Positions 1-64,000 of a DNA stretch of 64,000 nt are shown here, piece by piece. The notes under the pieces were generated by a model. The model was not told where the DNA came from. It was given only the letters and a program-made list of their open reading frames with translations, and did not search any database. Within the stretch, counting starts at the first letter, position 1, and each line of letters opens with the position of its first letter. Position numbers and translations under genes: made by a program. Source of the stretch: a candidate division WOR-1 bacterium RIFOXYB2_FULL_46_45 (GTDB lineage Bacteria > Margulisbacteria > WOR-1 > XYC2-FULL-46-14); the NCBI GenBank assembly GCA_001771585.1, contig MEUE01000001.1, positions 62,001-126,000 of the forward strand, in the 5' to 3' direction.

Positions 1-1
1 C

Positions 2-406
2 GGCGCGATTTTGGCCGATGGGATAGGGGATACAATCAGGGTTTCATTGACCGGGAATCCGGTTGAAGAGGTGCGGGTCGGCTTTGAAATACTTAAATCG
101 TTGGAATTAATCCGGCATGGAGTGACCATCATCTCCTGTCCGACTTGCGGAAGATGTAATTATGACGTTGAAAAGGTCGCCCTAAAGATTGAAAAACGGA
201 CCCGCCGCATCAAATCCCCCCTGAAAGTGGCAATTATGGGCTGTGAAGTGAACGGTCCGGGCGAAGCCGCCGATGCCGATGTTGGCTTGGCCGGCGGCAA
301 TGGAATTGGCATAATTTTCCGCTCCGGAGAGGTGGTCCGCCGCGTTCCCGAAGACGAAATGATTGATGCCCTCATTGACGAAATTGAGAGTTTTTCGCTC
401 AAATAA
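2..406 (+). CDS. ispG: 4-hydroxy-3-methylbut-2-enyl diphosphate synthase, C-terminal part
   Basis: The reading frame is open to the left edge, so only the C-terminal ~134 residues are present. IspG (GcpE) is a 4Fe-4S enzyme of the non-mevalonate (MEP) isoprenoid pathway that makes HMBPP from MEcPP. The cluster-binding part is visible: CPTCGRC supplies two of the cysteine ligands, and the Cys of GCEVNGPGEA is the third, followed by the conserved Glu. The frame ends in TAA. With ispD at 40.6-41.3 kb this shows that the organism uses the MEP route. Confidence 0.93.
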   Translation, partial: GAILADGIGDTIRVSLTGNPVEEVRVGFEILKSLELIRHGVTIISCPTCGRCNYDVEKVALKIEKRTRRIKSPLKVAIMGCEVNGPGEAADADVGLAGGNGIGIIFRSGEVVRRVPEDEMIDALIDEIESFSLK

Positions 407-441
407 GCTAAAAAATAACGCTTTTCTCGTTTTTCTCTCCA

Positions 442-450
442 TGATATAAT
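442..450 (+). promoter_or_regulatory. Extended -10 promoter element upstream of purB
   Basis: TGATATAAT is an extended -10 (TGnTATAAT). It lies 17 bases before the purB ATG, with a GAGG Shine-Dalgarno between them (457-460). I see no good -35, as expected for an extended -10 promoter. It would start the purB-purS-purQ-M16 operon. Confidence 0.5.
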
Positions 451-467
451 CGATTTGAGGTGCAGAA

Positions 468-1760
468 ATGATAGAACGTTATACAACGGAAAAGATGGGG
501 AAGATCTGGTCTGAAGAAAATAAATTCCAAAAGTGGCTTGATGTCGAGTTGGCCGCTTGCGAGGCCTGGGCAAAGCTTAAAAAAATTCCGTCAAAATCAC
601 TAAAAAAGATTAAAGAAAAAGCCGCTTTTTCAATTGACCGGATCAACCAGATCGAAAAGACCGTTGACCACGATGTAATCGCTTTCTTGACTTCGGTGGC
701 GGAAAAGGTCGGACAGGATTCCCGCTATATACACATGGGAATGACCTCTTCCGATGTCGTTGATACCGCTTTGTCGCTCCAGCTCAAAGAGGCTTCCGAT
801 ATCATCATCGACAATGTCGAACGTTTTATCCTGGTTTTGAAAAAGACCGCCCGTAAACATAAAAATACTATTATGGTTGGCCGATCACACGGAATTCACG
901 CCGAACCGACTACTTTTGGGCTGAAAATGGCTCTTTATATAGAAGAGATGCAAAGAAACCTGGTCCGTGTGCAGGAAGCCAAAAAGATAATTTCGGTCGG
1001 GAAACTCTCCGGCGCGGTCGGGACCTATTCCAATATCGATCCCCAGGTTGAAGCAATCGCCTGCGAGAATCTGGGCTTGACTCCGGTATCGGTCGCTTCC
1101 CAGGTAATCCAGCGCGACCGCCACGCCCAATTTTTAGCCGCTCTTGCCATCACGGCAGCCACACTCGAAAAGATTGCCACCGAAATCCGCGGCCTGCAGA
1201 GGACCGAGGTTGCCGAAGTCGAAGAGCCGTTCCGGCAGGGACAAAAGGGCTCTTCCGCCATGCCGCACAAGAGAAATCCGATCGTTTGCGAACGGGTTTG
1301 CGGGCTGGCGCGTCTGGTTCGCGCCAACTCGATGGTGGCTCTTGAAAATATCGCTCTCTGGCACGAGCGCGACATCAGCCACTCTTCAACCGAGAGGGTC
1401 ATCCTTCCCGACAGCGCTATTTTGCTCGATTATATGCTTCAAAAGATGATCACGGTCATAAACGACCTGAAAATTTTTCCGGACAAGATGAGAGAGAACC
1501 TGGAACTGACCCGCGGGCGGATTTATTCCCAGCGGCTTCTGCTGATGCTGGCGGGGAAAGGATTAACCCGGGAAGAAGCCTACAGATTGGTCCAGGACGA
1601 TGCCATGGAATCGTTAAAGACCAGCACAAACCTCAAGGTGCTGGTGATGGCAAATAAAAAGATTACCAAACATTTGAGCTTAAAAGAGATCGACAGCGCT
1701 TTCAGCACCGCCTATTATTTGCGCAACATTAAGTCGATTTTTAGGAAGCTGGGGCTATAA
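468..1760 (+). CDS. purB: Adenylosuccinate lyase
   Basis: 430 aa, the usual length. It cleaves SAICAR to AICAR and adenylosuccinate to AMP, both with release of fumarate. The fumarase/aspartase superfamily signature GSSAMPHKRNP is at residues 261-271, the flexible catalytic loop. TSSDVVDTA (residues ~93-101) and the GRSHGIHAEPTTF block holding the catalytic His (~140-152) are both present. ATG start with GAGG upstream. purS begins one base after the stop, so this is the first gene of a purine operon. Confidence 0.96.
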   Translation: MIERYTTEKMGKIWSEENKFQKWLDVELAACEAWAKLKKIPSKSLKKIKEKAAFSIDRINQIEKTVDHDVIAFLTSVAEKVGQDSRYIHMGMTSSDVVDTALSLQLKEASDIIIDNVERFILVLKKTARKHKNTIMVGRSHGIHAEPTTFGLKMALYIEEMQRNLVRVQEAKKIISVGKLSGAVGTYSNIDPQVEAIACENLGLTPVSVASQVIQRDRHAQFLAALAITAATLEKIATEIRGLQRTEVAEVEEPFRQGQKGSSAMPHKRNPIVCERVCGLARLVRANSMVALENIALWHERDISHSSTERVILPDSAILLDYMLQKMITVINDLKIFPDKMRENLELTRGRIYSQRLLLMLAGKGLTREEAYRLVQDDAMESLKTSTNLKVLVMANKKITKHLSLKEIDSAFSTAYYLRNIKSIFRKLGL

Positions 1761-1761
1761 A

Positions 1762-2004
1762 ATGGCTGATCGGAAAGTCAAAGTTTATATAAAGAACAAA
1801 AAGGGAGTGCTCAATCCGCAGGGAAAGACGGTTGAATCGGCGCTCCATTCTTTGGGCTATAAAAATGTTTCGGAGATGCGGGTCGGAAAATATATCGAAT
1901 TTAGGATCCCGGATAAAAATGATGCCAAAAAACAGGTGGATGAGATGTGCCGGAAACTGCTGGCCAATCCGGTGATCGAAGAATATCGGTTTGAAATAGA
2001 ATGA
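1762..2004 (+). CDS. purS: Phosphoribosylformylglycinamidine synthase subunit PurS
   Basis: 80 aa, typical of PurS, the small dimeric subunit that bridges PurQ and PurL in the three-part FGAM synthase. The family pattern is seen: a short beta strand ([19 protein letters not shown]), then [17 protein letters not shown], then a Cys-Lys-Leu-Leu-Ala-Asn-Pro-Val motif near the C-terminus. Its stop overlaps the purQ ATG by 4 bases. The large subunit PurL is not in this window. Confidence 0.92.
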
Positions 2005-2651
2005 AATTCGGCGTAATTGTATTCCCCGGATCAAACTGCGATCAGGATTGTTTTCATGTCGTAAAAAATGTCATGAAACAGCCGGTTAAATACATTTGGC
2101 ATGCCGAAAAGAAACTGGACAACTTTGACTGCCTTATCCTCCCCGGAGGCTTTTCCTACGGAGATTATTTGCGTTCCGGCGCGATCGCCCGCTTTGCCCC
2201 GATCATGGAAGCGGTCAAAAAATTTGCCGGCAGGGGAGGGCGGGTCATCGGAATTTGCAACGGCTTCCAGATCTTATGTGAAGCGGGGCTTCTTCCGGGG
2301 GCGCTCCACCGCAACAAAAACCTGAATTTTATCTGTAAAAACGTGCGGCTTAAAGTGGAAAACAACCATACTATTTTTACAAAACTTTATTCCAAAAATC
2401 AGATTGTAACGATCCCGATCGCGCATGCCGACGGGAATTACATAATTGATCCGAAAAGCAAGGGAAAATTCAAAGTTGTCTTTACCTACCATGGGGAAAA
2501 CCCGAACGGTTCCGAAGAGAATATCGCCGGGATCATAAATAAGGCCGGAAACATCCTGGGAATGATGCCGCACCCGGAACGGGTCGCGGAAGGGATTTTG
2601 GGAGGGACCGACGGCCGGCTCCTTTTTGAATCCCTCTTGCAAAATGCTTAA
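2001..2651 (+). CDS. purQ: Phosphoribosylformylglycinamidine synthase subunit PurQ (glutaminase)
   Basis: 216 aa class I glutamine amidotransferase. It supplies ammonia from glutamine to PurL. The nucleophile Cys is at residue ~86 in GICNGFQ, and the His/Glu of the triad are in MMPHPERV near residue 190. The N-terminal [13 protein letters not shown] and [17 protein letters not shown] blocks are typical of PurQ. It starts inside the last codons of purS and its stop overlaps the start of the following peptidase gene. Confidence 0.96.
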
Positions 2652-3891
2652 ACGCTCTCTGGCGTTTTTATTCCTATCCTTATTTTTTTTCTCCCCGCTT
2701 GAAGCAAAAGTCAAGATTATAACCGAAAAGGACTTGTCCGATATTGCCGTGATCGACGTCTGGGTCCGCGCCGGATCTAGGAACGAGTCCGCGGAAATAA
2801 ACGGCATTTCACACTTTTTGGAGCACCTGATCTTTAAGGGATCAAAAAAATATAAGACCGGAGAGATGGATAAGCTGATCGAAGAGTGCGGCGGGATCGT
2901 CAATGCCGCCACCTCGAAGGATTTTACCCATTTTTATGTTACGGTCCCCAAGGAATATTTTTACCGCGCCGCGGATATCATGTCCGATTCGATTACAAAT
3001 CCGCTCTTTCCGGAAGAGGAGATCGAAAAAGAGCGTAAGGTTGTCCTGGAAGAGATTTTAAGGAGCCAAAGCCAGCCGGACAACGAACTTTACGATCTAA
3101 TTTACGCAAAATGTTTTCGCCTCCACCCGTATCATTATTCGGTTCTCGGAACCGTTCCTTCGCTTTTGAATATAAAAAAAGCTGATATCACAAACTACAA
3201 AAAGAAATTTTATGTTGATTCCAACATGACGGTTTTAGCGGCCGGAAATCTGCCCAATGACGCTGCCGGTTATTTAAGCAAAGCTTTTTCCGGCCTCCCG
3301 GGCGGGAAAAGGACCGAAAATCTCGAGGCGGAAACCCTTTTCCAAAATAGCCTGCTGGAAAAGAAAAAGAAGGTCAACAAAACCTATCTGGCGGTCGCTT
3401 TTTCCTCTCCATCGGCCCAAAGCCCCGACAGCTACACAATGGATGTCATTTCTATGATAATGGGAAGCGGACGCAACAGCCGCTTGAACAAAGAGCTAAA
3501 AGAAAATAAACAATTGGTCTGGAGTATCGGCTTTAGCTATCCGACCCCGATTGACCAGAATTTGGTCTTGATCTCCGCCGTTTGCGACGCCAAAAAAGTT
3601 GAAAAAGCGACCGAAGCGATCTTTACGGAGCTTCGCAAGCTGGCGACTCAACCGGTCAAACCGGCGGAACTTGAAAAAGCCAAGACCATAATCGAGGTCG
3701 ATTATAAGGTTACACACTCCAATCCGCAGTCGCTCGCTTCCAATCTCGGCTACTTCGCGACGGTAATCAACGCGGAATACGAGAAGAATTATCTTGAGAA
3801 TATTAAAAAAGTAACCGCCGACGATATCCTGCGGGTTACCAAACAATATTTTAGTTACTATACCATCGGGAGGATTATCGGTGAAAACTAG
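2644..3891 (+). CDS. M16 family zinc peptidase, secreted, catalytic partner
   Basis: About 415 aa from the ATG that overlaps the purQ stop. An in-frame TTG lies 18 bases upstream, but the ATG puts a clean signal peptide ([21 protein letters not shown]) at the N-terminus. The inverted zinc motif HFLEH is at residues 57-61, with the third-ligand Glu region ([15 protein letters not shown]) ~75 residues later. The C-terminal M16 domain ([14 protein letters not shown]) is complete. The next gene is a paralogue without the zinc motif, so the two probably form a heterodimer in the periplasm, as known for PqqL/YmxG-type pairs. The substrate is unknown. Confidence 0.9.
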
Positions 3892-5098
3892 TATTGCGGC
3901 AATTATTCTAACTCTTTTGTTGGCGCAGGCCTCTTTTTCGTCGCTAATCGTGAAAGAACTGCCCGGAAGCGGACTGGTTGCCGTCTCTATTTTTATAAAG
4001 GCCTACGGTCCGGCCGCCGCTTTGACCGCCGGGATGCTGGATAAAGGGACCAAAACGCGCTCTGCCGATAAAATAGCGGAGGAGATTGAAAGTATGGGGG
4101 CTTCAATCGGAATAGAGAGCAATCCCGATTATACTGGCGTCTCCTTTTTATCGCTATCAAAGGATTTTCCAAAAGGGGCGGAAATTTTAAAAGATCTGCT
4201 TTCCAACAGTATTTTTCCTCAAAAGGAATTTACAAAAGAAAAAGCGGACGCGCTGGCGGAGATCAAGCAGGCAGAGGACAATCCCGACGCGATGGCTTAC
4301 GACACTTTGCTTTCCATGCTTTATCCAAATCATCCCTACGGTCTCTCTTTTAAGGAGAAGGCCGCGTATGTGAAGCGCGTAACGCGGCAGGACCTGGTTT
4401 CATTTTACCGCCAATCTTATCGCGAGAAAAACATGGTTGTTGCTATCGCCGGAGATATAACCTCGGCTGAGGCGGCCAGATTTTTTGGCGACAGCGATAG
4501 GGGAGGCGACGGCAAAAATTCTTTGCCTTCGGTAAAAAGCAACCCTAAAGAAATCAACCGGACCATAAAAAATAAAAACCTGAAGGCAGACTGGCTACAA
4601 ATTGGATATCTTGGAACCTCCGTTTTTGACGCCGACTATCCGGCGCTTAAGGTTTTAAGCTCAATTTTGGGTTCCGGGATGAGTTCGCGGCTTTTTGAAG
4701 AGGTCCGCAAGAAAAGCGGCCTGGTCTATTCAATCGGCGCTTTTTATCCGTCCCGGAAAGAAAAGAGCGACTTTACCGTTTATGCTATCACCGGACACGA
4801 TAATCTCCAAAAGGTTAAAACTTTAATCTTTAATGAAATTGAAAAGATAAAGAAGACGCCGGTTACCGAAGCCGAATTAAATCATCATAAGCGCGCGATT
4901 CGCGGGAAATACGTGATACAACACCAGGAACTTTCGCGCAAGGCCTGGTTTCTCGGCTGGTTTGAAGCGGTCGGCCTCGGCGCCGCCATGGACCAAAACT
5001 ATCCCAATCTAATTAACGCCGTTAAAATTGAAGATATACAAAGAGTAGCCCAAAAATACCTCAAGTACCCCAAAACGGTGGTTTTGACCGCTAACTAG
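3881..5098 (+). CDS. M16 family peptidase-like protein, non-catalytic partner
   Basis: 405 aa with a GTG start inside the preceding gene (11-base overlap) and a signal peptide ending near QASFSS. The fold matches M16: the C-terminal block GSGMSSRLFEEVRKKSGLVYSIGAFY supplies the Arg/Tyr pair that binds substrate. Where HxxEH should be, the sequence reads ALTAGMLDKGT, so both His and the Glu are missing and no zinc can bind there. This fits an M16 pair in which one partner is catalytic and the other contributes the RY pair. Confidence 0.88.
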   Translation: MKTSIAAIILTLLLAQASFSSLIVKELPGSGLVAVSIFIKAYGPAAALTAGMLDKGTKTRSADKIAEEIESMGASIGIESNPDYTGVSFLSLSKDFPKGAEILKDLLSNSIFPQKEFTKEKADALAEIKQAEDNPDAMAYDTLLSMLYPNHPYGLSFKEKAAYVKRVTRQDLVSFYRQSYREKNMVVAIAGDITSAEAARFFGDSDRGGDGKNSLPSVKSNPKEINRTIKNKNLKADWLQIGYLGTSVFDADYPALKVLSSILGSGMSSRLFEEVRKKSGLVYSIGAFYPSRKEKSDFTVYAITGHDNLQKVKTLIFNEIEKIKKTPVTEAELNHHKRAIRGKYVIQHQELSRKAWFLGWFEAVGLGAAMDQNYPNLINAVKIEDIQRVAQKYLKYPKTVVLTAN

Positions 5099-5134
5099 AA
5101 TCCCTGTTAATAACCTCATGTGGATAACCACGGC

Positions 5135-5176
5135 AATAGCTAGTTTTTGCCATAACAACAACTAAAAATAGCTATT
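5135..5176. terminator. Inverted repeat between convergent genes, possible bidirectional terminator
   Basis: AATAGCTA at 5135-5142 pairs with TAGCTATT at 5169-5176. After one mismatch the stem continues as TTTT against AAAA. It lies between the ends of the convergent M16 and mlaD genes. The loop is long and no clean T-run follows, so a terminator role is only likely. The rest of 5099-5281 shows no gene. Confidence 0.35.
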
Positions 5177-5281
5177 CGTCACCCACCATATACTTGACAT
5201 AAGATATATTATACGACATTGGACAACGGATAAAAACCAATTAAAAACCGTGCTATTTCGGCTGTTTTTGCTGTGCTTAAA

Positions 5282-6397
5282 TTATCTGTGGACCGATTCA
5301 CCGATACTGACACCGAGTGAATAGTTGCGGGTCGGATTAAAAAGATCGTCGGCCTGCAAGACCAGATCGACATAAGGATTTACCCCATGCGCGCTTCTAA
5401 TCCTGACTTTGGGCACGTTCGGTTTCGGGTTGTTAATGTCATAAATATCGGTGCTCAAAAGCCAGGTCGGAGAACCGTACAGATCAAGGCCGCCGCCAAG
5501 TTGTGCGTTTATTACTCCCAGCTTAAGTCCCCAAAGCTTGTCAACTTTTTTTGAAAGATAAACATCCAGCAATCCGGGAGCCCTTCTGGTAGGCCCCTCC
5601 CCCAGTCCGAATCTCAAGAAATCACCCGGCCCCTGAACTATGTCGATATCGCCGCGAACTTCATTGGCGGTTGTCCCAAGCAGAACATCTCCCGATACTT
5701 TTACGTTTAATTTACCGAATGATTCGAAGAAATTATTGGCGGAAGATAAGGTTTTATGCGTTTCCGCGACGGTCCCTTTAACCGCGGATTGAAACTTGGG
5801 GTCGGTTGTTATCGCCATAATCCCGCGGTTGGTCGCCCGAAGTTCTTCGGTCAATTGCTTAATATCCTTTGCCACCTGGTCTGCGGTAATAACCGCGCTG
5901 GCAAAAGCGTTTTGCAGCTTCGGATCACCAACCAATTTCAAGACATTTTGCAGGATTGCCCGCGTCTCTTCAAGGTTCTTTGCTCCGATATCTATAAAAT
6001 CAACGATTCCGGCGGTTGAAATGCCGTTCAACTCTCCGCCTTCGCTGTAAAGCTGATCGGAAACCCCCGGCCTTATTTCAAGATACTTTAAGCCGACCAA
6101 TCCGTCAAAACCGACCCGCAGGGTTGAATCCGCCGGTATTTTGAGCCCTCTTTTTACGCGCGCAAAAACCTTGATATCATACGGCGTCGGATCGATATCC
6201 ATAACTTTTCCTACATTAAAGCCGCGATAGCGCACTTCGGAACCGATCGTTAGCCCCTCAATATTCTTAAAGGACCCGGTAAGCTTATAGCCGCTGCTGA
6301 TTAAAAAAAGTTCGCTCTTCCAGCTGACAATGATCGCCAAAGCGATCAACGCGCTTAAAGTGATCAGTCCGACCTTCCCCAATGTAGAAATTTTCAT
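5282..6397 (-). CDS. mlaD: MCE/MlaD-type phospholipid transport protein
   Basis: 371 aa. One N-terminal membrane anchor (residues ~8-28, LGKVGLITLSALIALAIIV) is followed by an MCE domain (~residues 38-115: GSFKNIEGLTIGSEVRYRGFNVGKV, then DGLVGLKYLEI). The helical region after it would form the periplasmic tunnel or needle. MCE proteins carry lipids between the inner and outer membranes. The last ~130 residues (IDIVQGPGDFLRFGLGEGPTRR and on) are strand-rich and longer than in E. coli MlaD. It is directly downstream of mlaF, and no mlaB or mlaC is in the window. Confidence 0.9.
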   Translation of the reverse strand: MKISTLGKVGLITLSALIALAIIVSWKSELFLISSGYKLTGSFKNIEGLTIGSEVRYRGFNVGKVMDIDPTPYDIKVFARVKRGLKIPADSTLRVGFDGLVGLKYLEIRPGVSDQLYSEGGELNGISTAGIVDFIDIGAKNLEETRAILQNVLKLVGDPKLQNAFASAVITADQVAKDIKQLTEELRATNRGIMAITTDPKFQSAVKGTVAETHKTLSSANNFFESFGKLNVKVSGDVLLGTTANEVRGDIDIVQGPGDFLRFGLGEGPTRRAPGLLDVYLSKKVDKLWGLKLGVINAQLGGGLDLYGSPTWLLSTDIYDINNPKPNVPKVRIRSAHGVNPYVDLVLQADDLFNPTRNYSLGVSIGESVHR

Positions 6398-7102
6398 TTA
6401 AATCTCCTTTCCGGCCTCCAAAAATTGTTTAACCACCGGTCGATCGGAATCAATCAGCTTCCCCCGATCAAGCATTATAATACGAGTGGCGGTCCTAAGT
6501 ATAGTGGTTACCTGGTGCGTGACAATAACGGAAGTTGCGCCGGTCTCTTTCGCGATTTTGTTGATCAGTTTTTCAATTGTAATTGAAGTCAAGGGGTCCA
6601 GGCCGGTGGTCGGCTCATCGTATAAAATAATTTTTGGGTCAAAGGCCAGCGCCCGGGCGATTGAAACCCGCTTCTGCATTCCGCCGGACAACTCGGAGGG
6701 CATAAGATCATCTTTACCGCTCAAATCAACCAGCTCCAGTTTTCGCGCGACAATCTCTTTGATCTCCCGTTCGCTCTTATGAGTATGCTCGCGCAGGGCA
6801 AAAGCGACATTTTCTCCAACCGTTAAGGAATCAAAAAGAGCGGAAGATTGGAAGACCATCCCGATTCCCTGGCGTAATTTTATCAGGCCTTCTTCCTCCA
6901 GTTTGTGGACAATTTTACCGTCTATTTCAATCTCGCCTCCGGTCGGATTTTCCAGCCCAATTAACAAACGAAGCAAAGTGCTCTTGCCGCAGCCGGAAGG
7001 TCCAATCACCGCCAGCTTCTCCCCCTCTTTAATTTCAAGGGAGATCCCATCAATCACAAAGTGATGGTTAAATTTTTTAGTTAAGTTTTTTATTTTTATC
7101 AT
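6398..7102 (-). CDS. mlaF: Phospholipid ABC transporter ATP-binding protein
   Basis: 234 aa cytoplasmic ATPase of the Mla/MCE transporter. Walker A GPSGCGKST is at residues 34-42, the Q-loop is in VFQSSALFDS, signature LSGGMQKR is near 138-145, Walker B LYDEP near 160-164, and the H-switch is in VTHQ. The motif SALFDSLTVGENVAF is characteristic of the MlaF/Ttg2A branch. Its start overlaps the mlaE stop by 4 bases and mlaD follows without a gap. Confidence 0.95.
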   Translation of the reverse strand: MIKIKNLTKKFNHHFVIDGISLEIKEGEKLAVIGPSGCGKSTLLRLLIGLENPTGGEIEIDGKIVHKLEEEGLIKLRQGIGMVFQSSALFDSLTVGENVAFALREHTHKSEREIKEIVARKLELVDLSGKDDLMPSELSGGMQKRVSIARALAFDPKIILYDEPTTGLDPLTSITIEKLINKIAKETGATSVIVTHQVTTILRTATRIIMLDRGKLIDSDRPVVKQFLEAGKEI

Positions 7103-7863
7103 TTAAAAAATAAGACCGACAAAAAATAATTTAAGATAAATAAAGCGATCAAACAGGCGACTACGGAACCGGTCGTCGCTTCCCCCACCCCTTTGGCCCC
7201 GCCCCTGGTATTTAACCCTTTATGGCAGGCAATGATTGCCAAAACCACGCCAAAAACCAGCGACTTGATGATCCCGCCAAAGACATCCCATAATTTCAAA
7301 AGCTGCTGCGCCGAGTTCATGTAATCAATCGCGTTGATCTTGATCGCATAAACGGCCACCGCGTAGCCGCCAAAAAAACAGACCATATCCGCCAGAATAG
7401 TCAAAAGAGGCATCATCAGCATACAGGCCCAAAAACGGGGAATGACCAGGTAACGGATCGGATTGCTCCCCAGGGCGGAAAGGGCGTCAATCTGCTCGGT
7501 TACTTTCATCGTCCCGAGTTCCGCGGTGATGGCGGAGGCGACCCGGGCGGAAATGATGATCCCGCTCAAGGCCGGAGCCAATTCCCTGGCTACCGCGATC
7601 GCCATAACGCCGCCGACAAATTTGCTGGCGCCGAATTTTACGAATTCGGTCGCAACCTGGACCGCGAAGACCATCCCGACAAAAGCGGCGCCGATTAGGG
7701 CGATCGGAAGAGAATCGACTCCCATCTTTACCATCTGTTCGAGCGTCAGATCCACCCTGGTTTTTCCCTTAAAAATATTCGAAAGGGTTGAGGTAAAAAG
7801 AAGGGTTATCTCTCCGGTCTCCTCCAAAAAAGCGGCAACCGTCTTTTTTATTTCTTCAAGCAT
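7099..7863 (-). CDS. mlaE: Phospholipid ABC transporter permease
   Basis: 254 aa integral inner-membrane protein of the MlaE family, with about five or six hydrophobic segments. The family core ELAPALSGIIISARVASAITAELGTM and the EQIDALSALGSNPIRYLVIPR loop that contacts MlaF are both present. Its start overlaps the end of the NAD(P)H-hydrate dehydratase gene by 16 bases, so translation is coupled. Confidence 0.94.
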   Translation of the reverse strand: MLEEIKKTVAAFLEETGEITLLFTSTLSNIFKGKTRVDLTLEQMVKMGVDSLPIALIGAAFVGMVFAVQVATEFVKFGASKFVGGVMAIAVARELAPALSGIIISARVASAITAELGTMKVTEQIDALSALGSNPIRYLVIPRFWACMLMMPLLTILADMVCFFGGYAVAVYAIKINAIDYMNSAQQLLKLWDVFGGIIKSLVFGVVLAIIACHKGLNTRGGAKGVGEATTGSVVACLIALFILNYFLSVLFFK

Positions 7864-8711
7864 TGTAAAATTGCCTCCGGGACCGCTTCGGCAACATCCG
7901 TCGCGATCAAACCGTGGATTCCCTTTTGTTTTACCGCGAGATCTCCCGCCAGCCCGTGGAGATAAACTCCCAAAATGGCCGCTTCGTAGGGAGAGGTTCC
8001 CTGGGCGATAAAAGAAGCGATAATTCCGGTTAAAACGTCCCCCATCCCGCCGCTGGCCATCCCCGAATTTCCGGTCGTATTAACGTAGAATTTTCCGTCG
8101 GGGGTAGCGACAACCGTCCCTGCCCCTTTCAAAACACAGATGACCCCCCATTTTTTTGCCGCATTCTTGGCGGCGGCAACCCGGTCGGCTAAAATAGCAT
8201 CGATTGAAACGGCCAATAGCCGGGAGAGCTCTCCGGGATGCGGAGTTATTACCGCCGAGGACTTAAAACGCATCAAAATGTTCGGGTTTTCGGAGATAGA
8301 ATTCAAACCGTCGGCGTCGATCACGATCGGCTTGTTCCACCCGGTGATTTTTTCAAGAATGCTTGAGAAAGAGAGCCCCGGTCCGATCGCTATGACATCG
8401 GATTTTCCGGCCAATTCCAAAATTTGCGGGACGGTCCGGTCGCTGATCAAGCCGCGGATATTTTCCGCCAGGCCGTAAGTAATTGATTCCGTAACCGCGA
8501 TATCAATTAAACCGGAGATGCTTTTAGGGGCGGCAATTTTTACCAGTCCCGCGCCGGAACGAAGCGCACCTTTGGCACAGAGTATCGCGGCGCCGGACAT
8601 TCCGGGAGAACCGGCAATAATAAAAACTTCACCGCAGTTCCCCTTGTGGGCATTGACCGCCCGACAGGGTAAAAGGCTTCGGTAATACTCTTTTTGTTTT
8701 ATTTTAGCCAA
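7848..8711 (-). CDS. nnrD: ADP-dependent NAD(P)H-hydrate dehydratase
   Basis: 287 aa, equal to the C-terminal ribokinase-like half of bifunctional Nnr/YjeF. It repairs hydrated NADH and NADPH. The family blocks are HKGNCGEVFIIAGSPGMSGAAILCAKGALRSGAG at the N-terminus, VITPHPGELSRLL in the middle, and the catalytic GNSGMASGGMGDVLTGIIA near residue 220. The N-terminal epimerase half is absent here and may be encoded elsewhere. It overlaps the response regulator by 8 bases. Confidence 0.93.
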   Translation of the reverse strand: MAKIKQKEYYRSLLPCRAVNAHKGNCGEVFIIAGSPGMSGAAILCAKGALRSGAGLVKIAAPKSISGLIDIAVTESITYGLAENIRGLISDRTVPQILELAGKSDVIAIGPGLSFSSILEKITGWNKPIVIDADGLNSISENPNILMRFKSSAVITPHPGELSRLLAVSIDAILADRVAAAKNAAKKWGVICVLKGAGTVVATPDGKFYVNTTGNSGMASGGMGDVLTGIIASFIAQGTSPYEAAILGVYLHGLAGDLAVKQKGIHGLIATDVAEAVPEAILQCLKK

Positions 8712-9054
8712 GGTATTTTGCTATTTTTTGGAGCAGATCGGCCGGTTGGAACGGTTTCGAAATATAATCGAGAGCTCCGGCGGCGAAGGCCTTCTTAATT
8801 ACTTCACCGTCTTCATGAGCCGTCAGCATGATGAACTTGGTCCCTTTTTTCAATTTCTGGGCAACGGCAAAGCCGTCGATATCGGGCATGACGATATCAA
8901 GAAGAATAAGGTCCGGGTTTTCTCCCGCCTTTTTGATCGCCTCGGCTCCGTTCTTCGCTTCAATCACCTGGTATCCTTTGGCGGTCAGCAAGTCCTTGAT
9001 GATTTTCCGGTTTGGATCCTGGTCGTCGGCTACAAGAATTTTTTTAGCGGACAT
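8704..9054 (-). CDS. Single-domain response regulator
   Basis: 116 aa receiver domain only, with no output domain. The phospho-acceptor is D53 (LLDIVMPDIDG), the acidic pocket is D10/D11, with T78 (MLTAH) and K100 (ISKPF). Such CheY/DivK-like proteins signal through partner proteins. No sensor kinase is nearby. ATG start with AAAGGAG ahead. It is the promoter-proximal gene of the operon that continues into nnrD and mlaE-mlaF-mlaD, so it may be linked to envelope lipid transport, but that is inference. Confidence 0.93.
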   Translation of the reverse strand: MSAKKILVADDQDPNRKIIKDLLTAKGYQVIEAKNGAEAIKKAGENPDLILLDIVMPDIDGFAVAQKLKKGTKFIMLTAHEDGEVIKKAFAAGALDYISKPFQPADLLQKIAKYLG

Positions 9055-9080
9055 AGTTTACTCCTTTCTTGGTTGGCAAT

Positions 9081-9089
9081 ATTATAGCA
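9081..9089 (-). promoter_or_regulatory. Extended -10 promoter for the response regulator-mla operon
   Basis: On the minus strand the sequence reads TGCTATAAT, a consensus extended -10. It is followed by an AAAGGAG ribosome-binding site and the ATG at 9054. No good -35 is seen. Confidence 0.6.
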
Positions 9090-9094
9090 TACTG

Positions 9095-9108
9095 GCGTAA
9101 ATTTACGC
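9095..9108. promoter_or_regulatory. 14-bp perfect palindrome at the -35 position
   Basis: GCGTAAATTTACGC is a perfect palindrome. It overlaps the hsdR stop codon and lies just upstream of the extended -10 of the response-regulator operon, where an operator or activator site would sit. It could also be chance or part of a weak terminator for hsdR. Confidence 0.35.
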
Positions 9109-12100
9109 GTTCACCAGATTACTCGCATCCCTATAATGCTCGTAAACAAAGTTATAAACTTCGATTTTCTTTATTTCACAATCTTGCTCTGTATAAGTTG
9201 GTTCCGGCAGTTTTTCATACAAAAGATCAGAAATGGTAGTTTTGACTCCTGCCCTATTTGGCTCAAAATCTCGCCAGTGAGAAACCAAAAGCGGCTTGAG
9301 ATTTATAAGCAATTCATGAGATGTACCTTTTATGCAAGCAACTTCATCGGGATTGAGATTATCTTTGATAAGCAGATCAAAAATCGCTAACTCCTCTTCG
9401 GTCATGTTTTCTCTGGCAGCGCGTTGTTCTTCTTCACTTAGATCTTTTGCCAAATCGATGAGATCTTCAAAAAGCTGGTCAATGTCATGGGCGCCGCTAT
9501 TATATTCTTGCAAGAGAGAAATAAGCCTTTCCATAAATTTGGCCCGTTTTTTGTTTTTTCTAACCATTTCCGCTATTTTCTTTTTAAGTTCGGCACTCAT
9601 ACAAGCTACTTGCATATTCTTGTTTTCCAGCCCGGCAAAAAAAGCCTGAAGGGCATTGGCATCAAGCAAGCTCAAATCTTTTATCTTTTTGTGCTGTGGA
9701 ATGACATATTCACCCGCCTGGATAGATTTATCCAGCAAATCCTCTAAATCTTTTTTTACCTGGGAAACGTCCACGCTTTTTGCTCCCACATCGCGGATAC
9801 GAGATGCCAAAACACGGACAGCTGTTACTTCGCGGCAATAATCTTCCGCGTTGGGATCAGGCAAGACCGAACGATAAGCGCTTTGCAAATCACTGGAAAG
9901 ATTAAGAAACTTTTTCTTGTTTTCCTGGACGCCAATAATTTTGTCGGCATATTGTTCCAGGATCAGCAATTTCTGCTCGCTCGGCGCTGCCAATAAAGGC
10001 TCAAGCTCCATTTTCTCTCCCCGCATAAATTCCTTTGCATTACGCAACGCCTTTTTCAGATCAGTAAGCAACTCGTCTTTACTCCGAATAATTTCATCCT
10101 CATCCGTTCCGGTGGCCGCATATAAAGCCAAAGCACGCTCAATATTTTTAAACACGCCAATATAATCCACGATTAAACCGTTTTTCTTCCCTTCATCAGC
10201 AACACGGTTAGCGCGCGCGATAGTTTGCATCAAGGTATGGTTTTTAAGCGGCTTATCCAAATAAAGAGTGGAAAGATTGGGCACATCAAAACCGGTCATC
10301 CACATGGCACAAACAAAGATAATGCGCAGATTGCTATTAGCCTTCTTAAACTCCTCTTCCAGATTACCATGGATTATCCGCTCTCTAATCGGTCGGACAT
10401 CAATTTCATACTGTTCCATATCGCTAATTTCGTTTTGGTTGTCGCCCAAGCTGACCATAACTGCCATATCCACTTTTTCGTATTGCTCCAGTTTGGCAAG
10501 GATCTTTTCCTGCTCGCGCTCGTCGGCAACGCGGGAAAGATCCATGCGCAATTTTGCAATATAACGGCCCCATTCTTTTTTTACTTTGTCATACATCCTG
10601 AAAGCGGTCTTTTTATCAATGGATACCACCATTGCCTTGCCATCGTATCCCCGCCCCACAAAGTGCTCCACAATATCGCGGGCAATAGTATTAAGCCGGT
10701 CTTCACGGGTAACAATTTCATAAAAAGTGGAGTATTCCCTTTCCAGTTTTTCCTCTTCATCCTCATCAAGGTCATACCTGTCCAGCAATTGCCCTAATTG
10801 AACTTCCAGGTTTTCATTAACATTTTTGAGGCGCGGAACCCGATTCTCGTAAAAGAGCGGAACGGTTGAACCATCAGCCACTGACTGTCCAAAGTTATAA
10901 ACGGAAACATACTCGCCAAAAGTTTTGATTGTTTCCGGCTCATTAGCAGCCATCAATGGGGTACCGGTAAAGCCGATAAAAGAAGCGTTAGGCAGGGCCC
11001 GGCGCATATTAAGAGCCATTTGATCATACTGGGTGCGGTGCGCCTCATCGGTCATAACGATTATGCTGTCGCGCGTGGAAATTGGTCCGGAGATATCCTG
11101 GAATTTTTGGATAGTAGTAAAAATTTGGCGATGGTCCTCACCCAGCAAAGCGTGAAGATGAGCGATGCTTTCAGCATGAACCTCTTTTTCATAAACCGCG
11201 CCAACATGGGCAAAATTATCATATGCTTGTCCATCCAGCTGCGCCCGGTCAGTTACAATTACAAAGGTAAAATTGCCTTCCAATTTACGCAAGACTTTTT
11301 GCGACAGCCAGACCATGGAATATGATTTTCCCGAGCCTTGCGTGTGCCAGAAGACGCCAAGTTTGCCATCTTTTTCGTGACGATCAACGACATTATTAAA
11401 TGCGCGATTGACCCCAAAATATTGAAAATAGCGCGGGAGTATTTTTTTGACAGAGCCAAGGGATTCGTCAAACAGCACAAAGTTTTCCAAGATATCAAGC
11501 AAGCGTGTTTTGTCGCAAATGCCGTTAATAATTGTTGCTAGGTCTGTTCTGGGTTTATCTTCTTCCCTTTTCGCCTTTTTCCATTCGTTAAAAAACTCAT
11601 AAGGAGAGGTAAGGGAGCCAAATTTATTTTCAATGCCGTTAGAAATAATAATTCCCAGGTTATACCAAAAAAGCTTGGGGATAGTGCCTTTGTAATCGCG
11701 GATATTATCGCGGTAGGCGTCAACCAGGCTTTTGTGCGAAGCTTTTAGTTCCAGGAGCACTAGCGGAATACCGTTAACAAAGAGGACGATATCCGGGCGT
11801 CTGGTATACATGGGGCCAACCACCCAGAGCTGGGAAACACAAAGGAAGTGGTTGTTTTTAGGGTTTTCAAAATCAAAAAACCGCACCCGATCTATTTTGT
11901 TTTGTCCTTTAGTATTAACGGTTTTAACGTTTGCCCCATCGCGCAAGAGCTGATAAACTTCGTGATTAGCTTTAACCAGGCTTAGGTTGGAGCGATCGCG
12001 GATAAGTTCATCTATGGCAATAACGAGGGCGCTTTCGGACAAGTGGGGATTGATCTTTTTAAGCGCTGGCATGAGATATTTTTCCAGCACCACTTCACCT

Positions 12101-12234
12101 TGATTTTTACGGCCAAGCAACAAATCGTTTTCTTCTTTAAAGGTGTCAATATGACAATCTTTATCCGCCCAAACTTTTTTGATGAGCCTGATAACCGTTT
12201 TTTCCACTAAATTAGCTTCGTTAAATTGGGTCAT
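9103..12234 (-). CDS. hsdR: Type I restriction enzyme, R subunit
   Basis: 1043 aa, the usual length for HsdR. It is the ATP-driven translocase and nuclease of the R2M2S complex. The N-terminal nuclease core is RRPDIVLFVNGIPLVLLELK (the D...ExK motif, ~residues 145-165). The helicase motor follows: Walker A in HTQGSGKS (~298-303), DEAH in MTDEAHRT (~395), and GFTGTPL. Motif VI-like TIARANRV is further on. The C-terminal helical region would bind the methylase. Its ATG overlaps the stop of the AAA ATPase gene (ATGA), so ATPase and nuclease are made together. Confidence 0.96.
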   Translation of the reverse strand: MTQFNEANLVEKTVIRLIKKVWADKDCHIDTFKEENDLLLGRKNQGEVVLEKYLMPALKKINPHLSESALVIAIDELIRDRSNLSLVKANHEVYQLLRDGANVKTVNTKGQNKIDRVRFFDFENPKNNHFLCVSQLWVVGPMYTRRPDIVLFVNGIPLVLLELKASHKSLVDAYRDNIRDYKGTIPKLFWYNLGIIISNGIENKFGSLTSPYEFFNEWKKAKREEDKPRTDLATIINGICDKTRLLDILENFVLFDESLGSVKKILPRYFQYFGVNRAFNNVVDRHEKDGKLGVFWHTQGSGKSYSMVWLSQKVLRKLEGNFTFVIVTDRAQLDGQAYDNFAHVGAVYEKEVHAESIAHLHALLGEDHRQIFTTIQKFQDISGPISTRDSIIVMTDEAHRTQYDQMALNMRRALPNASFIGFTGTPLMAANEPETIKTFGEYVSVYNFGQSVADGSTVPLFYENRVPRLKNVNENLEVQLGQLLDRYDLDEDEEEKLEREYSTFYEIVTREDRLNTIARDIVEHFVGRGYDGKAMVVSIDKKTAFRMYDKVKKEWGRYIAKLRMDLSRVADEREQEKILAKLEQYEKVDMAVMVSLGDNQNEISDMEQYEIDVRPIRERIIHGNLEEEFKKANSNLRIIFVCAMWMTGFDVPNLSTLYLDKPLKNHTLMQTIARANRVADEGKKNGLIVDYIGVFKNIERALALYAATGTDEDEIIRSKDELLTDLKKALRNAKEFMRGEKMELEPLLAAPSEQKLLILEQYADKIIGVQENKKKFLNLSSDLQSAYRSVLPDPNAEDYCREVTAVRVLASRIRDVGAKSVDVSQVKKDLEDLLDKSIQAGEYVIPQHKKIKDLSLLDANALQAFFAGLENKNMQVACMSAELKKKIAEMVRKNKKRAKFMERLISLLQEYNSGAHDIDQLFEDLIDLAKDLSEEEQRAARENMTEEELAIFDLLIKDNLNPDEVACIKGTSHELLINLKPLLVSHWRDFEPNRAGVKTTISDLLYEKLPEPTYTEQDCEIKKIEVYNFVYEHYRDASNLVNA

Positions 12235-13727
12235 AATTTTTGAGAAAAATAATTACATGCTTCTAATAGAAACTGTTCGAATTCGACAAGCCAATTATTA
12301 AAATCATCATTATTCAACATTTCCTTATAAAGCTGATTAAAAACTTCGTTTTCAGTTATAGAGATCGACGCCTCAACACATCTAGAAAATAAAATATGGG
12401 CAGGAGAATGATCTAAATGATATTGCAAATTTGCATTCGGATATTTATTTAAGTAATTTCTCAGCAAAAATTTTTCTGGGGGGTCACCAGAAAAGAGAAA
12501 ACTTATTCTATCATCGGTTCCGATTATTGCTGAATAAACATCTCTCTTATCTCCATCAAAAACCGCAGCATATCCAATATTTATTTTTGAAAGACCCCAA
12601 GTTCTCTTAAATACATCATAATTTTCCTTGACTTGTTTATCCGAACCAGAAAGAACAACGTTAATGTGTCTGTGTATATCACGATAACCTTTGTTTTGTA
12701 ATGATTCCAGTGCTTTATTTATTATTCTTAGAGATACCGGATCTTCATAAAATAGATTTAAAAGTGGAAATATCTGAGAATCCATCTTTGAAAAAGCCGC
12801 ATTAACACTAATTCTTTGAATTGAACGAGAATCATTGTTTTCCTTTTTTTCTATAAAAATACGCGACTCATGATCAAAACTTGCAAGAAGCGTTGGCGAG
12901 TGCGTCGTAACAATAAATTGTTTTTGATCTTTCAATGCTATGTCCATTAAGACATCTACAAGTCTTCGTTGGATTTTAGGGTGCAACCCCAACTCTAATT
13001 CGTCAATTAAAACAAGAGATTTCTTCTCAGCCTGAACAGAATCAAGCAGGATGGCCAATAAAACATCTTCTCCAGAAGCTGAATTAAAACTGGTAAAAAC
13101 ATTATTCAGTTTATAACTGGCCTTATTATGATGCCTTGCGATATGAGCAAGCTCAAACGAAGTTTCAAAAACATACTCAAAATATTCAACAACCCGAGGA
13201 TCAAGCTGAGTAATCGCTCCAGATGCCTGTGTATTAATAAACAAGACATTTGAACATGCCCGTGCTGGAGTTATGCGATCCACATCTATATAAATGACTT
13301 TTCTGTTTCGTATTTGACTTTCTTTTTTTGCAATCCCACTCCATTTTTTTGTGATAGCTGTTCTTTTTCCTTCTTTTTCTTCAGCATGCTTACCTATTTT
13401 ATATTTAATATTATATTCCCAATCAGATGCCTGCTTATCATGTTTGGTAAATTTAACCAAACGACCCCAAGTACAACGATTAAATTCCCCAGTCCCAATA
13501 TCTCTCATTTGAAACTCAAAATGACTGCACGCCAACATAGCCAAAATGCTGGTTTTGCCAATTTTATTGGTACCTGTAAGAACAGTTAGTGGATGTATAA
13601 AATTTAGATCCAATCTTGATATATTTCGAAACCTTTTTATAATCAATTTATGAGTAAATAGCGGAAATTGATGTTCATTGTCAAGATCAATATTTTTTAA
13701 TTGTTGCCGAGTTTTATTAGGATTCAC
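12231..13727 (-). CDS. AAA/ABC-type ATPase embedded in the type I RM operon (OLD/RloA-like)
   Basis: 498 aa with a GTG start just after hsdS. Walker A GTNKIGKTS is at residues 52-60, an ABC-like signature SASGED at 216-221, Walker B LVLIDELELGLHP at 238-250, and an H-switch VTTHSPTLL at 274-282. This is the SMC/OLD-type AAA_15/AAA_21 arrangement. The C-terminal ~120 residues contain FDGDKRD (390-396), a DxD pattern like a TOPRIM nuclease centre, but I cannot find the matching first Glu with confidence. The gene is visibly more AT-rich than the housekeeping genes. It is coupled on both sides (4 bases after hsdS, ATGA with hsdR). Related ATPases (R-linked ORFs) are known in other hsd loci. Its role in defence is inference. 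Confidence 0.85.
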   Translation of the reverse strand: MNPNKTRQQLKNIDLDNEHQFPLFTHKLIIKRFRNISRLDLNFIHPLTVLTGTNKIGKTSILAMLACSHFEFQMRDIGTGEFNRCTWGRLVKFTKHDKQASDWEYNIKYKIGKHAEEKEGKRTAITKKWSGIAKKESQIRNRKVIYIDVDRITPARACSNVLFINTQASGAITQLDPRVVEYFEYVFETSFELAHIARHHNKASYKLNNVFTSFNSASGEDVLLAILLDSVQAEKKSLVLIDELELGLHPKIQRRLVDVLMDIALKDQKQFIVTTHSPTLLASFDHESRIFIEKKENNDSRSIQRISVNAAFSKMDSQIFPLLNLFYEDPVSLRIINKALESLQNKGYRDIHRHINVVLSGSDKQVKENYDVFKRTWGLSKINIGYAAVFDGDKRDVYSAIIGTDDRISFLFSGDPPEKFLLRNYLNKYPNANLQYHLDHSPAHILFSRCVEASISITENEVFNQLYKEMLNNDDFNNWLVEFEQFLLEACNYFSQKL

Positions 13728-13731
13728 ACTT

Positions 13732-14889
13732 TCAACCCCTCTTCCCCGTAACCAACTGGGGAATTAAAAGATCACGGATTTTGGATAGATTTTGACTTTG
13801 ATCAAGCAGGTTTGTAATTTTTGACCGGAGCATAGAAACCTTACTCTCAAAGTCTTCTAATGTTTTTTTGTCTGGAACAAGTATATTGATCATTCCTACT
13901 TGTTTTGAATTTACGCTTTTCCTGGTAGTCCCACTTGATGAACCAACTACAAAGTTTTGATATTTTTCTGATATTAGAAAATAAAACAAAAAATAGCTTG
14001 TTAGCCGGCTCTTTATTTTTAATCTCATTAGATATGAGGCAAAAATTGCATCAACCTGCTTTTCACATATACCTATTTTCCCCGGATCAGCCATACGAAT
14101 AATAAATATGTCCCCTTTTTGTATTGTGTATCTATTTTTATCATCTGCTTTAATTTCACAACACGGCACAGATGACCAATTTATGTATGAAGTCTTATTA
14201 ATATCCATACCTCGTAAAAACTTAACGCCGGATGTTTTGTCAATTGCTGATGTGGTAAACCCATATTGTGGTTGTATTAAATCCCCCAACCTCTTCACCC
14301 CCCACCCCTCCGGTATCTTGCCATACTCTGTCCCACTATCAACCATCTTAACCTTTTTATGGCAAGGAAATTTAAACTTCACAAACCACTCGGCATAAAG
14401 CCGCTGGGCTATTTCTTCCAGAATTTTGATCCGCTTTTCGTTGTTTTCAATCAGATCGTCGTAGGTGGAGAGGATGGAGGCGATGCGGGATTGGGTTGGG
14501 AGATCGGGACGATATGCAATAATTTGATTTAATAATCTTTGCGTCATTAATGGCTGGGCAGCGCCACCAGCATATTTATTTAAGTTTAATATCCTTAATA
14601 AATAATTGACATATGTCAAATTATTTTCTTCTTCATCAACTTTTGCAACTATTGTATTGTCAGAAGCCCAAAATCTACTTTTGCACATTTCAACGGATCC
14701 ACAATAAGCGCCCACTCTACCTATTATTATTGCATTTTCATATTGGTATTCCTCAGATCCACCAATGACCCCATTTGAACCAAAAACAGGATATCTCCCC
14801 TCTCCTCCAGGCCTTATTGATTTTCCATTAAAGAAATGTAATAAATCCCTTAATCTCACTTTCTTAAAATTTGCCTTATTTCTTTTCAA
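13732..14889 (-). CDS. hsdS: Type I restriction enzyme, specificity subunit
   Basis: 385 aa with two target recognition domains (about residues 1-140 and 195-345). Each is followed by a long coiled-coil spacer: LPTQSRIASILSTYDDLIENNEKRIKILEEIAQRLYAEWF and the C-terminal KITNLLDQSQNLSKIRDLLIPQLVTGK. The first domain begins KVRLRDLLHFFNGKSIRP and the second IPEGWGVKRLGDLIQPQYG. It sets the DNA sequence recognised by the methylase and nuclease. The start must be TTG (14887-14889), since an in-frame TGA lies two codons upstream. Confidence 0.94.
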   Translation of the reverse strand: MKRNKANFKKVRLRDLLHFFNGKSIRPGGEGRYPVFGSNGVIGGSEEYQYENAIIIGRVGAYCGSVEMCKSRFWASDNTIVAKVDEEENNLTYVNYLLRILNLNKYAGGAAQPLMTQRLLNQIIAYRPDLPTQSRIASILSTYDDLIENNEKRIKILEEIAQRLYAEWFVKFKFPCHKKVKMVDSGTEYGKIPEGWGVKRLGDLIQPQYGFTTSAIDKTSGVKFLRGMDINKTSYINWSSVPCCEIKADDKNRYTIQKGDIFIIRMADPGKIGICEKQVDAIFASYLMRLKIKSRLTSYFLFYFLISEKYQNFVVGSSSGTTRKSVNSKQVGMINILVPDKKTLEDFESKVSMLRSKITNLLDQSQNLSKIRDLLIPQLVTGKRG

Positions 14890-14960
14890 TTCTCAACCTC
14901 TCCATCCCATGTTTCCTCCCTGACTTTCCAATCAAATAGCCATCAAATGACCTTCCCCAA

Positions 14961-15095
14961 TTAATATCTTTTGCCATCAGAACCAGTATTCCGGAATTTC
15001 CGGATAACTGCCTCCTTTGTCAATTCCGCTGCCAAAAATATGTTTTGCAAGTGCTCACTGACTGTACGCACATCAACGCCAAAAAGTTCCTCCAT
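14961..15095 (-). pseudogene. Remnant of a second rhuM gene between hsdM and hsdS
   Basis: A 44-codon reading frame starts 6 bases after the hsdM stop. It reads MEELFGVDVRTVSEHLQNIF, then a short stretch ending RKFRNTGSDGKRY. This matches the DNA-binding-like N-terminal segment of the intact RhuM protein in the same island (ALLFGVQRPAITKHLKNIF, ending DDGKTY) over nearly its whole length. About 310 residues of the usual protein are missing. The rest of the gap to hsdS (14890-14960) holds only a 33-codon frame (14876-14977) that I cannot assign. The fragment could still be translated, but it is best read as gene debris. Confidence 0.75.
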
Positions 15096-15101
15096 CCCTT
15101 T

Positions 15102-16682
15102 TCATACTACTTCCTTCCAGTCTTTAATTATCTTCTTTTCCAGCTTGTGTGATTCTTCAGTTAAAGAAGTAAATTCCGTCATTAACTCTTTCATCTTGGC
15201 GTCGAAATCAACCTTGCTGACTTCTTTTTCCACAATCTCCACGTAGCGCCCGGGATTAAGAGAATAGTCATTAGCACGCACTTCATCTAAAGTTGCAACT
15301 TTTGAGCGGCCCTTGATATCAGCATATTTTCCCGCGCCCTCTTCCTCACGATATCGCCGCACAATACCGGCAATCTCCTGTATCTGCTCATCAGTCCAGG
15401 TACTATGAGCACGATCAATTTCAGTATAAATATCCTGGGCGTTAATAAAAAGAATTTTATTTTGCCTTTTTGTCCCGGCTTTGCGCTTATCAAAAAACCA
15501 AAGGGTACAGGAAAGCGTGGCGTTTAAAAACATATTGGTACCAACGGATAAGATAACATCCACTATCCCATCCTCAACCATTTTTTGCCGAATAACTTTT
15601 TCGGCATTGCCGGCATCGGTCGCCGAATTGGCCATAACAAAGCCTGCCCGGCCTTGAGCATTGAGCGCGCTGGCAAAGATTTGCATCCAAAGATAATTGG
15701 CGTTACTGATCTCTTTTTTCCCAGTCAGCGGCAAACCAAAATAATAGCGGGGATCACCTTGGAGACGCGCTTGGTCAATTACAATCTGCTTATTTTTATC
15801 TATACCCTTAACATTAAAAGGTGGATTAGCCAAAACAAAATCAAATTTACCTAAACTCTGAAAGGGATCTTCGTAATATGAATTTGTTTCGGCAATTTTA
15901 CCGGACAGCCCGTGGATAGCCAGGTTCATTTTAGCGATATGCACATTAGCGGTTGTCTTCTCCTGGCCGTAGAGCGCGACCTCATTCATAACCCGCGTTT
16001 TATTTTTAGCGTGGGCCTCAACAAAATGGGCGGATTGGACAAACATGCCGCCGCTGCCGCAAGCCGGGTCAAAGATTTTACCATGATACGGCTCAAGGAT
16101 TTCAACAATTAATTTTACAATCGGCTGCGCCGTAAAAAATTCGCCCCCTTTCGCTCCCTCTTTGCGGGCAAATTCACCAAGAAAATATTCGTATATTCCA
16201 CCAAAAGCATCCCCCTCAATATCATCGGGAATTTGGTTAAAATTCTTAAGCAGAGTTACCAGTATCCGATTGTTTTCATCGGCTTTTTTCGAGAGTGAAG
16301 TGTAGTCTTGCGGCAAAACTCCGGCCAGATCGGTATTCTCTGCCTCGATTGCCTTCATTGCCTCATTAATTGTTTTTCCAATATCTTTGTTCTCGGGCAG
16401 GTTCATTAAGTATGAATAGGTGGCAATTTCAGGAAGATACAAAACTCCTTTTGATTTGTAATGGTCTGGTGTTAATGGTACTTGCCGAGTACCCTTATTG
16501 TTTTTCCGTTCTTCTGCTATTTTTTCTTTGGCTCTTTTGAAGCGGACATCCGCGAATTTAAGAAAAATTAAACCAAGGATTGGCTCGGATATTTCATTGA
16601 GCTTAAGGCTGGAATTTGCCCGAAGTTGCTCTGCTGCAGCCCATAATCTTTCGTGGAGTTGTTTGCGGCTTGGTAGTAACAT
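15102..16682 (-). CDS. hsdM: Type I restriction enzyme, methylase subunit
   Basis: 526 aa N6-adenine DNA methyltransferase. An N-terminal helical HsdM domain comes first (LWAAAEQLRANSSLKLNEISEPILGLIFLKF). SAM-binding motif I is FDPACGSGGMFVQS (~residues 198-211), and catalytic motif IV is VLANPPFNVK (~285). It pairs with HsdS for protection and with HsdR for restriction. It is the first hsd gene in transcription order. The rhuM remnant follows it where hsdS would normally begin. Confidence 0.96.
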   Translation of the reverse strand: MLLPSRKQLHERLWAAAEQLRANSSLKLNEISEPILGLIFLKFADVRFKRAKEKIAEERKNNKGTRQVPLTPDHYKSKGVLYLPEIATYSYLMNLPENKDIGKTINEAMKAIEAENTDLAGVLPQDYTSLSKKADENNRILVTLLKNFNQIPDDIEGDAFGGIYEYFLGEFARKEGAKGGEFFTAQPIVKLIVEILEPYHGKIFDPACGSGGMFVQSAHFVEAHAKNKTRVMNEVALYGQEKTTANVHIAKMNLAIHGLSGKIAETNSYYEDPFQSLGKFDFVLANPPFNVKGIDKNKQIVIDQARLQGDPRYYFGLPLTGKKEISNANYLWMQIFASALNAQGRAGFVMANSATDAGNAEKVIRQKMVEDGIVDVILSVGTNMFLNATLSCTLWFFDKRKAGTKRQNKILFINAQDIYTEIDRAHSTWTDEQIQEIAGIVRRYREEEGAGKYADIKGRSKVATLDEVRANDYSLNPGRYVEIVEKEVSKVDFDAKMKELMTEFTSLTEESHKLEKKIIKDWKEVV

Positions 16683-16741
16683 TTACTCTAATTTTACCGT
16701 GTTTTGTAGTCATAAACAAGCACCCTCCATCCTACTCCCCC

Positions 16742-17797
16742 TCATCCCTCTTTGCTTCCACGCTTCTTCTTCTCAATAGCCAAAAACTTTTTCACCTCGC
16801 GGTCAAAATCGGAAATGTAGTTTTTGTCCTGCGCCTGGCGATATTTTTCATATTCTTTCAATGCCAGTGTCTCGGCGACTTCGTGTGCAATTTTCCCGGC
16901 GTCACCCAATATTTGTTGCTCGTTAAATTTTAGAAATGCGTCTAATTTTGATACCCAGTCCTTCATATACATAATAATCCCGCGATTAGCCTGCATTTCC
17001 GCAAAATCAAGGTACATGGTTACGATCCTATTGAGGTGATCAAGCTCTTTTTCGTTGAGATAGTTTTTGGCAATCACCACGTCGGCCTCTCGAATTTTAC
17101 CCTTTGGAGCATTTTTCCAAACAGTCAGCCCCATATTCACTTTAGTACTATCGGCTCTTTCGTGGATTATCTCTGCGGCAGTTTTGCCCGTCATGGCAAA
17201 GTGAAGCTTGTTTTGCACTGTGGCAAAAAATTGCCTGGTTATGTCGCTGTCTGGGGAATAGTCCGCACTACACTCCGCGTATATATCGGTAATCTTTTGA
17301 TACATCCGTCTTTCGCTTGAGCGTATATCTCGTATTCGGGCAAGCTGCTCCTCAAAATAGTCTTGGCCAAAGATATTGTAAGGATTTTTGAGCCGCTCGT
17401 CATCCATGGTAAAGCCTTTGATGATATATTCTTTTAGCCTTTCCGTGGCCCAGATTCGAAATTGTGTCGCTTGCGCGCTATTGACCCGATACCCCACGGA
17501 GAGAACCGCATCAAGATTGTAAAACTTTGTATTGTACGTTTTTCCATCATCGGCAGTATGTTCCAAAATGGAACTAACTGAATTTTCATTTAATTCGCCA
17601 TTTTCAAAGATATTCTTAAGATGTTTAGTAATAGCAGGCCTTTGTACTCCAAATAAAAGGGCAATTTTGTCTTGAGTAAGCCAAATGTTTTCATCGCGCA
17701 AAAATATCTCAACTTTCACTTTGCCATTTGGTGTGGTATAAAGTAAAAACTCCGTAAAACTGTTGTTGGTAACAATTTGTTGGTTCTTTTTTTTCAT
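16742..17797 (-). CDS. rhuM: RhuM family protein
   Basis: 351 aa from the ATG at 17797, which has GAGGA upstream. A TTG at 17824 would add 9 residues. The family core is clear: NIWLTQDKIALLFGVQRPAITKHLKNIF looks like a helix-turn-helix, then YNLDAVLSVGYRVNSAQATQFRIWATERLKEYIIKGF, then RRMYQKITDIYAECSADY. RhuM was first named on Salmonella pathogenicity island 3 and is common beside type I RM genes. Its biochemical role is not settled. The neighbouring hsd genes and the second, broken copy suggest that it travels with RM loci. Confidence 0.88.
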   Translation of the reverse strand: MKKKNQQIVTNNSFTEFLLYTTPNGKVKVEIFLRDENIWLTQDKIALLFGVQRPAITKHLKNIFENGELNENSVSSILEHTADDGKTYNTKFYNLDAVLSVGYRVNSAQATQFRIWATERLKEYIIKGFTMDDERLKNPYNIFGQDYFEEQLARIRDIRSSERRMYQKITDIYAECSADYSPDSDITRQFFATVQNKLHFAMTGKTAAEIIHERADSTKVNMGLTVWKNAPKGKIREADVVIAKNYLNEKELDHLNRIVTMYLDFAEMQANRGIIMYMKDWVSKLDAFLKFNEQQILGDAGKIAHEVAETLALKEYEKYRQAQDKNYISDFDREVKKFLAIEKKKRGSKEG

Positions 17798-17849
17798 AAG
17801 CGGTTTATCCTCACTATCTATCAATTTTACGCCAATATTGCCAAATTAT

Positions 17850-19382
17850 CTACACCACCCTCATCTCCAATATCCGATCCACCCGAAAGACCCGCTCTTC
17901 CTGCCGATGATGGCAAAAAGCCCTGATGCCCAAAAAGGGCTTCTCGTTGTAGTACATCTCCCCCACTTCGAGCGGCTCAATCACCCGCTTTGACTTAACA
18001 TCCTGCGCCTTGAGATATAAAACCTCAATCCGGTTTTTTTCTTCAATCGCCTTGGTGATTATCGCGACTTTATCGTCCAACGAACACAGCTTCTCCGACA
18101 ATCCGTATTGATACCCGGTCACAAACTTGACCACCCGCCAGTCCATGAAAATATGCCCTTTTTTGATCGGCTTCTTCAAGACCATCCCTTCCAGACTGCG
18201 GCAGCGGCTTAAGGCGACATACATTTGGCCGTGGGCAAAGGTCCCGTTCCCGATATCAATCACCACCCGGTCAAAGGTCTTCCCCTGGCTCTTGTGGATA
18301 GTGATCGCCCAGGCCAGCTTGAGCGGAAACTGGGTAAAAGAGGCGGTTACCTCCGATTCAATCCTCCGGTTTCTAGTATTGTAGCTGAAATGAAAAATTT
18401 CCCAGGTGTAAGGGTTAACCTCATGCGTCTCGCCGCTTTGCAATTGGATAACAAGTTCGTCCTTCTTGATGTCCTTAATTTTAGCCATGGTGCCATTGAC
18501 CCAGCGGCCAAACTGATCGTTGTTTAGCATCATCACCTGCGCCCCTTTTTTCAGTTTCAGCTCAATTTCGGTCGGCAATTGATTCCTGTCAAACTGACCC
18601 TCCATCTCCCCTTCAAAAACCCGCTCTTTTCCGGGGAGCTGTTCCAGTTTTATTTCATTCATCTCTTTTGCCATCCGGTTGGTGGTAGTCAAAAGGATCG
18701 AATAATCACCCTTTGGTTCGTAATCCACATCAACTCTTCTGTTAAGTTCCAGCAATTCGTTTTCTCCGGCGGTGTTGTTGCGGATCGAATTGAGCAGGGC
18801 AATAAACTTTTCGTCCCTCTGGCGGTAGACCTTTTCCAGCTCAAGATATTCCATCGTCAATTGACCAAAAACTTTTGCGGAAAAAAAATATTCGCTGTCA
18901 TAATGATTCTTAAAAATATGCTTCTCTTCCCCGGCTACCACCGGCGGCAGTTGATAGAGATCGCCAAAAAAGATCATCTGCAGGCCGCCGAACGGCTTTT
19001 TCCGGTTCGGACCGTTTAAGCGCAGGAATTTATCAACGCAGTCAAGCAGGTCCGCCCGAACCATCGAAATCTCGTCAATCACAATGGCATCAAGCTGTTT
19101 ATAAATATTCGGCTTTCCGTCTCTAAACTTAATTTCCCTTATTTTTGAGAGCGTTATATCCGGCTTAAAATGAAAGAAAGAGTGGATCGTTTCTCCTCCC
19201 ACATTGATCGCCGCCACTCCGGTCGGAGCCAAAACCACCACCCGCTTTTTGGTTTGATTGCGAAAATAATCGAGCAGGGTCGATTTTCCGGTCCCGGCCT
19301 TGCCGGTTATAAAGACATTCTTGCCGGTGTTTTCGATAAGACAGAGTGATTTTTTAAAGAGTTCGTTAAGTTCTACCGGCAT
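17850..19382 (-). CDS. PIF1-like superfamily 1B helicase with C-terminal WYL domain
   Basis: 510 aa 5'-3' DNA helicase. Walker A is GKAGTGKST (27-35), followed by VVVLAPTGVAAINVGGETIHSFF (motif Ia) and AIVIDEISMVRADLLD (Walker B, motif II). Motifs V and VI are LAWAITIHKSQGKTFDRVVID and GQMYVALSRCRSLEG. The last ~70 residues (NRIEVLYLKAQDVKSKRVIEPL to RVFRVDRILEMRVV) form a WYL domain, known from Thermotoga elfii Pif1 as an accessory single-stranded DNA-binding module. Its ATG overlaps the acpS stop (TAATG), so it belongs to the housekeeping operon rather than clearly to the RM island. Confidence 0.9.
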   Translation of the reverse strand: MPVELNELFKKSLCLIENTGKNVFITGKAGTGKSTLLDYFRNQTKKRVVVLAPTGVAAINVGGETIHSFFHFKPDITLSKIREIKFRDGKPNIYKQLDAIVIDEISMVRADLLDCVDKFLRLNGPNRKKPFGGLQMIFFGDLYQLPPVVAGEEKHIFKNHYDSEYFFSAKVFGQLTMEYLELEKVYRQRDEKFIALLNSIRNNTAGENELLELNRRVDVDYEPKGDYSILLTTTNRMAKEMNEIKLEQLPGKERVFEGEMEGQFDRNQLPTEIELKLKKGAQVMMLNNDQFGRWVNGTMAKIKDIKKDELVIQLQSGETHEVNPYTWEIFHFSYNTRNRRIESEVTASFTQFPLKLAWAITIHKSQGKTFDRVVIDIGNGTFAHGQMYVALSRCRSLEGMVLKKPIKKGHIFMDWRVVKFVTGYQYGLSEKLCSLDDKVAIITKAIEEKNRIEVLYLKAQDVKSKRVIEPLEVGEMYYNEKPFLGIRAFCHHRQEERVFRVDRILEMRVV

Positions 19383-19735
19383 TATTCCATCACCACAAAG
19401 GCGATCGCGGTATTTCTTTCGTGGGATAAGCTGACGTGGATTTTGGGCTTCTTTTTTCCGTTGATATAAATATGCGGCTTGCCGGCTTTATCGTTAACAA
19501 TTTCTATATGCTTCCAGCTCAAAGTCGCGGTAATTCCGGTCCCGTTCGCCTTGGCATAGGCCTCTTTGGCGGCAAAACGGACCGCCAATTCAGGAAAGCG
19601 GATCGCCTTGTGCGCCTGGCAGTAGCTTAATTCTTTTTGGGTGAAAACCCGCTTTAAAAAACGATCGCCGTATCTTGAAACCGCCTCTTTTATGCGGGAA
19701 ATTTCAACAATGTCAACGCCGATCCCTTTTATCAT
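19382..19735 (-). CDS. acpS: Holo-[acyl-carrier-protein] synthase
   Basis: 117 aa, full length. It transfers 4'-phosphopantetheine from CoA to apo-ACP for fatty-acid synthesis. Both family motifs are present: IKGIGVDIVEISRI at the N-terminus (the metal-binding Asp) and ELAVRFAAKEAYAKA (residues ~48-62). The C-terminal VSLSHERNTAIAFVV block completes it. TAATG overlaps join it to ilvE upstream and to the helicase downstream. Confidence 0.95.
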   Translation of the reverse strand: MIKGIGVDIVEISRIKEAVSRYGDRFLKRVFTQKELSYCQAHKAIRFPELAVRFAAKEAYAKANGTGITATLSWKHIEIVNDKAGKPHIYINGKKKPKIHVSLSHERNTAIAFVVME

Positions 19736-20646
19736 TACTCAACCGGGGTCAGCCAGGATTTGTATTTGGGGTTTTCGCCTTTGACCGCTTTGAAGTATAT
19801 CTCTTGCAGCTTTTTGGTGATCGGGCCGACTTTCCCTGCGCCAATCTTCTTTTTCTCAACTTGGGTAATCGGTGAAATTTGGACGCCGGTACCGCAAAAG
19901 AAGAGCTCATCCGCTTTGTACAAAGCGGCCGGCTTAAAGGATTTCTCAACGCATTTTATTTTTAACTCTTTTCTGGCTAGCTCCATGACCGCCAAACGGG
20001 TAATCCCGGGTAAAATATCATCCGACAGCGGCGGAGTTATCAGTTTCCCGTTTTTTACCATGAAAATATTTTCCGCGCTCCCCTCCGCCACGTTCCCCCG
20101 GTGGGACAAAGTAATCGCCTCAACATACCCCCGGATCAGCGCTTCGGACTTGGCCAGCGAAGAATTAAAATAGGTCCCGGTCAATTTTGCTCCCGAGGGC
20201 ATCGATTTTGAACTGATGCGGTGGTATTTTGAGATGCAAACCTTTATCCCTTCCGAGATATCAAGATAATTGCCAAAAGGAGCCAGATAGATGGCAATAT
20301 CATCCTCAACCCCGTATAAGCCCAAGCCGATTTTTTCTTCAGATTTATAGGCGATCGGACGGATATAAACATCCTCCCTGTAGCCATTCTTTTTGACCAG
20401 TTCAACGGTGATTTTGACAAGATCATCCAGGGTTGGATCTATTTTAGTGTGGATCGCTTTGCATGAACTCAACAAGCGCCGATAGTGCTCTTTTAATTTT
20501 AAGATGTAGGACTTCTGCTGTTCCTCGTTCCAATAGGCCCGAATCCCCTCAAAACAGCCGGTCCCGTAATTGAGCGCGTGGGTCATGATGCTCAAAGTGG
20601 CTTCTTCGAACGGGACAATTTTTCCTTTAAAGTAGGCGTATTTCAC
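19735..20646 (-). CDS. ilvE: Branched-chain amino acid aminotransferase
   Basis: 303 aa fold-type IV PLP aminotransferase for valine, leucine and isoleucine. It opens with the typical YFKGKIVPFEEATLSIMTHALNYGTGCFEGIRAYW. The PLP Lys region is GTYFNSSLAKSEALIRGYVEAI, followed by VAEGSAENIFMVKNGKL and LPGITRLAVMELA. A D-amino-acid transaminase is less likely, because the N-terminal block and the SKSMPSGAK segment match group I IlvE. Its ATG overlaps the argS stop. Confidence 0.93.
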   Translation of the reverse strand: MKYAYFKGKIVPFEEATLSIMTHALNYGTGCFEGIRAYWNEEQQKSYILKLKEHYRRLLSSCKAIHTKIDPTLDDLVKITVELVKKNGYREDVYIRPIAYKSEEKIGLGLYGVEDDIAIYLAPFGNYLDISEGIKVCISKYHRISSKSMPSGAKLTGTYFNSSLAKSEALIRGYVEAITLSHRGNVAEGSAENIFMVKNGKLITPPLSDDILPGITRLAVMELARKELKIKCVEKSFKPAALYKADELFFCGTGVQISPITQVEKKKIGAGKVGPITKKLQEIYFKAVKGENPKYKSWLTPVE

Positions 20647-22196
20647 ATCTGCTCCGGTGCTTCTATTTTTAATAATTTTAGCACGTTTTCAATTACAATT
20701 CGAGTCGCTTCAACCAGAACCAGCCGCGCCGGATTATCAAGCACCCGGCACTGGTGGTAGAAATTGTGGAAGATTGCCGCGACATCTTTAACATAATTTA
20801 TCAGCTGATGCGGCTCGCGCTTACGGCAGGCGGCCAGGATTTCGTCCTCAAAGTCCAGCAGTTTTCTCATCAATGCCCGCTCCGCTTCGTGAGTTAAGGT
20901 GTCTAGCTTTGCACTTTGCACTTTGCACTTTGACTTTCTTAAGATGCTGCAAATTCTGGCATGAGCATACTGTACGTAATAAACAGGATTTTCCTGTTTT
21001 TTCTCTTTGGCCAGCTCCAGGTCAAAATCCAAATGGTTGTTGACCGAAGTTGAGGTCATAAAAAACCGGACCGCGTCGGATCCGATTTCGGAAATTATCT
21101 CGTCCAAGGTCACCATCTCTCCGGTCCGCTTGCTCATCTTAACCTGCTCTTTTCCGCGGTAAAGAGTAACCAGTTGCCCGATGATCACCTCAAACCGGTC
21201 AATCGGCAAACCAACTGCCGCAAGGGCCGCTTTGACGCGCGGGACATAGCCGTGATGATCGGCCCCCCAAATATCGATTATAATATCGTAGCCGCGTTTA
21301 AACTTGTTGATATGATATGCGATATCGGCGGCAAAATAGGTCAGCTCCCCGTTTTCTTTTACCAGGACCCGGTTCTTGTCGTCCCCAAAGGCCTCGGATT
21401 TAAACCAAAGCGCCCCACCCTCCCTGATCGTGTGCCCCTCCGAACTTAAACGGGAGATGGCGTCTTCAACCAGTCCCTCATCATGCAAGGTCTTTTCACT
21501 AAAATAGGAATCAAAAATAACTTTTAATTTCGCAAGGGTCTCTTTTTGTTTGGAAAGAATATAAGGCAAAAGCTGTTTGTGATCCTTCAAATCATCGGCA
21601 ATCTCTTTTATATAAGAACCCCCGTATCCGCCCTCCGGAACAGGAGAACCGTTTGCGGCCGCCTTGACCGATTTTTCGAGCAGTTTAATCTGGTTTCCCC
21701 GGTCGTTTACGTAATATTCGCGGTCAACTTTATAACCGCAGGCCTCAAATAAACTGGCAATATCGTCCCCGATCACCGCCCAGCGGCCGTGGCCGACATG
21801 CAAAGGCCCGGTCGGATTGGCGGAGACAAATTCGATCAAGACCTTTTTGCCTTTACCGGTTTTATTCCTGCCGTATTTTTGTTTCTCTTTAAGGATCGTC
21901 TTAAGATTGTTTTGAAGAAATTCAAAGCTGATCTTAAAATTAATAAACCCGTTTTTGAAGGCGGAAATTTCCGAAAAGATTTTTTGCGGCTTCTTTTTTA
22001 TTTCCGCGACGATCTTTTCGGCAATTTCAAAGGGGGGCTGCCTTAACGATTTCGCCAAAAGCAGAGCGGCATTGGTCGAAAAATCGCCGTATTCGGCGTT
22101 TTTGGGGACCTCAACCGTCACTTCGGGAAGATTCACTCCCTGCGGCAGGAAACCCGCGAGAGTTGAAGTTATGATATCAGATATTTGCCGCTTCAG
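20643..22196 (-). CDS. argS: Arginyl-tRNA synthetase, probably using a CTG start
   Basis: Class I synthetase. The Rossmann signature PTGPLHVGHG (HVGH near 133-136) and the KMSKR-type loop QVKMSKRTGEM are present, with the C-terminal DALR anticodon-binding domain (VQYAHARICSILRK). A GTG at 22136 would give 497 aa, but the frame stays open upstream and encodes family-like sequence (LKRQISDIITSTLAGFLPQG). The best upstream start is CTG at 22194-22196, 5 bases after AAGGAG, giving 517 aa. No ATG, GTG or TTG is available there. Three copies of a heptamer lie in the linker at 20907-20932. Confidence 0.93.
   Translation of the reverse strand: MKRQISDIITSTLAGFLPQGVNLPEVTVEVPKNAEYGDFSTNAALLLAKSLRQPPFEIAEKIVAEIKKKPQKIFSEISAFKNGFINFKISFEFLQNNLKTILKEKQKYGRNKTGKGKKVLIEFVSANPTGPLHVGHGRWAVIGDDIASLFEACGYKVDREYYVNDRGNQIKLLEKSVKAAANGSPVPEGGYGGSYIKEIADDLKDHKQLLPYILSKQKETLAKLKVIFDSYFSEKTLHDEGLVEDAISRLSSEGHTIREGGALWFKSEAFGDDKNRVLVKENGELTYFAADIAYHINKFKRGYDIIIDIWGADHHGYVPRVKAALAAVGLPIDRFEVIIGQLVTLYRGKEQVKMSKRTGEMVTLDEIISEIGSDAVRFFMTSTSVNNHLDFDLELAKEKKQENPVYYVQYAHARICSILRKSKCKVQSAKLDTLTHEAERALMRKLLDFEDEILAACRKREPHQLINYVKDVAAIFHNFYHQCRVLDNPARLVLVEATRIVIENVLKLLKIEAPEQM
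20907..20932. repeat. Heptamer tandem repeat inside argS
   Basis: CTTTGCA is repeated three times with a partial fourth copy. Three 7-base units equal seven codons, so the frame is kept. The coded residues (SKCKVQSAK) lie in a linker of the anticodon-binding domain that is variable in length in the family. Confidence 0.8.
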
Positions 22197-22198
22197 TG

Positions 22199-22369
22199 TT
22201 ACTCCTTCTTTTCAAAGCTCCCCTTTATCTCTTCGAACTTTTCTTTTCCTTTTTTTATCGCTTCGTTCAGCTTTTCACGGTTCTTTTCTCCCTTGTCGGG
22301 CGAGAAAAGAACCCCCAGTATCCCTCCGATCACTCCTCCGGTCATCAGCGTCTTTAACCATTTTCCCAT
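22199..22369 (-). CDS. Small YtxH-like membrane protein
   Basis: 56 aa. ATG is preceded by a strong GGAGGTGAC ribosome-binding site. It starts MGKWLKTLMTGGVIGGILGV followed by LFSPDKGEKN, the Gly-rich membrane helix and LFSP motif of the YtxH (PF12732) family, then a charged helical tail ending SFEKKE. Its stop is 2 bases upstream of the proposed argS CTG start, so the two are probably coupled. It is a shorter paralogue of the protein at 22688-22930. Function in the envelope is unknown. Confidence 0.8.
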   Translation of the reverse strand: MGKWLKTLMTGGVIGGILGVLFSPDKGEKNREKLNEAIKKGKEKFEEIKGSFEKKE

Positions 22370-22379
22370 AAGTCACCTC

Positions 22380-22691
22380 CTATTTAAATAAAACCGTCAG
22401 CGCCTTTTTTACTCCGGCAAAGAAACCGACGATCACAGCCTGTGAAGGCATGACATCCCGGACCAGTTTTTTCTTAAGCTTCGATTTGGCCGCATCGATC
22501 CCGCCGATTAAAGTTGATGCGATATCCAAAACCGAAGTCAAAGCGTTTAATTTTCGCCTGGCATCGGCAACCATCTGGTTGGCGGTCTTCAAGCTCTGGC
22601 TGACTTCACGCAGGATAAAGATAAAATAAACAACCGCAACAGTCAGCGCGATTACCAGAATCGAAAGGCAGATTAAAAGGATTTGGTTCAT
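22380..22691 (-). CDS. DUF948-like membrane protein
   Basis: 103 aa. One N-terminal membrane helix (ILLICLSILVIALTVAVVYFIFILREV) is followed by a helical segment (QSLKTANQMVADARRKLNAL) of the DUF948 type. Such proteins are often found next to YtxH genes. Its ATG overlaps the stop of the upstream YtxH gene, and the small YtxH gene follows. A structural envelope or stress role is a guess. Confidence 0.75.
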   Translation of the reverse strand: MNQILLICLSILVIALTVAVVYFIFILREVSQSLKTANQMVADARRKLNALTSVLDIASTLIGGIDAAKSKLKKKLVRDVMPSQAVIVGFFAGVKKALTVLFK

Positions 22692-22930
22692 AGGTTTTCC
22701 TCCTCTTGCGCCTTGCGGGCCGCTTCTTTTGCCTCTTCTATTCCCGCTTCAATAGCGTTTGAAAACTTTTCGATCCCTTTTTCCAGGTCAAATTCTTTGA
22801 GCTTTTCTTTTAACTTTTCGCGCATCGCCTCTCCCGCCAACGGGGTAAACATCGCCCCCAGCGCCGCTCCCAGCACCCCGCCGATCATGAGGCCGTTTAA
22901 AAACTGGTTGCCATCTTCATTTTCTGACAT
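22688..22930 (-). CDS. YtxH domain-containing protein
   Basis: 80 aa. A Gly-rich membrane helix GLMIGGVLGAALGAMFTPLAG is followed by a long charged amphipathic helix (KEKLKEFDLEKGIEKFSNAIEAGIEEAKEAARKAQEEE), the YtxH layout. Its GGAGGAG ribosome-binding site lies within the end of pheA. It is the first of three small membrane-protein genes in a row. Confidence 0.8.
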   Translation of the reverse strand: MSENEDGNQFLNGLMIGGVLGAALGAMFTPLAGEAMREKLKEKLKEFDLEKGIEKFSNAIEAGIEEAKEAARKAQEEENL

Positions 22931-22931
22931 C

Positions 22932-23801
22932 TTATCTCCTCCTTGCCGCAGGGTAAGAGCCGAGGTTTTTAAAAAACCCGGCTTTTCGCTTGATATTTTT
23001 TAGGGCGTGGGCAACCGGAGGCTCTTCCCGATGCCCCTCCATATCGATAAAAAAGTAGTAGTCGCCAAGCGCTTTTTTGGAAGGGCGGGACTCGATCTTG
23101 GTCAAATTTATATTGCGATCGGCAAATTCACTTAAGACATCGTATAAGCCGCCCGGGATATCTCGCTTGATTGAAAAGACGATTGAGGTCTTATCGTTAC
23201 CGGTTTTCTTGTGGTCGGCTTTTGCCAGGACTACAAAACGGGTCCGGTTTTCCGCGGCATTAATTTTTTGAGCCAGAACTTTTAGACCGTAAAGTTTTGC
23301 CAGCGCCAAGGGGCCGATCGCCGCAAAAACCCGCCCTTTGACCTTTCCATGCGCGATAATTTTTTCACCAAGCAAAGTGGCAACCTGTTTGGCCGCGTCG
23401 GCGGTGCTGTAAGACAAATGAAGTTTAACGTGAGAAAATCGTTTCTTTAAAAAGTCCCGGCATTGCTCGATTGGCTGGGGATGGGAGATGATGTCGGTCA
23501 CTTCGGACAATCTTACCCCTTTTTGGGCGATCAGGTAGTGGAAGACCGGAGTGACGATCTCTTGTTTAATTTTGAGGTTGACATCTTTTGCAAGCATATC
23601 TGGAACAACGCCGATCGTCCCTTCGATCGAATTTTCGATTGGGCAGACCCCTTCACCGATTTTGCCGTTATTCACCGCCAGAAGTAAACTGTGAAAAGTT
23701 GTAAAGGGAACCAGTTCAACCCTGCCTTCTATCTTATTCAAATACAACTTCGCCGCCGCTTCGGAAAAGGTCCCTTCGGGGCCAAGATAGCCGACTTTCA
23801 T
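22932..23801 (-). CDS. pheA: Prephenate dehydratase
   Basis: 289 aa monofunctional enzyme that converts prephenate to phenylpyruvate for phenylalanine. It opens [18 protein letters not shown] and carries [15 protein letters not shown](F) motif ([10 protein letters not shown], ~residue 190) marks the active site. The C-terminal ACT domain ([21 protein letters not shown], then [26 protein letters not shown]) should bind phenylalanine for feedback control. No chorismate mutase domain is fused to it. It overlaps the deaminase gene by 4 bases. Confidence 0.95.
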
Positions 23802-24238
23802 ACTCTTTCAACCTCCATCTTTGATTCTTTCAGCATCGCTTCCGCCAGTTTGTCGGGATAATCACCCTTATAAACCAGTCGTTTGATCCCGGCGTTGAGC
23901 ATCATTTTAACACAGATGACACAGGGCTGAAAGGTGCAATAAAGGGTTCCCCCTTCGATATTTACCCCGTAAACCGCCGCCTGGATGATGGCGTTTTGTT
24001 CCGCGTGGAGGCCGCGGCAGAGTTCGTGCCGTTCGCCGGAAGGAATATTCAGCTTCTTTCGCAGGCAGGTCGCCTCGGTGCAATGCTCCAACCCTTTTGG
24101 AGCACCATTGTAGCCGGTAGAAAGAATCCTGTTGTTCTTCACAATGATTGCGCCGACTTTGCGCTTGACGCAGGTGGCCCGCTCGGCGGCATCAAAAGTA
24201 ATTTTTAAAAAATATTCGTCCCAGGAAGGGCGTTTCAT
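23798..24238 (-). CDS. dCMP deaminase (ComEB-like)
   Basis: 146 aa zinc deaminase. It converts dCMP to dUMP for thymidylate synthesis. The catalytic HAEQNAI (His ligand and Glu) is at residues ~78-84, and the zinc ligands are in [11 protein letters not shown] (~104-114). [31 protein letters not shown] at the N-terminus is typical of the dCMP/ComEB group. The transketolase half gene upstream overlaps its ATG. Confidence 0.93.
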
Positions 24239-25173
24239 AAAATTTGTTTGGCGGTTTTAATTATATCTTTCGCGGTGAGCCCGTATTTAATGAGAAGATC
24301 GGGCGCTTTCCCCGATTCGGCGAACATATCACGGGTACCGATCCGAGCCATCCTAGTCGGACAGTTTTCAGAAAGTGTTTCGGCTACCGCCCCCCCCAGC
24401 CCGCCGATGATGCTGTGCTCTTCTGCGGTTATGACTTTACCGGTTTTCTTTGCCGATTTTATGATCGCTTCCTTGTCCAGCGGCTTTAAAGTGTGAATGT
24501 CAATTACCTCCGCCGAAATATTTTCTTTTTGCAACTCTTCCGCCGCCACCAGAGAAGCATAAACCATAATTCCACAGGCAAAGATCGAAAGATCTTTCCC
24601 TTCCCTTAAAACATTGGCTTTGCCGATTTTAAAATCGCAGTTTTCATAAACGGTCGGCGTTCCGGCGCGCGGAAGCCGGATAAAAACCGGACCGTGGTAC
24701 GCGGCGGCAGCCCTGACCGCCTTATCGGTTAGAACCGCGTCCGATGGAACGATTAAAGTCATATTTGGAATTACCCTGATAATCGCCAGGTCCTCGATCG
24801 CCTGGTGGGTGGCGCCGTCTTCTCCGGTGGTAATCCCGCCGTGAGTCGCGACAATCTTCACATTCAAACGGGGATAAGCCACTGAAACTCGGACCTGTTC
24901 CCAAGCCCGGCCAGAGGCAAAACAGGAGAAGGTAGAAGCAAAGACAATTTTTCCGGTGGTGGCCAATCCGGCCGCCATTCCGATCATATCTTGTTCCGCC
25001 ACACCGGCATTGATAAATCTCTTTGGAAATTCTTTTGCGAAAAGTGATGTTTTGGTTGAACAGGACAAATCGGCATCAAGGACAACGATATTCGGATTCT
25101 CTCTCCCCAATTCAACCAACGCTTTTCCATAAGCTTCCCTAGGAGCGGCTGATCCCAAATCTTTTATTGGCAT
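24235..25173 (-). CDS. Transketolase, C-terminal subunit
   Basis: 312 aa with the pyrimidine-binding and C-terminal domains of a split transketolase. The Glu that activates thiamine diphosphate lies in [19 protein letters not shown], and [21 protein letters not shown] is the substrate-site loop. The C-terminal domain holds [15 protein letters not shown]. It overlaps the N-terminal subunit gene by 10 bases. Two-gene transketolases are common outside Proteobacteria. It works in the non-oxidative pentose phosphate pathway. Confidence 0.93.
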
Positions 25174-25985
25174 TTGAGTTCTCCCAGGGCGCAGGTGATC
25201 TGTTCTCCGGTCGGTGCGGAACCGTGAAACTTGTTCACGTTCTCCATAAAAGAGACCCCTTTCCCCTTCACCGTATCCGCAATGATGATAGTCGGCTTCC
25301 CTTTTTGTTTTTCCGCTTTGTCAAAAGCGTCGATCAACGCTTTAATGTTATGTCCGTCAGCGGAAATGACGTTAAAGTTAAAGGCCTTCCACTTGTCGGC
25401 AATCGGAGAGATCGTTTTGATCTCTTCAACTTTTCCGTCAATCTGTAAATTGTTATGATCCATGATTACACAGAGGTTATCGAGCTTATGGTGTCCGGCC
25501 GACATTGCCGCCTCCCAGATCTGCCCCTCCTGCGATTCGCCGTCGCCAATGACGCAGTAAACCCGGTATTTCAAACTGTCGATCCTGGCGGCCAGAGCAA
25601 TCCCGACCGCGGCGGAAAGCCCCTGCCCTAATGATCCGGTCGACATTTCAATTCCGGGCAAGGCCATCATATCCGGATGCCCCTGAAGAGGACTTCCGAC
25701 CTGCCTTAGGTTTTTGAGGATTTTGGTGGAATAAAAACCGGCATGGGCCAAGACCGAATAAAGGGCCGGAGCAGCATGACCTTTGGAGAGGACAAAGCGG
25801 TCCCGCTCAATCCATTCCGGCCGGTCCGGCTTATAGTTCATGGTGTGGAAATAAAGAACCGCGAGTATATCGGAGACGGAGAGAGAACCCCCGGGATGGC
25901 CCGAAGCCGCTTCACAAATCATCTCAATCGCCGAGTAACGGATCTGTTTGGCTTTTGCTTCAATTTCTTTAACGGATAGTTTCAT
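25164..25985 (-). CDS. Transketolase, N-terminal subunit
   Basis: 273 aa thiamine-diphosphate-binding half. The motif GDGESQEGQIWEAAMSAGHHKLDNLCVIMDHNN (GDG...NN) binds Mg and ThDP at residues ~145-177. GHPGGSLSVSDILAVLYF and DRFVLSKGHAAPALYSVLA are the substrate-site blocks. It follows murB after 10 bases. Together with the next gene it makes the full enzyme. Confidence 0.94.
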   Translation of the reverse strand: MKLSVKEIEAKAKQIRYSAIEMICEAASGHPGGSLSVSDILAVLYFHTMNYKPDRPEWIERDRFVLSKGHAAPALYSVLAHAGFYSTKILKNLRQVGSPLQGHPDMMALPGIEMSTGSLGQGLSAAVGIALAARIDSLKYRVYCVIGDGESQEGQIWEAAMSAGHHKLDNLCVIMDHNNLQIDGKVEEIKTISPIADKWKAFNFNVISADGHNIKALIDAFDKAEKQKGKPTIIIADTVKGKGVSFMENVNKFHGSAPTGEQITCALGELKCQ

Positions 25986-25995
25986 GAATTATTAT

Positions 25996-26772
25996 TTATG
26001 ATAACACGCTAACCACTTCGGTTTCAAGTTTAATCCCAAACTTGCTTTTGACCGCTTTCTGTATCTTTTTAATCAGTTTTTTGACATCGGAAGCGGTTGC
26101 GCTCCCGGTATTGACGATAAAGTTGGCGTGCTGGTTGGAAACTTGCGCCCCGCCGATTCTTTGGCCTTTCAAGCCGCAAGCTTCAATCAGGCGGCCGGCC
26201 GAATCATTTGGAGGATTCTTAAAAATCGATCCGGCGGAAGGAGTTCCCCAAGGTTGTTTTTCTTTGCGTTCCTTAAGAAATCGGTCGGCAGGACCGCTTT
26301 TGGGATTAATTCTTAAGCCAACTTCATAAATAATCCCCTTGATATTACTTTTGCGGTAAGAAAACTTCGGTTTTAATTTGAAACTTTTTCCTTTTTTGTC
26401 AAAACATTTCACATATTCGACAAAATCACCGATTGAAACGCCAAACGCTCCGGCGTTACCCTTAACCGCCCCTCCGATTGTGCCTGGAATGCCGGCCAAC
26501 TCCGGGATTTTCAATCTTGCCAGCGGCACTCCCGCTTCCGCGATATTTCCGCTTAATTTTTTCATTTTGGCGGTTGAAACCACCACCCCGTCAAATCCCT
26601 TATCCGAAAATAAAACATTTGATCCGCCCCCCAGGACAAAAATCGGTTTACGGTTCTTCTTCAAAAAAGCCCGCAATTCTTCGGGCGACTCCGGCACAAC
26701 CAAAAGTTTGGCCGGACCGCCGATTTTAAAGGTGGTAAATTTTTTAAGGGGTCTGTTTTTTAAAAGCTTCAT
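25996..26772 (-). CDS. murB: UDP-N-acetylenolpyruvoylglucosamine reductase
   Basis: 258 aa FAD enzyme that makes UDP-MurNAc. It has FVLGGGSNVLFSDKGFDGVVV and ELAGIPGTIGGAVKGNAGAFG (FAD binding), FSYRKS (type II substrate loop) and GSIFKNPPNDSAGRLIE with the catalytic Ser. It is shorter than most MurB, because the segment between the first FAD block and GIPGT is compressed. The gene overlaps the end of murC by 29 bases. Confidence 0.94.
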   Translation of the reverse strand: MKLLKNRPLKKFTTFKIGGPAKLLVVPESPEELRAFLKKNRKPIFVLGGGSNVLFSDKGFDGVVVSTAKMKKLSGNIAEAGVPLARLKIPELAGIPGTIGGAVKGNAGAFGVSIGDFVEYVKCFDKKGKSFKLKPKFSYRKSNIKGIIYEVGLRINPKSGPADRFLKERKEKQPWGTPSAGSIFKNPPNDSAGRLIEACGLKGQRIGGAQVSNQHANFIVNTGSATASDVKKLIKKIQKAVKSKFGIKLETEVVSVLS

Positions 26773-28156
26773 TTTTCATCTTCAGGCGGTTTAATATCTC
26801 TTTGCCGATATTGTTGATATCTCCCGCCCCCAGGATCAAAAGCATATCTCCCGAGTTTAAAACAGGGAGCAAATGGTCGACAATCCGCTCCTTTTTCTGG
26901 ATATAGATCGCGTTATCTTTTTTCGGCAGCAGGTCAAAGATCGTCTTCCCGTCAATATTGGGGATCGGCGCCTCACCGGCGCTGTAGATGTCGGTTAAGA
27001 TCACCAAATCGGCATCGGAAAAAGCTTGGGCAAAGTCCGCTGCCAGTTTAAAAGTACGGCTGTAGCGGTGGGGCTGGAAGACCGCAATCAAACGGCGGGA
27101 GGGATAACCGAGCCGGGCGCCGCGCAGGGTGGCGGCAATTTCGGTCGGATGGTGGGCGTAGTCGTCGACAATTGTGATCCCGTTTATCTCCCCGATGATC
27201 TGAAAGCGCCTTTTGACCGAATGGTAGGTATGGAGCGCTTCGGCGATCGATTCAAAAGAGATTCCGACCTCCATACCAAAAGCGACCGCCGCCAGGGCAT
27301 CGGAAATATTCTGTTCCCCGGGGACTGAAATGGTCATCTCCCCAAGCAGTTCCCCGCGGCGCAGGACCTTAAATTTTGATCCGCCGTCGGCAAACTCAAA
27401 ATCAACGGCCGAAAAGTCGGTCCCTTTGCCAAAGCCGTAGGTAATTTTTCTAATTAATATTCCGGAAAAGGCCTGGATACAGCCGGGATGGTCGGAGGTG
27501 ATCAGCAGGCCGTTCTTCTTTTTTATCTTTTCGGCAAATTCGACAAAATGCTCAAAGAGTATTTTGTCGTTCTTAAAATAATCCATGTGGTCGGGTTCGA
27601 TATTGGTTACAATCCCGATATCAAGGTCAAGATCAAGAAAAGAGCCGTCGCTTTCGTCCGCCTCCGCCACGGCATAATTCCCCTTTCCCATGCGAGCGTT
27701 GCCGTCGACATAGTCGGTCTCGCCGCCGATCATAAAAGTCGGGTCAAAGTTGTTGTCCAAAAGAATCTTGGTAATCATGGAGGTGGTAGTGGTCTTCCCG
27801 TGCGTTCCCGCCACCCCTAACGCGGTCTTATGTTTGCTCAAAATATAGGCCAGCATTTGCGCCCGGCGCAGGATCGGGATCCCGGATGATTTTGCCGCCA
27901 AAAGTTCGGGATTGTTGCCGTCAATGGCGGAGGAGACGACCAAAAGGTCGGCCCCGCGTAAGTTCTTTTCTTCATGCTTTAGAAAAACCTGGATCCCCAG
28001 ATCGGCCAGCCGAATGGTGTTGCTGTTCTCTTTCAGATCCGACCCGCTGACCTTGTAGCCGAGCTCGTGCGAAATTTTGGCGATAGCGGAGACCCCGCAG
28101 CCGCCAATCCCCATCATATGAATATGTTTTATTCGGTCAAAGTTAATTTTTTTCAT
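26744..28156 (-). CDS. murC: UDP-N-acetylmuramate-L-alanine ligase
   Basis: 470 aa Mur ligase that adds L-Ala to UDP-MurNAc. The N-terminal UDP-binding HIHMMGIGGCGVSAIAKI, the ATP site VAGTHGKTTTTSM (~residues 112-124), the Glu/Asp Mg site EADESDGSFL, and the C-terminal VDDYAHHPTEIAATL are all present. The gene overlaps murG (14 bases) and murB. Confidence 0.96.
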   Translation of the reverse strand: MKKINFDRIKHIHMMGIGGCGVSAIAKISHELGYKVSGSDLKENSNTIRLADLGIQVFLKHEEKNLRGADLLVVSSAIDGNNPELLAAKSSGIPILRRAQMLAYILSKHKTALGVAGTHGKTTTTSMITKILLDNNFDPTFMIGGETDYVDGNARMGKGNYAVAEADESDGSFLDLDLDIGIVTNIEPDHMDYFKNDKILFEHFVEFAEKIKKKNGLLITSDHPGCIQAFSGILIRKITYGFGKGTDFSAVDFEFADGGSKFKVLRRGELLGEMTISVPGEQNISDALAAVAFGMEVGISFESIAEALHTYHSVKRRFQIIGEINGITIVDDYAHHPTEIAATLRGARLGYPSRRLIAVFQPHRYSRTFKLAADFAQAFSDADLVILTDIYSAGEAPIPNIDGKTIFDLLPKKDNAIYIQKKERIVDHLLPVLNSGDMLLILGAGDINNIGKEILNRLKMKNEAFKKQTP

Positions 28157-29120
28157 AAATTAAATCCAGGATTTTTTCCGCCGCGTCGGGAGAGGAATGC
28201 GCCAGCGCCGCCTCCCCCATTTTTTTAAGCCGCGAGGGATCGGCCTTAAGCTCTCCAATCAAATCGGGAAGTTTTTCAAGCTCGTTGTCGTGTAAAATTT
28301 CGGCCGCGCCAAAAGCTTTGACCGCCCGGGCGTTTAATTCCTGATGGTTTTCGGCCGCGTATGGAAACGGGATTAAAATCGACGGCTTACCGCAGGCCAA
28401 AATTTCGGAAATTGCGGTGGCGCCGGCCCGGCTCACCACCAGGTCGGCATCGGCAAACCCCTCTTCAATATTATACATGTAAGGGAGCATTTTATAAAAC
28501 GAAACTTCCTCTTTGGGTAGCGAAGCGTAGTCCCTTTCTCCGGCGACATGGACAATGTCCATATCCATTTTGGAAAACCGGTCAAGCAAAGAAACGATCG
28601 CCGTATTGATATTCTTTGATCCCTGGCTGCCGCCAAAGATAAAAACGGTAAAGCGTCCGTTCTTTTTTTTGTAGAAGTCAAGGATTCTCCTCCTGACCGG
28701 ATTGCCAAGGACCACCCCTTTTAAATATTTCAGCGATTCGGAAAAAGAGAGGACCGTAACATCTGCGAAACGGGAACAGATCCGGTTGGCGCGCCCCGGG
28801 AGGACATTCTGTTCATGGAGCAGGATCGGGATTTTCAGGATTTTAGCGGCAAGGACGACCGCCGCCGAAATATACCCTCCGGTCGCGATGACCCGGTCCG
28901 GTTTGACTTCCCACAAAATTTTTAAGGAATCAAAAAGACCGAACAAAAGCGGCTTGCGGATCATCCGGAGCGGGAATTTTATCAGCTTTTTTTCTATCCC
29001 TTTGCTTCCGCCGATAAAAATGACTTCATTCTTAGAATCCCGGATCTTTATTTCTTCGGCCAAAGCAATCCCCGGATAAATGTGCCCGCCGGTCCCTCCG
29101 GCCGCGATCACAAACTTCAT
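28143..29120 (-). CDS. murG: UDP-GlcNAc:undecaprenyl-PP-MurNAc-pentapeptide GlcNAc transferase
   Basis: 325 aa GT28 glycosyltransferase that makes lipid II at the inner face of the membrane. The start is the ATG overlapping the ftsW stop (ATGA). The frame runs 72 codons further upstream inside ftsW, but that part has no family similarity. Motifs seen are FVIAAGGTGGHIYPGIALAE, LLHEQNVLPGRANRI, FIFGGSQGSKNIN and SRAGATAISEILACGKPSILIPFPYA. Confidence 0.95.
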   Translation of the reverse strand: MKFVIAAGGTGGHIYPGIALAEEIKIRDSKNEVIFIGGSKGIEKKLIKFPLRMIRKPLLFGLFDSLKILWEVKPDRVIATGGYISAAVVLAAKILKIPILLHEQNVLPGRANRICSRFADVTVLSFSESLKYLKGVVLGNPVRRRILDFYKKKNGRFTVFIFGGSQGSKNINTAIVSLLDRFSKMDMDIVHVAGERDYASLPKEEVSFYKMLPYMYNIEEGFADADLVVSRAGATAISEILACGKPSILIPFPYAAENHQELNARAVKAFGAAEILHDNELEKLPDLIGELKADPSRLKKMGEAALAHSSPDAAEKILDLIYEKN

Positions 29121-30190
29121 CTTTTGGCCCGCGAGATGTTGGCAACTATTCCGGCGGCAAAAAGATTGATCACAATCGAGGTCCCGCCGTAGCTTATGAA
29201 CGGAAGAGGAAGCCCGGTCGTCGGGATAAGATCGATCACCACCGCGATATTCATAAAGGCCTGCACGGCAAACATCGACATGATCGACGCTCCCAAAAGC
29301 GAAGAATAAGGATCGGAGGCGCGGCTTGACACCCAAAAACCGCGCGTCAGGAAGACAATTAAAAAAACAATAAAGACCGAGGCGCCAATCAACCCGAACT
29401 CTTCACACATGATGGCAAAGATAAAATCGGCGTACTGCTGGGGAAGATAGAGGAACTTTTGCCTGGAATTTCCCAGGCCGACCCCAAAAATCCCGCCGCT
29501 TGAAACCGCGATCAGCGACTGGATGATCTGGTAGCCGGAACCGAGCGGATCTTTAAAGGGATCAAGAAATGAAGTTAAGCGGCGCATCCGGTACGGCGAG
29601 GCGATGGAAAGCGCCGTAACCGCCGCCGCGCCAAGAAACAAAATTATACCCATATAATAAAGCTTGATTCCCGCGATAAAAAGGAGGAGAAAAGAAGAAC
29701 CAACAATCGCCAAAGTTGTCCCCAAATCGGGCTGGAGAAGGATCGGAAAGACCGCGATCACCACAATCCCCAGGATTGGGACGATCTTTTTTCCTTCCCA
29801 TAAAACCAGAAGGTGCGGGAGGAAAATTACAAGAGCAACTTTGAGCAGTTCCGAGGGCTGGAAGGAGATTCCAAAAAAATCGATCCAGCGGCTGGCTCCT
29901 CCCATCGTCTTTCCAAACCCCGGGATAAAGACCATGAAAGAGAAGAGAAAAGCGACGGTTAAAAACAAGAAAGAACGTTTCCTTAATGTGGCCAGATCAA
30001 GATTCATCCCAAAATAAAAAAAAGCGAGCCCCAAAAAGAGATAAAAAAGGTGCCGCTTGAAATAATAAAAACTGTCGCCGGTATTTTTTAACGCCATAGC
30101 GGAGCCGGCGGAGAGGATCATGATAATGCCAATAATCACCATCACCGCCAGAAGGGAGATAAAAAGATAATCGGGGTGCTTTTTCTTCAT
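29117..30190 (-). CDS. ftsW: Division-type SEDS glycosyltransferase FtsW
   Basis: 357 aa membrane protein with about ten hydrophobic helices. SEDS family blocks are GGASRWIDFFGISFQPSELLKVALVIFL, QPDLGTTLAIVGSSFLLLFIAG, the catalytic Asp region LTSFLDPFKDPLGSGYQIIQSLIA, and GLPLPFISYGGTSIVINLFAAGI. Its position between murD and murG identifies it as FtsW, as against RodA at 38.0 kb. No ftsI or ftsQAZ genes are in the window. Confidence 0.93.
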   Translation of the reverse strand: MKKKHPDYLFISLLAVMVIIGIIMILSAGSAMALKNTGDSFYYFKRHLFYLFLGLAFFYFGMNLDLATLRKRSFLFLTVAFLFSFMVFIPGFGKTMGGASRWIDFFGISFQPSELLKVALVIFLPHLLVLWEGKKIVPILGIVVIAVFPILLQPDLGTTLAIVGSSFLLLFIAGIKLYYMGIILFLGAAAVTALSIASPYRMRRLTSFLDPFKDPLGSGYQIIQSLIAVSSGGIFGVGLGNSRQKFLYLPQQYADFIFAIMCEEFGLIGASVFIVFLIVFLTRGFWVSSRASDPYSSLLGASIMSMFAVQAFMNIAVVIDLIPTTGLPLPFISYGGTSIVINLFAAGIVANISRAKR

Positions 30191-31473
30191 TAAAGTTTGG
30201 CGCAGCAGGACTTAAAGACCTCTCCCCTCTCTTCAAAATTGGAAAACATGTCAAAGCTGGCGCAGGCGGGAGAGAGCAAAACTTGGTCGCCGCTTTTTGC
30301 CCCGTTAAAAGCCATGGCAACGGCCTCTTCCATACTGCCGGCAAAAGAAATATTCTTGTAGCCGGCGGCAATCAATTCCCTGTTAAAACGAACCGCCGCT
30401 TCACCGATTAAGACCACGCGCGTAACCGACTTTTTAATTTCGTTAATCATTTCGGAAAGGGTTACCCCTTTGTCCAAACCGCCCAAAATCAAAACGATGT
30501 TCCTTTCAAGCGCCTCAATCGCCTTGATGGTTGAATCGGGATTGGTCCCCTTGGAGTCGTTGTAAAAATCAACTCCGTTTATTTTTCGCACAAACTCAAT
30601 CCGGTGCGGAACCCCGGGAAAGTTTTCGATGGTCCTCTTGATCGCTTCTTTGTTTACGCCGCAGAGTTCCGCCGCCAGTGAGGCGGCCATAATATTTTCA
30701 AGGTTATGCCTTCCCTTTAGTTTGATTGAGCCGGGATCAAAAAAGATCTCCTTTAACATGAAAGGAATCTTTTTGGCGGCGGCGCGGGAGACCATCTTTA
30801 AGACCAGCGGATCCTCCGGATTATAAATCACAAAATCGGTCTTCCCCTGGTTCAAAAAGATCCTTGCCTTAGCTTCCGCGTAGGCTTCCATATTTTTATG
30901 CCGCTCGATATGGTCGGGCGTCAAGTTTAAAAATAAACTGATCCATGGGCGGAAAGAATATATCCCTTCCAGTTGGTAACTGCTGATCTCAACCACGACA
31001 TAATCCAAATTACGGTCGTTTACCAAGATAAGGGGATGTCCGATATTTCCCGCCAGCGCCGCCCGCTTACCTCCGGCCTTTAGAAATTCATGGATTAAAG
31101 TGGCGGTGGTCGTTTTGCCGTTGGTTCCGGTAATCGCGATAATCGGTTTACGCAAAAAGCGGCAGGCCAGCTCCACTTCGGAGATGACCAATTGCCCCCT
31201 TCTTTTCGCCTCGTCCAATACCGAAATATCCAGATGTATCCCGGGACTGACCACAATCAGTTCCGCTCCGGAGATTGAGTTTAAAGTGTGTCCTCCAAAT
31301 TCAAAAATTGCCCCTCTGCTCTTTAAGCCGTCAATGAGGGCCTCGTCGCACTCTTCCCGTTTTCTTTTTTCGGAAATTGTGACTCGCGCGCCAAGTTCCA
31401 GTAATTTTTCGGCGGCGGCAATCCCCGATTTTCCCAAACCGAAAACCGTTACTTTTTTATCCCTATAATGCAA
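30190..31473 (-). CDS. murD: UDP-N-acetylmuramoyl-L-alanine-D-glutamate ligase
   Basis: 427 aa Mur ligase that adds D-Glu. KVTVFGLGKSGIAAAEKLLELGA is at the N-terminus, the ATP site is IAITGTNGKTTTATLIHEFL (~residues 111-130), and VVEISSYQLEG and FLNLTPDHIERH follow. The C-terminal domain has FYNDSKGTNPDSTIKAIEAL and ILGGLDKG. It overlaps mraY by 11 bases and abuts ftsW. Confidence 0.96.
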   Translation of the reverse strand: MHYRDKKVTVFGLGKSGIAAAEKLLELGARVTISEKRKREECDEALIDGLKSRGAIFEFGGHTLNSISGAELIVVSPGIHLDISVLDEAKRRGQLVISEVELACRFLRKPIIAITGTNGKTTTATLIHEFLKAGGKRAALAGNIGHPLILVNDRNLDYVVVEISSYQLEGIYSFRPWISLFLNLTPDHIERHKNMEAYAEAKARIFLNQGKTDFVIYNPEDPLVLKMVSRAAAKKIPFMLKEIFFDPGSIKLKGRHNLENIMAASLAAELCGVNKEAIKRTIENFPGVPHRIEFVRKINGVDFYNDSKGTNPDSTIKAIEALERNIVLILGGLDKGVTLSEMINEIKKSVTRVVLIGEAAVRFNRELIAAGYKNISFAGSMEEAVAMAFNGAKSGDQVLLSPACASFDMFSNFEERGEVFKSCCAKL

Positions 31474-32347
31474 CGATCAGCACCCCCACAAGGCAAAAGA
31501 TCAATTCAATTTCCCAAAAAAGAAAGACCACTCTTTTTTCGCTCCACCCCAAAATTTCAAAATGATGGTGGAGCGGACTCATCTTAAAAACGCGCTTTTT
31601 GAAAAACTTAAAGCTCGCAACTTGAATTATAACAGAGAGCGCCTCGATTATAAAGAGAGCCGAAATCGGGATTAAGAGCAGTTCATTGCCGGTTAAAATC
31701 GCCAGGCCGGCTAAAACCGCCCCGAGCGGTAACGATCCGACATCCCCCATAAAAACCCGCGCCTTGGGAAAATTATAGGGGAGAAAACCAAGCAGCGCTC
31801 CGGCAACAATAAAAGCAAAGAGCGCTCCTTCCATAAAGCCCTGCATGGTTAAAATGTAGCCGAAAGCGGCAAAGCCGATAATCGCGGAACCGGACAACAA
31901 GCCGTCCAGTCCGTCTGTCAAATTCGCCGCGTTCGCTCCGCCGACAATTATAAAGAGACAAAATAAAAAATAAAAAAGATTAAATGTTTCCGGCACAAAA
32001 AAAGAAAAAACGGAGGCAAAGATGATTTGTAAAATTATTTTCTGCCAAAAGGTCAGTCCTTCGTTTTTCTTTCTTAATATTTTCAAGAAATCGTCAAGAA
32101 AACCGATTGCCCCAAAGCCCAAAAAGAGGAGAAGCAGCGGATGAAATTGATCCGGCAGAAAAAGAAATCCGAGGAACGCGATAACCGCGACAAAGCCGAG
32201 CCCACCCATCGTCGGGGTCCCGGATTTTATCTTGTGGCTTTGCGGTCCCTCTTCCCGTTCGGTCTGCAGACTTTTGATTTTTTTAAGAAAAAAGACCAGC
32301 GGAGCGGTTAAAATCAGAGTGCAGAAAAAAGAATATAATGCTAACAC
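31463..32347 (-). CDS. mraY: Phospho-N-acetylmuramoyl-pentapeptide transferase
   Basis: 294 aa polytopic membrane enzyme that makes lipid I. The early block SGTPTMGGLGFVAVIAFLG, the Asp-rich GAIGFLDDFLKILRKKNEGLT and the NLTDGLDGLLSG motif with catalytic Asp residues are present, as is the HHHFE motif in the last cytoplasmic loop (MSPLHHHFEILGWSE). It is somewhat shorter than the E. coli protein. GTG start. It is the first gene of the mraY-murD-ftsW-murG-murC-murB run. murE and murF are not in the window. Confidence 0.94.
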   Translation of the reverse strand: MLALYSFFCTLILTAPLVFFLKKIKSLQTEREEGPQSHKIKSGTPTMGGLGFVAVIAFLGFLFLPDQFHPLLLLFLGFGAIGFLDDFLKILRKKNEGLTFWQKIILQIIFASVFSFFVPETFNLFYFLFCLFIIVGGANAANLTDGLDGLLSGSAIIGFAAFGYILTMQGFMEGALFAFIVAGALLGFLPYNFPKARVFMGDVGSLPLGAVLAGLAILTGNELLLIPISALFIIEALSVIIQVASFKFFKKRVFKMSPLHHHFEILGWSEKRVVFLFWEIELIFCLVGVLIVAL

Positions 32348-32362
32348 GAAGCTATTTTAGCA

Positions 32363-32420
32363 CAAAAAAAAGGGTTAAGGGAGTGGAGGCCGGTATAGAT
32401 ACCGGACCAGCTTCCACCCC
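32363..32420 (-). terminator. Probable rho-independent terminator after the exported-protein genes
   Basis: Read on the minus strand, a GC-rich hairpin (GGGTGGA paired with TCCACTCCC around an inner CCGGTAT/ATACCGG stem) is followed about ten bases later by a run of T. It would end the gapA-to-32434 operon just before mraY. Confidence 0.5.
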
Positions 32421-32433
32421 CAACACCCAAATT

Positions 32434-32862
32434 CTATTTCCGAACCGTCATCCCGACTTCAGCCATCGCTCCCATCCTGGTATCGTAACCGACTTCGGCA
32501 TAAACGTTATTCCTGATCTCTTTTCTTCCGAAGACCCGAATTCCCACTCCGGATTTGCTGACATTTCCCGGACCAAGGATATTCTGGACATCGGTTGAAT
32601 AGGAGGAATAAGTCAGGCCGATCCCGGCCACAAGCAGGGGGAATGGTTTAAAAATTGAGGCGCCGACCGAAATGAGCCCGTATTCGCTGTTGTAGCCGTA
32701 GCCAAGGTCAATTGAACCCGAAAGATCGGCTCTCAAGGCCTTAACCGCTTCTACATCAATTCTCGCGCTTCCGCCGGCCAATCCAACCTTCGCGTTGATT
32801 TCAGCCAGCGAAGCAGAGGCCAGAAGAAACACCGTCAGAATTGCAATTCCTAAATATCTCAT
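32434..32862 (-). CDS. Exported protein, probably small outer-membrane beta-barrel
   Basis: 142 aa with a signal peptide (MRYLGIAILTVFLLASASLA). The mature part is a run of alternating polar/hydrophobic strands with aromatic girdles (SGSIDLGYGYNSEYGLISVGA, NNVYAEVGYDTRMGAMAEVG), which suggests a small barrel. I recognise no family. It follows a similar exported protein by 9 bases and has a terminator after it. Confidence 0.65.
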   Translation of the reverse strand: MRYLGIAILTVFLLASASLAEINAKVGLAGGSARIDVEAVKALRADLSGSIDLGYGYNSEYGLISVGASIFKPFPLLVAGIGLTYSSYSTDVQNILGPGNVSKSGVGIRVFGRKEIRNNVYAEVGYDTRMGAMAEVGMTVRK

Positions 32863-32871
32863 CCTTCACCT

Positions 32872-33375
32872 CTATAAATACAGGGTCAAACCGGTATAGG
32901 CTATATTCGGACCGGTCAAAAGGTTGACCAGCGTGGTGCTGGCTCCTCCGGTGCTGGTCTGGGACAAACCGATAACATTGACCAGCGCAAAACCGGCAAG
33001 ATCAGGAGTTAACCTGATTTCCGCACCTACGGTTCCGTTTAAACTAATGGTGGTGGTCCCAACCCCTGCCGCCGTTGCGGATAAAAGGGTCAAGTTTCCT
33101 CCCCAAATCGCATTGGCCGTTTTGGAAATAGCAAAAAGCTTGTTGTTGACCCTGGCCATCAAAGCAATGGTCGAAGAATTCGCCGCCGTTTGAGAATAGT
33201 TAACCCCCAAATCAACGGACATATCCTTACTCATTGCCAACCTTAAAGAGGGCATCCCAATTCCTCCCAATGCCCCGGTCGCAACATCAACGCTCACTGC
33301 GGTAATTCCGCCGGCCGCAAAGGATGCGCTTGATAAAATACAAATCGCCGCCAATAATACTGCTATTCTTTTCAT
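32872..33375 (-). CDS. Exported protein of unknown function
   Basis: 167 aa. ATG is preceded by a strong AGGGAGGTG site. It has a signal peptide (MKRIAVLLAAICILSSASFA). The mature part is rich in Gly, Ala, Ser and Thr with short strand-like repeats (GITAVSVDVATGALGGIG, LRLAMSKDMSVDLGVNYSQ), like its neighbour at 32434-32862, and may be an outer-membrane barrel. No family recognised. Confidence 0.65.
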   Translation of the reverse strand: MKRIAVLLAAICILSSASFAAGGITAVSVDVATGALGGIGMPSLRLAMSKDMSVDLGVNYSQTAANSSTIALMARVNNKLFAISKTANAIWGGNLTLLSATAAGVGTTTISLNGTVGAEIRLTPDLAGFALVNVIGLSQTSTGGASTTLVNLLTGPNIAYTGLTLYL

Positions 33376-33378
33376 TTT

Positions 33379-34038
33379 TCACCTCCCTTTAATTAGATTA
33401 GAAACAAAATCAGCCATAATGTCTTTACAGCCGAGCCCGAAGGCGATCGCGATCGCCAAGCCAAGCGCACCGATTATAACCCCAATCGACGGAACAATCA
33501 AGCTTGGTCCGATTCCCAGCTGTTCCAAAGCCAAAAGGAACGAAAAGATAATAACCGCGTATTGCATCAGGCGGGCAATCGTCTTTGCCCCGGCAACCCC
33601 CATCGCCGCCGCCACTACAAAAACAACCCCGCTCACAAACTGGGAGAGAAAAACTCCCAGCCCAAGAATCACCGCGGATAAAAAGACGATTCCGATAAAA
33701 CCGACTACCCGGTCAAGAAGCGGATCAATCGGAAGATGCAAAAAGCTGGTCAAAGCGACCACCAGAATAAAAACCGCCAGCCAGTAGAAGAAATCGCCAA
33801 TCAATTCGGATGGAAGGCGCCTTATCTCCGCCCGTTCCAAAATATCGGTAAAGTGGATCTTTTTAAGAAATTGGTCAAACGGAAAGCTTTTGAAGGTCTC
33901 TTCAATAATATGCTGGATCGCGCGGGCCACAACTCCTCCAAGAATCAAAACAAACAGGGCGGCAAGAATATTTAATATGTAGGGGTAGATTTTAACGGCG
34001 GCAAGGAGGAACGAATTCAACAGATTGTCCAAAACCAT
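33379..34038 (-). CDS. Mechanosensitive-channel-like membrane protein (TM-helix repeat)
   Basis: 219 aa with about four or five membrane helices. The pattern IYPYILNILAALFVLILGGVVARAIQHII near the start, and a second LLDRVVGFIGIVFLSAVILGLGVFL, match the TM_helix repeat (PF05552) found in CmpX/MscS-related proteins. The C-terminal pore-like helix is Gly/Ala-rich: SIGVIIGALGLAIAIAFGLGCKDIMADFVSNL. There is no beta domain after it, so a working MscS channel is not certain. GAAAGGAG site before ATG. Confidence 0.75.
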   Translation of the reverse strand: MVLDNLLNSFLLAAVKIYPYILNILAALFVLILGGVVARAIQHIIEETFKSFPFDQFLKKIHFTDILERAEIRRLPSELIGDFFYWLAVFILVVALTSFLHLPIDPLLDRVVGFIGIVFLSAVILGLGVFLSQFVSGVVFVVAAAMGVAGAKTIARLMQYAVIIFSFLLALEQLGIGPSLIVPSIGVIIGALGLAIAIAFGLGCKDIMADFVSNLIKGR

Positions 34039-34050
34039 AACTGCTCCTTT

Positions 34051-34266
34051 CTAGTTAATTCCTAAAATCAAAGAAACCAGCAAGAAAACCACGGCACAAG
34101 TGGTGGTGATTTTATCAAGCCCCTCTTCCAATCCTTTTGGAGTTCCGAACAACTTCGCGGCTCCACCGATCCCCCCCAACCCTTCCCCTTTCGCCGTGTG
34201 GAGGATAACCGTGATCACCAGGCAGATGGCAGACATAACTTGAATAAAAATTAATAGTGCTTTCAT
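34051..34266 (-). CDS. secG: Protein translocase subunit SecG
   Basis: 71 aa with two membrane helices (ALLIFIQVMSAICLVITVILH and ITTCAVVFLLVSLILGI) joined by a Gly-rich cytoplasmic loop (GEGLGGIGGAAKLFGTPKG), the SecG pattern. It is part of SecYEG. No Shine-Dalgarno precedes the ATG. A possible -10 (GATAAT at 34278-34283) lies 11 bases before it, suggesting a very short leader. It also lies downstream of the tRNA-Ala gene and pgk. Confidence 0.9.
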   Translation of the reverse strand: MKALLIFIQVMSAICLVITVILHTAKGEGLGGIGGAAKLFGTPKGLEEGLDKITTTCAVVFLLVSLILGIN

Positions 34267-34311
34267 GTTATTGTAATATTATCATCATGGAATCTTTTGT
34301 CAACACAAAAA

Positions 34312-34384
34312 TGGAGCCGAGCGGGATCGAACCGCTGGCCTCCTCGTTGCGAACGAGGCGCTCTCCCAGCTGAGCTACGGCCCC
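34312..34384 (-). tRNA. tRNA-Ala (anticodon CGC)
   Basis: A 73-base cloverleaf on the minus strand. The acceptor stem is GGGGCCG/CGGCTCC with the G3-U70 pair that identifies tRNA-Ala, and the discriminator is A. The D-arm includes AGCTCAGCTGGGAGAGC. The anticodon stem CCTCG/CGAGG holds loop TTCGCAA (anticodon CGC, reads GCG). The T-arm has GGTTCGATCCC. CCA is not encoded. Only 6 bases separate it from the pgk stop, so it is probably cut from a pgk-tRNA-secG transcript. Confidence 0.96.
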
Positions 34385-34390
34385 AGAGTT

Positions 34391-35590
34391 CTAGTCCTTG
34401 TCCTGCAAACAAGCGATTCCCGGAAGGACCTTCCCTTCCATAAATTCGAGCGACGCTCCGCCGCCGGTTGAAATGTGCGACATCTTGTCGGTCAAGCCGG
34501 CCTTCTTGATCGCGGAGGCCGAATCGCCGCCGCCAATGATCGAGACCGCTCCTTTGGCGGTTGCTTCGGCAACAATTTTGGCAATCTCAATTGTCCCGGC
34601 CGCGAATTTATCCATCTCAAAAACACCCATCGGACCGTTCCAAACGATCGTCTTCGCGTCCCTGATGGCATTGCCAAACTTTGAAATCGTATCCGGCCCG
34701 ATATCCATCCCCTGCCATCCCTCCGGAATAGTCGCCCGCGGAACAATTTGCGTATCTGCATCTTCGGCAAACTTGTCGGCGACAACGTGGTCGATCGGCA
34801 AAAGAAAAGGGACCTCGGAATCAATCGCCTCTTTTAAAATCTCTTTTGCTTCGGGGATCAAATCCGGTTCAACAATTGAATTGCCGACATCGATCCCGCG
34901 GGCCTTGAAAAAAGTATAGGCCATCCCGCCGCCGACGATCAAAGTATCCACTTTGGCCAAAAGATTTTTTAAGACCTGAAGTTTTCCGGAGATCTTGGCT
35001 CCGCCAATAATGGCGACAAACGGCCGCTTCGGATCGTCAAGAGCTTCCCCTAAAAACTTAAGCTCCTTTTCGATCAAAAAGCCGGCATAGGCCGGCAGAT
35101 CGTGTGCGATCCCTTCGGTTGAAGCGTGCGCCCGATGAACCGTTCCGAAAGCGTCCGAAACAAAAAGATCGGCCAAGGAAGCCAGTTCTTTAGCGAATTG
35201 CGGATCGTTCTTCTCCTCTTCTTTGTGGAAGCGGAGGTTTTCAAGTAAAATGACATCCCCGTTTTTCATGTTGGAAACCGCTTTTTGGACTTCGGGACCG
35301 ATACAATCGGAGGTCATCAAAACCGGTTTACCCAGAAGTTCGGCCAGCTTTTTTTGTACCGGAGCAAGAGAAAATTCTTTTTTAACTTCTCCCTTTGGCC
35401 GTCCAAGATGGGAAGCCAGGATAACTTTTGCTCCTTTGTCAATTAAATATTTAATGGTCGGAAGAGAAGCTTTGATCCTTTTGTCTGAAGTGATATTCTG
35501 CTTTTCGTCCAAAGGGACATTAAAGTCACAACGGACAAAAACGCGCTTCCCGGAAAGCTCCGGAATATCCTTCACCGTTTTCTTGGCCAT
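34391..35590 (-). CDS. pgk: Phosphoglycerate kinase
   Basis: 399 aa glycolytic enzyme. The family signature [16 protein letters not shown] is near residue 14, [11 protein letters not shown] is the substrate site, [17 protein letters not shown] is in the nucleotide domain, and [13 protein letters not shown] near the C-terminus is the phosphate loop. It directly follows gapA, so the two steps from glyceraldehyde-3-phosphate to 3-phosphoglycerate are co-expressed. Confidence 0.97.
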
Positions 35591-35600
35591 CTTTTTCTCC

Positions 35601-36647
<1,047 letters not shown>

Positions 36648-36675
36648 TTAAAATTCCTCCTTTTCTTTTGGTTTC

Positions 36676-36681
36676 ATTATA
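36676..36681 (-). promoter_or_regulatory. Possible -10 box of the gapA promoter
   Basis: TATAAT on the minus strand, 28 bases before the gapA ATG. A weak -35 candidate (TTGCGG) lies 17 bases further upstream at 36699-36704. It overlaps the region of the divergent promoter at 36707-36715, so the two could interfere with each other. Confidence 0.45.
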
Positions 36682-36706
36682 GAACATTTTAGAAATGCCC
36701 GCAACC

Positions 36707-36715
36707 TGCTATAAT
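36707..36715 (+). promoter_or_regulatory. Extended -10 promoter, probably giving a leaderless mRNA
   Basis: TGCTATAAT lies just 6 bases before the ATG at 36722. A start site 6-8 bases after the -10 would fall on or next to the ATG, so the mRNA would have little or no leader. This also rules out the upstream in-frame start at 36695. Confidence 0.6.
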
Positions 36716-36721
36716 TCGCGC

Positions 36722-37798
36722 ATGGAGCAAACTCCGTGGAAACCGATTCTAGTCGGCACGATCGCGTCGCTCATCCTCCTCTTTTCGGTCTACTTCTTTG
36801 CCCTGCCCAAGCAGGAACTTGGCCGCCCATCGGAGAAAATCCTCGAGTTTAGCGGCTCAACCATCGTCGGGCACGATAAAGGGAAAAAGGTTTGGGAGTT
36901 TTCATCCAAGGGTGGCTGGGTCGGGAAAGAGCAAAACATCACCAACCTGGAAGAGGTGGTGAAGGGCAGTTTCTACAAAGACAACAAACTGCAGATAAAA
37001 AATTTTACGGCGGCAAAGGTCTCCGCCTTCCGCGATTCTAAAATAATTGAAGCGAAGAGCGCCAACGCCCTGATCGCGATCGGAAAGGAGCGTAAGTTTG
37101 TAAGGATTAAGGCCGACTCTTTAAGTTACAACCCTGATCGAAGCGAATCAATTCTTTCCGGAAACGTAAAGGTGTCGGACAAAAGCGAGACCCTCTTCTG
37201 CCAAAACCTGCACATTGACCATAAAGAAGGGATTTCCACGGCGCGGGACAATCTCCGCGCGGTGATTTACGGGAAACAAATATCAACGCTTAAGGCCGAT
37301 TCGTTGGTAATGGACGCCGACGAAAAAGAGGAAGTAATCTTAAACGGTTCGGTTGAAGCGGTGCAAGGCAAAAAACAGGCCGTTGCCGATTCGGCGGTTT
37401 ACAACAAAAACGGAAAAGATATCCGGTTAAAAGGAAAAGTCAAAGCGGTTATATCAAAAGCCGGAGCACTGATCAAAGAAGAGACCGCCCAAAAACTGCG
37501 GGACAATGAAACCAAAGAAATCTTAAAGGAGAAGACCCTTCAAACCTCCGATTCACTCATCCTTTCAACCTTAAACGGGGATTATCGGGCGGAAGGGAAT
37601 GTGATAGTTGAGCAGAAAAACCGGATAGCCAAGTCCGACACGGCCGAGTATTCGGACAAAGACGAAATCATCACCTTGACCGGCAACGTTTATATCAAGC
37701 AGAAAGAGCGCTGGGTCAAATGCCGGAAGGTACTCGTTTCGGTCAAAGACCAAACCTTTGAGGCTTTTGGATCGGTCGAGGCGGAATTCAAATTATAA
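36722..37798 (+). CDS. LptC/LptA-like lipopolysaccharide transport protein
   Basis: 358 aa. One N-terminal membrane helix (PILVGTIASLILLFSVYFFAL) is followed by a long run of beta strands. The first part has the LptC pattern (ILEFSGSTIVGHDKGKKVWEFSSK). The rest repeats an OstA/LptA pattern several times (ADSLSYNPDRSESILSGNVKV, ADSLVMDADEKEEVILNGSVEA, SDTAEYSDKDEIITLTGNVYI). It therefore looks like LptC and LptA in one polypeptide, forming the periplasmic bridge for LPS-like lipids. It overlaps the convergent DUF3006 gene by 6 bases. Confidence 0.8.
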   Translation: MEQTPWKPILVGTIASLILLFSVYFFALPKQELGRPSEKILEFSGSTIVGHDKGKKVWEFSSKGGWVGKEQNITNLEEVVKGSFYKDNKLQIKNFTAAKVSAFRDSKIIEAKSANALIAIGKERKFVRIKADSLSYNPDRSESILSGNVKVSDKSETLFCQNLHIDHKEGISTARDNLRAVIYGKQISTLKADSLVMDADEKEEVILNGSVEAVQGKKQAVADSAVYNKNGKDIRLKGKVKAVISKAGALIKEETAQKLRDNETKEILKEKTLQTSDSLILSTLNGDYRAEGNVIVEQKNRIAKSDTAEYSDKDEIITLTGNVYIKQKERWVKCRKVLVSVKDQTFEAFGSVEAEFKL

Positions 37799-38014
37799 TC
37801 TTTTTATCATCGCGGCAACCTTTTCTTTCGCTTCTTTGGTCTTTCTGCTGTTTAAGGAAATTTTGAAGGTTACAAGATCGCTTTCGGCGGCGGAATCGGG
37901 AAGATAACAAGTCGGAATTTCTAAAGTCACATCCTCATCATCGCCCAAATAAACCACCGCGATGCCGTCTTCTATCCTATCAATTAAACCTTTTATCTTT
38001 GTAACTTTACTCAT
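37793..38014 (-). CDS. DUF3006-like small protein
   Basis: 73 aa. KIKGLIDRIEDGIAVVYLGDDEDVTLEIPTCYLPDSAAESDLVTFKI fits the short SH3-like DUF3006 pattern (DRIE...AVV...LP....EGD). The last ~20 residues are basic. It is one base after rodA. Function unknown. Confidence 0.7.
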   Translation of the reverse strand: MSKVTKIKGLIDRIEDGIAVVYLGDDEDVTLEIPTCYLPDSAAESDLVTFKISLNSRKTKEAKEKVAAMIKRL

Positions 38015-38015
38015 A

Positions 38016-39245
38016 TCAAAACACCAATTTTTGCCTGCGCATCGCGATACTCTGTATTATACCAATTGCCGCCAGGTTGACAACCAGAGAGGTGCCGCCA
38101 AAAGAGACAAAAGGGAGCGGGATACCCACCACCGGCAAGACCCCCAGGTTCATTCCGACCGAAACGATAAAATGAAAGAGGAACATCACTCCGATCCCGG
38201 CCGCCAGCATCGAACCCCAATAATCATAGGCGCTCTCCGCGATCTTAAAAATCCTCCATATTAGAGTGGCAAATAGAGAAACAACTAATGTCGATCCCCA
38301 AAACCCGAGCTCCTCCCCGATCGCCGAAAAGATAAAATCGGAATTCTGGATCGGGACAAATTGCAATTGGGTTTGCGTCCCGTGCATGAACCCCTTCCCA
38401 AAAAAGCCCCCCGAACCGATCGCAATTTTTGACTGCAGGGTATGATAGCCGATCCCGTGCGGATCGATCCCCGGATTTAAGAAAGACAAGACCCGCATCT
38501 GCTGGTACGGTTTAAAAAGTCCCCATAAGATCGGAAGGGCGATCCCCACCCCGATATTTATAGTCATGATCAAGAACAGATCAAATAATTTTACCCTCGA
38601 AAAATAAAGTGCCCCCCACAAAACCAGGATATAGGCGATCCACAAGTAAAGATTCTGGCGGAAATAAATTGAAGCCAGAGGGGAAAAGATCATCGTTAAA
38701 AGTACCGGAGAAGATTTTCCCCAGATCAGCATCCCGACCGCGATCGCTATCATCACCAAGCCGGTCCCCAGGTCCGGCTGTCTAAAGATCAAAAGGAACG
38801 GGATCGCGACCACCAAAAGCGTCTCCCAAATATTGGTCTTTTCTCCCCGCGAATTAAAAAACGCGGCCAAAGAGACGATTAAAAGCAATTTGGAAATCTC
38901 CGACGGCTGGAACGAAAGCGGCCCGAGCATGATCCAGCGCTGAGCCCCTGATGCGGCTCTGCCGCCAAACAGCACCAAAACTAAAATCATAAGCATAAAA
39001 AGATAAAAAAGAGGGGCGAATTTTTTTAAATTGCCGTAATCGATAAAAGCAAAAAAAGACATCAAGGCCAGTCCCAAAAAAAGCGATCCAAACTGGCGCT
39101 TGGCAAAAGAGAACGGGTCCCGTTCTGCCTTGAGTTCGGCATTGTAGGTTGTGGAGATGATCATAAAAATACCGATAAAAACCAAAAGTGCCGTAATTAT
39201 CCAGATCATCGGATCGGAGATATGGAGCATCCGGGGATTGATCAT
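38016..39245 (-). CDS. rodA: Rod-shape SEDS glycosyltransferase RodA
   Basis: 409 aa polytopic membrane protein. Family blocks are GAQRWIMLGPLSFQPSEISKLLLIVSLAAF, QPDLGTGLVMIAIAVGMLIWG, LSFLNPGIDPHGIGYHTLQSKIAIGSGGFFGKGF and GIPLPFVSFGGTSLVVNLAAIGI. FGKG with THGTQTQ-like sequence and the NPxxDPxGxGYH loop are typical of RodA rather than FtsW. No mreBCD or PBP2 gene is near. Its ATG overlaps the trpE stop. Confidence 0.92.
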   Translation of the reverse strand: MINPRMLHISDPMIWIITALLVFIGIFMIISTTYNAELKAERDPFSFAKRQFGSLFLGLALMSFFAFIDYGNLKKFAPLFYLFMLMILVLVLFGGRAASGAQRWIMLGPLSFQPSEISKLLLIVSLAAFFNSRGEKTNIWETLLVVAIPFLLIFRQPDLGTGLVMIAIAVGMLIWGKSSPVLLTMIFSPLASIYFRQNLYLWIAYILVLWGALYFSRVKLFDLFLIMTINIGVGIALPILWGLFKPYQQMRVLSFLNPGIDPHGIGYHTLQSKIAIGSGGFFGKGFMHGTQTQLQFVPIQNSDFIFSAIGEELGFWGSTLVVSLFATLIWRIFKIAESAYDYWGSMLAAGIGVMFLFHFIVSVGMNLGVLPVVGIPLPFVSFGGTSLVVNLAAIGIIQSIAMRRQKLVF

Positions 39246-40657
39246 TTTAGCTTCTCAAGAGCGGAAAGGAGCGCTTTGGCTTTATTGCAGGTCTCTTCGT
39301 ACTCCGCTTCGGGATTAGAATCGGCGACAATCCCGCCTCCCGCCTGCACATAGGCCTTTTTATCCTTTAATAATATGGTACGGATGGTTATGGCGGAATC
39401 AAGTTCCCCATTAAAGCCGAAATAGCAGACCGAACCGGCATAAGGGCCGCGGCGGGTATTTTCCAGTTCATCGATGATCTCCATGGCGCGGACTTTGGGG
39501 GCGCCGGAGACGGTCCCGGCCGGAAAGGCCGCCTTGATCAAATCAAAGCAATCCCGGTCTTTTCTGATCTTCCCTCTCACATTTGAAACAATGTGCATGA
39601 CATGGGAATATTTTTCAACCGTCATCTTCTCGTTCACTTCAACCGATCCGAATTCGCAAACGCGGCCCAGGTCGTTGCGGGCCAGGTCAACCAGCATCAC
39701 ATGCTCGGCTATTTCTTTCTCGGAGGCCAGAAGCTCCTTCTCCAGCTCCTGATCTTCCGATTTACTGATCCCCCTTTTCCGGGTCCCGGCAATCGGGCGG
39801 ATGGTGCATTCCCCCTCTTCCAGCCGAACCATCACCTCCGGTGAAGAGCCGACCAGTTCCAGATCATCCATTTTTAAATAATACATGTATGGAGAAGGAT
39901 TAATGCCGCGCAGAACCGAATAGGCCTCCAAACCGCTCTTTGAAAAAGGGGCGGAAAAGCGCTGGGATGGAACCACCTGGATAATGTCCCCCGCAAGGAT
40001 ATATTCTTTGGCTTTTTCGACCAATGCGGAATAGGTCTCTTTCGAAAAATTGGATTGATACGCAAAGCTCCCTTCTTTTTCTTTTAATACCGGGAGCTTG
40101 GCTTTCTTTTTTAGTTTTTTCTCGATTTCCAAAATTTGCCGGACCGCCCAGTCGTATGCCTCTTCCGGATCATCTTCGATATAGGCGTTAGAAATTATGA
40201 TAATCTTTTTTTCCAGATGATCAAAGGCCAAAAGCGACTCGGCCAGCATAAAAACCATATCCGGAACATTCAGTTCGTCCGGGTTTTTACATGGAACGCG
40301 AGGCTCGATAAAACGGATTGAATCATAGCCGATATAGCCGACCATCCCGCCGTGGAAACGGGGAAGTCCCGGAATTTTTACCGCCTTATACTGCCGTAAG
40401 AATCTTTTTAGTTCGTCAAACGGGTTTTCGGAATCTGCACCAGACTTGAAGACAAACTTCGGATCGGAGCCGACAAAAGAATAGCGGGCGATTTTTTCGC
40501 CCCCCTCGATTGATTCCAAAAGAAACGAATAATCGCTTTCGATTTTTTTGAAGGCGGAAAGCGGGCTCTCGGCTCCGCGGTCTATTTTTTTATGGACCGG
40601 AACCAGGTTCCCTTTTTTCGATAACGCTACAAATTCTTCTTTGGTTGGCGTGAACAC
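39242..40657 (-). CDS. trpE: Anthranilate synthase component I
   Basis: 471 aa chorismate-using enzyme, first step of tryptophan synthesis. It opens with PTKEEFVALSKKGNLVPVHKKI. The chorismate-binding core is complete: IIQVVPSQRFSAPF, NPSPYMYYLKMDDLELVGSSPEVMVRLE, TIRPIAGTRKRG, EHVMLVDLARNDLGRV and FPAGTVSGAPKVRAMEIIDELE. The glutaminase partner TrpG is not in the window. It overlaps the ispD end by 31 bases. Confidence 0.94.
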   Translation of the reverse strand: MFTPTKEEFVALSKKGNLVPVHKKIDRGAESPLSAFKKIESDYSFLLESIEGGEKIARYSFVGSDPKFVFKSGADSENPFDELKRFLRQYKAVKIPGLPRFHGGMVGYIGYDSIRFIEPRVPCKNPDELNVPDMVFMLAESLLAFDHLEKKIIIISNAYIEDDPEEAYDWAVRQILEIEKKLKKKAKLPVLKEKEGSFAYQSNFSKETYSALVEKAKEYILAGDIIQVVPSQRFSAPFSKSGLEAYSVLRGINPSPYMYYLKMDDLELVGSSPEVMVRLEEGECTIRPIAGTRKRGISKSEDQELEKELLASEKEIAEHVMLVDLARNDLGRVCEFGSVEVNEKMTVEKYSHVMHIVSNVRGKIRKDRDCFDLIKAAFPAGTVSGAPKVRAMEIIDELENTRRGPYAGSVCYFGFNGELDSAITIRTILLKDKKAYVQAGGGIVADSNPEAEYEETCNKAKALLSALEKLK

Positions 40658-41289
40658 AAAATCGCCTCCGCAATTAAAATATCTTCCGGTGTCGTGACCT
40701 TAATATTTTCGTATGATCCCATTATCATTCTAACAGGTATTCCCAAATCCTCAACCAGTTTCGAATCGTCGGTGGCGGCCGAAACGGCATTTCTATAGGC
40801 ATCAACCAGGATTGAATATTTAAACGCCTGCGGTGTCTGCGCGGACCATAATTCACTCCTATCAAGCGTCTTCTTTATCTTGTTGGGACAGCACAGTGTG
40901 CTGTCATTACCAATTTGCTTTATAGTATCTTTCACCGGCACGCCAACAACAACGGCATCATGCTTTCTGCATTCCTCAATCGCGTTTTTGATGATCTCCG
41001 GTGTAATAAGCGGCCTTGCTCCGTCGTGGACCAAAACGATATCGCAATCTTTGGGAACCAAAGCCAATCCGTTCCGGATCGAATCGGTCCGCTCCGGTCC
41101 CGGATCACTTACCAGCGGCGACAATCCCGCTCCCGGACCGACAATCACAATTCCATTAATTTCCGGAACCTGCTTGAACGCTTCAACTGTCCATTGCAGC
41201 ATCGGCTTCCCCAGCAAGGGCAACAGCTGTTTCGGCTGTCCCATCCGTTTTCCCGATCCGCCCGCGGCTATAATTACGTAAACCTTCAT
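40627..41289 (-). CDS. ispD: 2-C-methyl-D-erythritol 4-phosphate cytidylyltransferase
   Basis: 220 aa MEP-pathway enzyme that makes CDP-methylerythritol. The nucleotide loop IIAAGGSGKRMGQPKQLLPLLGKPML is at the N-terminus, the VLVHDGARPLITPEII motif near residue 93, and TDDSKLVEDLG near residue 180. Together with ispG it supports the non-mevalonate route. The M24 peptidase stop overlaps its start. Confidence 0.95.
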   Translation of the reverse strand: MKVYVIIAAGGSGKRMGQPKQLLPLLGKPMLQWTVEAFKQVPEINGIVIVGPGAGLSPLVSDPGPERTDSIRNGLALVPKDCDIVLVHDGARPLITPEIIKNAIEECRKHDAVVVGVPVKDTIKQIGNDSTLCCPNKIKKTLDRSELWSAQTPQAFKYSILVDAYRNAVSAATDDSKLVEDLGIPVRMIMGSYENIKVTTPEDILIAEAILCSRQPKKNL

Positions 41290-41945
41290 AACGACAAAGT
41301 CCTTTTCACCTGCGTTAAAATTTTTGGTCCAATATGGGTAACGAGCACCATATCTTCAATTCTCATCCCGCCCCAATTTTTTATATAAATCCCCGGCTCG
41401 ATCGTCACCACATCCCCGTCTTTCAAAACATGGCCGCTCTTTTTTGATATTCTCGGCGCCTCATGGGTCTTTGAACCGACTCCGTGGCCGCTCCCGTGTT
41501 TTAATTCATACCCCGCCCTCTTTATGACCCCCCTCACCGCTTTGTCGACTTCCGAACATTTCACACCATGCTTGGCTTTCTTTAATCCGGCCGCCTGCGC
41601 CCTTTTTAATATCTCATAAATCTTTTTCTGGCGCGCGGTCGGTTTCCCGACCACGTAAGTCCGGGTGATATCGGAGCGCCAGTTGCGGTAGAGCGCCCCA
41701 AAATCGAACATAATAATATCGCCGCATTTTATTTTCTTGTTGGTGGCAAAACCATGAATCAGCGCCGATCTTTTGCCGGAGGCGACAATAATGCGGAAGG
41801 ATTCTTTGTGCGCCCCGTAACTTTTGAGCCGCCAGCGGATTTCATCCGCTACTCTTTTTTCGGTTACCCCCGGCCGGACAAAAAACGGTAATTCCTCAAA
41901 GACCTTTTCAGCGATCAGGATGGCACGCAGAAAATTTTTGTTCAT
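41286..41945 (-). CDS. M24 family metallopeptidase, catalytic domain only (Xaa-Pro type)
   Basis: 219 aa with only the pita-bread fold. All five metal ligands are seen: Asp in IMFDFGA, Asp in SDITRTY, His in HGSGHGVGS, Glu in TIEPGIY and Glu in RIEDMV. The GHGVGSKTHEAPRI block fits Xaa-Pro aminopeptidases better than methionine aminopeptidases. The ~120-residue N-terminal domain of PepP is missing, so the specificity is uncertain. It follows the RelE toxin gene after 5 bases and has no clear ribosome-binding site of its own. Confidence 0.85.
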   Translation of the reverse strand: MNKNFLRAILIAEKVFEELPFFVRPGVTEKRVADEIRWRLKSYGAHKESFRIIVASGKRSALIHGFATNKKIKCGDIIMFDFGALYRNWRSDITRTYVVGKPTARQKKIYEILKRAQAAGLKKAKHGVKCSEVDKAVRGVIKRAGYELKHGSGHGVGSKTHEAPRISKKSGHVLKDGDVVTIEPGIYIKNWGGMRIEDMVLVTHIGPKILTQVKRTLSL

Positions 41946-41950
41946 TGGCG

Positions 41951-42205
41951 CTAGCGATAAATATCCTTGCGATGGCCAATATCCAATATTTTAACCTGTT
42001 TATCATTATCCCTAATAGAATAAACGACTCGATAATCGCCTATTCTAATGCGATAATATTCAGAACCATGAAGTTTTTTACAGCCGAACGGCCTAGGCTG
42101 ATTTCCCAATCCCAAAATTCTGGCAACCAGACGATCTTGAAACTTTGAGGGGTATTTTTTTAATTCTTTCTCTGCGGGACCAGTAATTTCAATCTGGTAT
42201 TTCAT
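41951..42205 (-). CDS. RelE/ParE-family toxin
   Basis: 84 aa. The fold pattern is typical: YQIEITGPAEKELKKYP, LVARILGLGNQPRPFGCKKLHGSEYYRIRIGDYRVVYSIRD and VKILDIGHRKDIYR. The basic residues of RIRIGDYRVVY and the C-terminal GHRKDIY are what RelE toxins use to cut ribosome-bound mRNA. It overlaps the antitoxin gene upstream by 4 bases. Confidence 0.92.
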   Translation of the reverse strand: MKYQIEITGPAEKELKKYPSKFQDRLVARILGLGNQPRPFGCKKLHGSEYYRIRIGDYRVVYSIRDNDKQVKILDIGHRKDIYR

Positions 42206-42408
42206 CGGCTTTTTCTTAATTCTGAAACCACTGCTTCAAATGGCCTAGTTTTTTCACTGTTGCGTTCTTCTGCAATGGCAAGATCGATAACATCTTCACG
42301 CAAACGTTTATTTTTTAATAATTTTGCCAAAAAGGTGTCTTGTTCCCGATTCCGCAAGTTCAAGAAAGCAGTCAAAAATACTTCGGCAGTTGCTTCAGCT
42401 GGCGTCAT
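42202..42408 (-). CDS. Antitoxin partner of the RelE-type toxin
   Basis: 68 aa, acidic and helical (TPAEATAEVFLTAFLNLRNREQDTFLAKLL, then DVIDLAIAEERNSEKTRPFEAVVSELRK). I do not recognise a named DNA-binding fold. The pairing is inferred from gene order (antitoxin first), size and the 4-base overlap. A strong AAGGAGGG site precedes the ATG. Confidence 0.8.
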   Translation of the reverse strand: MTPAEATAEVFLTAFLNLRNREQDTFLAKLLKNKRLREDVIDLAIAEERNSEKTRPFEAVVSELRKSR

Positions 42409-42438
42409 GTCTTATCCCTCCTTGTTAAATTATTATTG

Positions 42439-42444
42439 ATTATA
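42439..42444 (-). promoter_or_regulatory. Possible -10 box of the toxin-antitoxin promoter
   Basis: TATAAT on the minus strand, preceded directly by TG, about 15 bases upstream of the AAGGAGGG site. No clear -35. Confidence 0.45.
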
Positions 42445-42497
42445 CAGGTAAATAAAAGGAAGTGCAACTTTTACGATCAGAGCTTGCAAATAAACCT

Positions 42498-42530
42498 AAA
42501 AAAACAGGGTGCGAAAATTTATTTTCGCGG
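42498..42530 (-). terminator. Hairpin with T-run downstream of aroQ
   Basis: On the minus strand CGCGAAAATAAATTTTCGC forms a perfect hairpin, followed after a few bases by seven T. It would end the aroQ transcript before the toxin-antitoxin promoter. Confidence 0.5.
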
Positions 42531-42547
42531 GATCCTACATTGGAACC

Positions 42548-42582
42548 GCGAATTTACCTGCCTTGCCGGTAGGCAGGTTCGC
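42548..42582. repeat. Nested inverted repeat (CCTGCC...GGCAGG within GCGAA...TTCGC)
   Basis: CCTGCC at 42557-42562 pairs with GGCAGG at 42572-42577, and GCGAA at 42548-42552 pairs with TTCGC at 42578-42582. GC-rich hairpins of this kind are often dispersed in genomes of uncultured lineages. No gene is seen in 42409-42589. Confidence 0.55.
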
Positions 42583-42589
42583 AGGTTCA

Positions 42590-43024
42590 CTAAACAAGCT
42601 TTGCGGCAGCAGCTAACCCCAGCAGGTAACTGTCAAGACCAAACCCTGAAATCTGGCCGGTAGCAACCGGGGCAATCACCGATTTGTGGCGGAACTCTTC
42701 GCGGGCGTAGATATTTGAAAGATGAATTTCAAGAGTCGGCAGGCTGGTCCCCGCGACGGCATCACGGACGGCGATTGAATAATGAGTATAAGCTCCGGGA
42801 TTGATCATGATCGCCGAAAATCCGTTCTCTTTCGCGGCGCCGATTTCTTTGCAGATTTCGCCTTCTCCGGAAAGCTGGACCGTTTTAACCTCTACCCCCA
42901 GTTCTTTGGCCTTCTTTTCCAACGCCCTATTAATATCATCAAGGGTCGTCTTCCCATAAACATCAATTTCTCTTTTCCCAAGCTGATCCAAATTCGGACC
43001 GTGAATTACAAGTATTTTCTTCAT
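42590..43024 (-). CDS. aroQ: 3-dehydroquinate dehydratase, type II
   Basis: 144 aa from the ATG with CGGAGG ahead. An in-frame start 51 bases upstream would add residues with no family match. Shikimate-pathway enzyme that forms a dodecamer. It has the N-terminal [14 protein letters not shown] with the active Tyr in EIDVYG, the GEGEI segment, [17 protein letters not shown], and [31 protein letters not shown]. The usual QSNHEG motif reads QLSGEGE here, a small departure. Confidence 0.95.
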
Positions 43025-43042
43025 GTTTTGCCTCCGTTGATG

Positions 43043-43048
43043 TATAAT
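43043..43048 (+). promoter_or_regulatory. -10 box close to the glycosyltransferase start
   Basis: TATAAT preceded by TG, 8 bases before the ATG at 43057. Transcription would begin at or next to the start codon, and no Shine-Dalgarno is present, so a leaderless mRNA is likely. Confidence 0.5.
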
Positions 43049-43056
43049 TCTAACAA

Positions 43057-43914
43057 ATGGTGCCCGATTTATCAATTATAATCGTAAATACGAACAACAA
43101 AAAAATCCTCGGTGAATGCCTGGCCTCAATTTACCAAAACACCCTCAAAGTATCTTTTGAAATAATCGTAACCGATAACGGTTCGATCGACGGCTCGCAG
43201 GAGATGATTAAAAGCGATTACCCCCAAGTCCGCCTGATCGAGAATAAGGAAAACGCCGGTTTCATCAGGGCCTCAAACCAGGGACTACGGACCGCCAAGG
43301 GGCGCTACCGGATGCTTTTAAACGACGATACTATCACCAAAGATTCCGCTTTTGACAAGATGATTGATTTTATGGATCAAAATCCATCAATCGGCGCTTT
43401 AGGTCCAAAGCTCTTGAATGTCGACGGGACGATTCAGCGACAGGGAGGATTGTTCGGCAAAAAATTCTATTTGTCCCAAAGGCCGGTCCCGGTCGATTTT
43501 GTGATCGGCGCCTGCTTGATGGTTAGAAAAGAGGTAATCGACAAAGTCGGATTGATGGATGAAAAACTGTTTTTTTACAATGACGATCTCGACTGGTGCA
43601 TGAGCATCAGGAAAGCCGGATGGAAGGTTTATTTTTATCCGGATGCCGAAATCGTCCACTACGGCGGCTTGAGCAGCAAGCGGGTTTTTAACCGGCGGTT
43701 GTTCGTGGAGGGGTTCCGGGGGGGGATTTATTTTTGCAAGAAACATTACGGCAGGGCTGCCTGGATAATTTATCGTTTTTTACTGGCGATTGGCATCATG
43801 ACCGCTATTCCTCTTTTAATCCTCTCCTTCCCGTTTAAAAGAGAAAAAATTCTTGACCGGCTGTTGGCATACTTTGATGTTTTAAGTATCGCGGTTTTCT
43901 GCTATAATATGTAA
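43057..43914 (+). CDS. Glycosyltransferase family 2
   Basis: 285 aa GT-A enzyme. [21 protein letters not shown] at the N-terminus, [14 protein letters not shown], the DxD-like MLLNDDT and [29 protein letters not shown] match rhamnosyltransferase-like GT2 proteins (WcaE/RfbN type). The C-terminus has a hydrophobic helix ([21 protein letters not shown]), so it is probably membrane-bound. The sugar and acceptor are unknown. It is transcribed divergently from aroQ. Confidence 0.88.
43900..43908 (+). promoter_or_regulatory. Extended -10 promoter of htrA
   Basis: TGCTATAAT, identical to the elements at 9081-9089 and 36707-36715. It lies within the last codons of the glycosyltransferase gene and is followed by GAAAGGAG and the htrA ATG. 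Confidence 0.6.
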
Positions 43915-43946
43915 CCAAAGAAAAAAGAAAGGAGTGGTCTTTTTCT

Positions 43947-45050
43947 ATGTTACAAAAAAAACGGATCGGTATTTTTATTTCTTTATTTCTTTTTGCCGCT
44001 TCGGTGATGTTTTTCCTTCAAGGATTTGGGAGCAAAGGTATTTCTGAGACCCCTCCCCCATCCAAAGTCATTCCCCTAAACGGCAGCTACAATTTGATCG
44101 CGGATATCGTTGAGCAGGTCGGCGACGCGGTTGTAAACATTGAAGTTGAAAAAATGGAAAAAGTGCGGGGCTTCAACCCCTTCTCCGAATTTAATATCGA
44201 CCCCGAGTTAAAGAACTTTTTTGAAGACCGCGTCATCCCCCGCAAAGGGGCCGGCTCCGGTTTTATTGTCGATACCCGCGGTGATATTTTAACCAATGAC
44301 CATGTCGTTAAAGATGTCGATAAGATAAAAGTCACTTTAAAAGACGGCCGGAAATTTGACGGCAAAGTGATCGGAAGGGACGCGACACTTGACCTGGCCA
44401 TCATAAAAATTAACGCCGATAATCTGCCCGCCATTCCGCTGGGCGACTCTTCAAAACTTAGACCGGGAGAATGGGTAATTGCCATCGGCAATCCCTACGG
44501 TTTTTCTAATACCGTAACAGCCGGCATTGTGAGCGCAACCGGCAGGGAATTAAATGACCTGGGTAAAAAAGACCTGGTCCAGACCGACGCCGCGATCAAT
44601 CCCGGAAATTCGGGAGGACCGCTTATTAATTTGAAAGGCGAAGTAGTCGGCATCAATACCGCGATTGTGGCGCAGGCGCAGAGTATCGGTTTCGCAATTC
44701 CGATCAACTCCGCCAAAGAAGTCATGAACGATTTGATCGTGAAAGGAAAAGTTGACCGCCCTTGGCTCGGCGTTTATTTAAAAGACATGGATCAAAAGAT
44801 CGCCGACTACCTTGATCTTCCGATGAAAGAAGGGGTGGTTGTGCTTCAGGTGGTGGAAAAAGGTCCGGCCGACAAACTTGGCCTCAAACAGTATGACATT
44901 ATCAAAAACGTGAACGGACAGGAGATCAAAAAAAGTTCCGAAGTAGTCGACCTGGTGGCAAAGATGAAACCAGGACAAAATATCTCTTTGAAAATTTATC
45001 GCAAAGATAAAAATATCGACTTAAACGGAAAGATTGGCAATAAACCGTAG
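43947..45050 (+). CDS. HtrA/DegP-family serine protease with one PDZ domain
   Basis: 367 aa. An N-terminal membrane anchor (IGIFISLFLFAASVMFFLQGF) places it in the periplasm. The triad is H119 (LTNDHV), D149 (LDLAII) and S222 (NPGNSGGP). One PDZ domain follows (~residues 260-360: PWLGVYLKDMDQ to LKIYRKD). This layout is that of DegS or HtrA rather than DegP, which has two PDZ domains. It probably handles damaged or misfolded envelope proteins. guaB3 follows after 9 bases. Confidence 0.93.
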   Translation: MLQKKRIGIFISLFLFAASVMFFLQGFGSKGISETPPPSKVIPLNGSYNLIADIVEQVGDAVVNIEVEKMEKVRGFNPFSEFNIDPELKNFFEDRVIPRKGAGSGFIVDTRGDILTNDHVVKDVDKIKVTLKDGRKFDGKVIGRDATLDLAIIKINADNLPAIPLGDSSKLRPGEWVIAIGNPYGFSNTVTAGIVSATGRELNDLGKKDLVQTDAAINPGNSGGPLINLKGEVVGINTAIVAQAQSIGFAIPINSAKEVMNDLIVKGKVDRPWLGVYLKDMDQKIADYLDLPMKEGVVVLQVVEKGPADKLGLKQYDIIKNVNGQEIKKSSEVVDLVAKMKPGQNISLKIYRKDKNIDLNGKIGNKP

Positions 45051-45059
45051 GAGGTAAAA

Positions 45060-46220
45060 ATGGAAACTAAAATCGGAGGAAATAAGGCGACTCGCAGGGT
45101 TTATGGATTTGAGGAGATCGCACTGGTCCCGTCAATCGTAACGGTCAATCCGGATGATGCGGATATCTCGTGGGAACTGGGCGGACATAAGTTTGAAATG
45201 CCGCTGATCGCTTCGGCAATGGATTCGGTGGTTGATCCGGGTATTGCGGTCCTTTTATCGCAATACGGCGGCTTGGGAGTGTTAAACCTTGAAGGAGTCC
45301 AAACCCGCTATGAAGACGCGAACTCGATTCTTGAGCAGATCGCTAAAGTTGAAAAAGCAAAGTACGTTGAATTGATGCAAAAGTTGTACGAAGAACCGAT
45401 TAAAAAAGAACTGATTGCGAAAAGAATAAAAGAGATTAAAAGCAAAGGCGGGATCGTGGCGGTCTCCTCTACCCCGCAGAGGGCAAAAGAGTTTGGGACG
45501 GCGGCAAAAGAGGCCGGAGCCGACTTTTTTGTTTTGCAGTCGACTGTAATCTCCACCAAGCATAAATCAAAAACCAGTAAGCCGCTTGATCTCCCCTCTT
45601 TCTGCAAAGAGATAAAAATACCGGTTTTAGTCGGCAATTGCGTAACCTATGAAGTCGCCCTGACTTTGATGGGGACCGGAGTAGCTGGAGTTCTGGTTGG
45701 GATCGGACCTGGAGCGGCTTGTACTTCACGCGGAGTGCTGGGAATTGGGATTCCGATGGCAACCGCGATCGCCGAATGCGCCGCAGCAAGGGATTCGTAT
45801 TTTAAAGAGAACGGAGTTTATGTCCCGATTATCGCCGACGGCGGAATGGTCGTCTCCGGTGATGTTTGCAAAGCGCTGGCCTGCGGAGCGGACGCGGTGA
45901 TGATTGGCTCCCCCATCGCGAAATCAAAAGAGGCGCCGGGGAGAGGATTCCACTGGGGCATGGCGACGCCGAACGCGACACTTCCCCGCGGCTCCCGCAT
46001 CGCGGTTGGAACGATCGGCTCTTTAAAAGAAATTTTACTTGGTCCGGCCAGGTTTGACGACGGCTCGATGAACATTGTCGGCGCCATCAAGACCTCGATG
46101 GGAACCCTGGGAGCGTCCAATCTCAAAGAGATGCAAAGGGTTGAAGTGGTGATCGCTCCGTCCAACGCTACCGAGGGAAAGGTCTACCAAAAAGCGCAGC
46201 AGCTTGGAATGTATAAATAG
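45060..46220 (+). CDS. GuaB3-type IMP dehydrogenase
   Basis: 386 aa TIM barrel without the CBS domains of canonical GuaB. The active Cys is C221 in GIGPGAACTSRG, and this form of the loop (GPGAACTSR) is the GuaB3 hallmark. VPIIADGGMVVSGDVCKALACGADAVMIGSPIA follows. GuaB3 proteins in cyanobacteria have been reported to oxidise IMP to XMP, so with guaA at 52.1 kb this would complete GMP synthesis. GGAGG before ATG. Confidence 0.88.
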   Translation: METKIGGNKATRRVYGFEEIALVPSIVTVNPDDADISWELGGHKFEMPLIASAMDSVVDPGIAVLLSQYGGLGVLNLEGVQTRYEDANSILEQIAKVEKAKYVELMQKLYEEPIKKELIAKRIKEIKSKGGIVAVSSTPQRAKEFGTAAKEAGADFFVLQSTVISTKHKSKTSKPLDLPSFCKEIKIPVLVGNCVTYEVALTLMGTGVAGVLVGIGPGAACTSRGVLGIGIPMATAIAECAAARDSYFKENGVYVPIIADGGMVVSGDVCKALACGADAVMIGSPIAKSKEAPGRGFHWGMATPNATLPRGSRIAVGTIGSLKEILLGPARFDDGSMNIVGAIKTSMGTLGASNLKEMQRVEVVIAPSNATEGKVYQKAQQLGMYK

Positions 46221-46262
46221 GGGTCAGATAATCAGAGGATCAGAGAACCAGAAGATCAGAGG
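46221..46262. repeat. Degenerate simple-sequence repeat (ATCAGA-type)
   Basis: A run of approximate repeats (GTCAGATAATCAGAGGATCAG, then AGAACCAGAAGATCAGAG) lies between guaB3 and the end of the NAD-kinase/methyltransferase gene. The repeated word TCAGATnATCAGA also occurs in the tandem repeat inside mutS (63232-63267). Confidence 0.65.
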
Positions 46263-46264
46263 GA

Positions 46265-48406
46265 TTAGGATTTGTGCTTCCTTTTAATCTTGATAATTTT
46301 TAAGGTGTGCCAATAACGATAGCCATGGATTTGGTCATCCCTAATTTCCAAACCGCATTCGGTTATTAAATAATTAAGCCATTCGGAGTCAATACTGGTC
46401 CAGTTTATTTTTAACGGCACCGTTAAAGTCTCAAGAAGCTCAATTTCCAAATCCTCCCTACCCTGCACAAACTGATCGAAATCATTTTGGGCCAAGGAAC
46501 TATAATTGATCACAATCGATGCTTCAGGATTTTCCGGATTAAGATGCTCCAATCCGTCGGAAACAACTTCCCTGATCAATCCGGTTCCTTCATACTGGTT
46601 AATCCCATTTCCTGCTGGCTTTGGGATATAGGGAGGATTGATCAATAACAGGTCAACCGTTCCAATGTCTTTTATCCCTTTGGCATTATACGCCGCGGTC
46701 CTGACTTCTTCCCTTAGAACCGGCTGCAGGTTTCTTAATGAACAGCGCAAAGCGTTCATTTCAACATCCGTCAACCGGATTTCCTCCAGTGCTAAACATT
46801 TTTCTAAAGCCGCTTTTATTATCATCCCTCCGCCGGTTCCTATTTCGGCGACAACACGCACGCTCCCGTTAAAAACACCGTGTTTTTGCAATGAATGTAT
46901 AAAAAACACCGTATCAATCGAGGGGCCCCAAACATTTTTATCTTCAGAAGGATCCCAATCAACAACAACCCCATTTATTAAAGTAATGTAATTGCCATAG
47001 CGAAAAAGATTGTGAACAATATCCCTGTCAACAGAAGGCAAATTACCGATTTCTGCAGTCGGGTAAAGCAGCCGGGGATCTTTTATTTCCGCATTTAAAA
47101 CAATGTTTTTCGCACTTAAAACAACTCCGCCCCTTTTCATGATCGTTAATATCCTTAACGATGAAAGATCGTCTGAAAGATGCAACAGGAGAATCTGCTT
47201 TTTTTCACCGGGCCTAACCGACCGGCAAACATGAGTTGTATCTATTTTTGTAATTTCTTCAGCAGTTAAACCATGGTCTTTTCTGGGGTTAAGTTCCGGA
47301 AGGATATCTTGTGCTGGAACATTCTCGGTTTTTGCTCTAAATTCAATCATCCTTACGGAAGAACCTCCCGGACAAATCATCAAACTAGAACCGGAAGGAA
47401 AAGGTCCAACTTCTTCACCATTAATCCCATAGCGAGTATCGTGCCGGCCTAATGATTCAACGGTAAACGGCTCTCCGGTCACAAAGTGAGTTAATAAATT
47501 AGGATTACCTTGCCGGTCTGTCCTGTTCGGATTAAAAGAGAGGCATTGTATCAACCCGCTTCCTTCGCCGACAATGACTCCTCCGGAATTATGCATCCAG
47601 GAATTTACTCCGGTAGCGGTTGCCGCGCTAATCAATACTCCATCACTAAAATGATCCTCGTGTCTTTTTGCGCAACCCATCCTGGTGCGGGTCGCCTTCG
47701 CAAATCCCATGTCTTTAACAAATAAGTCATTTAAAGCGGATGGGACAGGAGCTTCTCTCCCCTGTGAATCACTAATTACCGCGCAAATTCTTGGCAGATC
47801 CAGCACACAATATTGTCCTGTTAATAAAGCATTAAGCGCCGCCTCAAGAGTTTCGGCAGTAACTTTGAGATAATGGCCAAAACTACGGCTTGGGGCCGAA
47901 TTAATCCCAAAAATTGGAATTCCGTTTTGAAGCATACTTGCCACTTTTAAAAAGGTCCCATCCCCTCCAAAAACGGCAACAAGATTGCTTTGAACCAAAT
48001 CTTGCGGAGTTATTTTGTCGGCAGAAATTTCCGTAACCTTAACATCAGAAGCCAAGAGAATCCTTTTAACATCGGCGAGAGAGTCGTTATGCTCTTGCAC
48101 TTCAATTGCGGGCATCTGCGGTGAAATCGTTTTTGTTGCAAGCAAGAGTTGTTTGCGCTGAAAGTTTTCGCCGCCAATCTGTGCCGATTCGGGAAGAAGT
48201 CCTGAAACCTTTTGCCTTTCTTGTAAAGCCAGGAGGCGGTCGCGCGCAACCAAGACCAAGTGTCCGCCATTTCCAACTGATTCCGATCCGACAATACAAT
48301 CCGCTAACCCGATCCGACTGCGAGCGATTCGATTTGCTATCGCCAGATCAAAAAAGGCCTTATTCGGGTTAGCTCCTTTTACGTGAAAACCGACTGTGTT
48401 TTGCAT
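46265..48406 (-). CDS. NAD-kinase-like domain fused to a class I methyltransferase domain
   Basis: 713 aa. Residues 1-~100 match nothing I know. Residues ~105-360 look like ATP-NAD kinase (PF01513): FGGDGTFLKVASML with GGDG at 147-150, then PIFGINSAPSRSFG, ALNDLFVKD at 224-232 and DGVLISAATATG at 255-266 in place of the usual DGxxxxTPTGSTAY. Residues ~480-712 are a SAM methyltransferase: VVAEIGTGGGMI (motif I, 518-529) and LLLINPPYIPKP (NPPY at 590-593), as in HemK/MTS enzymes. NPPY usually means N-methylation of a planar or amide nitrogen. It is the last gene of a four-gene operon. The fused product is probably a biosynthetic enzyme rather than the cell's housekeeping NAD kinase, but that is inference. 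Confidence 0.8.
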   Translation of the reverse strand: MQNTVGFHVKGANPNKAFFDLAIANRIARSRIGLADCIVGSESVGNGGHLVLVARDRLLALQERQKVSGLLPESAQIGGENFQRKQLLLATKTISPQMPAIEVQEHNDSLADVKRILLASDVKVTEISADKITPQDLVQSNLVAVFGGDGTFLKVASMLQNGIPIFGINSAPSRSFGHYLKVTAETLEAALNALLTGQYCVLDLPRICAVISDSQGREAPVPSALNDLFVKDMGFAKATRTRMGCAKRHEDHFSDGVLISAATATGVNSWMHNSGGVIVGEGSGLIQCLSFNPNRTDRQGNPNLLTHFVTGEPFTVESLGRHDTRYGINGEEVGPFPSGSSLMICPGGSSVRMIEFRAKTENVPAQDILPELNPRKDHGLTAEEITKIDTTHVCRSVRPGEKKQILLLHLSDDLSSLRILTIMKRGGVVLSAKNIVLNAEIKDPRLLYPTAEIGNLPSVDRDIVHNLFRYGNYITLINGVVVDWDPSEDKNVWGPSIDTVFFIHSLQKHGVFNGSVRVVAEIGTGGGMIIKAALEKCLALEEIRLTDVEMNALRCSLRNLQPVLREEVRTAAYNAKGIKDIGTVDLLLINPPYIPKPAGNGINQYEGTGLIREVVSDGLEHLNPENPEASIVINYSSLAQNDFDQFVQGREDLEIELLETLTVPLKINWTSIDSEWLNYLITECGLEIRDDQIHGYRYWHTLKIIKIKRKHKS

Positions 48407-48409
48407 ATA

Positions 48410-49318
48410 TTATGCCAAAAGAACCTTTCCTTCCCAATCTCCATAAAGACGGCCATTAGGCTGAAGCACTCCATGGCGGGCAATGTCCATATCAGGACGG
48501 TTCATATGCGCTGTAACTCCAACTCTCATGCCTTTGAAAGAATATATTGTTGCCCAAGGAACAACTTGTTTGTCGCTACCTTTTTCATCGAGGAATCGGA
48601 GTATTTTTTGGGGTAATTCAGGGGGGGTATTGTTTTGATTTATCCATTCGGCAATTTTTCTGCCGCCTTTTGTAGCAATCTGTTGCGCCGTTCCCATTTT
48701 ACGGAAAGTTAGCTGATGAACCCCGGCTTTTTGAGCCGCATTTGCCGCGGCTAAAAAGGCATCTATTGAATCAACCCCTCCTTTACACATAATAACCGCA
48801 ACACGAATCAAATAATGCATTGGCCTTGCCGTTCTTATTATTTGATCTATATCCCATCTTAATCCGCGCTTGGACATTATTTTTGAGTTAACTTTATCAT
48901 CAAAGCTAACGCAGCTTAATGCCAAAGTATGCAATCCGCTTTCACGCCAGTAATACAAATTATCTTCATTCAGATGAAGTCCGCTGGTTTGTAATTCTAC
49001 AAGTAGCCCGCCGGATTTCATAACCTGCATGATTTCGCCCAATTCTTCCTTGGGCAGCTTTGTCGCTTCAAATTTACTGGTAATCAAACCAAAAGGAAGC
49101 CCCTCCGCAACTCTCTTGTAGTGCCGTGACCAGTCCGCAATTATAGGCAAAGGAGCATAGCTTTCCCCGTTTAGGCCGGCAATATAGGGAGTGGTGCGGC
49201 TAACACAATAAGGACAGTCCAGATCGCATCTTCGTTGCGCCACTTTCTTTCCTGCCACATTCAATACTTGTCCGGGCGGATTTACCACAACCGACAATGT
49301 CGCGATTTTCAAGCTCAT
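48410..49318 (-). CDS. Radical SAM enzyme
   Basis: 302 aa. The 4Fe-4S motif CX3CX2C is at C31, C35 and C38 (RRCDLDCPYCVSRT). MKSGGLLVELQTSGLHL and LHTLALSCVSFDDKVNSKIM fit a MoaA/QueE-like barrel. There is no Cys-rich SPASM tail. The C-terminus ends RHGVLQPNGRLYGDWEGKVLLA. The substrate is not evident. It overlaps the aminotransferase gene by 4 bases and is followed by the NAD-kinase/methyltransferase gene after 3 bases. Confidence 0.85.
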   Translation of the reverse strand: MSLKIATLSVVVNPPGQVLNVAGKKVAQRRCDLDCPYCVSRTTPYIAGLNGESYAPLPIIADWSRHYKRVAEGLPFGLITSKFEATKLPKEELGEIMQVMKSGGLLVELQTSGLHLNEDNLYYWRESGLHTLALSCVSFDDKVNSKIMSKRGLRWDIDQIIRTARPMHYLIRVAVIMCKGGVDSIDAFLAAANAAQKAGVHQLTFRKMGTAQQIATKGGRKIAEWINQNNTPPELPQKILRFLDEKGSDKQVVPWATIYSFKGMRVGVTAHMNRPDMDIARHGVLQPNGRLYGDWEGKVLLA

Positions 49319-50376
49319 TGCTCCAAAACTCCTTTAATCATTTTTTTTAATTCATCCATCTGCTGAGGCGTAAGAATCCCTTCTGCTTCCGCCAGAAGAT
49401 AATCCCGCCATTTCAAAAGCATTTCTCTCTCTTCCGGATCCCGCTCCAGATAATAAGGAGTTAAACAGAATCTGTAGCTGTCGGCTCTCTTATGTCTTGC
49501 AATTAAAGCCAATTGTTCGGCATTCAATTTTTTAGCATCGTCTGCCGTTAAATGCCCTAAAAGAAAAGTGTCGCTTGGCCGCATTCCCAACCCGTATTCC
49601 CGGTTGATCTCGTCAATAATAGCTTCTTGTCCCGGTCGATAAACAGAATATAATTCGTTTGGCTGTAAGCTACCCAAAACCGCATTTGCTTTTAAAACTG
49701 CTTCCGGATTATAGAACCATCTTGTTCCATATAAAGACGGAATCGGCTCCCTGCTAAAGACGGCTCCGATTCGATCATAAAACATCCCATAAGTTTTTGA
49801 AAAAGAAACAACCGCGGCAAAAATATTGGGGTGTCTTACATCAAATTCATGGGGTCTGGTTGAATCCAAATAAGCCAAATCATAGAACACCTGATGTCCG
49901 GCCTCACACACGGCTTCAATCTCTTCTTCCGGAATTATATTGCCATTGATCGCGGAAGGATTGGAAAGATACCAATATCCCGGCGCAACGGAGGCAGGAT
50001 CGGTTTTTCTTTCAACCTCAACGATTCCGATTCCTCTTGTTTCGGCTACCGCCTTGTAACCTTCGTATTCCCCCTTTCGTACATAAATTGAACTTACCCC
50101 TTTTTGCCGCAACAGCGTAAAGCTCTCCATAATTCCAGGTTCAGATCCGGCAGTTACATAACGATGATTAAACCCTGCCAATCCCGGGACATCTTTTTGG
50201 TGAAATGCCAATATCCGTTGAACCATTAATTGGCTGAAACCATCTAATGCCCCGGGAGGCATAATCCCTCCCATTAATACATGATGAGGAAATCCTTCTT
50301 TATAGACCCTATCTATTGCTTGCCTAACTTTTGGAGACCGGTAACTATACACTGTGGTTATTGTTTTCAATATCAT
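49315..50376 (-). CDS. Class I/II-fold PLP-dependent aminotransferase-like enzyme
   Basis: 353 aa. The PLP Lys is K194 in VSFSKTYGMFYDRIGAV. The Asn-Pro of SNPSAINGNIIP (139-140), Asp and Tyr of FYDLAYLDS (166, 169) and Arg of DRIGAV (202) fill the usual cofactor positions, and VTAGSEPGIMES is the phosphate-binding turn region. It is nearest in style to histidinol-phosphate or threonine-phosphate decarboxylase-type aminotransferases. The substrate is unknown. ATGA overlaps couple it to the genes on both sides. Confidence 0.85.
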   Translation of the reverse strand: MILKTITTVYSYRSPKVRQAIDRVYKEGFPHHVLMGGIMPPGALDGFSQLMVQRILAFHQKDVPGLAGFNHRYVTAGSEPGIMESFTLLRQKGVSSIYVRKGEYEGYKAVAETRGIGIVEVERKTDPASVAPGYWYLSNPSAINGNIIPEEEIEAVCEAGHQVFYDLAYLDSTRPHEFDVRHPNIFAAVVSFSKTYGMFYDRIGAVFSREPIPSLYGTRWFYNPEAVLKANAVLGSLQPNELYSVYRPGQEAIIDEINREYGLGMRPSDTFLLGHLTADDAKKLNAEQLALIARHKRADSYRFCLTPYYLERDPEEREMLLKWRDYLLAEAEGILTPQQMDELKKMIKGVLEQ

Positions 50377-51410
50377 TTTTCTCCTAAAGCGAAAAGAATA
50401 TCATCCATCAATTTTGTTTTTACCAAATCCGGTTGAGACATCCCGGGATTATTTTCTGTCATACCAATTAAAGTATGCCTGCCGAATTGAATGCTTCGAT
50501 CAAATATCCCCGGATCTGTAAAAGCCAAAAGAGCAAGCGGATCGTATGGATAAGACCGTTTAATAATAGTTCGTAAAGGATCGGCGGGATTAAAAGCTAT
50601 ACCCTCAGAGTAAAGATGTGTAAATTTTCCTAAATTTCTTTGACAGAGACGAACAATTCCAAGTTCAGCGCTTCTTTTTAGGAATTTTCCTACTGCATGC
50701 CCGGTTCCGGCAAAACGCTCAAAATCATAATCATATAGCGGCGTTTGATAAGCCGCCCATTTCCCAAGCAAAGTAAAAGGAACTTTTCTTTGAACACTAA
50801 AAACTTCACGGCTGGCATCCTGATCAACATTCAGGTTATGCGCGGCAAAATCAGGCTCCAAAATATTATTGACAATTTTTGCCTGGCCGGAAATGCAAAT
50901 TGAATCAACCCCCTGTTCAAAATGTGTTCGATCTTGCTGAATCGCCAAAGCCAAATCTGTAGCCGGAGCAATCAATAAAATATTTAAATGCCCCTCTGCC
51001 CGGTCAATTAATCGATGTATCAACTCCGCCGGAGTTTTCCATGTCGGTGGTAATCCGGTATCTTGTGGAGAAAGCAAACCTAATTCCTGAAAAAGCCGGT
51101 TGTTTACCGTATAAGAACGCAAATATTCATCAACTGCCGGAAAATCTTCTTTCCCTGGAGGAAAAACGGCTCCTTCAGCGGTTGGAACACCTTTAACTCC
51201 TAAATTATGCAGCATTAAACCAACACAATTATTTCTGATCCGCGGAATAATATAAGTAGAAAGAACCCCTGACAAATCAATTTGTCCCTGGCGGACCTTT
51301 GACACGGCCAGAGTTATAGCCGTCGCATCGTCAATATCCTCCAGCATATCCGTTATTATAAGAAGGGGTGGCCGGCGTACACTTCGCATATTTATAGGTA
51401 AGATATTCAT
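50373..51410 (-). CDS. Nucleoside-hydrolase-like protein with an altered metal site
   Basis: 345 aa. The family N-terminus is LLIITDMLEDIDDATAI, where canonical enzymes have DxDxxxDD. Asp21, Asp27 and Asp28 are kept, but the second Asp, a calcium ligand and proposed base, is Leu23. Other family blocks are kept: AAHNLNVDQDASREVF and YPYDPLALLAF (the HDPLA-like metal Asp). It may hydrolyse a modified nucleoside or use a different chemistry. The start could be M8 (51389), since a -10-like TATAAT lies only 3 bases before the ATG at 51410. It is the first gene of the four-gene operon. Confidence 0.8.
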   Translation of the reverse strand: MNILPINMRSVRRPPLLIITDMLEDIDDATAITLAVSKVRQGQIDLSGVLSTYIIPRIRNNCVGLMLHNLGVKGVPTAEGAVFPPGKEDFPAVDEYLRSYTVNNRLFQELGLLSPQDTGLPPTWKTPAELIHRLIDRAEGHLNILLIAPATDLALAIQQDRTHFEQGVDSICISGQAKIVNNILEPDFAAHNLNVDQDASREVFSVQRKVPFTLLGKWAAYQTPLYDYDFERFAGTGHAVGKFLKRSAELGIVRLCQRNLGKFTHLYSEGIAFNPADPLRTIIKRSYPYDPLALLAFTDPGIFDRSIQFGRHTLIGMTENNPGMSQPDLVKTKLMDDILFALGEK

Positions 51411-51413
51411 GTG

Positions 51414-51419
51414 ATTATA
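51414..51419 (-). promoter_or_regulatory. Possible -10 box of the four-gene operon
   Basis: TATAAT on the minus strand, 3 bases before the annotated ATG at 51410. If used, transcription would begin inside that reading frame and translation would start at the ATG at 51389. No clear -35. Confidence 0.4.
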
Positions 51420-51464
51420 TCTTCAAACTTCCAGCGAAATTTCACTTTATTTTTTTGCCGCTTG

Positions 51465-51473
51465 TGATAAAAT
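51465..51473 (+). promoter_or_regulatory. Extended -10-like element upstream of the first MNT gene
   Basis: TGATAAAAT, one base off the extended -10 consensus, 22 bases before the ATG at 51496. It would drive the MNT-HEPN-guaA transcript. Confidence 0.4.
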
Positions 51474-51495
51474 TAGACAAAGGCGGTTTTAAAAT

Positions 51496-51786
51496 ATGAC
51501 AAAAAAAGATATACAGATCATCATAAAAAAACATGAAGACATTCTGGCGGCTTACGGGGTAAAATCGATTTCTCTTTTTGGCTCTTATGTAAGAGGAGAA
51601 CAAAGAGAAAATAGCGATATTGATCTGTTGGTTGATTTTAAAGATAAAAGCTATGAAAACTTTATAAACCTGATTTTTTCCTTGGAAAATATTTTGGGAA
51701 AAGAAGTGAGTGTGGTAACCCCCGAAGGGATCAGCCCCTACATAAAACCATATGTATTGAAGGAGGCTGAAAAAATTGAAGGATGA
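51496..51786 (+). CDS. MNT-domain nucleotidyltransferase (MntA-type antitoxin)
   Basis: 96 aa minimal nucleotidyltransferase. The signature GSX10DXD is exact: G29-S30 and D41/D43 in LFGSYVRGEQRENSDIDLLVDF. In the studied MntA-HepT system the MNT protein AMPylates the HEPN toxin and so blocks it. It overlaps the HEPN gene by 11 bases. Confidence 0.92.
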   Translation: MTKKDIQIIIKKHEDILAAYGVKSISLFGSYVRGEQRENSDIDLLVDFKDKSYENFINLIFSLENILGKEVSVVTPEGISPYIKPYVLKEAEKIEG

Positions 51787-52108
51787 TGGGGTTTTCCTGC
51801 GGCATATTCTGGACGAAATTGATTACCTTCTAAAAAGAACGAAAACGTTAACTTTTGATCAGTTGATGGATGATGAAACCTTAAAAAGAGCGCTAAGCCG
51901 AAGCCTAGAAATAATCGGTGAGGCATCCAAAAATCTTTCTGACAAGTTTAAAAACAACCATCCCGAAGTGGAATGGAAAAAAATTGCCGGATTAAGGGAT
52001 AAGCTTATCCATTCTTATTTTGGAGTCGACTGGTATACCGTTTGGGATGTCGTAAGAATTAAAATTCCTGAGCTTAAAAACCAACTGGAAAAATTAAAGC
52101 ATGGCTGA
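51776..52108 (+). CDS. HEPN (DUF86/HepT-type) toxin
   Basis: 110 aa. The RNase motif RX4HXY is intact: R74, H79 and Y81 in [12 protein letters not shown], the canonical DUF86 site. The rest is the expected helical bundle ([20 protein letters not shown] and [17 protein letters not shown]). Its stop overlaps the guaA ATG by 8 bases, so an essential gene is translationally coupled to a toxin. Confidence 0.92.
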
Positions 52109-53648
52109 GCACTCTCTAGTCGTAATCCTCGATTTTGGCGCCCAATACTCGATGCTGATTGCCCGCCGGGTTAGAGAAGCCAATGTTTACTGCGAAATAC
52201 TTCCCTATAACACTACCGCCAAAGAACTAAAAAGGCGCAATGTAAAGGGGATTATCCTGTCGGGAGGCCCCAATTCCGTTTACGATAAAAACGCCCCTCA
52301 CCCCGATCCCCAGCTTTGGAATTTAAATGTTCCAATTCTGGGAATCTGCTACGGTATGCAGTTGATCGCCGAAGCGCTCAAAGGAAAAGTCAAAAAAGGG
52401 AAAAAGCGGGAATACGGCAAAGCGGAAATCCGGATTGATCCGTCAAACGCCCTCTTTTCCGGACTACCACAGTCAATCTCCTGCTGGATGAGCCACGGCG
52501 ATTCGGTATCAAAACTTCCTCCCGGATTTATCGCGATCGGCCATACCAAAAATACTCCCAATGCCGCGATCGGTTCAAGCAAGAAAAATATCTTTGGGGT
52601 GCAATTCCACCCGGAAGTGGTCCATACACCGCTCGGCTCCGAAATTATTGTCAATTTTCTTTATAAAATCTGCGCCATCAAGCCGACCTGGACCACCGAA
52701 CACTATATCGAAACCGCCTGCCGTTCATTAAAAGAGACCCTCGGCAAGCAAAAAATCCTCTGTGCCTTGTCCGGCGGGGTTGATTCAACCACCGTTGCCG
52801 CATTGGTCCACAAAGCGGTCGGAAAGCAATTAACCTGCATGTTTATCGACCAGGGCTTCATGCGCAAGAATGAAGCGAAAAAAATCAAAGAACTTATCTC
52901 CAAAAACTTTCGCATTAAAGTTTTTTATATTGACGCTTCGCAAAGGTTTTACGAAAAATTAAACGGGGTAATTGATCCCGAACAAAAAAGAAAACTGATT
53001 GGGACCGAATTTATCCGCGTCTTTGAAGAAGAGGCAAAAAAACTGGGGAAAATTCCTTTCCTGGCGCAAGGGACACTTTATCCGGATGTGATTGAATCGG
53101 CAGTCCCGTCAAAAGTAACGACCGCGCATACGATTAAAACCCATCACAATGTCGGCGGACTGCCGGAGAAGATGGGCTTTAAGCTGGTTGAGCCGCTGCG
53201 GCTTCTTTTTAAGGATGAGGTTCGTTTGCTGGGGAAAGATTTGGGGATCGCGGAAGAGATCATCACCCGCCAACCCTTCCCCGGGCCGGGGCTGGCAATC
53301 CGCATTATTGGTGAAGTTACGCCGGAAAGAGTCAAGATTTTACAGGAAGTTGACGATATTATTGTTACTGAGATCAAAAACGCCGGATATTACAAAAAAC
53401 TCTGGCAGTCGTTTGGAGTTCTGCTTCCGATCAGGACGGTTGGGGTTATGGGCGACCAAAGGACCTATTTAAACACTGTCGCGGTTCGAGCGGTAACTTC
53501 GGTCGACGCGATGACCGCCGATTGGGCTCGCCTACCTTATGAGCTTCTAGAAAAAATTTCAAACCGCATTGTGAACGAATGCCCGCTGGTCAACCGCGTG
53601 GTCTATGATATCTCCTCAAAGCCGCCGTCGACTATTGAGTGGGAGTAG
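52101..53648 (+). CDS. guaA: GMP synthase (glutamine-hydrolysing)
   Basis: 515 aa, full length. The class I glutaminase domain has the Cys in [14 protein letters not shown] and FHPEVVHT. The ATP pyrophosphatase domain has the P-loop [33 protein letters not shown] and [17 protein letters not shown]. The C-terminal end KPPSTIEWE is the conserved product-binding tail. Its last nine codons form the first copy of a 28-bp direct repeat. The upstream HEPN gene overlaps its start. Confidence 0.97.
53619..53646 (+). repeat. Direct repeat copy 1, guaA 3' end (attachment-site-like)
   Basis: 28 bp that code for KPPSTIEWE plus the first base of the TAG stop. It is identical to 54371-54398. guaA 3' ends are known integration sites for genomic islands. 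Confidence 0.85.
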
Positions 53649-53654
53649 CGGGAG

Positions 53655-53663
53655 TGCTACAAT
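53655..53663 (+). promoter_or_regulatory. Extended -10-like promoter of the second MNT-HEPN pair
   Basis: TGCTACAAT, one base off TGCTATAAT, lies 9 bases before the ATG at 53673, with no Shine-Dalgarno between. It partly overlaps a GTAGC/GCTAC inverted repeat (53645-53660). The element would bring its own promoter and a nearly leaderless mRNA. Confidence 0.5.
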
Positions 53664-53672
53664 AAAGCCATA

Positions 53673-53993
53673 ATGCCAAAAAACGTAAAAGATTTACTCA
53701 TCGATTTAAAAAAAGGCCTTAAAAATATCTATCGCGATAGGTTGCGTACACTATTTCTTTATGGCTCATATGCTCGAGGAGACGCAAATGCCGGCTCTGA
53801 TTTGGATGTGGCGGTGATTATCAATGACTTCTCCGATATAGGGAAAGAAATTGAGACAACCGGGCAACTTGTTTCCGAGCTGTCGCTAAAAAACAATCTG
53901 GTGGTCTCTCTCCATCCCGTTAGAGAGGAAAAATGGGAAAACCCCGGCTCTCCTTTTTTGTTGAATATTAAAAAAGAAGGAGTAGCAATATAA
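53673..53993 (+). CDS. MNT-domain nucleotidyltransferase, second copy
   Basis: 106 aa. GSX10DXD is exact: G31-S32 and D43/D45 in YGSYARGDANAGSDLDVAVI. It differs clearly from the first MNT protein (51496-51786), so it is not a local duplication. It forms a pair with the HEPN gene one base downstream and lies between the two 28-bp repeats. Confidence 0.9.
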   Translation: MPKNVKDLLIDLKKGLKNIYRDRLRTLFLYGSYARGDANAGSDLDVAVIINDFSDIGKEIETTGQLVSELSLKNNLVVSLHPVREEKWENPGSPFLLNIKKEGVAI

Positions 53994-53994
53994 A

Positions 53995-54372
53995 ATGACA
54001 GAGGAACAACAGGCACTGCTTAATAAATCACAAGAAAGCATCTCTGCTGCCAAATTACTGTTTGGCGAAAACTATTATGGGTTTGCGGCTGCCAGAGCTT
54101 ATTACGCCATGTTTTATGTCGCAGAAGCGTTGCTGTTATCTAAAAAATTATCCTTTTCAAAACATTCTGCAGTAATTGCCGCATTTGGAGAACACTTTGC
54201 AAAGAACAATATTATCGATCAAAAATTCCATCGTTATATGATTAATGCTTATGAGTACCGGGAAATCAGCGATTACTCTCCGGATGAGAATATCTCCAAA
54301 GAGACCGGAGAATTAACAATCAAACAGGCCGAAGAATTTCTGGATATTGCTTCCTCTTTTATTGCCAAGTAA
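53995..54372 (+). CDS. HEPN domain protein, second copy (no RX4-6H motif)
   Basis: 125 aa of the PF05168 HEPN type: KSQESISAAKLLFGENYYGFAAARAYYAMFYVAEALLL is the family core. No RX4-6H RNase motif is found. The related position reads YEYREISDYSP. Minimal HEPN proteins of this kind may act by binding rather than cutting RNA. Its TAA stop runs into the second copy of the guaA repeat. A GAAGGAG site lies upstream. Confidence 0.88.
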   Translation: MTEEQQALLNKSQESISAAKLLFGENYYGFAAARAYYAMFYVAEALLLSKKLSFSKHSAVIAAFGEHFAKNNIIDQKFHRYMINAYEYREISDYSPDENISKETGELTIKQAEEFLDIASSFIAK

Positions 54373-54398
54373 GCCGCCGTCGACTATTGAGTGGGAGT
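54371..54398 (+). repeat. Direct repeat copy 2, duplicated guaA 3' end
   Basis: Identical to 53619-53646. In the guaA frame it reads KPPSTIEWE followed at once by TGA, so it still holds a complete GuaA tail and stop. This suggests that it is the original guaA end displaced by insertion of the 752-bp segment 53647-54398. Confidence 0.85.
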
Positions 54399-54484
54399 GA
54401 GTTGTTGGACAAAAGACAAAACAAAAATCAAATTTAGTGCAATTTTTACCCTGGATGTTACGATAAATAGGTAAGGAGAAATGA

Positions 54485-55531
54485 ATGGCACCACCTATTG
54501 TTTTGGGGACTAAAAACACAACTTATCCTGTATCTACCCATAAGAATAAGAAAAAGGGGAAACCGATCAATTGCGTTTTTCGCAAGCCAGATAATGTGAA
54601 TAAAATGCTAGGGACTTACCCTGAATTTGCCAGCAATCCGCTCCCCGCTGAAATCCAAAAAAGTCCTTTTTATAAACACTTGCTTTGCCCTTCTTCAACC
54701 CGTCATTTTAGAGGTTTCCCTGTTTTTAGGGATACCCGGTTATACGAAACGGTTAAAAATCTTCCCCGCGTGTTAAGGGATCAAAGGGTTTGTATCCTCT
54801 ATCCCGCCTCCGGCAGCCACCTTGCCCCCCTGGACTTGATTAATCATATTTTTGAACAAGAAGACAATAAAATCAATTCGGCTAAAATAATTCTTACAGA
54901 AATAAAAGAAGCAGCTTTGAAAGAATTAAGAAATCTTCTCAATAAATTAGCAAAAGAAGGCGTTTACGCCGGATTAAAAGAGACTCAAGCAAACTACCCT
55001 AACGGAGGATCTGAAACGACTTTTGCTTTTAGCTATAACGGAAAAGAAATAACACTGGTATTTGCGCTAAATATGAGCGGAGATGATTATTATAAGGAAG
55101 AATATTTATCTGAATCGGATGTTTGGGTTATCCATGATCCCGGCGTAGGGGATTCCAAAAGCTCGTTTAAGCTCCTTAAATCCTTTCTAGTATCAGCCGG
55201 AAACAATAAGATTGTTAATCCCCCCGTCATTGTAATGGAAAACATTAATGATTATTCTGCACCATCCATTATGCTTTCTCTTATTTTTAATCCCCCAAGC
55301 AAAAAAGAGGATGAAACAATGTATTACAACGAGGACTTATTGCCCGGCCAAAAAATTAAAATTCCTTTTCCCTATGGACATCGCGTTAATTATGGGGAAT
55401 TGCCTGAAACAGGAGCCGCTTTCTACCAATCAGCAATCGTCTATACGCCAGATATTAATTTATTTAAACAATCTCCATCGGATATAAAAGCATTGCTTGA
55501 TAAAGCCCATTCCTCGATTAGTGAGCCCTAA
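54485..55531 (+). CDS. Hypothetical protein with a Rossmann/methyltransferase-like core
   Basis: 348 aa with AAGGAG before the ATG. I do not recognise the family. Residues ~90-180 look like a class I SAM-methyltransferase fold: RVCILYPASGSHLAPLDLI (a Gly/Ser loop after a strand), then KIILTEIKEAALKEL (strand, acidic residue, helix), and later DVWVIHDPGVGDSKSSFKLL. The usual GxGxG is not present. The N-terminus is basic (THKNKKKGKPINCVFRKPD). It lies just beyond the guaA repeat and overlaps the convergent mltG end by 14 bases. It may belong to the same accessory region as the operon at 46-51 kb. Confidence 0.7.
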   Translation: MAPPIVLGTKNTTYPVSTHKNKKKGKPINCVFRKPDNVNKMLGTYPEFASNPLPAEIQKSPFYKHLLCPSSTRHFRGFPVFRDTRLYETVKNLPRVLRDQRVCILYPASGSHLAPLDLINHIFEQEDNKINSAKIILTEIKEAALKELRNLLNKLAKEGVYAGLKETQANYPNGGSETTFAFSYNGKEITLVFALNMSGDDYYKEEYLSESDVWVIHDPGVGDSKSSFKLLKSFLVSAGNNKIVNPPVIVMENINDYSAPSIMLSLIFNPPSKKEDETMYYNEDLLPGQKIKIPFPYGHRVNYGELPETGAAFYQSAIVYTPDINLFKQSPSDIKALLDKAHSSISEP

Positions 55532-56501
55532 CCCTTGCCCTCTGATGCTCCTCCCATGTCCTTGAAAAAATATGGCTTCCGTCTTTTTTGGCAACAAAAA
55601 AGAAATAATCGGTTTTAGCCGGATAAATGGCCGCTTTGATTGAATCGAGACCAGGATTGCAGATCGGTCCCGGAGGAAGTCCGCGCCGCTTATAGGTATT
55701 GTAAGGCGAATCGACTTCGAGCTGTTTGTATAATACCCGCTTGGTCGGGTTCTCCAGCGCGTACTTGACCGTCGGATCGGCGGCAAGGGGCATTTTGGCG
55801 TCAAGCCGGTTGTAAAAGACCGAAGCGATCACCGGACGCTCTTCCGGCTTCTGCGCCTCTTTTTCGACAATCGAAGCCATTGTCAAAACCTCATGCAAAC
55901 CAAACCGGGCTAAGCGGTAATTCTCATTCCAGTACGGAAGAACCTTCTCCTTGAAGCGGTTAAACATCATGTTTATCAAAATCGACGGAGAACTCCCCTT
56001 TTCAAGAATATAGGTATCAGGAAATAAATACCCTTCAAGCGTTGCGGCAGAGTTTAAGAAATCCTCCACATGCAGATAGCCCTCTTTTTCAAGAATCTTC
56101 CCGATCTTGTAAACCGAAGTCCCTTCCGGAATAACCGCACGGATTTGAGATCCTTCAACCGTTTCTCCCTTTCTTATTTTTTTTATGACTTCCAGGTTCC
56201 CCATCCCGGGAGTCAGAGAATAAGTCCCCGCCTTGAGTTTGTCCTCCTCCCCTAAAACTTTCAGGGTAAAAAGAAAAAAGGTCCTGTTGGAAATGATTTT
56301 TTCGGAGACCAAAATGTCGGCAATTTGGCCGGGGGTGGAACCCATGGGGATGACAATGTCGGCAGCATAAGCACAGTTAATAACCAAGAACCAAGATACA
56401 AACATCAAACAAACACCAATAAACAATTTCCAATAATCAAACGGAAAAACTAGAAATTTGAAATTGTTTCGGATTTCGGATTTCGGATTTCGGATTTTCA
56501 T
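55518..56501 (-). CDS. mltG: Endolytic murein transglycosylase MltG
   Basis: 327 aa inner-membrane enzyme that cuts new glycan strands. The LysM-like part ADIVIPMGSTPGQIADILVSEKIIS and the catalytic YceG domain are clear: LEGYLFPDTYILEKGSSPSILINMMFNRF holds the catalytic Glu region and LTMASIVEKEAQKPEERPVIASVFYNRL is the second core block, followed by YNTYKRRGLPPGPICNPGLDSIKAAIYP. The first ~40 residues, including the membrane anchor, are encoded by a simple-sequence repeat (56380-56497). Its ATG overlaps the ruvX stop. Confidence 0.93.
   Translation of the reverse strand: MKIRNPKSEIRNNFKFLVFPFDYWKLFIGVCLMFVSWFLVINCAYAADIVIPMGSTPGQIADILVSEKIISNRTFFLFTLKVLGEEDKLKAGTYSLTPGMGNLEVIKKIRKGETVEGSQIRAVIPEGTSVYKIGKILEKEGYLHVEDFLNSAATLEGYLFPDTYILEKGSSPSILINMMFNRFKEKVLPYWNENYRLARFGLHEVLTMASIVEKEAQKPEERPVIASVFYNRLDAKMPLAADPTVKYALENPTKRVLYKQLEVDSPYNTYKRRGLPPGPICNPGLDSIKAAIYPAKTDYFFFVAKKDGSHIFSRTWEEHQRARVRAH
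56380..56497. repeat. Degenerate repeat with four CGGATTT units, encoding the MltG N-terminus
   Basis: 56470-56497 is four perfect copies of CGGATTT. Toward lower coordinates it passes into AT-rich approximate repeats (CAATTTCCAATAATCAAAC, ACCAAGAACCAAGATAC). Translated on the minus strand it gives KIRNPKSEIRNNFKF and a hydrophobic stretch. I recall similar SEIRNP-coding repeats in genomes of other uncultured bacteria, but cannot check this here. Confidence 0.8.
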
Positions 56502-56899
56502 TTGTTCTTTCTTTGAAGATATCCCTCAAGGATTAAAACGGCGGCGAGCTGGTCGATCACTTTGCGCTGTTTCTTTTCGTTTAACCCGGCTTCGTGCAGG
56601 GTCCGCCTGGCATCGGAGGTCGTCAAGCGCTCATCCCAGGTAACGATTGGGATATTAATTTCCTTTTTCAATAAATCGACAAACTCAAGGGTCTTTTGCG
56701 CGCGGGGACCGATCTCTCCCCGCATCGTTTTGGGGAGACCGACCACAATTTCAGAAACTTCCTCATATCTTTCAATTATTTTTTTTATCTCTTCAATGTT
56801 GGGTCCGATTGTTCCAACCGGCTGCGCGGTAAATCCCAAAGGATCGGAAACAGCCACTCCCACCCGCTTTTCACCATAATCGATCGCCAAGATTCTCAT
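56498..56899 (-). CDS. ruvX: RuvX/YqgF RNase H-fold protein
   Basis: 133 aa. Opens with RILAIDYGEKRVGVAVSDPLGFTAQPVGTI (catalytic Asp). The second block is EIVVGLPKTMRGEIGPRAQKTLEFVD and the third is TWDERLTTSDARRTL. Members process 16S rRNA ends or resolve Holliday junctions. It overlaps alaS and mltG by 4 bases each. A gene next to alaS is common for this family. Confidence 0.94.
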   Translation of the reverse strand: MRILAIDYGEKRVGVAVSDPLGFTAQPVGTIGPNIEEIKKIIERYEEVSEIVVGLPKTMRGEIGPRAQKTLEFVDLLKKEINIPIVTWDERLTTSDARRTLHEAGLNEKKQRKVIDQLAAVLILEGYLQRKNK

Positions 56900-59304
56900 A
56901 ATGAATCGATCGCTTTACTAAGCGCTTCTTTTATTTTTGTCGGATCTTTTCCGCCCGCTTCCGCCTTATTCGCCCTGCCTCCTCCTCCGCCCCCCGCCGT
57001 TTGCGCCATAAGCTTTACCAGCTTCCCGGCATCACACCCCTTCGCAACCAAATCGTCGGAGACGATCGCCAGGAAAAAGGCCTTCCCTTCAAAACTTGAC
57101 GCCAACAGAATAATCCCGGACTTCAACTGATCCTTGACTCGATCCCCCAGAATTCTAAGCGCCGGCAAATCGAGCCCTTCCGCTTCATGCGCCGCAACTT
57201 GAATCCCCTTGATTTCCTTAATCTCCCTGATTACCTGATCGCCTGATTGCCTTGCCTTCTCTATCCTTACCTGCGCCTGTACCTTATCCTGTGCCTTAGA
57301 TTTTTCTTTCTCTCTTAGTTCTTTCTCTTGTAGCACGCTCTGTTTTAAAAATTCATCGGCAGCAGAAGAGACGACCGCTTCAATCCTCCTGACCCCGGCT
57401 TGGACCGCGCTTTCTTTAATTATTTTAAACTTTTTAAGGTCGGCGGTGCTTTTCGCGTGCGCCCCTCCGCAAAGTTCGAGGCTGACATCGGTTATCTCAA
57501 CGACCCGGACCTCTTTCCCGTATTTCTGGTCAAAAAGAGCGGTCGCCCCCCGCTTTTTTGCCTCTTCAAAATTAGTACAGTATACATTGAGATTGATCTT
57601 TTTTCCGATATTCTCGTTTACGATCTTTTCGACTTCAAAAATTTCTTCCCGCGTCAACGCCCGGTGGCAGTTAAAATCAAAGCGCAGGCGGTCGGGACCG
57701 ACAAAGGATCCGGCCTGCTTGACCTCTTTGCCGACGACAATCCGCAAGGCAGACTGCAAGAGGTGTGTCGCGGTGTGGTGGGCGGAGATATTTTTTCTCC
57801 GTTCAATATCTATTTTTGCCGTGACCATTTTACCGATCTCAAATTGTTCGGTGTGCTCCATCTTATGAAAAATCACACCATTTATATCGCCCAATGTATC
57901 CAAAACTTTAACCCCATTAATCTCTCCCGTATCGCCGACCTGCCCGCCCCCTTCCGGATAGAAAGGGGTCGCGTCAAGCAGAAGATAATTTTCTTCCGGC
58001 AAAATACCGGTAATTTTGCTTTTGGATTCAAAAGTGTCGTAACCGACAAAGCGGGATGTTCCGAATTCGGATTGGGCCTGCTGTTTCAGTTTCAAAAACT
58101 GGTCTTTCGGTTCGCTTTTCCTCCCCCTTTCCCTCTGCTCTTCCATCTTGCGGTGGAATTCGGACTCGTCAAAAGAGAACCCCTTTGCGTTCAAGATTTC
58201 GCGGGTCAGCTCAAAAGGAAAGCCGTACGTATCGTGAAGCTTAAAAACTTCCGCTCCGGTAACCCGGTTTTCCGAAATGATCTTGTCAATCAGCTCAAGT
58301 CCGGAATTATAGGTCCGCTCAAAGTTGTTCTCTTCTCCGTCAACAATTGTCGTGATAAAACGCCGCTGGTCAGCAAGGAAAGGATCCCGGCCGATTACTT
58401 CTTCGCAAATATTGAAGAGGCCTTTTCCTCCGTGCACAATCGCCCGGCGGATGATCCGCCGCAAAACGTAACCCCGCCCCTCGTTTGACGGAGTCACCCC
58501 GTCAGCAATGAGATAGGTCATGGCACGGACATGGTCCGCTATTATATTTTTATCGCCGCTCTCAATACGGGAGATTAACGGCTTAAAAAGATCGGTCTCA
58601 AAATTGCTTTTAACCCCCTGCAAGACCCGGGCAATCCGCTCAAGCCCCATTCCGGTATCGATATTCTTTTTGGGGAGCGGATTGAGATTCCCCGCCTCAT
58701 CGCGGTTATATTGGATAAAAACCAGGTTCCAGATTTCCAGAAAGCGTTCACAGTCGCAGCCGGGTTTACAAGTTGGACCGCACGCCAGCTCTTCTCCAAA
58801 ATCATAATAAATCTCCGAACAGGGACCGCAGGGGCCGGTCGGTCCGGCCGACCAGAAATTATTATCTTCATCAAGCCGGACGATCTTTTGATGGTATTTG
58901 CGCCAGATTTTTTCCGCCTCGTCGTCTTCCCGAAAAACCGCGATCCACAGTTTTTCCTTTTGAAGTTTAAACTTTTCGGTCAAAAGCTCCCAGGCCATGG
59001 CAATCGCTTCTTCTTTAAAATAATCGCCGAAGGAAAAATTTCCGAGCATCTCAAAAAAAGTGTGGTGGCGGGAGGTCTTTCCGACCTGTTCCAGATCGTT
59101 TACCCTGACACAGCGCTGGCAGGTGGTCACTCTCTTAAAGGGTGATTCTTCCTGCCCCAAAAAGTACGGTTTAAACGGCAGCATCCCGGCGATGGTTAAA
59201 AGGACCGACGGATCGGACGGGATAAGTGAAGCCGAAGGGAGCCGCTTGTGCCCCTTGGATTCAAAAAATTTTAGGAACGTTTCCCGAATATCTTTGCTTT
59301 GCAT
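56896..59304 (-). CDS. alaS: Alanyl-tRNA synthetase
   Basis: 802 aa, slightly shorter than the E. coli protein. The catalytic domain begins DIRETFLKFFESKGHKRLPSASLIP, with HHTFFEMLGNFSFGDYFKEEAI. The editing domain has HHTATHLLQSALR (HxxxH) and CGGAHAKSTADL (Cys and His zinc ligands). The C-terminal DHHA1 domain ends with TAGGGGGGRANKAEAGGKD. The coiled-coil linker carries QDKVQAQVRIEKARQSGDQ. It charges tRNA-Ala such as the one at 34.3 kb. Confidence 0.96.
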   Translation of the reverse strand: MQSKDIRETFLKFFESKGHKRLPSASLIPSDPSVLLTIAGMLPFKPYFLGQEESPFKRVTTCQRCVRVNDLEQVGKTSRHHTFFEMLGNFSFGDYFKEEAIAMAWELLTEKFKLQKEKLWIAVFREDDEAEKIWRKYHQKIVRLDEDNNFWSAGPTGPCGPCSEIYYDFGEELACGPTCKPGCDCERFLEIWNLVFIQYNRDEAGNLNPLPKKNIDTGMGLERIARVLQGVKSNFETDLFKPLISRIESGDKNIIADHVRAMTYLIADGVTPSNEGRGYVLRRIIRRAIVHGGKGLFNICEEVIGRDPFLADQRRFITTIVDGEENNFERTYNSGLELIDKIISENRVTGAEVFKLHDTYGFPFELTREILNAKGFSFDESEFHRKMEEQRERGRKSEPKDQFLKLKQQAQSEFGTSRFVGYDTFESKSKITGILPEENYLLLDATPFYPEGGGQVGDTGEINGVKVLDTLGDINGVIFHKMEHTEQFEIGKMVTAKIDIERRKNISAHHTATHLLQSALRIVVGKEVKQAGSFVGPDRLRFDFNCHRALTREEIFEVEKIVNENIGKKINLNVYCTNFEEAKKRGATALFDQKYGKEVRVVEITDVSLELCGGAHAKSTADLKKFKIIKESAVQAGVRRIEAVVSSAADEFLKQSVLQEKELREKEKSKAQDKVQAQVRIEKARQSGDQVIREIKEIKGIQVAAHEAEGLDLPALRILGDRVKDQLKSGIILLASSFEGKAFFLAIVSDDLVAKGCDAGKLVKLMAQTAGGGGGGRANKAEAGGKDPTKIKEALSKAIDSL

Positions 59305-59882
59305 AACTTTTGAATCTCCTCCTGCACCTCCGTAACCGGAGCGGTTGAATCGATAACTTTAACCCGCTTTGGATCCTGTGCGGCAATTTTTAAAAACATC
59401 TTTCGCACCCGCTGATGGAAAGAAAGCTCCTCCCGCTCAAATTTGGTCTCAACCAACGCCCTTTTTAACCCTTCTTCAACCGGAAGATCCAGTAAAAAAG
59501 TCAAGTCGGGCTTAAGCCCGCCGGAAGCAAGCTGGTTTAAGAATTCAACCGTTTTAACGGAAAGCCCTCTTCCTCCAATCTGATAAGCGACCGTCGAATC
59601 AAAATAGCGGTCCGATAAGACGATCCTCCCTTTTTCAAGGGCCGGCTTAATAACCTTCGCGACATGCTCCGCCCGGTCGGCGGCAAAAAGTAAAAGCTCG
59701 GCCAGCGGATCCGGTTTTTCTCCGGTCAAAAGAATTTTGCGCAATTGATAACCGAGCTCGGTTCCGCCCGGCTCCGCGGTCGACAAGACTTTCTTGCCAA
59801 GCCCCGCCAAATATTTTTCCAACAGGCGGATCTGGGTCGATTTTCCCGACCCCTCCCCCCCTTCAAAAGTTATGAGCATCAT
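59271..59882 (-). CDS. tmk: Thymidylate kinase
   Basis: 203 aa. P-loop LITFEGGEGSGKSTQIRLLEKYL, then the DR motif VLSDRYFDSTVAYQ and the LID-side DLPVEEGLKRA. It phosphorylates dTMP to dTDP. It overlaps alaS by 34 bases and the LptD-like gene by 4. With the dCMP deaminase at 23.8 kb it supplies dTTP. Confidence 0.95.
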   Translation of the reverse strand: MMLITFEGGEGSGKSTQIRLLEKYLAGLGKKVLSTAEPGGTELGYQLRKILLTGEKPDPLAELLLFAADRAEHVAKVIKPALEKGRIVLSDRYFDSTVAYQIGGRGLSVKTVEFLNQLASGGLKPDLTFLLDLPVEEGLKRALVETKFEREELSFHQRVRKMFLKIAAQDPKRVKVIDSTAPVTEVQEEIQKLCKAKIFGKRS

Positions 59883-61240
59883 ATTATTCCAAACACCAAA
59901 TTCACCTCGTTCCTCATAACCCGGTATTTGAGGCCGATACTGTAACAGTGCATTCCGGCCGAAAGCGTATAGTCAATGTCTTGCGGACTAAAATTGGGCA
60001 TATTATAAACTATATCAAAAACAAAGGAACTTTTCCCCAATTTTGTTTTGATCCCGGCATAAAGCTGATCGTAAGGAACAAAACGGTACATTTCGTAGGC
60101 AAAGGGGCTTTGCCCGTCGTTGTTGATAAAATGGGAAAAACCGACCAGCAATGACTTACCCATCTCCCACTTTTTTTCCGCGTTTACGGCAATCGTATTT
60201 TTGGTCCAATCCTGCCCGCCCGAATAACGGGTATAAGCCAGGGCAAGAACCGGCGTTACGACAAAACCGTCCTTCTCGTAAATCGGCTTGGCAAAATTGG
60301 CGGAAATCCCGACTTTGGTAACCGCTTCAACGCTACCGTCGGAAATGACTCCTCCGCTTACTTTTATGTCCGGCTGTTTTATCTTCAAAACGATTTCCGG
60401 CAGTTTGGAAACATATTCGTAATTAATCCTCTCGCGGTAGGTAACATTGGTTTCCAGCTCCAGCTGCTTAAAAGTGGAAGATGCAAAACGGTCGCGGGGC
60501 ATAAAGCTGTTTTGCAGCTGTTTACCAAAATAATAATGGTGGGTCCAACCGAGGCGCGGCGGTTCGACAAAATTCATAAAGGCCCGCACGCTCCCCTGGT
60601 TATCTTCGTTCGCCAGATAATTCAGGTCAACCCCGCCCCCCAAACTTTTTTTGGCGGCGTATTGCATCAGGAAAGAACCGTTCAGTTTACGGTTCAAATA
60701 CCAGGCGACCCGTTCGTTAATAAAAAAACCGTCCTGATCATTGCTTCCGACCTCCGGATAAGGGAGAGTGTTCAATTCCCCCTTCCTCGCGGCTTCGATG
60801 TCATAGACATAGACCGGAATAGGAAGGGTTGGAATATTCTGGTACCAAAAAATTCCCCAGTAGGCAACCAGCCATTTGTTTTTTGGATAGAGAGAAATCT
60901 GCCGCGCGGAGATGTGATAATGCGGAACCGGACGGATCCCGCAGGTGTCGAAAGAGGCATTGGTCAGCTTGACCTCTTCACGGTCAAATTCCAGCTTCGT
61001 CCCTTCTATTTTCACGTTCTCATAGTTGACTTTAACGTTTTTTCCCGTTCCACGATCAAGCTTGAAATTATACTCTATTTCGTCTCCGACCATTTCAACC
61101 CCATCGTAAGTCGCTTCAACCGATCCGACCGCGCGCACCGTGTCCTGTTCGTAAGAGATGCTGTTGGCATTGATGACAAAATCTTTTTCCAGTGCAAAAG
61201 CGGGAGAGCAAATCAGAAGTAAAATAAGGAGACGCTTCAT
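59879..61240 (-). CDS. LptD/OstA-like outer-membrane protein, short form
   Basis: 453 aa with a signal peptide (MKRLLILLLICSPAFA). The N-terminal OstA domain is seen: FVINANSISYEQDTVRAVGSVEATYDGVEMVGDEIEY. The following block DTCGIRPVPHYHISARQISLYPKNKWLVAYWGIFWYQNIPTLPIPVYVYD is the LptD linker (…PYY…P.yYlP…). The rest alternates strands and ends in an aromatic-poor strand (EVNLVFGII). LptD is usually 700 aa or more, so the barrel here would have fewer strands. It likely inserts LPS-like lipid in the outer membrane. Confidence 0.82.
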   Translation of the reverse strand: MKRLLILLLICSPAFALEKDFVINANSISYEQDTVRAVGSVEATYDGVEMVGDEIEYNFKLDRGTGKNVKVNYENVKIEGTKLEFDREEVKLTNASFDTCGIRPVPHYHISARQISLYPKNKWLVAYWGIFWYQNIPTLPIPVYVYDIEAARKGELNTLPYPEVGSNDQDGFFINERVAWYLNRKLNGSFLMQYAAKKSLGGGVDLNYLANEDNQGSVRAFMNFVEPPRLGWTHHYYFGKQLQNSFMPRDRFASSTFKQLELETNVTYRERINYEYVSKLPEIVLKIKQPDIKVSGGVISDGSVEAVTKVGISANFAKPIYEKDGFVVTPVLALAYTRYSGGQDWTKNTIAVNAEKKWEMGKSLLVGFSHFINNDGQSPFAYEMYRFVPYDQLYAGIKTKLGKSSFVFDIVYNMPNFSPQDIDYTLSAGMHCYSIGLKYRVMRNEVNLVFGII

Positions 61241-62577
61241 CCGACCTCTTCGTATCTCATCTCTTTATTGCAGAATTTGGTAACGTCTTTGCGAAAGACC
61301 AGCTCAACGACTCCAATCGGGCCGTTGCGCTGTTTGGCGATAATAATTTCGGCGATATTCCCCCGCTCCGACTGCGGATTATAATAATCTTCGCGATGGA
61401 TAAACATCACCACATCGGCGGTCTGTTCAATCTCTCCCGATTCTCTCAAGTCCGACAGGCGGGGAATCCGGTCGGGACGCTGTTCCACCGCGCGGGAGAG
61501 CTGTGACAGGGCGATCACCGGAAGCTCCAGTTCGCGGGCCAGCGTTTTGAGAGATCTGGCAATCTCGGAGATCTCCTGCACCCGGTTGTCCGAGCGGGAA
61601 GCCCTCCCCTGCATCAACTGCATGTAATCAATCATCACCAAGCCCAGCCCCTTCTCCATCTTCAGCCGTCGGCATTTGGCGCGGATCTCCATGGCGGTGA
61701 TGGAAGAAGAATCGTCGATAAAGATCGGCGCTTCGGAAAGTTTGGATAAGGCCTTGGTCAATTTTTTCCACCCCTTGTCCGGCAGGGTCGCAGTCTTCAA
61801 TTGGAGAGCGTTGATCTCCGCTTCGGAGCAGAGCATCCTCTGCGCCAGCTGTTCTTTGGACATTTCCAAACTGAAGATCGCCACCGGAATATTGAAGCGG
61901 ATCGCCATGTTCTGCGCCATGTTTAGCGCCATGGCGGTCTTTCCGACCGACGGCCGTGCCGCCAGGATAATCAGGTCGGCATTCTGCAGTCCGGCGGTTA
62001 TATTGTCGAGATCGGTAAAGCCGGTCGGAACCCCGGTTATATGCTGGTTTTTTCCATACAAGCTGTCGATCTTATCGAGCACATGTTTCAAGACCGAATC
62101 AAGCTTGGTAAAGCCCTCTCGGGTCTTGCGCATAGCGATATTGAAAATGGTCTTTTCCGCCCGATCCAAAACCAATTCGACATTTTCCGGCTCTTCAAAA
62201 GCCTCCTGGACCATAAAGGTTCCGGCCTCGATTAAACGGCGCAGGATCGCTTTCTCTTCCACAATCTTGGCGTAATATTCGATATTGGCGGCGGTCGGAA
62301 CAGAGTTAATCAGGTCGGTCACATAGACCGTTCCGCCGACCGCGTCGATTCTCCCGTTCTTGCGAAGCATCTCCGAAACCGTCACCAGGTCAACCGGCTC
62401 TCCCCGTTCAAAAAGATCGAGAATCGCTTCAAAGATAAAAGAGTGCGCGTCGCGGTAAAAACTGTCCGGCTTTAAAATTTCGATCCCCTTGACGATCGCG
62501 GTCTTGTCGATCAGCATGGAGCCAAGGACCGATTGTTCGGCGGCTACGTTTTGGGGTGGAATCCTCTCATCTGGCAT
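61237..62577 (-). CDS. dnaB: Replicative DNA helicase DnaB
   Basis: 446 aa hexameric 5'-3' helicase of the fork. N-terminal primase-interacting domain: IPPQNVAAEQSVLGSMLID. RecA-like motor: GFTDLDNITAGLQNADLIILAARPSVGKTAMALN (Walker A), PVAIFSLEMSKEQLAQRML, GLVMIDYMQLMQG (Walker B), and SQLSRAVEQRPDRIPRLSDLRESGEIEQTADVV. No intein is present. It overlaps mutS by 11 bases. Confidence 0.97.
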   Translation of the reverse strand: MPDERIPPQNVAAEQSVLGSMLIDKTAIVKGIEILKPDSFYRDAHSFIFEAILDLFERGEPVDLVTVSEMLRKNGRIDAVGGTVYVTDLINSVPTAANIEYYAKIVEEKAILRRLIEAGTFMVQEAFEEPENVELVLDRAEKTIFNIAMRKTREGFTKLDSVLKHVLDKIDSLYGKNQHITGVPTGFTDLDNITAGLQNADLIILAARPSVGKTAMALNMAQNMAIRFNIPVAIFSLEMSKEQLAQRMLCSEAEINALQLKTATLPDKGWKKLTKALSKLSEAPIFIDDSSSITAMEIRAKCRRLKMEKGLGLVMIDYMQLMQGRASRSDNRVQEISEIARSLKTLARELELPVIALSQLSRAVEQRPDRIPRLSDLRESGEIEQTADVVMFIHREDYYNPQSERGNIAEIIIAKQRNGPIGVVELVFRKDVTKFCNKEMRYEEVG

Positions 62578-64000
62578 TGGACATATATTCTACCATAATT
62601 TCTTTGGCTCGGTCGATTACTTCGTGGGGCAGACCGGCCAGTTTTGCCACCTGTATCCCGTACGACTTATCGGCAGGCCCCTCCATTATTTTATGGAGAA
62701 AAGTGACGTGGTCTTTTTCGTCCAGCACCGCAACGTTTAAGTTTTTCATCCCCGGGTGTTTTTCGGCCATCGCGCAAATTTCGTGGTAGTGGGTCGCGAA
62801 CATCGTCTTCGCCTTTATTTTGGTATGGATATATTCGGCCACCGCCGCCGCGATCGACATCCCATCAAAGGTGGCGGTTCCCCGCCCGATCTCGTCCAAA
62901 ATTATCAAACTCTTTTCCGTGGCGTTATTTAAGATATTGGCGGTTTCGGTCATCTCAAGCATAAAGGTTGATTGTCCGGAAAAAATATCGTCCATCGCTC
63001 CAATGCGGGTAAAAACGCGGTCAACCAGGCCGACTTCCGCCTCTTTTGCGGGGACAAAGGATCCGATCTGCGCCATGAGACAAATCAAGGCAACCTGGCG
63101 CATATAAGTGCTTTTGCCCCCCATATTCGGACCGGTGATCAGAAGAAAACTTATTTCATCCGAAAGCTCAACATCATTTGGAACAAATCTGTGCTCACCA
63201 AGCATCTTTTCAACTACCGGGTGTCGACTCTCTGATAATCTGATGATCTGATGATCTGATGATCTGACCACCGGCTTGCAGTAGTTATTTGCAACCGCAA
63301 CCTCAGCAAGAGACAATAATACATCCAATTGTGCAAGAATATGGGCAGTTTGCTGTAAGCTCTTGGTATGTTTCGCCACCTCTTCACGAATTTGGCAAAA
63401 GATTTCATATTCCAGTTTCTTCATCCGATCGTCCGCATTTAAAATTAAAGCTTCCCGGTCTTTTAATTCCGGAGTGATATATCTTTCCGAATTGACCAGG
63501 GTCTGTTTGCGGATATAGTCGGACGGCACCTGGTCCAAATTGGATTTGGTGATATCGATATAATAACCGAAGACACGGTTGAAGCTGACCTTGAGCGATT
63601 TGATCCCGGTCCGCTGGCGTTCTTTTACTTCAAGTTCGGCAATCCACGCTTTCCCCTCTGTTGTCGCTTTTTTAATCTCATCAAGCTCCGCGTTATATCC
63701 CGACCTAATTATGCCCCCTTCGGTTATTTGGATGGGGGGATCGTCGATTAGTGATCCCTGGATAAAGGCAGAAAGATGTCTCACGGATTCGATATCAATA
63801 TCCATTTCTAATAATTCCGCCTTGCAATTTTTTAAAACCTCGACTATAGCAGGCAGTTTCCGCAGCGATTCTGAAAGCGCGATCAAATCCCGCGCGTTGC
63901 AGCTCTTCGCCGCCACTTTGGCTGTCAATCTCTCCACATCGGAGATCGCTTTCAATTGCTTCCCCAGCTCTTCGCGTAAAATAACCGAGTTAAAAAGTTC
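62567..64000 (-). CDS. mutS: DNA mismatch repair protein MutS, C-terminal part
   Basis: The frame is open to the right edge, so only the last ~477 residues are seen. They hold the end of the lever domain (NSVILREELGKQLKAISDVERL), the connector helices, and the ABC ATPase with Walker A LLITGPNMGGKSTYMRQVALI, signature QSTFMLEMTETANILNNAT, Walker B SLIILDEIGRGTATFDG, and the H-loop ATHYHE. It is MutS1-like by the RHPVVEKML block. An 8-base tandem repeat lies just before that block (63232-63267). Confidence 0.95.
   Translation of the reverse strand, partial: ELFNSVILREELGKQLKAISDVERLTAKVAAKSCNARDLIALSESLRKLPAIVEVLKNCKAELLEMDIDIESVRHLSAFIQGSLIDDPPIQITEGGIIRSGYNAELDEIKKATTEGKAWIAELEVKERQRTGIKSLKVSFNRVFGYYIDITKSNLDQVPSDYIRKQTLVNSERYITPELKDREALILNADDRMKKLEYEIFCQIREEVAKHTKSLQQTAHILAQLDVLLSLAEVAVANNYCKPVVRSSDHQIIRLSESRHPVVEKMLGEHRFVPNDVELSDEISFLLITGPNMGGKSTYMRQVALICLMAQIGSFVPAKEAEVGLVDRVFTRIGAMDDIFSGQSTFMLEMTETANILNNATEKSLIILDEIGRGTATFDGMSIAAAVAEYIHTKIKAKTMFATHYHEICAMAEKHPGMKNLNVAVLDEKDHVTFLHKIMEGPADKSYGIQVAKLAGLPHEVIDRAKEIMVEYMSNAR
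63232..63267. repeat. 8-base tandem repeat inside mutS
   Basis: CTGATGAT occurs about four and a half times (the first unit is CTGATAAT). On the minus strand it codes for SDHQIIRLSE, between the connector and the RHPVVE block of MutS. The distance between the flanking conserved motifs is close to that in E. coli MutS, so the repeat fills rather than lengthens the linker. Confidence 0.8.

Follow-up and report, generated by a model that had tools for sequence, protein, structure and literature searches.

Few two-gene modules of prokaryotes are more abundant than pairs of genes encoding a minimal nucleotidyltransferase (MNT) and a HEPN protein. Toxin-antitoxin (TA) pairs are common cargo of integron gene cassettes, small units in which a recombination sequence lies directly behind the stop codon. 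The presence or absence of MNT-HEPN pairs in syntenic loci has been noted as a sign of mobility (PMC2701414), so their coming and going between related genomes is already known; the available part of that report contains no mention of "direct repeat" or "integrase" and describes neither boundaries nor integration sites. The 3' ends of guaA, on the other hand, are targets of islands with tyrosine integrases, for which GAGTGGGA was reported as the cutting site (PMC7775301), and several IMEs at guaA, one of them carrying TA cargo, are described in PMC5704250, which also defines CIMEs by att-like flanking repeats and the lack of integration or transfer genes. These two papers bear out the statement, made in an initial annotation of the DNA analyzed here, that guaA 3' ends serve as integration sites.

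The analyzed stretch of DNA (64 kb, hereafter the window) carries a guaA gene whose 28 terminal bases recur farther downstream with a period of 752 bp, counted as the unit with one repeat copy (Table 1). The initial annotation had described the two copies as identical, the first as the real end of guaA, and the second as the same tail read in frame to its own TGA; all of this was confirmed, as the match is exact, the guaA assignment is supported by Pfam, and copy 2 translates as ...KPPSTIEWE followed by TGA. Exact 28-mer pairs are expected by chance about 3e-8 times in 64 kb. Beyond the two copies, no further match to the 28-mer with up to three mismatches was found in the window (0 in 100 shuffles), and a 22-mer core of the repeat had, at the same tolerance, no third site in the 1.70-Mb genome. 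Shadow frames aside, the MNT and HEPN genes are alone at gene size between the repeats, no recombinase ORF was found there, and a promoter-like element precedes the pair, so that the annotated cargo of one MNT and one HEPN gene, the integrase-free interval and the candidate promoter all stand. Six PF00589 matches were found in the genome, none of them at the guaA locus.

Table 1. Features of the guaA locus (positions in the window).
Feature	Position	Strand	Evidence
guaA (GMP synthase, target gene, intact, 515 aa)	52101..53648	+	Pfam GATase, GMP_synt_C
Repeat copy 1, AAGCCGCCGTCGACTATTGAGTGGGAGT: nine final guaA codons and T of the TAG stop	53619..53646	+	Exact 28-bp match
Inserted segment between the repeat copies, 724 bp	53647..54370	+	Pair absent here in guaA relatives
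Extended -10-like element TGCTACAAT, possible promoter of MNT-HEPN	53655..53663	+	Consensus match only
MNT (minimal nucleotidyltransferase, antitoxin-like, GSX10DXD)	53673..53993	+	PF01909, E=7.5e-10
HEPN (toxin-like)	53995..54372	+	PF05168, E=3.2e-17
Repeat copy 2: orphan guaA tail, then in-frame TGA	54371..54398	+	Exact 28-bp match
348-aa lineage-specific gene, right of copy 2	54485..55531	+	No Pfam match
mltG-like gene, convergent; behind guaA in many relatives	55518..56501	-	

To the right of the pair, copy 2 and the 348-aa gene, mltG follows 1.9 kb past guaA. The 348-aa protein has two more relatives in the same genome, two in the nearest relative compared (G073) and none elsewhere; its gene is probably the native right neighbor, lying outside the element, which would make the 752-bp unit the element proper. 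Directly upstream of guaA lies a class I pair, MntA (with GSX10DXD) and HepT (with RX4HXY) at 51496-52108, the stop of HepT overlapping the start of guaA, which is thus sandwiched by two MNT-HEPN-type pairs; no flanking repeat was found around this upstream pair.

As described in the available part of PMC7641770, class II HEPN/MNT modules (PF05168/PF01909) share with the pair behind guaA the gene order, both Pfam domains, the GSX10DXD motif of the MNT and the lack of RX4HXY in the HEPN, where REISDY is found instead, as in class II. The toxicity tests in that part of the paper were carried out with class I pairs and not with class II HEPN, and the pair described here may be called toxin-antitoxin-like by its family resemblance. 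The HEPN stop codon TAA (54370-54372) has as its final two bases the first two of repeat copy 2.

The closest described elements are the guaA islands and IMEs (GIsul2, ATE-1, the IncP island and ICERspD18B), which insert at the same site, the guaA 3' end, and have the same outcome, with the gene end kept and a second copy at the far end. The direct repeat in the window likewise contains the gene end, and the cutting site of guaA-specific integrases (PMC7775301) falls inside it. However, those elements are far larger (28.5 kb for ICERspD18B) and carry a tyrosine integrase, whereas the unit in the window has 752 bp, two genes and no recombinase, and an own integrase of the tyrosine (P4) type is absent from the locus. 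As in a CIME, there are att-like repeats at both ends without integrase or transfer genes. A CIME arises, however, by decay of an ICE or IME, whereas no island relics were seen here between the repeats, and the minimal layout returns at numerous unrelated targets. Integron cassettes resemble the unit in their small size and in the recombination sequence behind the stop codon; these cassettes have, however, an attC hairpin, whereas the sequence behind HEPN is the tail of the host guaA.

Occupancy of the site was compared across the phylum, with G073 as the nearest relative and none of the genomes belonging to the same genus; the exact empty site, with guaA running straight into the sequence at 54399, was seen in none of them. 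A search for the guaA tail pattern gave a match in 65 of the 74 phylum genomes searched, with two tails in this genome only and no second tail in the other 73. The guaA gene of G073 is 82% identical to that of the window, and convergent mltG stands directly behind it with no pair between; in 18 relatives mltG lies close behind guaA, and none of them has MNT-HEPN there. Within the repeat stretch the G073 gene differs at several bases, whereas the two tails in the window are identical, which points to recent copying or to the lineage's own gene as the template. The initial annotation had proposed a search for the same 28 bp at other MNT-HEPN loci; the guaA tail was found at none of those in 80 GTDB relatives, and two guaA tails were likewise absent from 50 other genomes in which close relatives of the pair occur. 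On these samples the idea that cassettes flanked by guaA tails are widespread was rejected.

Genomes elsewhere with two guaA tails were considered as further cases, and none was seen to enclose MNT-HEPN. Their small intervals hold a methyltransferase-like gene (G552), a transposase-like gene (G771), a tandem 87-bp repeat (G811) or a repeat element (G449). The G771 gene (L261; G771:C8:87518-88594) is RAYT-like by eye, and the second guaA tail behind it carries about 67 guaA codons. Orphan guaA tails were found in G632, G223 and G706, and also on viral contigs; those in G632 (L265; G632:C22:4549) and G223 (L266) lie far from guaA or on another contig, and the G632 match of about 27 bp has nearly the extent of the repeat in the window.

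The survey of direct repeats around MNT-HEPN cassettes, begun after the window case had been seen, covered 161 loci of one HEPN subfamily (80 from GTDB relatives, 80 regions from 395 Desulfobacterota genomes, and the window), all from assemblies and mostly from metagenomic ones. In these loci 139 cassettes were defined, with the gene order MNT-HEPN in all, and direct repeats with a score of at least 25 were sought within 600 bp on each side, with pseudo-cassettes of equal length from these loci as controls. Flanking repeats were present at 24 of 135 cassettes compared to 62 of 5279 control windows (1.2%; p ~3e-21), and at 16 of 127 when dispersed and low-complexity cases were dropped (p ~3e-12), these p-values being indicative because the control windows overlap. 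Most repeat-flanked cassettes have periods of about 740-1080 bp, with repeats of about 26-114 bp, and some of the other flanking repeats are dispersed or palindromic intergenic sequences; for about 80% of the MNT-HEPN cassettes no flanking repeat was detectable. The repeat-flanked loci yielded no tyrosine-recombinase ORF, and no terminal motif common to the element ends was seen by eye. MNT-HEPN matches numbered none in E. coli genomes and two in plasmids, and strain-level empty sites were obtained from neither. A related pair on plasmid pSYLA of Synechocystis PCC 6714 (L413) lies inside a BREX operon, between pglX and pglZ.

The guaA case probably belongs to a recurring class, in which MNT-HEPN mini-islands lie between duplicated 3' ends of tRNA or housekeeping genes. 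A tRNA gene is present within 500 bp at three of 134 loci, and at each of the three a piece of the tRNA is repeated on the far side of the pair: for tRNA-Glu 42 bp running from the anticodon to CCA, for tRNA-Pro about 35 bp with the start two bases ahead of the anticodon, and for tRNA-Lys 29 bp of the 3' part. Where the upstream gene is co-oriented, its 3' end through the stop is copied behind HEPN in 5 of 79 cases (a PemK-like gene, a RecD2-like gene, guaA, argS and the repetitive locus L156) compared to 2 of 2344 mismatched pairs. The same copying among other genes of the same loci was found in 2 of 370 cases, both tandem gene families by eye (Fisher test; p-value: 0.002). Without L156 the comparison becomes 4/79 against 2/370 (p-value: 0.01, or 1e-4 with the tRNAs added), and the p-values for 3'-end copying including tRNAs range from 1e-4 to 3e-5. 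In a relative of the same class outside these 79 (L066), the 3' end of secA is copied behind HEPN. The identity of argS is based on Pfam, and RecD2-like, PemK-like and secA were named from sequence. Further gene-end candidates are a beta-propeller gene (L148) and a TPR gene (L120), the repeat of the latter touching the contig end. The insertion target varies between loci while the anatomy of the cassette is common to them, and since both repeat lengths and targets vary, no single recombinase or core can serve all.

The right junctions indicate where the unit ends. In the guaA, RecD2-like, tRNA-Pro and secA cases the copied tail starts 1 to 16 bases ahead of the point where the HEPN stop codon ends, so that part or all of this codon is given by host-derived sequence; the distance from HEPN to the copied tail is 8 bases for argS and 14 bases for tRNA-Lys. 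The last HEPN codons would accordingly seem to mark the end of the mobile unit.

Mobility of related pairs was also seen in one cyanobacterial genus, where the same pair (92-94% DNA identity) stands in differing neighborhoods, with homology limited to the repeat-to-repeat unit. A kinase-flanked site is filled in two of these cyanobacterial genomes and empty in another that has the pair elsewhere. As the cyanobacterial repeats are dispersed sequences and not gene ends, these cases support mobility of the pair in general rather than a mechanism acting at 3' ends.

The initial annotation had left two readings of the guaA segment, a minimal element moved in trans or what remains of an island that lost its integrase. 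We regard it as probable that the segment is a minimal integrative element without an integrase, with MNT-HEPN as its sole cargo, inserted at the guaA 3' end. On insertion of the 752-bp unit at that end, the left junction would retain an intact guaA and the right junction would receive an orphan copy of the 28 terminal guaA bases, adjoining the final HEPN codon, the host-derived tail then completing the HEPN stop codon. Movement of the unit would depend on a site-specific recombinase supplied in trans, for which a tyrosine integrase is the most likely candidate, as tRNA and guaA 3' ends are the usual targets of such enzymes, and an addictive property of the pair may retain a segment that recombination between the repeats would otherwise remove. 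The minimal element of the annotation is favored by the recurrence of its anatomy at secA, argS, RecD2-like and PemK genes and three tRNAs, and the movement in trans is inferred.

The second reading would make the segment a CIME-like remnant of a guaA-specific island, from which integrase and other cargo were deleted to leave an addiction module between attL and attR. The known tyrosine-integrase islands and IMEs at guaA 3' ends, some of them with TA cargo, and the orphan guaA tails on viral contigs speak for such an origin, but random decay would rarely yield so uniform a remnant as the same compact layout, of similar size, at unrelated targets. Nor does stepwise decay of a larger island account well for the four cases in which the copied tail starts at the HEPN stop, and the identity of the repeat copies leaves little time for such decay. 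The comparative data therefore disfavor the remnant, which we consider unlikely.

The repeat might also be a long target-site duplication, in which the host gene end was copied at insertion by a staggered cut and fill-in or by template switching, possibly aided by MNT or HEPN. The identical tails, probably copied from the lineage's own gene given the differences in G073, would fit this, as would the changes of repeat length and target between loci and the HEPN stop completed by the copied tail. Two of the tRNA repeats, however, start no more than two bases from the anticodon or right at it, as with tyrosine integrases. Moreover, duplications made by known transposases are short and of fixed length, and to our knowledge neither MNT nor HEPN cuts and joins DNA, so that we hold this explanation to be improbable.

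Finally, it is very improbable that gene-end duplications simply arise everywhere, are as a rule removed by recombination and persist around TA pairs because losing the pair is punished, with no special mobility involved, since, even though several other direct repeats in the same loci enclose TA-like genes (PIN, DUF5615 and UPF0175, including a module array at L314), plain duplication would not put a single-copy foreign pair between two tails of its target, and related pairs stand at different places in related genomes. The array at L314 (G632:C113:3500-11500) consists of TA-like modules (a VapC-like PIN, an unnamed pair and MNT-HEPN) separated by the same repeat of about 45 bp, and adjoins PemK and Fic-like genes. 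Direct repeats of 57-171 bp surround PIN, HicB-like, DUF5615, UPF0175 and MNT-like genes at L099, L321, L325, L344 and L376. As these other repeats also enclose TA-like genes, small addiction modules in general may show the pattern; the modules of other toxin families in the same loci (3 PIN and 1 PemK) are too few to compare.

With similar modules found between duplicated gene ends in unrelated microbes, the pair appears to travel as a tiny mobile element. Extended to the family, the minimal-element reading becomes more tentative: class II MNT-HEPN pairs could be widespread two-gene elements without a recombinase, of about 0.75-1.1 kb, with insertion sites behind tRNA and housekeeping genes at their 3' ends, a terminus in the last HEPN codons and a stop codon borrowed from the host copy. 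In the literature examined, neither ends nor target sites of such pairs are given. The defined boundaries, with duplicated gene 3' ends and a junction at the HEPN stop, make the movement of solitary chromosomal TA pairs testable, and show how small integrative elements can be. If the pairs do form such a class, it would account for the movement of toxin-antitoxin modules that stand alone on chromosomes.

Follow-up and report, generated by a model that had tools for sequence, protein, structure and literature searches.

Protein-coding repeats are regarded mainly as tolerated selfish DNA. The closest precedents for the element described here, as far as the accessible portions of the Rickettsia sources go, are the Rickettsia palindromic elements (RPEs; Ogata 2000, 2002), which are the nearest in kind, and one Yersinia signal peptide that is partly repeat-made. 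In those portions, RPEs are in-frame insertions in metabolic genes and are not presented as signal-peptide donors (PMC10969869, PMC2229807). Our repeat resembles the RPEs, so far as they are covered there, in being a short (~100 to 150 bp) dispersed palindrome that lies in frame in unrelated conserved genes and also between genes, but it has a second mode of use, in which one arm repeatedly forms the N-terminal signal peptides of exported proteins; Rickettsia also belongs to another phylum, and the likeness is one of behavior, drawn without sequence comparison (PMC10969869, PMC2229807). That behavior consists of dispersed genic and intergenic copies, a reading frame that is kept, and a palindromic structure, the hairpin of which is lost in the copy treated here.

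In the Yersinia case, the homologues of the protein carry unrelated signals (Delihas 2007, PMC2759123). The same work describes the enterobacterial RU-1/RU-2 repeats (ERIC/YPAL-type), in which one frame of RU-1 gives transmembrane segments in small open reading frames (ORFs). There, one clear signal peptide stands beside mostly small ORFs of doubtful function (PMC2759123), whereas we found, among the matches listed, 28 repeat-coded N-termini in three frames across a dozen genomes, many of them on conserved families, with FlgH, FlgA, OEP, SBP, and MltG as examples. PARCELs (Roske 2010, PMC2996958) are likewise peptide-coding palindromic DNA, have spread between genomes, and are linked with membrane-targeted proteins, but what they encode is a tandem amphipathic domain, 25 residues long, within the protein body and not a signal peptide. 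Neither recurrent recruitment nor this repeat family turned up in the literature searched, which covers few subscription papers. REP/BIME sequences with RAYT are also short palindromes dispersed in bacterial genomes. REPs, however, are extragenic, and we saw no clear association that would make RAYT the mover of our repeat: the Y1_Tnp genes, with some assemblies incomplete, occur in 21 of 31 genomes and are missing from several copy-rich ones, such as G007, G021, G026, and G029.

The locus is the 5' end of mltG in a window of 64,000 nucleotides, the whole stretch of DNA that was analyzed, from a candidate division WOR-1 bacterium. We consider it probable, at roughly 85%, that the first ~41 codons of this gene are a copy of a dispersed imperfect-palindromic repeat of the class, recruited as an export signal or membrane anchor. 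The gene lies on the minus strand (55518-56501) and encodes a 327-aa endolytic murein transglycosylase with a conserved domain at residues 49 to 323 (55533-56357), which matches PF02618 (YceG) in Pfam at 301.9 bits (cut-off 32.4) and TIGR00247 in NCBIfam at 254 bits (cut-off 103); 4iiw and 2r1f are among its relatives of solved structure. On the same strand, ruvX (56498-56899) overlaps mltG by an ATGA at 56498-56501, an arrangement common to relatives. The N-terminal peptide reads MKIRNPKSEIRNNFKF...LFIGVCLMFVSWFLVINCAYA, then ADIVIPMGS. It contains a single membrane segment, hydrophobic over residues 26 to 41, and no second hydrophobic segment was seen between the start and the domain at residue 49. 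The peptide is thus as the preliminary description had it, with a basic start, the sole hydrophobic anchor, and the domain directly after.

Signal peptides were judged throughout by hydropathy, charge, and -3/-1 motifs, without a trained predictor. By these simple rules, MltG carries a net charge of +4 up to a 16-residue core, a peak 12-residue hydropathy of 2.8, and an AYA motif, which is the layout of a class I Sec signal peptide (basic n-region, hydrophobic core, small -3/-1 residues). The repeat-coded segment is most likely the working export signal and anchor of MltG. Because an NCAYA motif followed by AD, which lies outside the repeat, suggests cleavage, the segment may serve as a signal peptide that is cleaved between AYA and AD instead of as a permanent anchor. 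Translation would begin at 56501, as the conserved ruvX junction and the position of the ATG suggest; this start is favored because the next in-frame ATG, at residue 33, would truncate the hydrophobic core.

In the coding direction, the start of mltG runs ATGA-(AAATCCG)x4-AAACAATTTC...GAAATTGTTT...GTATCTTGGTTCTTGGTTATT. The left arm comprises four exact AAATCCG units (56470-56497, minus strand), recognized from the sequence, TRF, and the genome copies, and encodes the basic n-region KIRNPKSEIRN. The center of the element (56421-56469, minus strand) retains by sequence and fold a residual perfect inverted repeat, AAACAATTTC / GAAATTGTTT, with its arms at 56460-56469 and 56421-56430. The right, T-rich arm (56379-56442, minus strand) encodes the hydrophobic region ..WKLFIGVCLMFVSWFLVI and shares homology with non-coding palindromes as well as with other signal peptides. 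The best repeat matches end at or near 56379, and the codons for N-C-A-Y-A (56364-56378, minus strand), which may provide a signal peptidase I site ahead of A47-D48, lie outside the repeat; its share of mltG is codons 2 to 41, that is, both the basic start and the hydrophobic anchor. TRF reported a heptamer array of period 7 with 4.4 copies and a 100% match over 31 bases (56467-56497), as well as adjoining approximate repeats at 56398-56442, and a 20-base stretch of the array had 3 matches (2 exact) in the whole 64 kb versus 0.08 from shuffles. Sequence and TRF therefore both confirm the four exact units (CGGATTT on the opposite strand) and the approximate repeats next to them that had been described. 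The proposed origin from a simple-sequence repeat stood in part: the heptamer array is real, but it makes up just one arm in a family of imperfect palindromes, whose other, T-rich arm encodes the anchor. The mltG copy appears degenerate or hybrid, since its arms belong to two different subfamilies and the hairpin is lost. Two other short near-perfect tandem arrays lie elsewhere in the window, CTTTGCA x4.6 at 20907-20937 and TCTGATGA x4.6 at 63231-63267.

A BLAST search of the organism's own genome (G000; 1.70 Mb, 4 contigs, 99.5% complete) with positions 56358-56510 as the query found eight other left-arm places, seven of them in frame within genes, and a right-arm copy used as a query found two further right-arm places. 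This genome-wide count bears out the earlier claim that the repeat is dispersed. By NCBIfam, the in-frame hosts are a HycI-type hydrogenase maturation protease, GltA, ValRS, MetRS, RadA, ThiF, and CoaX (type III pantothenate kinase); an anti-sigma-like ORF without a family name is a further host, and one copy is intergenic. The insert in the glutamate synthase GltA sits just ahead of the FAD-binding motif and that in RadA follows the zinc finger. Throughout these proteins, the inserts have the orientation that reads as hydrophilic (KSEIRNPK..., ITNNQDT...). The genome also holds a second repeat-made signal peptide, MIKMRIWLLVIGYWLLATGFSMA followed by ATT, on an SLH/porin-like protein. In MetRS (L007, C1:733342-733371), a second in-frame palindromic stretch, GGGCAGGACATTGTCCTGCCC, adjoins the AAATCCG-type insert, and perhaps two repeat families are stacked in this one enzyme. 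The insert in the ThiF-like protein (L009, C3:453917) abuts a repeat-like CCTGCCTGCCGGCAAGGCAGGG, which reads CLAGRQ in frame.

Across the 75 genomes compared, 24 carry the repeat family, nearly all in the same class, and other classes of the phylum gave 1 weak match among 43 genomes. The anchor half of the mltG element matches dispersed copies in relatives with E values down to 5e-12. Many of the matches are restricted to this half (positions 62-136), reaching 81% across 67 bp, whereas a single copy is full length (positions 2-136, 71%). To guard against circularity, a search was also run with L117, a non-coding palindrome of G025 that belongs to another family of the class; it recovered the anchor of mltG with 80% identity across 64 bp (E 8e-10). 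The match scored 58 bits, and the best of 1000 dinucleotide shuffles scored 29, which places the anchor half beyond chance. The proposal that the anchor of MltG comes from a dispersed repeat consequently holds for the basic start and the hydrophobic part alike. Left-arm copies were also seen in G074, a genome of another phylum (L101, L161, L162, L233-L238); therefore, the repeat, or else its heptamer core, is shared across phyla. With one query per collection, no phage or plasmid match was found.

A survey seeded by matches to a few queries, in which the number of hits scored in each genome was limited, yielded 134 distinct copies among the matches listed, and 114 of these lie within ORFs that have at least 80 codons outside the repeat. 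Copies read in the hydrophobic direction are N-terminal in 29 of 33 cases (L111 was reassigned by hand from internal to N-terminal, as its start codon adjoins the repeat), versus 23 of 81 hydrophilic copies near the N terminus. Among the matches listed, this bias has a Fisher p of 4.6e-9, a value that is indicative because the queries were few and some copies, such as those at the IleRS and CysRS sites, were inherited together and are not independent. The repeat occupies a common site after SPSI[YF]V in IleRS-like proteins of seven genomes (L087, L142, L152, L153, L154, L165, L220) and a common site near DDKII in CysRS-like proteins of four (L084, L103, L106, L159), host names that come from motif reading alone; these are old shared insertions or hot spots. 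At L182 (G022 C21:155403), a YfhO-like membrane protein carries the hydrophobic arm at its C terminus, and the arm would form a transmembrane segment there.

The N-terminal hosts with a Pfam match are mostly exported, non-homologous proteins. They include FlgA, FlgH (two genomes), SLH proteins, a LolA-like protein, OEP/TolC (two), CusB/HlyD, periplasmic and family-5 solute-binding proteins, a subtilase, a FadL-like protein, NHL and PD40 propellers, and TPR proteins; for eight hosts, the Pfam match was absent or weak. A positive n-region is present in 24 of the 28 repeat-coded N-termini among the matches listed, and 27 of them have a simple signal peptidase or lipobox motif, although the lipobox count is generous in that it includes VSC inside the core; clear lipoboxes are found in L118, L129, and L130. 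On this reading of the sequences, about two dozen further exported proteins appear to owe their export signals to the repeat that is found in mltG.

The relationship between these signal peptides and the non-coding palindromes can be examined at the DNA level. Among the matches listed, the aligned signal-peptide copies are divided among three frames (12, 8, and 7 cases); their identity to the palindromes is 82.8, 83.4, and 87.7% at codon positions 1, 2, and 3. Protein-level convergence would favor one frame and leave the third positions least alike; because all three frames are used and the third positions are conserved, the homology is at the level of DNA. One might nevertheless suppose that T-rich signal peptides, built from TTG, GTT, ATT, and TGG codons, resemble the repeats by composition and that only the heptamer part of mltG is repeat. 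Hydrophobic regions are necessarily T-rich at second positions, and short chance matches do occur up to 25 to 30 bits, but the matches to non-coding palindromes reach 58 to 79 bits against shuffles of at most 29, they are missing from the other-class genomes apart from the one weak match, and ortholog anchors score no higher than 24.7 bits. We regard such convergence as very improbable, and similarity by composition alone is rejected on the shuffles, frames, codon positions, and ortholog scores. Even less credible is the idea that the element works as a regulatory site or RNA hairpin where ruvX and mltG meet. Three non-coding copies do fold strongly (z of -6.5 to -6.7, with -2.9 for L004), but no hairpin beyond shuffles was found in the mltG copy (z of about +0.2 as DNA and +0.6 as RNA), and for this lack of excess folding a hairpin at the mltG start is rejected.

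Two further explanations accept the repeat and differ from ours in its role or its source. Most intragenic copies sit inside cytosolic enzymes, where they are seemingly just tolerated, and RPEs are, in the accessible parts of the sources, usually interpreted so; the mltG copy could then be a neutral or mildly harmful N-terminal tail of selfish DNA, adjoining an ancestral anchor that does the work. This is quite unlikely, as the repeat match spans the whole hydrophobic segment to codon 41 with no other such segment before residue 49, and hydrophobic copies, among the matches listed, are almost exclusively at the starts of proteins that are mostly exported. Somewhat less remote, yet still unlikely, is signal-peptide shuffling, by which mltG received, through gene conversion, the 5' end of another gene for an exported protein that already bore the repeat, rather than a free palindrome. 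Cores like VSWLLVI and VSCILVI are common to several of the signal peptides, as shuffling would have it; against it, three different frames are in use, the genome holds no second copy of the NCAYAAD tail seen in mltG, and many copies retain both palindrome arms.

We favor recruitment of the palindrome itself, and comparison with orthologs indicates what was replaced. In the genomes of the class that were compared, none of them of the same genus, the mltG orthologs follow ruvX, in several cases with an ATGA-type overlap, and almost every one encodes a hydrophobic anchor at the N terminus; two loci were cut short or misinterpreted under the simple ORF rule. None of these N-termini resembles the repeat arm, the scores being at most 24.7 bits versus 60.8 in G000, and internal mltG stretches, as a negative control, gave at most 20 bits against the arm. 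Two N-termini suspected of being repeat-like, in G026 and G023 (L022 and L036), scored 24.7 and 23.8 bits and are unsupported. The start at L036 is preceded by CCCTCACCCC...GCCTGCCGGACGGGCAGGCAGG, which has the look of a further repeat family that inserted between ruvX and mltG. Because an anchor behind ruvX is retained in orthologs that lack this repeat, the junction and the anchor are ancestral and the anchor sequence has been replaced. The preliminary description had the repeat landing at the ATGA junction and supplying the anchor; the anchor sequence is indeed repeat-made, but the junction and the presence of an anchor predate it. ATGA-type junctions in relatives rule out the repeat as creator of the junction. 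The same N-terminal protein sequence encoded without repeats, which would have pointed to an ancestral peptide, was sought in these relatives, none same-genus, and was not found.

The replacement of envelope-protein signals is not confined to this gene. G015, a member of another family, has its MltG anchor from a different repeat that is dispersed in its own genome (84% over 67 bp, E 4e-14); among the further copies of that repeat, one forms another signal peptide, ending in AYA before QS, and one lies in a glutamate synthase linker. The same linker, between domains of the enzyme, thus hosts one repeat in the family of G015 (L223) and another in that of G000 (L003). The signal peptide of FlgH is repeat-derived in G025 (63.5 bits), G004 (43.7), and G030 (41.0) and is not so in most other genomes; the mature start, AD/NS[LIV]W, is conserved.

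Complementary codons have opposite hydropathy, and the arms of the repeat reflect this: the T-strand is hydrophobic in all three frames, with stops in one or two of them in some copies, and the A-strand is hydrophilic. A palindrome read A-arm first would therefore be basic and then hydrophobic, which is the layout of a signal peptide. The A-rich arm would give a hydrophilic, basic stretch, and the T-rich arm, its near reverse complement, would be hydrophobic in each frame, the antisense of Lys, Asn, and Gln codons being Phe, Val, Ile, and Leu codons, so that reading from one arm to the other would provide a ready-made n-region and h-region. Copies of a presumably mobile element that land in frame right after the start codon of an exported protein could replace its signal peptide, either by insertion followed by loss of the old anchor or by direct replacement. 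Copies within cytosolic enzymes would persist in the hydrophilic orientation, apparently in loops and linkers.

Signal peptides evolve quickly, and to our knowledge the origin of new ones is mostly unexplained. Here, one repeat family has been caught many times as a signal-peptide source on otherwise conserved genes, and its palindrome is suited to the task in that its arms must read hydrophilic and then hydrophobic. We lean, with some reserve, toward the broader view that this repeat is a class-wide supply of signal peptides, its arms encoding n-region and core in any frame and repeatedly replacing the export signals of envelope proteins (MltG in two lineages, by different repeats, and FlgH in about three), as a standing mechanism of turnover. 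If true, this would be a recurrent, position-specific use of a protein-coding repeat that goes beyond tolerated selfish DNA.
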